Assembly (NCBI GenBank): GCA_034231615.1
Contig: CM067310.1
Coordinates: 3,764,510 to 3,828,509 of the forward strand
Reading direction: 5' to 3'
From: Meghimatium bilineatum
Lineage: Eukaryota; Mollusca; Gastropoda; Stylommatophora; Philomycidae
DNA length: 64,000 nt
Part shown: one piece after another, positions 1 to 64,000 of the stretch
Numbering within the stretch: the stretch's first letter is position 1
How the letters are laid out: every line of letters starts with the position of its first letter
Notes under the pieces: model-generated
Database searches by the model: none
Told to the model about the DNA's origin: nothing
Seen by the model: the letters and a program-made list of their open reading frames with translations, nothing else
Position numbers and translations under genes: made by a program

Positions 1-151
1 ATCTTAAGCGTTCATTCTCAAACTCCTGCTGGATATCTCTTGTAGTAAGACAATGGTCTTACTAAATTTCCAGCAGGATGCAGTCCAGAATGGAAATGTG
101 TCGTGTTGCTGTTTTATTTGCATCAATGGCCCGACACATCTGTCCTCTGCC
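1..151 (-). mobile_element. S1 SINE-like element (cut by window edge)
   Basis: Matches the S1 consensus recurring in this window: TTC-rich start on the plus strand, 'ttcattctcaaactcctgct', an internal stem-loop around 'gacaatggtc', 'ccagcagga', 'atggcccgacacat', ending near 'ctctgcc'. It sits in TOP1 intron 14, inserted in a LINE-D relic. Confidence 0.75.
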
Positions 152-600
152 ATATATCCACAACTCGAAAGCATCCATTCTGTCTTCTAGCTTTTTTTTC
201 ATTATGGGTATTAATATTTTCTTCATCATTGAACATGTATGGTTCTTTAAGGGGAGAAGTACCTACATTCCAACTTTTTATCAAACCTTGTTGTCACAAT
301 GGTTAATTTAATCGAAGATTAAAAAGTCGCTGGGCTGCTTTGAAAGTTTGGACTGCTCCTGAAAGCATCGATCTGCACGCTACACACTGAGTTCAAATCG
401 ATGAATCTAGCAACTACAAAATGTGTCTTTATCAACATTTTATTTAGTTAAATAATTAAATTATTTGTTTCATTAAAATGTAGGTACTTCACCCTGTACT
501 GTACTGAAAGTACTTTTAACCATCTTATTATCCTTTTAACCTGTTTCACATCTACCATCATTTGTGATTCTGCTATACACACCAAAGCACACACAGAAAT
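152..600 (-). mobile_element. LINE-D type reverse-transcriptase relic
   Basis: The minus strand reads KKLEDRMDAFELWIYG at 152-204 and a NDGRCET-type motif at 510-580. Both have counterparts in the larger LINE copy at 30690-32070. It is decayed and interrupted. The middle of this stretch shows nothing else I recognise. Confidence 0.5.
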
Positions 601-686
601 AGCCTTATTTTCAAAATGGAGAACTAACAGATTTATACCTTCTCAAGGATGTCCAAGCAGCAGATAGATTTCAAGCTTCAACTTAC

Positions 687-35964
<35,278 letters not shown>

Positions 35965-36060
35965 TGTTGTATAATAACAAATTTATCAGAGATGAAATGG
36001 CGGTTACAGACTCAACGGCTAAGTCCCCGTTTGATGTTATTGAGCATGCGCAGTAAAAGA
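35965..36060 (-). promoter_or_regulatory. Candidate TOP1 promoter with YY1-like and NRF1-like sites
   Basis: Immediately upstream of the TOP1 start. AAATGGCGG at 35995-36003 resembles the YY1 core, and GCATGCGCA at 36044-36052 resembles the NRF-1 site. Both are common at TATA-less housekeeping promoters. No TATA box is evident. The site calls are by eye and the transcription start is unknown. Confidence 0.4.
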
Positions 36061-36279
36061 ACTTAGTCTCCTGAGAGATTTAGTTATCAATATTTTACAA
36101 TATGTTTCTACAACAATCAGAAGAAAACGATGGTCTTAAATCAAAAATGTATTTAGAATAATTGAAAACAGACTGCCACTACACGCATTAAAATGAGTGC
36201 CAGATTGAATAGGGAAAAAAAAGAGAGAAAGACCAAGAGAGAATCTTCGCAAAACAACAGACGGTATGACTGGGGCTCA

Positions 36280-36800
36280 ATAATCAATCAAGTGCCATGC
36301 GGAGTGGCGTAGATGATAGTGCTTTTCCACAACTCTGTCTCTTGTGTTGTTAATAAGTTCTTCTTCTTCAGCGTACATTCTCAAACTCCTGCTGAATTCT
36401 CTTGTAGCAGGACATGTCCTACTAGATTTCCAGCAGAATATAGTCCAGAGAATGGAATTGCATTGTGTCGCCGTTTTATTTGCGCCAATGGCCCGACATA
36501 TCCGTCTTCGGCAGGTTAATAAGTTCAGTTGGTGGCTTCTTTTTGGGCCACAGTGACAACCCATCCATAAATTTCTCTCTTTGTCTTCCTCCGTCTCTTC
36601 TCCCCTTAAACTTTCCAGTGGTTACTAAATGTTCAAGTTTTACTTTTCTCATCACGTGTCCTTAAAATCTTGAATGTCTGCTTCTAGTTCTTGCTATAGT
36701 TTGTCGTTTTACTCCAGCATCTCTGAGAACTTCTACATTAATTTTCTTGACTGTCAATGGAGTTTTCCTCATGAGGTCTCAGCAGCATGCAAGAATTACA
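36280..36800 (-). mobile_element. LINE-C relic interrupted by S1
   Basis: Minus strand right of the S1 copy: GHVMRKVKLEHLVTTGKFKG and KFMDGLSLWPKK. Left of it: TRDRVVEKHYHLRHSAWHLI, a shifted form of the ..HGT terminus. Confidence 0.65.
36361..36514 (-). mobile_element. S1 SINE-like element with perfect 12-bp TSD
   Basis: 154 bp between GTTAATAAGTTC at 36349-36360 and 36515-36526, inserted in a LINE-C relic. This is the cleanest boundary definition for S1 (5' end ..CCGAAGACGG on the minus strand, 3' end ..GAAGAAGAA). Confidence 0.92.
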
Positions 36801-36894
36801 CACCGTTGTATCGCATCGTTCAAACTGGAGAGCACTAGTATCTGCGCTATGCACGTATTCGGCGTTGAATGAAGATATATAGATTATACAGAAT

Positions 36895-36975
36895 GTAGCA
36901 CCGACAGAGGATGTTGAAAGTCCGTTGCAGTCAACCCTTGTAGCGGAAACGACATTTTGAGGATTATTAGCACCG
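36895..36975 (+). mobile_element. LINE-D tail remnant
   Basis: 'gaatgtagcaccgacagagg', 'gttgcagtcaacccttgtag' and 'attttgaggattatt' are a decayed form of the LINE-D 3' end. Confidence 0.4.
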
Positions 36976-37199
36976 ACTCTAGGTCATGTGGCATACCACG
37001 CGAGGACAGACAGCTATGTTAAGCCAAAGTCTTCTTCCTGGTTCTTCGGTTGAAGTCTGATGTTGATTAAATACTGAACTGGACTGTGATCACCAGAGGA
37101 TAAAAGTTCCAGTGTCGGGTAACAACCCTAAACAGGAAATGGGTGGCTGGGGTAACACAGGGCAAATATCAAAATGAACAAAAATAGGTATAGGCCTAA

Positions 37200-37500
37200 G
37201 TGTTACCAAAATAAGGCATAAAACAACCTAACAACGAGACACAGTGACAGACGACGTTTCGACTAAAAAAGCCTTCATCAGGACAAACAAAGACCACAGT
37301 AAAACAAATCTTACATAGAAACACACATGATTGTGATAGGAAGGAAAAAAGAGAGGAAAAGGACGGAGCAAGTAAAGATAGCGCAGAATGAAAGGGAAGA
37401 AGAAGACAGGGGAAGATAGTGGTAAGTAAGGAGGAGAAAGTGCACGGAAGAAGTGAAAACAGATAAGATATAATGCAAGTAAAATAAAATAAATTAAATT
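37200..37500 (-). other. Fragment with a CTGATGA...GAAAC motif
   Basis: Minus strand: CCTGATGAAGGCTTTTTTAG then TCGAAACGTC at 37251-37283, followed by a pyrimidine-rich stretch. This pattern occurs near 3' ends of Penelope-like elements in other animals (from memory). No RT or GIY-YIG domain is visible here. Confidence 0.35.
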
Positions 37501-37519
37501 TTAAAATATGTATCTCGAA

Positions 37520-37880
37520 AATAGTCAGAGGGAAATAGGAAGTATGAAACCGATATACCACTATCTCAACAGAGCAGAGCAGGTTATTATCTTCCGCCTC
37601 AGAACAGGACACAACAGATTAAACAGCCACTTAAATAGGATAAGATTGGTCCCATCACCACTGTGTCCTTGTGGGCAGGCAGGACAGACCACTGAACATA
37701 TCCTGCAAGACTGCAGCACACTAAACCAGTTAAGGGAAGAACACTGGCCCACAGAGATGGATATCCACAGAAAGATGTATGGGAGCACTGATGAGCTTTC
37801 AAATACAGCAGCATTTATTAGGAAAGCAAGACGTGCTGTGTAGACATGTCAAACTCCGAACGAGAAGAAGAAGAAGACTG
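37520..37880 (+). mobile_element. LINE-A 3' fragment
   Basis: Open frame: RAEQVIIFRLRTGHNRLNSH, LCPCGQAGQTTEHILQDC, ending ..FIRKARRAV stop, then GAACGAGAAGAAGAAGAAGA. The CPCG..H..C motif is intact here. Confidence 0.85.
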
Positions 37881-37994
37881 AGAGAACCGAAAATTCGGAA
37901 ACGAGATCCGTGGCTGACAGCTTGCTGGTAGCGATGCAGTCCTTCATGTTCTTGGCGTATTTAGGGTTCTTGGCTCCAGTTAAACGGAAATAAA

Positions 37995-38442
37995 TGACGC
38001 GCATGCATATATGAAGAAGAAGGGCTTGAACGTTCCGGATTGTGCAACAAAAATTAAAGCTTTAAGTGAACTCCTCACGACTTCGAGGCAAACAGTAACC
38101 GATGCGAGTTTGAGCTATGCGCAGTTGGTGTGTTCTGAACTTGGAATTCCTACGGAGCCACAGCAGCGAATACGTCGTAAAAAGAAGATGCATGGAGAAG
38201 AATCCGCCGATGCCTGGAGAAGAAGCCGCCGATGCCGGGTAAAGCTACAGAAATGAACTTCGGTGGACAGAGTGAATCAGGGGATTTCAACAAGATTTGA
38301 ACAACTGCAGGAGGTAGCTGACAAGTTTGGCTTTCTTTTTCCAGAGCAACTGTTAGACCATCGAGTCGACATTGAGAAAATAGACAAGAGTCTTGGTACC
38401 AACAAGGATGTGGCCACATTCCCCCATAAAGCACCATAATTT
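37995..38442 (+). pseudogene. hAT/ZMYM1-like relic
   Basis: VTDASLSYAQLVCSELGIPT, RRKKKMHGEESADAWRR, then after a frame break TRFEQLQEVADKFGFLFPEQ and LLDHRVDIEKIDKSLGTNKD. The order resembles zinc finger MYM-type 1-like, hAT-derived proteins. Only a fragment. Confidence 0.45.
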
Positions 38443-38484
38443 TTTTTCATACACAGTGTTGTCAGAATTTTTTTCACATTGTGC

Positions 38485-38925
38485 TAGCAAGGAGATCACA
38501 ATCAACGCTGAATGAAATATGATCATGGTTAACAGCAAAGGTACAGAAGCACAAACCAACAACATGATAAATTGGTATAAATTTGAGGACTTGAATATTT
38601 TCACATACCTCGGATCCTGCATAGGCCTATGCAACGATGGAAAACAGACTTAGAGATAGGCCCCTAAGGCTGGGGATGGATGTAGCGGATATGTCAAGGT
38701 TGACTTTAATGGGGAAAAGTAAAATCAGTGTTAGTGTGAAAAACTAACTTTGAAACTCACTTATGTTATCTATTGTGTTGTGTTGGTGTGAAAGTTGAAC
38801 AGTCACTGCAGTCATGGAGAGAGGTTACAAACCTTCGAATACAAATGTTACAAACGAATTCTGCGCATCTCCTATAGAGAGCATGAGACAAATGTGTCAA
38901 TCAATCAAGTGCCATGCCGAATGGC
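38485..38925 (+). mobile_element. LINE RT thumb relic
   Basis: NMINWYKFEDLNIFTYLGSC and a later YKRILRISYREHET-like stretch in broken frames, ending 'aagtgccatgccgaatggca' as in the LINE-C terminus. Confidence 0.55.
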
Positions 38926-39464
38926 ATAGGCGATCATGTTTCTCCACGACTCTCTGCCTCTCATGTTGTCAATAAGCTTGGTTGGTGAGCTTTTACCGTG
39001 CCACAATACTAGGCCATTTAGCGACAAATGTATACGTTAGAAATAAAATAGATTCATACAGGTCTATAAGAATCATTACTGCCAATAGTAAATCAACAAA
39101 TATACCTACTTGCATGGTTTATAGGTCTGTTGTTAAGGGAGATGGGTGTTCAACTTCCCCCTCTCACCCTTAGGAAATCATAACATGTTTTTTATTGCTA
39201 GGAATTTAGCCAAAAGGTGGGTGAAACCCCTACATTAACGATTTTTCACAAAAAGGTCACCTTTCTCATTAAAAAAGTCATTAGCTTTCGCATCAAAAAA
39301 GTTATCCGCTTTCGCATCGAAAAGAGCGAATTACATACAAAAATGGACGAATACCTTTTTTTCACATTATTTTATAGGTAAACCCCCTTTCTCAATGAAA
39401 GCTTGTCTACGGTCCTGATGGTTTTTTTGGACGTGTGGTGCTATGATTATTCGTCATAAACTAT

Positions 39465-39650
39465 ACTACAGGCAACAGTCGAAGTTGGAAGAAGCAGACG
39501 AAGACTAAGAAAATCATGGACAGGCAGCATCAAGGGCTGGATAGGTCAAGATATTTTCACACTCACCTGCGTTGCTGAAGATAGAATTTGCTGGAGAACT
39601 CTGTGTGTTATTTCATCCAGTGTGGTACTCCTGTGAACCTGGCAGGTTAT
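39465..39650 (+). mobile_element. LINE-B C-terminal fragment
   Basis: TVEVGRRRRRLRKSWTGSIK, GWIGQDIFTLTCVAEDRICW: same C-terminus as the minus-strand copy at 56671-57027. Confidence 0.75.
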
Positions 39651-40449
39651 AGCAGTGTTACCCAACCTTTTCTTTAAACCTTTCCCCACCTCAATCTTTC
39701 ACAAATTATGATGTCTCTCCCCCCCCCCCACCCATGTAAAAATAAAGGGCCCTACATTTTTTTATAGGTCTATTCAAAAATTGACTTAGCCTATTCCATA
39801 AATGAAACCTAATTATACCTTGTTCAGGACACAAGACTTAGGTTTTAGGAAGAAAGCATTAGCAAATTATTATTAGAAAAAAAAACAACAGTTAAATAGG
39901 CTAAATTTTCAAAACATATAATAGACAACTAAATCTCAAGTACAAAAATATTTTTGTCGAAATGTCCCCCTAAACAATGAAATCCCCCCCCCCCCCCGTT
40001 TCCATCTGTGGGGCGTGTGCTACAACTCTCGGTTATACGCTTATAGTATGGTGTGATAGCAGGAAAAGGAACATGAGGTAAATGGGGACTATTGTTGACC
40101 TTTCGTGCGAAGACGGACCTCATCTTAAATGAAAAGCCTATTGTAATGTTAAACTTCTGTCATGTTTACGGGGAAATGTCACTTTCCTTTTTTTTAAAGT
40201 ACGTGCCAACCCTGATTAAGAATCTCGAATAAATAGGTCAGTTCAATCGTCTCATTTTATCCTCACAGTAAACCCCCCCCTTCCCCTCCCCCACCCAGAA
40301 CACACAAAAACCACAACCGAGAAATACAGGAATACTCAAAAACGTGTAATAACGATGTACACAGGAGACACATTCACGTGACATTTACAGTACATGAATA
40401 AATGTCTCCTTAGTTGATGATTGGTCGATAAGGGATTAAAACCTTTATG

Positions 40450-40770
40450 TTGATATCATGGACTGCCAGAAAAACTAACGTGGAAGTATTGAAAGAGTCA
40501 AATGCGAAACGGACTTTAATCAATAATATAAGAAAAATACAATCTTCATATTTTTGGCGACTTCATGAGACAGGGAGGTTTGGAGAACATAGTCACAACA
40601 GGCAAGATTGAAGGCAACAGAGACAGGGGGCGACAATGTGAGAAAACAGAGAGTTTGATAACCTGGCACGGCAGGGAAACAACAGCGAACTTAATACTGG
40701 AGACAAAGTGCTGTGGAGATCCAAGACCGAATACGCCAGCCAGCATGGCACATGATGATGATGTTGATAT
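40450..40770 (+). mobile_element. LINE-C 3' fragment
   Basis: MRQGGLENIVTTGKIEGNRD and TWHGRETTANLILE, ending 'catggcacatgatgatgatg'. Confidence 0.75.
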
Positions 40771-41139
40771 TGTCTTAGCGGAAATAGGCTTCAATTTCTA
40801 GCAAGTGTACTTGCGTTACAGCAAACACACACATCGTTAGGCTGCTTGTTGTGAAGGCTTTACTGGCTTCGTGAACTGTTATTCCACGTGATCTGGTAGT
40901 AAAAGTCCATTCGAACCACTGATTGTGGATTATTTTGATCGTCTGTGTCTCACAACATCCGTGTCATGAAAATGTTCGGAGATGAACTCCGTGAACACAG
41001 CATTCATTCACAGTCATATGTTTATCAATGAACTCTCTAGTGATTGCAAAGATAGTCTTGAAAAGATAATCCATTCTTCAACATGATCGATGCCTTCTGG
41101 TGCACACATCTGTTCAAGATAGATGCCTTCTGGTGTAAA

Positions 41140-41275
41140 CATCTTTTCAACTTCTTGTTTCATCTTCTGTATCCATTCTCAAGCTCCTGCAGATCAGCAG
41201 GATATAGTCCAGATAAACGTTGTGCCATAATTGACAGCTTAACTGACAAATCGAACTTCAGCATAGCCTCTAGGT
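41140..41275 (-). mobile_element. S2 element, head missing
   Basis: 'ctgtatccattctcaagctc', 'agatcagcaggatatagtcc', 'cttcagcat'. A separate S2 head remnant lies at 41555-41660 ('ttacgatatgcttgacaggt', 'ctcccctttcagacccgcca'). Confidence 0.6.
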
Positions 41276-42579
41276 CAATTTGACACTGTGGGGTGAGACC
41301 AGTGTTATAAATATGTTATAGGTCATATAAGTAGGGGGAGGGGGAGGAGTAATTCCCTTTAAAAAGTCATTCGTGTGTTTTCGTGTATCAGATCTTCATG
41401 TGATGTTCCTTTTGTGAAAATCTCTACGGGGGGGGGGGGAAGAGACTTTTTACCCGCATTTTGGCCAAATTTCTAATGCTAAAAGGCATAGACCTATTCT
41501 GATTTGCTAAAGGACGGGAAATTGAATATCTCAACCCTACGGGCCTTTATGGGACAACAAACTCCACCTTAAATTCCTCTTAGTTGCTGCTTACGATATG
41601 CTTGACAGGTAACAGTTTAGCTCCCCATGCTCCCCTTTCAGACCCGCCAACCAAGGACGATTTCTATTGGAAATTAAGTTTATCTAACTATCACTACGTT
41701 CAGATTTTTGTTTACTAGAAACAGATTCTTGAAGAGATTCTTTATTTTTAATTATATCAAAGAACATAGGTCAGCTGTGATGGAAATTTAATTTATTTAT
41801 TGGATAATCTCCGTGACAGAAGACACATGGCAATCACATAATACTATGAATTAATTAATACTTCTACAGAAAATACCTTATGACCACTGATCTATGTATA
41901 AATAAATCAAAGTCTTCACGCTCTACCGCATTTAGGATTACCAAGCGTGTTTATTCGCTTGAACAAAGCGAGACCAAGTGTGTTGATTTGAACACGTAAC
42001 ACATTTCTTGTATTTGTAAACTGTTATAGAAACTGGGACATAGGCAAAACAGGGCGAGATATAAGTCAGTGTTATAAAACCAAGACAATCTCGGTGAGAC
42101 CTGGACACATCTTTGTACTCAATACATACAATTACAATACATGCGTGCCATTAACAAAAACAAATGTATATTTCCGCAATTTTAGTAAGCAATGTATCAA
42201 GTCAAAATATTTTGAGTTTACATTTTTTAAAAACTCAGCTGACACAGGTGGATGTCGTTATATTGTGGAATTGCGTTATTGTTGAAAGTAAATTTTCTCT
42301 CAAAAATGAAGCGTTTTAAAACTCACAAATTGCAATCCCATTTTTTTTCTCGTGAATACTAAATTTATTTTCTTGTGTTAACGAAATTATAATTAGATCT
42401 TTTAAATTACGAATTAAGAACTATGGCCATTAAAAACTGTAAGACTTATATTATTATTTTGTATCAAAATTGTTTATTCTTTCCAATAAATAACAGATTA
42501 AAAATACGTTTAAGTGGTAACCGTGTAAATACAAATAATACTAAAATTTAGATAATTTCATGACAAAAAAGTCGAGTGA

Positions 42580-42965
42580 AGCACTTTCTAAGCAGCTCTC
42601 CTATACCCCCGTAATCCTCTTTCGAGGCGGTATGACATAGGAGGCGCCGACATTCGAAAGCCACTCGGACGCTGAGTATCGCTCACCACTCAGCTGAGCA
42701 CGTTTATGCTGTTAACATTCCGTACGACCGAAAACTTCACCCCGGTGACTTCGTCCTGTCTTAGCATGTCATATGGGGAGGAACCAGCCTAGATCCCAAG
42801 CGGTACTGTGACGAGCGAGCTGACTCGACACTGGCTGAACCTTGACCCCGCGGTGGAGTCTAAGACATGCGAACGGACTACTGACACTAGTTCCCATACA
42901 AAGTCAAGAGCCAACTTTTGTAGGAAAGTTCCGCGGGGAACTTGAACCTTATACGGACATTATCC
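42580..42965. other. GC-richer island of unknown nature
   Basis: About half G+C in an AT-rich neighbourhood, with several CpGs. No ORF, no tRNA or snRNA recognised, no homology to other repeats in the window. Confidence 0.4.
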
Positions 42966-44110
42966 CTTAACATCCAAAAGTTTATGTGCCACACTTTTGT
43001 TCACCATGTCAACAGTTAGGGAAGAATGTCGTGCATATTGCTTTCAAAAAAACGTTTTTATAAATAGTAGAACGGGGAAGAGTTACATAGAATCACTCAA
43101 AATAAATGAGAGTTTATTTAAATTATATTACCACATGATCAGATCAAAATATTTGTGTTCTTATGATTTATTAATACATTTGCACATATTAATACATTTC
43201 ACATGTATTACATCCCCTTATCTGATAGTATATGCGGGGTTATGACCCTTAATGAATAATGGAAATTCCACTCTCTATAGCCCTGCTATCCTAGACAGAG
43301 CCTCAAAATATATTTCACAAAATTATTTTTCCATACAGAGCCTCAGTTTTTATCCTATTTTTGCATTGCAATCACGTTTTTATGTTTTTAAAACGTCAAG
43401 TTCCAAAAAAGTCATGTTTTTATGTTGTGAGTTTAATTCAAGTACAATTAGTTTTCGCAAAAACAAAACACTTGACATTTGTTTGGACAATCATTCAATC
43501 ATGACTATTACATTTTTGTTTGTAAACGTTTTATGAGATTGTCTTTTGCTAGGTCATATCGACTTACTGTACCGTGTCTCTCGTCAAATACAGTCACGTG
43601 AACTCATTCTTCTAAATGACTTTACTTGACGTTGATTTGTCATTGGCTGTCGACACAATGTATACAAAAGTGACCAATTAAAATCACTGTAATAGTTAAA
43701 TAATGTGACTTCAGATGGATTATTTTCAAATAGTCCACACAACTAATTGAGAGACAAGATTATACAGTGTAGTAAACAATGTGTAATGGGGAATTTTTTA
43801 TACCACATCGGTATATTCCGGTCATTTCTATTTGTACTGGTGTCTTTCAGCAGACATGGGTTACATGCGATCTGTTGCATTCTTTATCTTTATAATAACT
43901 AATGAAACCAGTATTCTGGTTTTCACACTTTTCTTTTATTAATATATGATATGCAAGTTGTTTGGGAAAATTAGCGGTATATTGCCCTGAATGATTGATG
44001 CACAAAATAACCATCTTTAAATACGTATTGTGTTTAGGCAAGTGCTACCAACTCGTTCCGTCAAAATCACTAGACAACACAAATTGTTTTTAAAAAGTCA
44101 CACACCATTA
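42966..44110. other. AT-rich intergenic stretch, nothing recognised
   Basis: Several 60-95 codon ORFs in AT-rich DNA without family features. Confidence 0.5.
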
Positions 44111-44114
44111 GTGT

Positions 44115-44360
44115 TTTTTTTTAAATCTCGAGAGGGGAACAAATAATAGCAATACTGTTTGCTTTCCATGTATATTTTAAGAAACGACTAAGGAGGTTAT
44201 AAGGTGGAGTTGGCTGCCCCCTCCTATATAAGGTCACAATGATACAGTGCCATTATAAAGTCGAATGTGTTAGGTCAAAAGAGAAGATCTCGCATCAATG
44301 TTGTGAACAATACACAACGCTAATTTGCAGGAGTTTGAGAACAAACGCAGACTCAATTAT
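44115..44360 (+). mobile_element. S2 SINE-like element
   Basis: 'gaggggaacaaataatagca', 'cgactaaggaggttataagg', 'gcaggagtttgagaacaaac'. Full S2 order, diverged. Confidence 0.7.
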
Positions 44361-45164
44361 CCAGAGTGAGAACTAAGATGGAAAGCATCTATGTCTTGTT
44401 GACAAGATCTCAATTTTCTTTTTATCTCCTGTTACCAGGGTTGATCACATCATCCGTAATATCACTCCCTTAATAATCACTTGTGCTTGTGCTTCTTTCT
44501 CTCCCACTTTCATCATCCCTTGCCTCCCATTTCGTCATACGTGTGTTTCTATTCATTGTTAGTCAGCTATAGTTTGTCCTGATGATGGTTTCTTTTTCAA
44601 AACTTCGTATGTCTTTGCGTCTATTCGCTAGTATGTCGTGTGTATACATATTGACAACATTTGTATCTAAATCCGTTTTTCCTTATATTCCACTGTGTTG
44701 CCCCAGCCCTCGTATTTCCAGCCGATGTGTTGTTCCCGGCATTAGAGATTAATTCCAATAGACCAGAGAAAAAAGCTTGTCATCTTTCCTCAAGGATTAT
44801 TACTATCGTATATCTTATGCGTCGCATAATTCTTTTCTCCTTCTTCCTCGTTTTCCAGCAGGTCAGATGCTGATATGGATTCCATCAAAGAACTGTTCTG
44901 TAGTTAGAAGCTCCAGTGCAGTAGTTAGTGCAGTAGAGCTTTCCGCCAGAATTGTTTCAGATAGCCATCGTTTCTCCCTTGTGATGTGATATAGTGGGCA
45001 GTTTTGTAAAAAGAATAGAAGCATTCAAAAACTTATTTTTGTGTCGCAGATCTGGAAGAATCTGCGCCATAGTTTCATTTTTGGGTGAAATTATCCCCCT
45101 CCCTTCAAATATATAGCCCCAAACGTGGACCTAATTACATTTTGAGAACCACTGATCTTTATCT

Positions 45165-45440
45165 GCTTTATCTTTTTATGTGTACGTCCTCAAACTCCTG
45201 TATGTTATCAGGATGTAATCCGGAGAATGGAATGGGGTATGTCATGATTTACATCGTGGTTGCGATATCTGCGCCTTTCGATCTGACACACCCTATTCAG
45301 CATGATTTCTGGATAGCATGATCCTCTATTGAATAGGAGAGCCAAATCACCCCCCCCCCAAAAAAAAACCTTCTTAGTCACATTTTACGATGTGCATGGT
45401 AGACAACAATAACAGTACCACTAACTTTGCTTCTTTTTCC
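45165..45440 (-). mobile_element. S2 SINE-like element
   Basis: 'gtcctcaaactcctgtatgt', 'ggatgtaatccggagaatgg', 'ccttcttagtcacattttac'. Contains a C-run followed by an A-run at 45350-45369. Confidence 0.65.
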
Positions 45441-46099
45441 ACACCACATTGGCAACACTGATCTAAACCACATTCACTGATCTAAACCACATATCACAGT
45501 ACACACCACGCATTGTTTGTGTTTTGGTTTTTCGTACTAGTCCTAATGTTGACATCTTAAGAGCACTATAACTTTCGTGAACTGTGTTCACGAGATAGAA
45601 ATAGGGCTCTGTTTACTGGAAGAAAACTTGACTATTGTGTCTTAGATAGTCACACTGACTAAACATAATGCTTCATTAATAAAATATAATTTAGTCACAG
45701 TAAACAGAGAACTTCCCACTTTATAGAAAGTGGTTTTCACTTTATAGAAAGTGGTTTTACGTTTGCAATGAAGGGGAGATAATATGTACAGTTGTGAACA
45801 TATTTGTTTTAATTAATTATATTGTGTCAAAACAATGTTGAGAAATCTATTCCTGATGTACTTTCACTTTAAACTTGCATTTACCAATTAGTGTGTTCTT
45901 TTTTTAAAATTGTATGCATCTGTCTAAAATATTTTAAAAAATTATTATGAAACTCTCACACTTAGGCTGACACATTAAGTGTTTCCTATATACAAAAACG
46001 ATAAATTTGGAATAGATCCCCTTGTTCTATCAATTTTTAAAATATCATAGGGTTACTGTTTCATTGTTACAGTTACTCTTACTGTAATTACTGTTACTC

Positions 46100-46890
46100 A
46101 TTGGAGCACCTGCCATCTGATGTTAAAATGGTGCCAAGATACTTGACTTTATCCCCATGATTTAATGTTGAATCATAGATAGTATATATCTTCCTTCATT
46201 AGACAAAGGCGTTGGACTTACATCAGCCATGTTCTCAGAATGAACAGCCTAAAAATTCCCCAGCAGTCACTATATTGGGTGCCACCTAGAGTAAGAAGAG
46301 GGAGACCTAGAGAAACTCTACGAAGAACCATTAATAGAGAAGACATGTCAATGAACCTAAACAACACGCAACAATTGAAAGACCTGGCAACACAGACCGA
46401 AATGGAAAGCTATGGTTTCTGCCCTATGCACCGCCTATGGCCCTGGAGGAACATAACATAACATAGATAGTAATGTTGTATTCTGGCGGTGTGTATTTCT
46501 TGAAACAGCCATTACTTCTAGTTTCTTCTTGTTTAGACTGAGAGCTTTGTTTTCACTTTTTTGTACTACCATGTCTAACAAACTTTAAATTTCTTTTTCT
46601 CCCCCTGCAATCAGACCTGTATCGTCAGCATATGTTAGATTATTCAGATTTTGTAACCTCCAACTGCTATTCCTAGCATGCTTTCTAAGTTTCATATAAT
46701 ATCCTCTGTATACAGGAAGAAAAGATCTGGTAATATTACACATCCTTGTCTGATGCCCATCTCTATCTTTTGAAATTCTCCTACATTGCCGTCAACACTC
46801 GACACAGCTGTTTGTTTCCAATACATGTTTCTTACTATCTTTAGACCTTTTCCATCAACATAGCTGTCATCTTATTTTTACATACAGTCA
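46100..46890 (-). mobile_element. LINE RT relic with a nested insertion
   Basis: Minus strand: KGLKIVRNMYWKQTAVSSVD, EMGIRQGCVILPDLFFLYTE and a YADDTGLIAGG-type active site in shifted frames. The frame KVKYLGTILTSDGRCSNE continues left of the insertion at 46185-46461. Confidence 0.75.
46185..46461 (+). mobile_element. 5'-truncated LINE C-terminus, 11-bp TSD
   Basis: 277 bp reading IRQRRWTYISHVLRMNSLKI, PRVRRGRPRETLRRTINRED to MHRLWPWRNIT stop. Flanked by CATAGATAGTA at 46174-46184 and 46462-46472. 3' tail ACATAACATAA. Confidence 0.85.
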
Positions 46891-46919
46891 TATGTAGTAG
46901 AATTTATATGCGTATTCTT

Positions 46920-47840
46920 ATACAACTTCTGATTTATGAAACAACAAAGAATGAACAACGTAAAAAAACTCAATGAACTGCTTTTCGCTGACGATAAAAA
47001 CATCATGTATGATGATGAAGAAAATCTGCAAACTCACATCAACTCACTATCAAGAATATGCAATAAATACAACATGCGGATCAATAGACAAAAGGCAAAA
47101 ACTATGCACATAACGAGATAAACAGAGCATTTAAACATTCAAATAGAGAACACAAAAATAATACAAGTCAAAGAGTTCAAGCACCTACGAAGTATCTTCA
47201 TAGAAGACGGACGAGTCAATTGAGAGATAGAAACAAGATGTCAAAATGAAAATATTGTGATATACCAGATGTCACTTTTGCTAAGGCACCCAAAAAACAA
47301 CATGGAAGTAAGAAACACATAAGTAAGATCATCTTTGTACAAACATTATGCTACCAATGCCAGACTTGGCAACTAACACCTACACATAAGTAAGAGCATC
47401 TTTGTACCAACACTATGCTACCAATGTCAGACTTGGCAACTAACACCTACACATAAGAGAAAGATCGAAACTTGCGAAATGTCTAAGTAAGGCTATTTGA
47501 GTCACCAGATTCGTCAAGGTGCGCAATTAGAACATCAGACGGATACTAAGTATAACATAGTGCATCAAGTATATAAACAACAGATAAAATTGTTTGGACG
47601 TCTTATGAGGATTAATGGTCCCATAAGAGCGTATAACAAGATTTAAATAATGATACAAAGCCAAGGGCATACCTAGGAAAAGATAGATAGACAACATCAA
47701 GACCATCCTGAATAAACATGACTGCACTACAACCATAGCAATACACCTGGCTCTGGAACACAGACTACATCTTCTGTACAAACCTCTACCCTCAGTGGCA
47801 AGTGTGGACGTTACGACAATAGACAATTCTTATAAAAACG
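46920..47840 (+). mobile_element. LINE RT fragment with FADD active site
   Basis: VKKLNELLFADDKNIMYDDE, HINSLSRICNKYNMRINRQK, then broken sequence to RKRWIDNIKTILNKH-like and LALEHRLHLL. A short internal near-duplication occurs at 47320-47455 ('ctttgtac..aacactatgctaccaatg'). Confidence 0.75.
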
Positions 47841-48286
47841 TCCGTATTAGTAATAATTACTTAAATGTAAACCCCTCCCTCCATTGTCCAAACTATTTTA
47901 TCTGTTGTTTCTATATATATTCTATGCATGGTGTTATATCTATTATCTTTCTGATGTTCTCATCGCACATTTTGGCTGAGTCTGGTGATTCCAATGGCCT
48001 TCTTCGGGCATTGCATTTTGCAAGTTTTGATTTTAAATAAATCAAAAATCCTGTACACCATACAACTGCAGAATGTTCACAGTGCTCAATAATTACATAC
48101 TTGGGTTATACATTGTTCACTATCTCCACCTTGGATTCACTGGACATTTATGGATTTAGAAGTTATTCATCTGACATTGGACTATTCAACAATCTCAAAA
48201 ACATTAATCTATTGTTTCTTTTGAGCCCTGTGCTCGCTTTTATTGCGGCATTCTTTGCCAGAAAAACTTCTACCATTTATTCATTT

Positions 48287-48606
48287 TAACACAGGTGGGA
48301 GAGTTGTAAGGAATATAATTTTAACACAGGTGGGAGAGTTGTAAGGAATATAATTTTAACACAGGTGGGAGAGTTGTAAGGAATATAATTTTAACACAGG
48401 TGGGAGAGTTGTAAGGAATATAATTTTAACACAGGTGGGAGATTTGTAAGGAATATAATTTTAACACAGGCGGAAAAGTTGTAAGGAATATAATTTTAAC
48501 ACAGGTGGGGGAGTTGTAAGGAATATAATTTTAACACAGGTGGGAGAGTTGTAAGGAATATAATTTTAACACAGGTGGGAGAGTTGTAAGGAATATAATT
48601 TTAACA
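48287..48606. repeat. 35-bp minisatellite
   Basis: Nine units of 'ttttaacacaggtgggagag' + 'ttgtaaggaatataa', nearly identical. Confidence 0.95.
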
Positions 48607-49189
48607 GTGTGTTGTCTAGTATTATTATGTATAAGGGTTAGTCATGGTCGATGTAATTTATTGAGTAATGGATGATAAGTTTGAGTTTTCTGTAACGTGA
48701 TACACATGACAACTTATCACTTTCATTTATTACAAAGACAGTAAGTGAGAAAAGGAAGCGTGGATGTTAGAGTGGGAGGTCTATGGCACCAACTTTGTCC
48801 TTAGGTGGTATGCTAGTCATGTTAAGCACCTGCGATTCAAAGTAAATTAGTAAACTGTAGCTTATAGGGACACCATATATATTGTTAGTTTCTTTGCCAT
48901 TCCTGCAATACTAAAGTTATGAATATATTTGTGAATATATAGTATATTCACTGTTTACCGAAATAATCACCCTTCAATTTTTCTTTTTAAAAATAAAGAA
49001 AGTAGGCATATCTTATGGCGAGGTATGCACCTTTCAGTCACAAAAAAGGGGGAGGGGTTACTGTTACAGATAATCTAGTCACTATGATTCCAATATTAAC
49101 ATTGTGATGACAAAAACGTATTGAATATATAACTCGGTGGTTATGGTTCTGCACCACTCCCTTAAATACATAGGCCTACTCTCGAACTC

Positions 49190-49480
49190 GCGGTGGCTAG
49201 ATTACCAGAAATCCATTGGCGCCCGTGTGTTGCCAGAGGACAGAAAGGGGGGGGGGTAAACAATTGTGACATTATTACCTGCCAATTATGTTGTAAGTGA
49301 CGACTAAGCAGGTCTTGGGCTCGCGTTGGTTGTTTCATCCCCAAAAAGGTCAAAGTAATAGAATGTGTCAGACCGAAAAGTGCAGATATCGCAGCTAAGA
49401 TATAAGCTATGACACAATGCACTCCGTTCTCCGGACTACATAATGCTAGTCTGAAAACGAACGCAGAAGAAGAGGAGAGA
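49190..49480 (+). mobile_element. S2 SINE-like element
   Basis: 'gttgccagaggacagaaagg' (with a G-run), 'gtgacgactaagcaggtctt', 'cgttctccggactacataat', ending 'gaaaacgaacgcagaagaag'. Confidence 0.7.
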
Positions 49481-49654
49481 AATTGGACCATGTCCGCGTT
49501 TGAAAAAAGCGCGCCTCACCATAAGAGTACCTTAAATAAAATTAATTATAATAATACCATAGTTTGTGGTACAAACAAGGGTTAGGTAATAACGAAACAT
49601 GAGGATGACAAAACAGAGATTTATTACATAAACATATTGGGATCAAAATTATTC

Positions 49655-50035
49655 CTTGATGACACACACACATAAATCTACGTTTACACAGGGGACAGCT
49701 TTACCATCATGTAATAATGAATACATACATATCTGTGTGTGTGTGTGTGTGTCTGTGTGTGTGTGTGTTCGTCCATCACAAGTGATGATGACCATTTTTA
49801 CATCCACTTTTGAAAATTCAGTTAGAATTATGACCATGTCTAATAGTTCGTAGATGTCTAATGAGCCCTATTCGAGCTGTAAATATTCTTGGGCAGTTCG
49901 GGCATGGAATGACCACCTTAGACGGATTTTGATCTATCCGTGACTTTCTAGCTACTCTCCGTTGTTGGGCTGCAACATTTCTCCTCTTTTCACAAGATGA
50001 TGCGCTCTTTTTGACTGTAGAGCGCCATATATATA
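49655..50035 (-). mobile_element. LINE-E 3' end with intact C2H2-like finger
   Basis: Minus strand: WRSTVKKSASSCEKRRNVAA, QQRRVARKSRIDQNPSKVV, then PCPNCPRIFTARIGLIRHLR T. Followed by a stop and a CA/CG-rich tail. 5' truncation at an (AT)n run at 50030. Confidence 0.8.
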
Positions 50036-50499
50036 TATATATATATACATTAATACAGTGTTTTTTTCTAGGAAAAAGGTGGGTATACGGCGTTTACAGA
50101 AGTGGATGGTCAATACTTCAACATGAATGGTCACCACCTTTCCTTCCCCCCCCCCCCATATTGCCGTCATACTTTGCACATAGGGAGTATTGAAGAAAAA
50201 AAAACCAAGCTTACGTATGAAACATTTTGAGTAATCAAATAGTTATCTTATAGTTCTACTGTCATATTAAAAAACGGGCGGCGATGTGGTTTGTTGTGTA
50301 TTCTCCGTAGCGTTAATTATGAGGTTACGTTATCTAAAGAGGGAGGGTTCAATCATTCCGTGTGTTGACAGTGTCAGAAGGAGGAGCAAAGAATATTAAC
50401 GCTCTGATCTGCCATGCATGTCATAAGAGATTAATAATAGGCATGAGGTTAGTGTTGAGCATGACAACTTGCAAGAAAAAGAACCACTCAAACCTTCCC

Positions 50500-53060
50500 A
50501 TACATGATGATGATGTTCGTCCGTCGTAATCGACGATGACCAAAAACTCAACCATAATAATAATAATAACAATAAATAATAAAAATAATAAAGTTAATAG
50601 TGCGTTTTTAAATGACTAACAAATCCAATGTGCGCACAAAATGTTCTTTTTACAGAATTGACAACAATAGAGGGTATCTATGTGAGGTTGAGATGTTCTT
50701 TTCTTTTCTACGTGCCCGCTTCTGTCTTGCAGTTTCTGGTCTAGACTCTTCCGCCGCTAGTGCTCCTGTTCTAATGATGTAACGCCATGCTGTTCTATCC
50801 TAAGCGAGGCTCTCTCAAGCGCCTACGTCAATGTTAAGATGTTTCAAGGATGACTTGAGCGTGTCTTTGAAGCGCTTTTTCTGTCCACCAGCTTTTCGAA
50901 ATTCTGCCTTGAGTGCTCCATAATATATTTATTTTGGCAGACGCGAATTCTCCATACGCACAATATGGCCTGCCCAGCCTGCTGGCGCCTTTATAAGTAT
51001 TGTGTGGATGCTTATTGAGGTTGATTTTTCCAAGATCTCGTAGTCTGGTACTTTGTCCCACCAATGTATTTTTAGTAATTTACGTAGGCAGGTAAGATGG
51101 AAATGATTTCATTTTCTTGCATGTCTAGCATACACTGTCCACGTTTCGCAAGCGTATAGTAGGGTTGGTATAACAGCAGCATGATATACTTGAAGTTTAG
51201 TGATTGTTCTTATACCTCTTCTGTCCCATACATTGTTGCCTAATCTGCCAAATACAGCACTAGCTTTTGCCAGTCTTTTGTTAATTTCCACATCAATGTT
51301 GACATCGCGAGAGAGAGTGCTTCCAGGGTAAGTAAAATTGTCGACTACCTGCAGTTTTTCCTGATTGTCGATGATGGAAGTAGCAGTATGTTGGCTATTT
51401 GATGTTGCTTGGTGCATGACTTCTGTTTTTTTGGTGTTAATAGTGAGACCAAAGTTGTTGCAGGCCTGTGAGAAGCGGTCTATGGTGCTCTGCATGTTTA
51501 CGACAGAGTCAGCATACAATGCACAGTCGTCAGCATAAAGTAATTCTTTAACAGTACTAGATTTAGTTTTCGTTTTTGCTTTTAGACGACGTAAATTGAA
51601 AAAAACCACCATCCGTTCTGTAATTGATCATTATGCCAGCTGTTTCATTACTATGGTGTGCTTCCGTTAGTATGGTCGTAAATAACAGGCTGAAAAAAGT
51701 AGGGGCCAGCACACATCCCTGCTTTACAACATTTGTGACAGGGAATGCAGGAGATACTCCTCCGTCGCAGATAACACTAGCCATCATACCGTCATGAAAT
51801 TGTCGTATCACAGTGACAAGTTTTGGGGGGCATCCGAACTTTGTAAGCACCTTCCACAGTCCTTCTCTGTTAACGGTATCGAATGCTTTAGTTAAGTCCA
51901 CAAATGTTGCTAAGAGTTCACTATGTTGCTCTTGTGACTTTTCCTGAATATGTCGTGCAGAGAATATCATATCAACTGTACCACGACCTGCACGAAAACC
52001 GCACTGACTCTCTGGGAGTAACTCGTTTAATAGTGAGTTATTGAATCTATTGAGTATGTCACGAGCAAGAATCTTACCAGCTATAGACAAAAGTGATATA
52101 CCCCTGTGATTATCGCAAGACTGTTTGGTACCTTTGCCTTTATATAGGTGTACTATAGAAGCATCTTTTAGATCTTGAGGCAATGTACCTGAGTTCCAGA
52201 AAATACCAAAAATGTTAGTTAGTTTTTTAATCAGCAGTAGTCCGCATTTTTATAAATTTCAGCAGGTAAGGCATCCAAACCTGGAGCTTTATCATTTGAC
52301 ATTTGTTTAATCGCTATAATAACCTCTTGACTGCTTGGAGGTATATCGAGTTCTTCTCTTATCCCAAGTTGTGGTATTCTGTTTATGACTTCTTCATTTA
52401 TTACTGTTTAGGATTTCTTCAAAATGTTCAGCCCAACGATTTAAGATGTCATTTTTGTCAGTGAGAAGCTTCGACGAATCGGCATTTAATAGAGGTGGTC
52501 ATCCCGATGTATTTTTGCTCACTTTCAATCGCAACGACATCAAGCGATCGCTAATTCCTCGAGGCAGACCTGGAAGTTTCTGTACCAGAGGTTATTTTAT
52601 AGCAAAACCAACACCTGATTCACGCCTCTCTGTGTTTTTACGTCATATCCAGAAGAATGTATACCCTCCACCTCTCTCTGTCAACTGACCCTCATCTGCA
52701 AACCGCGTTTCACTAAGTTCAACAATATCCAGATTATAACGGGCCAGTTCTTTAGCAATTAGTGCTGTTCTTCTTTCTGGTCTGTTTACATCTGAGATAT
52801 CCGTAAGTGTCCGAACATTCCATGAACCAACTAGGATTGATTCACACTTTGTTCTCTTTATATTTAATTGTAAAGATAAGTAGATTATTGGGTTGAGAAA
52901 TGACTAGCGCTGAAGTTGGTTTATTGTGTGCAAGAGTTGCGCTAATCGTCAACCACACTCTCCTGAGTTTTATCTTGGTTCAGTGGCAAGACAAAGTCGA
53001 GACAACTGGGAGAAAATCAGGTGCAGATGATGGCCAGAGCGTACTATGTGTCTGTGTCCT
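50500..53060 (-). mobile_element. LINE-E, internally deleted, APE plus RT
   Basis: From the right: a possible 5' region, then APE endonuclease start GSWNVRTLTDISDVNRPERR and LDIVELSETRFADEGQLTER to about 52500. A deletion removes the rest of APE. RT follows: KNDILNRWAEHFEEILN, ESQCGFRAGRGTVDMIFSAR, TFVDLTKAFDTVNREGLWKV, VVKQGCVLAPTFFSLLF, and after one frameshift (51563-51612) ELLYADDCALYAD. The thumb YACETWTVYARHARK, a 'KKRFKDTLKSSLKHLNIDV' end and a CATCATCATCAT tail follow. Confidence 0.88.
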
Positions 53061-53284
53061 ATGCTGTCCACACAGCAATACTGTTAGCGCCTATGTACCT
53101 GTTGAGTTACCTGCCAACTTCTTCCGAATATTTCGCCGCAGACTTTTTAAGGTAGACAAAGCCTTTGTTAACAATGCTAGGATGGCTTATTTCTTAGCAC
53201 TGTGAGTGTCCATAAGAGCTACAGTGTGTCGCCCAATATCACATCGACTGTAACAGGATAACACCGTGTAAAAATAGCTCTTCC

Positions 53285-54130
53285 CATATATATATATGGA
53301 TGAACTGCATGCCATGTTGTCCAAAAGTAAAGGTAGTGTCCAGAACATCCTTAAAGATCTAGGTTATTCACATGTTTGTGCACATTGGGTATCCAGAATG
53401 TTGACAGAAGAGCATAAAGAAACAAGGAAAACCATAGCCAATAACCTTCTGTACCGTTACCAAACTGCAGAAGATGAGTTTTTTTTAATCGAATATTGTG
53501 ACAGACGATGAGACTCGAGTTCATTTAAAAAAACCAGAAACCAAGACGCAGTCAATGGAATGACATCACACAACATCGCTGATAAGAAAAGATGTTCAAA
53601 GATTCATCATCTGTAGGAAAGTTATGACTTCCGTGTTTTGGAATGAGAAGAGTGTACTTCTTCTCGACTTCATGGAACAAAGGAACACAGTGAATGCAGA
53701 CTGTTATATTGGAACTTTGAAGAAGTTTAATGTCGTCTTCGGCGACCTTACCCATTAAAAGATCAGAGAACTGCACCACTGTTGCACAATAATGACCCGC
53801 CACACACCATTAAACGCACCATTGATGCGATTGGGGAATATGAATGGACAATATTACCACATCCCCCGTACAGTCCCAACCTTCAAACTTACATCTGTTT
53901 GGACCACGAAAAGAAGATATACGGACATCAAGTTTGGGCCACGAAAAGAAGATATACGGTGACATTATTTTAAAGACACAAAGATCACGCGCCGTAAACA
54001 ATTGGTTTAGGAAAAAAAGACACATTTTTACCGTGCAGTGAAGATGGACAACTGTAACATATAACAGAGATTACATCAAGAAATTAAATGTTGAAGTACA
54101 TACTTCAGACTACATTTTAATTTGTTTTAT
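53285..54130 (+). mobile_element. Mariner transposase pseudogene
   Basis: KGSVQNILKDLGYSHVCAHW and SRMLTEEHKETRKTIANNLL match the mariner helix-turn-helix and linker. After a frameshift at a T-run, VTDDETRVH holds the first catalytic Asp. Later frames have LLHNNDPPHTIKRTIDAIGE and LPHPPYSPNL, where the expected HDNA and SPDL aspartates are Asn. Several stops. Terminal inverted repeats not found. Confidence 0.8.
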
Positions 54131-54296
54131 CTATTTTCGTGTATATTTAATTTAAATTATAAATTAGGCGGCATTACTTTTTGACCGTAAAGCCATCTTC
54201 ATACCAAGAGCATGCATCACTTCACGGTAGAAACTAGTGTTTTTTCCCTATAAAGCTTTGTCTTATATATATATATATATATATATTGTCTATCGG

Positions 54297-54450
54297 TAGG
54301 TGAATGATGGTTGATCGCATTTACACTTGCCGTTAAGCGTAGGGGTGGGAGCTTAAGCTGTCGTTCCAAGGCCAGATGTGTCGCTGAGGTTGCATTTATT
54401 CCGTGATTTCTATTCACTGTTTGTTTGGTCTACCTTTGGCTTTACGCCCG
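54297..54450 (-). mobile_element. LINE 3'-end relic
   Basis: Shares 'gatggttgatcg', 'aggggtggga' and 'ttccaaggccagatgt' with 4940-5035. Followed by the (TA)n tract. Confidence 0.55.
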
Positions 54451-54456
54451 GATATT

Positions 54457-54617
<161 letters not shown>

Positions 54618-54654
54618 TATAGTGAATACTAGATGTACCATCACTGCAGATGTC

Positions 54655-55005
54655 CTTCTGTAAGATAGGGGAAACAGCTCTTGTTGTGACAACCCTATCA
54701 CTAAGATAAGAGAAACAGTTCCTGTTGTGACAACCCTATCACTAAGATAAGAGAAACAGTTCCTGTTGTGACAACCCTATCACTAAGATAAGAGAAACAG
54801 CTCCTGTTGTGACAACCCTATCACTAAGATAAGAGAAACAGTTCCTGTTGTGACAACCCTATCACTAAGATAAGAGAAACAGTTCCTGTTGTGACAACCC
54901 TATCACTAAGATAAGAGAAACAGTTCCTGTTGTGACAACCCTATCACTAAGATAAGAGAAACAGTTCCTGTTGTGACAACCCTATCACTAAGATAAGAGA
55001 AACAA
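54655..55005. repeat. 41-bp minisatellite
   Basis: About 8.5 nearly identical units of 'actaagataagagaaacagt' + 'tcctgttgtgacaaccctatc'. Confidence 0.95.
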
Positions 55006-55069
55006 CACCTAATTCATAATATAATTTTAAAAATACATCTTCTTTACAATTGTTTGTTTATACCAGGAC

Positions 55070-55300
55070 ATGGCAGAAAGCATTAAAAACCACAAAAAAC
55101 ACAGACGTGGACAAGCACTTAATACAGTAGGGAATATTGTTCAGAAATGCCCAGAATATGAAATGCGGAGGCAGATTCACTGGCACAGAGAAGCAATAGT
55201 GGAAGAAAAACTCTACAGACTTTTGTATGAGTTAAAAAACATAGTCAAGTTTATGAAAGAAACAAAACATCAGATATAAGCACATTCCAGGCAAACAAAT
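55070..55300 (+). mobile_element. LINE-A 3' fragment
   Basis: NTVGNIVQKCPEYEMRRQIH, KLYRLLYELKNIVKFMKETK and HQI stop, the same C-terminus as at 14775, followed by 'acaaatgaagaag'. Confidence 0.75.
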
Positions 55301-55554
55301 GAAGAAGTAACAGTAACATTGCATTATCTTATCTTTAGTGTTATCAATACTTATGTCTGTGACTGTGCCCAGAGATGACATGCACACCAGAGTGCACAGG
55401 CCGGCGCTCCATAGCTGGTTGAGCATCAGGGTCAGCGAACCACAGCTGGCCTAGACCCTCAGTACACTTCCACACACTGAGCCTGGAAACAGGAGTGCAG
55501 CAACCCTGCTGTAGCCTGGCCAAGTACTAGGGAATGCCAACGCGGCCCAAAAAA

Positions 55555-55712
55555 ATTCTGGCTTAAGACGGATGTGTCAGGTCGAAAGGCGCAGATAACG
55601 CAGCTTGTTGTAAAACATGACACAACGCAGATCACCCTCATACGTCCTTCTCAGGACGATCAGTGGAATGCTTTCAGAGGGTCCGCAGCAAGATGTACGA
55701 TGAAGAAGAAGA
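55555..55712 (+). mobile_element. S2-related fragment
   Basis: 'gacggatgtgtcaggtcgaa', 'gcgcagataacgcag', ending 'gatgaagaagaagac'. The middle has diverged from both S1 and S2. Confidence 0.5.
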
Positions 55713-56334
55713 CTGTGCCACTTTCCACTTTGTTGGATTTGCTTTAGCCATTTAGTTATATACATACATGAGTGCGACAAAGTTACTGTGCACTAATTTA
55801 GAGTGGTCATGACACTACATCATACGAATTGTGAGCATTTTGTGTTGGTCTGTCTAAGTGCACAGCCACTTTGTCCACACCCTATATTTTGAGAACTTTT
55901 TTCCTAATGTTAACACTAGAAAAACTACTTGGTTTATAACAATAGGCACAAACAAAATAACACAGGAGACTTAGTTTGACAGGTTACATCTATACAAAAT
56001 AACAGACTGTTTCGATCAAAATATCTGTATCAAGAAAGTAACGAAACATATGGTGGAAAACTTTTTAATAAAAAAGCACAAGATTATTGCCACTAAAAAA
56101 AATTATGTGGATCTCCCAATCACAACAATAATGTACCTTTTTAAATGAATAATTACATTTATTTGTCTTGTGGCTATCATAGAATTGATGTAGGCCAAAA
56201 AACTGACGTAGGCTTCCGAGTGATGGTCTATCCACATTTGAGTTTTTGTGTTAAACATGGCTGCCTTGAATTTAAAAAAAAAAGATGAATTTTATGCCAG
56301 CTTATCCATGTCTGGTCTAGGGCTGTTCAATAAG

Positions 56335-56545
56335 TCCCAAGGCTCAATCACAAGGGAACTACTTTGAAGGAGATACAATCACAAGGGAACTACTTCGAAG
56401 GAGATACAATCACAAGGGAACTACTTCGAAGATAGAAACAACTAGTCTGTAAGTTTACTTCCTTCAGTGAAAGGAGCGCTGGAGTAAGTGTATACAATCA
56501 CAAGGGAACTACTTTGAAGGAGATAGAAACAACTAGTCTGTAACT
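56335..56545. repeat. 31-bp tandem repeat and boundary unit
   Basis: 'caatcacaagggaactactt' + 'cgaaggagata' three times at 56344-56435 and once more at 56494-56525. The segment 56440-56545 recurs, diverged, at 58292-58388, on the other side of the LINE between them. Confidence 0.75.
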
Positions 56546-56670
56546 GAGAAATGTAGAGAATACAGCTTAGACCTACATATGTGTTTCACTAACTACGCCA
56601 AGGTGTTTGATTGTATTAAACATCAACTATGGTCCACCATGGGAGACATGGGCTTCCCCAAATACATAAT

Positions 56671-57027
56671 CAATCAATCAATAAACCCATAACCCTTCAG
56701 GGTCGTAGGGGTACCACATTGGATGCCTCAGTACACAGAGTCCTCCAGCGAATTCTATCCTCAGCGATGCGGATGAGTGTGGAAATATCTTGCCCTATCC
56801 ATTCCTTGATGTTGTCTGTCCATGTCTTTATTTGTCCTCCTCTGCTTCTTGCACTGTCGACAGTTCCCTGCAGTATTGTTTTTGACAAGGAATCGCGCCT
56901 GCATACATGTCCGAACCATGCTAGTTTTCGCCGTTTCAATATTGAAAGCAATGACTCTTGAACACCTGCACACATCTCTACTTTATTTCTTACGTACACA
57001 TTGGTCTTATGTTCCCTATAGGAAATT
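56671..57027 (-). mobile_element. LINE-B, 5'-truncated, 11-bp TSD
   Basis: 357 bp. Minus strand KRRKLAWFGHVCRRDSLSKT, TWTDNIKEWIGQDISTLIRI, ending ..SNVVPLRP. Tail on the minus strand is ATTGATTGATTG. TSDs AAATACATAAT at 56660-56670 and 57028-57038. Confidence 0.88.
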
Positions 57028-57330
57028 AAATACATAATACATATAAAAATACATACCTGGTAATACATCTTATTGAAACACTGTACCATGAAGAACAAGC
57101 AGCAGTGTGAGTGAAGGTTCTAACCCCTTATCTTTTTAATATCTATGCAGAGAATATAATGAGAAATGTATGAGAAGAACTAGAGAAAATGAGTTTCATC
57201 CAATAAATATCGGTGGGTACAAGATTCCAGAAATAAGATATGCAGATGACACAGTCCTACTTACTACACTTCCTGAGGGATTGAAACAGCTAATCACAAC
57301 AACAAATAAATACAATAAGATCCAAGATCT

Positions 57331-57607
57331 TCTTCTTCTTATGCGTTCGTTCTCAAACTCCTGCAGATTAGCAGGATGTAGTCCGGAGAATGGAATGCAC
57401 TGTGTCATGGTTTACAGCATTGATGCGATATCTGTGCCTTTCGGCCTGACACATCCGACTTCAGCATGACTTTGGGTCACTGACCATATATGGGATGGGA
57501 CAGCCAACTCCATCCCATAACCTCCTTAGTCACCTTTTACGACATGCGTGGAAGGTAAACAGTGTTGCTATTCTTTGCTCCCCTTTCAGGCCCGGCAACC
57601 TTCAGGC
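57331..57607 (-). mobile_element. S2 SINE-like element, full copy with 12-bp TSD
   Basis: 277 bp between perfect repeats GATCCAAGATCT at 57319-57330 and 57608-57619. Minus-strand order: head 'GGCCTGAAAGGGGAGCAAAG', 'GTGACTAAGGAGG', 'GGATGTGTCAGGCCGAAAGG', 'CATTCTCCGGACTACATCCT', 'GAGTTTGAGAACGAACGCAT', then AAGAAGAAGAA. It splits the RT frame just after YADD. Confidence 0.93.
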
Positions 57608-58419
57608 GATCCAAGATCTATATTTAAAAGCACAGAAAACAAAAACTATGACAAAAGACAAAACAAGGATCAAAAATATAGTCAAAATAGACAATATAGA
57701 ACTAGAACGTGTTAGAAAATTCAAATATCTGGGAGTAAATATAAACAGTTCTGAAGATTGTTCAGTCGAGATTAGGAGAAGAATCAAAATTGTAACACTC
57801 AAATTAACACAAATAAGAAAACTGTGGCACACATAATAACGACACTAAAGTAACCCTTTTAAGATCATGTGTTTTTCCAGTGGCAACATCTGGATTAAGA
57901 CTTGGACTTTAAAAAATATCCACAAGAATAAATTAATTTAAAATGAAGTGCTACAGAAAGAATCTATAAATATCATGGACAGAGAAAAAGAATAACATTG
58001 AAATTTTAAAATTACTGAAACTAAATGAAGGGTGGGCTTCTAAAAACCATCATAAGAAGGAAACTACAGTATTTTGGACACCGAAAATGACATGATGGTA
58101 TCGAAAGGCTGATTCTGGAGGACAGCGTACCAGGCAAGAGAAGAAGAGAAAGACCAAGAAGACGATGGACCAGCAACATCAAAGAATGTATGAGCAATAT
58201 ATCTGGTAAATGCAGGCATGCTTGCCCGGGACAGAGATGCGTTCAGAGTATCCACGATGAAGACAACGTTCTGGAAAGAATGTCACTTGATATAGTCTGT
58301 AAGCCTACTTCCTTCAGTGACAGAAGCGACAGAATAAGTGTATACAAGGAAACTATTTTGAAGAAGATCAAATCAACTAGTCTGTAAGACAAACGGTTTC
58401 CCAGAAAAATATTTAGTTC

Positions 58420-58580
58420 TTCTTCTTCTTCAGCGTACATTCTCAAACTGCTGCTGAATTTCTCTTGTATTAGGACTGCTGTCCTACTAGATTTCCAGCA
58501 GGATGTAGTCCAGAGAATTGAAATGCTCTGTGTCACAGTTTTATTTGCACCAATGGTCCAACACATCAGTCTTCAGCAGG
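58420..58580 (-). mobile_element. S1 SINE-like element with 11-bp TSD
   Basis: 161 bp between ATATTTAGTTC at 58409-58419 and 58581-58591. Confidence 0.9.
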
Positions 58581-58649
58581 ATATTTAGTTCAAGGAATAT
58601 ACTGAACAGCCTTTGCATGTTCAACTTGGTTGACATAATTTCTTCTTTC

Positions 58650-58772
58650 TCATTCGTTCACGTTCATTCTCAAACTTCTGCAGATAAGAAGCATGTAGTT
58701 CAGAGAATGGAGTGTGTTGTGCGATGGTTTACAGCTTGCTCCTTTTGGCCAGACACATCCGAATTAACCATG
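58650..58772 (-). mobile_element. S2-like element, head missing
   Basis: 'ttcattctcaaacttctgca', 'gaagcatgtagttcagagaa', 'ggccagacacatccgaatta'. It lacks the S1 stem-loop insert. Confidence 0.6.
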
Positions 58773-58844
58773 TACACTAAACTAAACATTAATTTTGTTA
58801 ATATGTTTTACACAGTTGTCTTGAGTACCCGGTAAGTTATTCTT

Positions 58845-58930
58845 TGTGGTAAAGTGGTCAAGCCATTTGCATTATATTTATGAGGTTGTACATTCAAAAT
58901 CGGCTGTGGCATCTTGTTTAGAAGTACGTT
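58845..58930 (+). mobile_element. tRNA-like SINE head (degenerate)
   Basis: 'ggtaaagtggtcaagccatt' resembles an A-box region and 'gtacattcaaaatc' a decayed B box at tRNA-like spacing. It lies downstream of the ataxin-1 stop. Confidence 0.35.
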
Positions 58931-59154
58931 TATATGGAGTTCTTTGAAGATTATTTCCTGAGCTTGGAATGATCTTCTATAATTGACAATCTTAGCAGAT
59001 GTTGGGGAAACCCAAGTACACGAAACATTAACTTTGTGTCAGATTGTCCACCCCATATGTTTAACAATGTCGTCTTTGATTAAAGAACATATTCATCACT
59101 ATCATTCTCAGTCATATCCACATGTAATACTTCCTCATATTGGTAACACTAGTC

Positions 59155-59240
59155 AGGCAGTCTCTGGTCAGCCTGTGCATTGGTTGGTCAGCCTGTGCAT
59201 TGGTTGGTCAGCCTGTGCACTGGTCAGTCTGTGCGCTAGG
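59155..59240. repeat. 20-bp tandem repeat
   Basis: About 3.5 units of 'ggtcagcctgtgcattggtt', about 50 bp downstream of the ataxin-1 stop, probably in the 3' UTR or just beyond. Confidence 0.85.
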
Positions 59241-59288
59241 AAAACAGTGTGATATGATGCTGGTTGATAACTCAGCTTACTCAGACCT

Positions 59289-59981
59289 TTACCGTACTTC
59301 ATTATTCTGTGCCACTTTAGTATCTAGATGTTTCAATCTCTCCTGCTCCAGATCAGCTTTCACCGAGACTTGATCGAAGCTTGAGTATTTTCTCTGACAT
59401 TGAGATGAGGCTGAGTCTGAGTCCCCGTCTTCCTCCTCAAACAGCTCCTCTTTAAACTCGCTTTCAAATCTATGTGAATCTCTTCTCTTGGAGATATTAT
59501 TGTTAGCTTCCTTCTTGACGAGGACTATATTCGACGATGGAGGAGGCAGTTCGGTTTGAGATTGTCGTATTTTGCTAGCGTTAGCTGGTGTTGTCAATGA
59601 AGAGTGAAGAATATTGGTATGTTCTAATTTCAAAGATGAAGGTAAAACTGATGAGGAATTTGATGACAAGTTTGAAGATGTAGATATTGGAGGCACTGAT
59701 GATGATGCTGAAGGACTTTGTTGGACTTCTGGAATCTCTGCACCTGATGTGATGGATAATTTATGATGTGGGCCAACCATCTGGATGTGTTCCGGCTGAT
59801 GTTGACTTATCTCTGCAGCCTTCAGAGTGACATCTTTATGCGTGAGAGATATACAAACATCTCCTACATTCAGCTTCTGACAGTCCAGGCCATAGCGGGC
59901 AAGGGTTCTGGATACAGAACAAGATGACCAACCTTGACCAAAGACGAAGAATGGATGCTCTAGTGTGGCCTCAACAGTCAC
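59289..59981 (-). CDS. ATXN1: Ataxin-1 terminal exon: AXH C-terminal half and tail
   Basis: 693 nt including the stop, acceptor TTTTTTCAG. It begins VTVEATLEHPFFVFGQGWSS and continues through KLNVGDVCISLTHKDVTLKA, completing AXH. Then comes a Ser/Pro-rich linker and an acidic tail. A short basic SKRRDSHRF stretch may be the counterpart of the human C-terminal RKRRWSAPE motif (NLS, 14-3-3 site and U2AF-homology ligand motif), but it lacks the Trp. The protein ends DTKVAQNNEVR. Confidence 0.94.
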   Translation of the reverse strand: MTVEATLEHPFFVFGQGWSSCSVSRTLARYGLDCQKLNVGDVCISLTHKDVTLKAAEISQHQPEHIQMVGPHHKLSITSGAEIPEVQQSPSASSSVPPISTSSNLSSNSSSVLPSSLKLEHTNILHSSLTTPANASKIRQSQTELPPPSSNIVLVKKEANNNISKRRDSHRFESEFKEELFEEEDGDSDSASSQCQRKYSSFDQVSVKADLEQERLKHLDTKVAQNNEVR

Positions 59982-62900
59982 CTGAAAAAACAGGAAGTGT
60001 AATTATATATACATATATATCTTTATAAGTAATTTCTATTTGTCATACAAGCTATTTGTCATAAAATTTGTCTTGTGTAATTAAACTTATTGTGTCCACC
60101 GGGTGTTGAACCTTTTCTCAGCCGTGAGCCTGGTTTTGTTTTAGGAAGAACTCGACAGAAGAGTTCGGCCGAGCTCAATCTCTTTTCATAAAAATACTGT
60201 TTAACAATTGTTGTTTTGTAGCCATGAAGATTGATGGGTGTTTGATTATTGGCGACAGCTGGTAAGTCATATAACTGACTTTCTGACATTTTTTTGGATC
60301 TCTCTATTCAGTTTGTTGAACTCTGAAACCTGCTTTAGTTTTTTAACTGGTCTGGTGTACTGTTTAACTTGATAATCTCTGTTCTAGACGTGTTTCATAT
60401 GTATATTGTTCTCAGGTTGTATGAAGCAGGTGTGTGTGCAGCTGTAAGTTTTACATGTGTTTCATATGTGTATTGTTCTCAGGTTGTATGAAGCAGGTGT
60501 GTGTATGTGTGTGTGTGTGTGTGTGTGCAGCAGTAATTCATCTTCAGATTTGTATATATTAAACTTGGTCATCTGTAAATAGCAGTTCATTTAGTCTTCT
60601 TCTTCAGCGTTTATTCTCAAACTCCTGTTGGATCTCTCTTGTAGCAGGACCATGGTTCTATTAGATTTCCAGCAGGATGTAGTCCAGAGAATGGAAATGC
60701 GTTGTGTCGCCGTTTTATTTGCACCAATGGCCAGACACATGCATCTTCGGCAGAGTTTATTTAGTGAGCTGTGTTCTTTATTTATTTGTCATACTAATAA
60801 CTATATCAAGATTTGTCATACTAATAACTATATCAAGATTTGTCATACTAATAACTATATCAAGATTTGTCATACTAATAACTATATCAAGATTTGTTGT
60901 CATACTAATAACTATACCAAGATGTAACTTCTATCAAGAAATACTAGTAACAACATCAAGATGTAACTTCTATGTGTTATACTAGTAACAACATCAAGAC
61001 ATCACATCTATGTGTTATACTAGTAACAACATCAAGACATCACATCTATGTGTTATACTAGTAACAACATCAAGACATCACATCTATGTGTTATACTAGT
61101 AACAACATCAAGACATCGCATCTATGTGTTATAATTGTATAATGTACATAGCTGTATCTATACAAATAAAATTGGCATAGAAAATGAGAAATAAGTGACA
61201 CATGTTCTGCAACAGACTGTGTTTCACAACTAAAATTCTAGTTACCATTCATACAGTTCAGTTATTTTGTCAATATTATGTGAAACAACAGCACATTACT
61301 ATTCTCAAACTATGACTTCATACACATTGGAGCTGTGAGACTATCACATTAGCCTCTCATACACATTGGAGCTGTGAGACTATCCCATTAGCCTATCATA
61401 CACATTGGAGCTGTGAGACTATCCCACTAACCTCTCATACACATTGGAGCTGTGAGACTGTACCACTAGCTTCTACAACATGAAAATAATTGGAATAGAT
61501 ACACTTTTTGCCGAAGATGGATGTGTCGGGCCATTGGCGCAAATAAAACGGCGGCACAACACATTTCCATTCTCTGGACTACATCCTGCTGGAGATCTAG
61601 TAGAACTGCTACAGGAGAGATCCAGCAGGAGTTTGAGAATGAACGCTGAAGAAGAAGATACACTTTTTCTTCTGCAATCAGCATCTGTGGTCATGTTATA
61701 TTGTCAGGCCTGTCATCAGGGTGAAGTCCACTGTCTTCTCCAGGTCAGAGCGGCTGCCCCATAGCTTTTGCCTCAAGTCTGTATTCTCTGGCCAGGTCTG
61801 CTATCTCTGCTCTTTGTATGTTGGGCAGTCCTGAAGTATGTGCTCCAGAGTCTGGGTTCTGAGTCCACATGGACATTTATCTGTGTATGAGATCCTTAAT
61901 CGGTAAAGGTGACCCAACAGTCTGGAGTGGCCTGTTCCAAGGCGAAATATTGTGGTCTGTTGATATCTTTGGAGTAGATGTATTTCATCATGTTCGTATT
62001 CCACTCCATTTGTTTCTTCCACTTTGCTGTGTATGTGATCTGGGTTATTGTGTTTGCTTCTCCGTAAGACAGTGGGTGTCTGTGTTGCTCCATTTCACTT
62101 CCTGCTTTTGACAGAGCATCGGCTTTCTCATTTCCCATGATTCCACAGTGTGATGGTATCCACTAAAGGGTGATAGCTGATTATTATTGATACACTGAAA
62201 TCCCATTATAACAACTTGGTCCGGACCAACAAAATATATATGTAATAACAGAAATTTGCTATATACAGTACAAACAATAAAGAATAAATATAACTGGGGA
62301 TTATCAAAAGTGTTGTTAAATAGGGACATTTTAAATAAAAGGATGCGCTATAGATGGATTCCGCAGTATTATGTTGTAAATGTAATGTGTTACATTCCCA
62401 TACAGTGGATACTATCGTATTGTGGAATACCTGGACATGAGAAAGCAGATCGTCCGGCTAAGGAGGAAGCTGCTGATGATCAACCAGATGTGACAATAAT
62501 GAACGATTAAAAGAAACAGATGATCAAGGCAATTAGAAAGCAAACTCCAACACAAGATAAATACTAAATTATGAACAGACCAGACCAAGTTGTCATTCTG
62601 CTCCTCGGAACAGATTGGCAAAACATCCATGTGTACATGTGGACAGTCACCTCAGACAGCAGAGCATGTTCTTCAGGAATTCCCATAAAATGAGAAGTGG
62701 AGATAAATGCACAGCCTAGAGAAACAACAGGGGAAAATAACTCCACAGAACTCTGTACGAGTTACAAAAGACACCAAGTTTATAGAAGAGACACAACTTC
62801 AGATATAAGCTTGTTCCAGGCGAACGAAAGAAGAAGAAGAATCCCCTAAAACTTTGCAAGTAGATACTTATTTGTACTTCAGATATAAGCAAGTTCCAGG

Positions 62901-64000
62901 CGAACGAAAGAAGAAGAAGAAGAATCCCCTAAAACTTTGCAAGCAGATACTTACTTGTACTTCAGATATAAGCAAGTTCCAGGCAATCGAAAGAAGAAGA
63001 AGAAGAATCCCCTAAAACTTTGCAAGTAGATACTTACTTGTACATGATGCTCTCCTACAGAGAAGCTGAGCATTGCTGTGCCACTATCAGGATTCTCCTC
63101 AATCTTCACCACTCTGCTAGAATCAACCTTCAGGTCTGATGAGATCTCTGCACTGTTAACAAAGTCTTCTGTTTGAAGATCTTCTACCCTTTTAAGAGTG
63201 CCATTTGCTAATTGAATAATTGAGCCTTTAAAGAAGTGGCAGGGGTACTGAAGGTGTGTGGGGTGTTCTTCATTGGGTGGAGAGATAGAGGGAGGTGTTA
63301 TGGATGGAGATGATTGGTACAGCTTTTGCTTATGCTCATTGTCAATGCAATTGTCCTCACTGTGGAGCTGCTGGTATGGGTCATGTTGTTGACCATGCTG
63401 CTTAGATAAGTTATTATCTGAGTGTTGACCAGTCACAGTCTCTCTAGCGTTGCTTGATTTTGATACACCATGAGGAGATGCTGCGTGAGCTTCAGGGGGG
63501 TGACGACTGCTTGACCTAAGGCCATCACTGTGTTGTGCTGAAGACATCTGGTTACTATGAGTCATAGATGTTGACCCAACACTAACTAATTTTGGCAGTT
63601 TGGTCACAGGCTCATCTTTGAGTCCAAACATTCCACTAACTTTGGAAGAGTCATCAAGTATGTTTGAATCTGAAGGTCTGGTTAGGATTCTGTGCTTCAG
63701 GCTCCCTTCTTTACCACTCAAAGATGATCTGGTGTACATATCACATCTCCCAGGAGGACAGTCTCTGCTTCCCCCATATTCCTTGACAACTGTGTCAAAG
63801 GATACTTTCAGACAATGTCCACTAGATGAGTATGAGCTAGGTGAGAGAACTGCTTGCTCTTCGTGTAAGCTTGATGAATTTCTATAAAGTGCCTCCCTGG
63901 AAAGTTCTCCCTCTCTGCCTTGAAGACAACTGCTTCCTTTCATACTAGCCATCTTCTCCAAATGTTGAGACGAGAGAGGATCTTGATGTGTGACTGTTGG
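59289..64000 (-). CDS. ATXN1: Ataxin-1 family protein, 3' two exons, 5' end beyond right edge
   Basis: AXH-domain protein; in animals ataxin-1 is a nuclear and cytoplasmic RNA- and protein-binding corepressor partner (for example of Capicua). Exons 63038-64000 and 59289-59981 join in phase 0 exactly where the AXH domain of human ataxin-1 continues (GEHHVQ then VTVEATLEHPFFVFGQGWSS). HBP1 also has an AXH domain but ends in an HMG box. None follows here, so ataxin-1 or ATXN1L is the better call. No polyglutamine tract is seen in the visible part. The intron of 3056 bp is packed with SINEs, LINE-A pieces and tandem repeats. Confidence 0.93.
60059..60289 (-). other. Unassigned 76-codon ORF in ataxin-1 intron
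   Basis: MSESQLYDLPAVANNQTPIN, then LHGYKTTIVKQYFYEKRLSS and GSTPGGHNKFNYTRQIL. It looks protein-like in composition but has no family I know. No acceptor/donor pair in phase with the flanking AXH halves, which join directly. Confidence 0.2.
60380..60530. repeat. Two-copy 74-bp tandem repeat with (GT)n
   Basis: 'gtgtttcatatgtatattgt' + 'tctcaggttgtatgaagcag' appears twice, the second copy extended by a GT run. Ataxin-1 intron. Confidence 0.85.
60596..60754 (-). mobile_element. S1 SINE-like element with 11-bp TSD
   Basis: Flanks GTTCATTTAGT (60585-60595) and GTTTATTTAGT (60755-60765), one mismatch. Full S1 layout. Confidence 0.85.
60775..61140. repeat. Adjacent 27-bp and 38-bp tandem arrays
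   Basis: First about 5 units of 'tcatactaataactatatcaag' + 'atttg' (27 bp), then about 5 of 'tatgtgttatactagtaaca' + 'acatcaagacatcacatc' (38 bp). The two units share 'actagtaacaacatcaaga' / 'actaataactatatcaaga', so one likely arose from the other. Confidence 0.9.
61310..61465. repeat. 39-bp tandem repeat
   Basis: Four units of 'tacacattggagctgtgaga' + 'ctatcccattagcctctca'. Confidence 0.92.
61510..61655 (+). mobile_element. S1 SINE-like element with perfect 13-bp TSD
   Basis: 146 bp between AGATACACTTTTT at 61497-61509 and 61656-61668. Starts GCCGAAGATGG, ends GAACGCTGAAGAAGA. Confidence 0.93.
61670..62170 (-). mobile_element. LINE-A 3' fragment
   Basis: Minus strand: GNEKADALSKAGSEMEQHRH (end of RNase H), then after a frameshift TTIFRLGTGHSRLLGHLYRL and KCPCGLRTQTLEHILQDCPT. 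Ends with a GAAGAAAAAG tail. Confidence 0.8.
62376..62838 (+). mobile_element. LINE-A 3' fragment
   Basis: IPIQWILSYCGIPGHEKADR (RNase H end), MNRPDQVVILLLGTD, then decayed sequence to 'cttcagatataagcttgttc' and GCGAACGAAAGAAGAAGAAG. Its 3' end takes part in the triplication at 62798-63043. Confidence 0.75.
62798..63043 (-). repeat. 83-bp triplication spanning the ataxin-1 AXH exon donor
   Basis: Units 62798-62877, 62878-62960 and 62961-63043. Each holds the LINE-A 3' end ('ttcagatataagcaagttcc'), a GAA run, 'ccctaaaactttgcaag' and, on the minus strand, GTACAAGTAAGTATC, i.e. 6 exon bases plus the donor. The rightmost is the functional boundary. The leftmost donor is mutated (GTACAAATAAG). 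Confidence 0.92.
63038..64000 (-). CDS. ATXN1: Ataxin-1 exon carrying N-terminal half of AXH
   Basis: Open for 321 codons to the window edge, ending at a donor GTAAGT (63032-63037). The first about 240 residues are Ser/His/Gln-rich and low complexity (for example QHGQQHDPYQQLHSED). From about residue 250 comes the AXH start: CHFFKGSIIQLANGTLKRVE, then DLQTEDFVNSAEISSDLKVD, ending SFSVGEHHVQ. This matches human KGSIIQLANGELKKVEDLKT closely. The donor and 6 exon bases are copied in a downstream tandem triplication. Confidence 0.95.

Follow-up and report, generated by a model that had tools for sequence, protein, structure and literature searches.

A GAA-tailed, SINE-like retroposon family of Meghimatium bilineatum, probably SIDE-like and tied to a LINE leader through a sister family

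Introduction

R2 and R2/R1 SIDEs have been described in Drosophila (PMC3414825), and Persaeus, an abundant SIDE from CR1 Zenon, makes up an average of 1.48% of its host genomes in Lepidoptera (PMC6740152). In trypanosomatids, L1Tc/ingi and SIDER/NARTc share a 5' hallmark, Pr77 (PMC8190864, PMC4035085), which in the LINE contains an HDV-like ribozyme (PMC4035085). SIDEs are termed rare in PMC6740152, and the SINE curation of PMC10294476 demanded a tRNA head, by which S1-like elements would have been filtered out; together, this perceived rarity (PMC6740152) and this requirement (PMC10294476) would cause a family as large as the one reported below, with a LINE-related head, to be overlooked.

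The present analysis concerns a stretch of 64,000 nucleotides from Meghimatium bilineatum (hereafter the window), the short GAA-tailed family S1 found in it, and the relation of S1 to a longer sister family, S2, and to a LINE, LINE-A. The literature searched held no description of S1; a survey of gastropod and bivalve SINEs (ref. 11, PMC11203168) lies outside that search, and an earlier description is possible. Among the papers listed by a full-text search with six S1/S2 strings, the only match was a single generic 10-mer, and no title was repeat-related.

Results

S1 copies in the window

The sequence-only reading of the window had counted at least eleven S1 copies, and eleven were recovered at E ≤ 1e-8 (Table 1), a looser BLAST search of the window adding short S1 fragments. 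All seven pairs of target-site duplications (TSDs) that it had named hold: five were recovered by script (11–13 bp; copies at 36349, 58409, 60585, 61497 and 29958) and two were read by eye, namely the pair at 19991/20168 (AATCTCCAT, 9 bp), which has a script score of only 3, and the pair at 22717/22815 (ATCATTACATTC, 12 bp), which belongs to an internally deleted copy outside the scripted set. The focal copy, taken whole, folds stably (z-score −2.91; 0/200 shuffles equally stable).

Elsewhere in the window, a long tandem repeat array, open in several reading frames, occupies 26752–29715 (−), and an ataxin-1/HBP1 AXH domain (Pfam PF08517) is encoded by an exon at 59289–60002 (−). A nuclear COX1 fragment is stop-free when translated with the invertebrate mitochondrial code (table 5) and not with the vertebrate code; together with the AXH domain, it indicates an invertebrate animal.

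Table 1 Positions of S1, S2 and LINE features in the window
Feature	Position	Strand	Remarks
S1 copy cut by window edge	2..150	-	
S1 copy, diverged 3' part	8618..8724	-	
Related LINE fragment with RNase H	13343..14805	+	ends GAACGAAA(GAA)n
S1 copy	20007..20159	-	TSD AATCTCCAT, by eye
S1 copy with internal deletion	22731..22811	-	TSD ATCATTACATTC, by eye
S1 copy	23687..23849	-	TSD not found
S1 copy, diverged 5' part	26527..26668	-	
S1 copy	29973..30126	+	12-bp TSD with one mismatch
S2-type copy beginning at the S1-type boundary (consensus 142)	34247..34373	-	
Left TSD of focal S1 copy	36349..36360	.	GTTAATAAGTTC; read directly; script, 12 bp exact
Focal S1 copy	36361..36514	-	(GAA)n-tailed 3' end at low coordinate; 5' end CTGCCGAAGACGG at high coordinate
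Central nested hairpin of focal S1	36376..36454	-	CATTCTC...GAGAATG; fold
S1 head of focal copy	36479..36512	-	GCCGAAGACGGATATGTCGGGCC...; S2-head counterpart; LINE-leader counterpart via S2
Right TSD of focal S1 copy	36515..36526	.	GTTAATAAGTTC; read directly; script
LINE-A 3' end	37505..37875	+	ORF C-terminus (37505-37843), then GACATGTCAAACTCCGAACGA(GAA)n
Near full-length S2 copy	57332..57599	-	96% to hand consensus; GATCTTGGATC on both sides by eye
S1 copy	58422..58577	-	11-bp TSD
S2-type copy beginning at consensus 142	58661..58772	-	
S1 copy	60596..60755	-	12-bp TSD with one mismatch
S1 copy	61510..61657	+	13-bp TSD

Abundance, ends and insertion of S1

In the genome searched (1.61 Gb in 32 contigs), a 23-base S1 tail has 16,711 exact matches and a 36-base S1 head 5,459, with none for the reversed control in either case. 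Besides the selected targets, 29 S1 copies lie in the 232,106 bases formed by the window and the flanks of fetched loci, from which a genome total of 201,437 is extrapolated; this figure, roughly 2 × 10^5, is biased, the window having been chosen for S1 and the flanks adjoining other S1 copies. The 29 unselected copies are 76–94% identical to the hand consensus. The focal copy differs at 3–5 sites from each of its six best-matching loci (L002–L007) and at 7 and 9 sites from L008 and L057, the loci compared having been picked as close matches to it; so few differences from L002–L007 show that some S1 copies are young.

The uniform 5' end noted in the window is borne out by the unselected copies, 20 of 29 of which begin at consensus positions 1–10 (one of the 20 loses its 3' side to the window edge). 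Among 30 loci selected by the tail, 24 carry a full-length target copy, the remaining six including two with common flanks (L028 and L031). Loci fetched by the exact 36-base head all run on into the S1 body (30/30), these being the first 30 of the 5,459 matches, all on one contig, with L041, L046 and L051 repeating an earlier locus or sequence.

TSDs were scored in 73 full-length copies, of which the window supplied 7 and fetched loci 66; the set includes the near-duplicates L063 and L064, the latter being omitted from the S1 alignment of 72 copies. A score of at least 9 was reached by 50 copies where swapped flanks predict 0.2, and a score of at least 11 by 33 where they predict 0.0. Among the 50, TSD length is variable (9–19 bp, with 43 at 9–13 bp), so no fixed length of 2–9 bp is seen, and many S1 TSDs start with purines that extend the (GAA)n tail. 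The S1 consensus shows no terminal inverted repeats. Given these TSDs, the one-sided microsatellite tail and the absence of terminal inverted repeats, S1 is a genuine retroposon inserted by target-primed reverse transcription.

The sister family S2 and a recurrent 5' boundary

The other GAA-tailed elements of the window led to S2, whose 26-base tail has 20,236 genome matches (control 0) and whose hand consensus, taken from an alignment of 14 fetched copies plus one from the window, is 278 bases long. S1 corresponds to the 3' half of the longer S2, from GCTGAAG onward, with a segment missing after the head and the central palindrome or hairpin enlarged. This kinship is recovered in both directions: an S1 profile finds S2 with 43.9 bits (E 1e-11), and a profile of the S2 module finds S1 with 57.9 bits (E 7e-16). 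Homology of the S2 5' end to the S1-type head was considered and rejected (245/2000 shuffles, not significant). The earlier description of S1 as a GAA-tailed SINE-like family stands for its short, mostly full-length copies and variable TSDs; it is incomplete, as S1 is not a stand-alone family.

S2 starts, assigned by the earliest BLAST piece per locus, were collected from 60 of the first 72 places listed for the S2 tail; the 12 left out are a single place and the 11 of a tandem cluster. They fall at consensus positions 1–15 in 45 loci, 16–138 in 4, 141–146 in 6 and 153–275 in 5. The six at 141–146 amount to five independent loci, L128 and L132 having common flanks; by eye, TSDs are clear in L091 and L134 and not clear in L124, L128 and L150. 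An even spread of the 15 starts that are not full-length would place about 0.35 in a 6-base window (by arithmetic). Among unselected S2 copies, 5/35 start at 142–151. A peak at 141–146 would be equally expected from an old short S2 subfamily. Since S2-type copies recur at this position, the S1 5' end probably marks either where an RNA truly begins or a fixed point at which reverse transcription stops.

Several further elements touch on these families. Eleven same-strand S2-tail matches lie at regular spacing within 110 kb (G000:C1:7898681-8009484), apparently a large tandem duplication. At window positions 55561–55740 (+), an S2-type head (55561–55629; 89% to the consensus) is followed by a different body ending GATGAAGAAGAAG, and may represent another family sharing this head. 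At 10110–10290 (−), a further GAA-tailed element with an unrelated body ends GAGTGAACGCA(GAA)n.

LINE-A and its leader

LINE-A is very abundant (70,622 first-look candidates, of which 150 were scored). Its fetched 3' ends read GAAYGAG in 18 of 20 cases and carry (GAA)2 or more in 16, with L074 and L082 showing neither feature. A near full-length 4-kb copy, L111, is bounded on each side by the 12-bp repeat AATCTAAATATT and has broken frames; its endonuclease, reverse transcriptase (RT) and RNase H domains, by their order, presumably place LINE-A in the I superfamily. Four further LINE 5' ends are present in fetched loci (L030, L019, L014 and L011). The first of these, L030:2120-2334, is an insertion of the LINE leader only, about 215 bases long with an A-rich end and the 10-bp TSD TATACCTGCA; with the 12-bp repeat of L111 and the 13-bp TSD of L110, a 5'-truncated copy, these LINE-related insertions have TSDs like those of S1. 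From L014:1537 onward, about 98 bases of leader are joined directly to LINE 3' coding-like sequence, by eye an internal deletion, and L014 departs from the leader upstream of the module that matches S2. A related LINE 3' end (GGCGAACGAAA(GAA)n) is present at window positions 62830–63010 (+) in three tandem copies spaced by about 80 bases.

The S2 head aligns to leader positions 127–160 with a score that 0/1000 shuffles reach in each of four LINE copies, and the S2-matching module lies inside the leader of all four LINE copies that extend that far. A leader profile finds S2 (S2 113–219 to leader 81–187; 22.2 bits, E 4.3e-5 for a nominal 2 Mb) and does not list S1; conversely, the S2-module profile gives weak leader matches, with E 0.008 for L030 and 0.35–0.62 for the other copies. 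The S1 head itself has no significant match to the leader (its score is equalled by 951, 42, 399 and 92 shuffles out of 1000 for the four copies), and an S1 profile does not find the leader, giving 3.5 bits at another place. With head and profile both failing on the leader by themselves, the link from S1 to the LINE is indirect, via S2.

Through this link, S1 begins inside the leader, away from the LINE's own 5' end. Local alignment of the first 141 S2 bases to the LINE 5' end is not significant either (762–773/1000 shuffles). At the 3' terminus, S1 and the LINE have in common GAACG/GAAYG just before (GAA)n, with no longer match beyond these roughly five bases and the microsatellite. None of the 20 LINE 3' ends read shows the 3' stem-loop of S1 and S2, and the true partner may therefore be a different LINE.

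Beginning exactly at the +1 that the TSD defines, the first 74 bases of L111 match an HDV-like double-pseudoknot descriptor, against a background of 11 fits in 3,757 positions, a rate that is flattering because the descriptor was written after L111 had been seen. Among the five LINE 5' ends, two fit the strict descriptor and three a relaxed one, the misfitting ends being L019, with a deletion, and L014, which has diverged; Rfam gives no HDV match for the LINE 5' end. The HDV-like elements, near 3880–4079 (reverse) in L111 and also in L030 and L011, comprise P1 CCCCATC/GATGGGG, P3 TCC/GGA, P4 and J4/2 AACTAAGA. Judged by this fit, the LINE-A leader may hold an HDV-like self-cleaving ribozyme.

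Small-RNA, promoter and fold searches of the S1 head

At gathering thresholds, Rfam has no match anywhere in the window. At E ≤ 10, the focal S1 copy gives three weak matches only (L25 leader, a group II intron fragment and SNORD43; best E 1.4), a near-consensus S1 copy two (best E 1.8) and six S2 loci five, the best to a Giardia snoRNA (E 0.1 and 1.6 in two loci); tRNA, 5S, 7SL and ribozyme families are absent from all of these. The initial observation that S1 lacks a tRNA, 5S or 7SL head is therefore upheld at this threshold. The suggested SINE with an unusual promoter is more aptly taken as a probable SIDE-like element related to a LINE. ARAGORN predicts no tRNA gene across the window; when its threshold was lowered, S1 still gave none and S2 a single low-scoring antisense tRNA. 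The best A- and B-box pair in S1 is equalled by 266/300 random sequences, in a weak test whose Alu control scored 54/300; this control being itself unclear, the scan leaves room for a weak Pol III promoter in S1. No run of four T was found in the S1 or S2 consensus.

A hammerhead-type S1 head, an idea taken from CTGAAG/GAAA, was rejected, with no Rfam match and misfitting stems. No HDV-like fold was found at the S1 or S2 5' end at offsets 0–9, nor, with a relaxed descriptor, at the S2 5' end at offsets 0–3. RNAalifold returned weak structure only for the S1 alignment (−5.69 kcal/mol), which was set aside. The S2 head folds into TGTGTCA/TGACACA around GCC-GAAA-GGC (z −2.48; 3/200 shuffles equally stable), and the corresponding S1 bases are TGTGTCG and CGACACA around GCC-ATT-GGC, so that an A-U pair of the S2 head is G-C in S1; comparing the two consensus sequences gives this one covarying pair. 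In its minimum-energy fold, S1 favours a pairing that differs from this S2-type head stem.

Discussion

We regard S1 as probably a SIDE-like, non-autonomous retroposon of LINE-A or a close relative. It would move in trans by target-primed reverse transcription, with LINE-A as the presumed source of the enzyme. Its head would belong to a module that the LINE also carries in its 5' leader, an enlarged stem-loop would form its body, and its terminus, GAACGNN(GAA)n, resembles the LINE terminus. S1 RNA would begin in or close to the head, from a promoter, start site or cleavage site of LINE type and not from a tRNA-type Pol III promoter. LINE-type TSDs and target-primed insertion, as in a SIDE, are found in S1; as a SIDE it is incomplete, since it starts within the leader, matches it via S2 and has a stem-loop whose origin is not traced to the LINE.

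In size and copy number, and in having a uniform 5' end and a folded head, S1 is SINE-like. These features could belong to a Pol III SINE whose small-RNA-gene head is too decayed to be recognised, in which case the LINE leader would have captured a SINE head. The lack of TTTT in both consensus sequences and the room that the box scan leaves for a weak promoter agree with such an origin. We nevertheless judge it rather unlikely, as neither S1 nor S2 matches tRNA, 5S or 7SL even at the permissive Rfam threshold, ARAGORN offers nothing beyond the antisense prediction in S2, most random sequences equal the best box pair of S1, and the module sits in the leader of every LINE copy that reaches it. 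A DNA transposon (MITE) might be suspected from the long central palindrome; lacking terminal inverted repeats, tailed by (GAA)n on one side only and flanked by TSDs of 9–19 bp among its 50 best copies, S1 makes this vanishingly improbable, and we take it as excluded.

The recurrent boundary bears on another alternative, in which S1 is a 5'-truncated, promoterless lineage of S2, made by a fixed RT stop and founded by one copy that landed near a host promoter. S1 does equal the 3' half of S2, S2-type copies repeatedly end at the same boundary, and just upstream of it the S2 consensus holds a perfect short hairpin, GGGTCA-G-TGACCC, all of which such a stop would accommodate. Set against this are the extrapolated copy number of about 2 × 10^5 and the presence of several diagnostic variants among the 72 aligned copies, which suggest multiple S1 sources and transcription of their own; we consider this origin improbable.

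Beyond the SIDE-like reading itself, a wider proposal can be put forward tentatively, as possible and on balance doubtful: that in S1, as a highly successful SINE-like family, a short module within the leader of an endonuclease-RT-RNase H LINE fixes where the RNA begins, and that leader, S2 and S1 were built by exchanging units upstream of a conserved boundary, GCYGAAG, so as to reach some 10^5 copies without a small-RNA-gene head. As S1 and the short S2-type copies share one recurring boundary, which lies inside the LINE leader, the RNA start of such elements becomes directly testable.

Compared with the described systems, S1 is like the molluscan tRNA-headed SINEs with conserved domains (PMC10294476, PMC11121367) in being short, abundant and probably LINE-dependent, and unlike them in having no detectable tRNA head. 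SIDER/NARTc, in other hosts, are likewise short elements with a 5' hallmark common to their LINE, and the LINE-A leader too may hold an HDV-like ribozyme; in LINE-A, however, this possible ribozyme lies upstream of the shared module, and the scan did not find it in S1 or S2. R2 SIDEs bear the 5' ribozyme of their LINE (PMC3414825), whereas S1 is without one, and S1 departs from both R2 SIDEs and Persaeus in beginning within the leader, in matching it through S2 only and in a 3' stem-loop absent from the LINE ends read. Like them (PMC3414825, PMC6740152), it is short, non-coding and probably LINE-mobilised, with a 5' part probably related to a LINE leader, a 3' terminus resembling that of a LINE and LINE-type TSDs, and, like Persaeus, it is abundant (PMC6740152).
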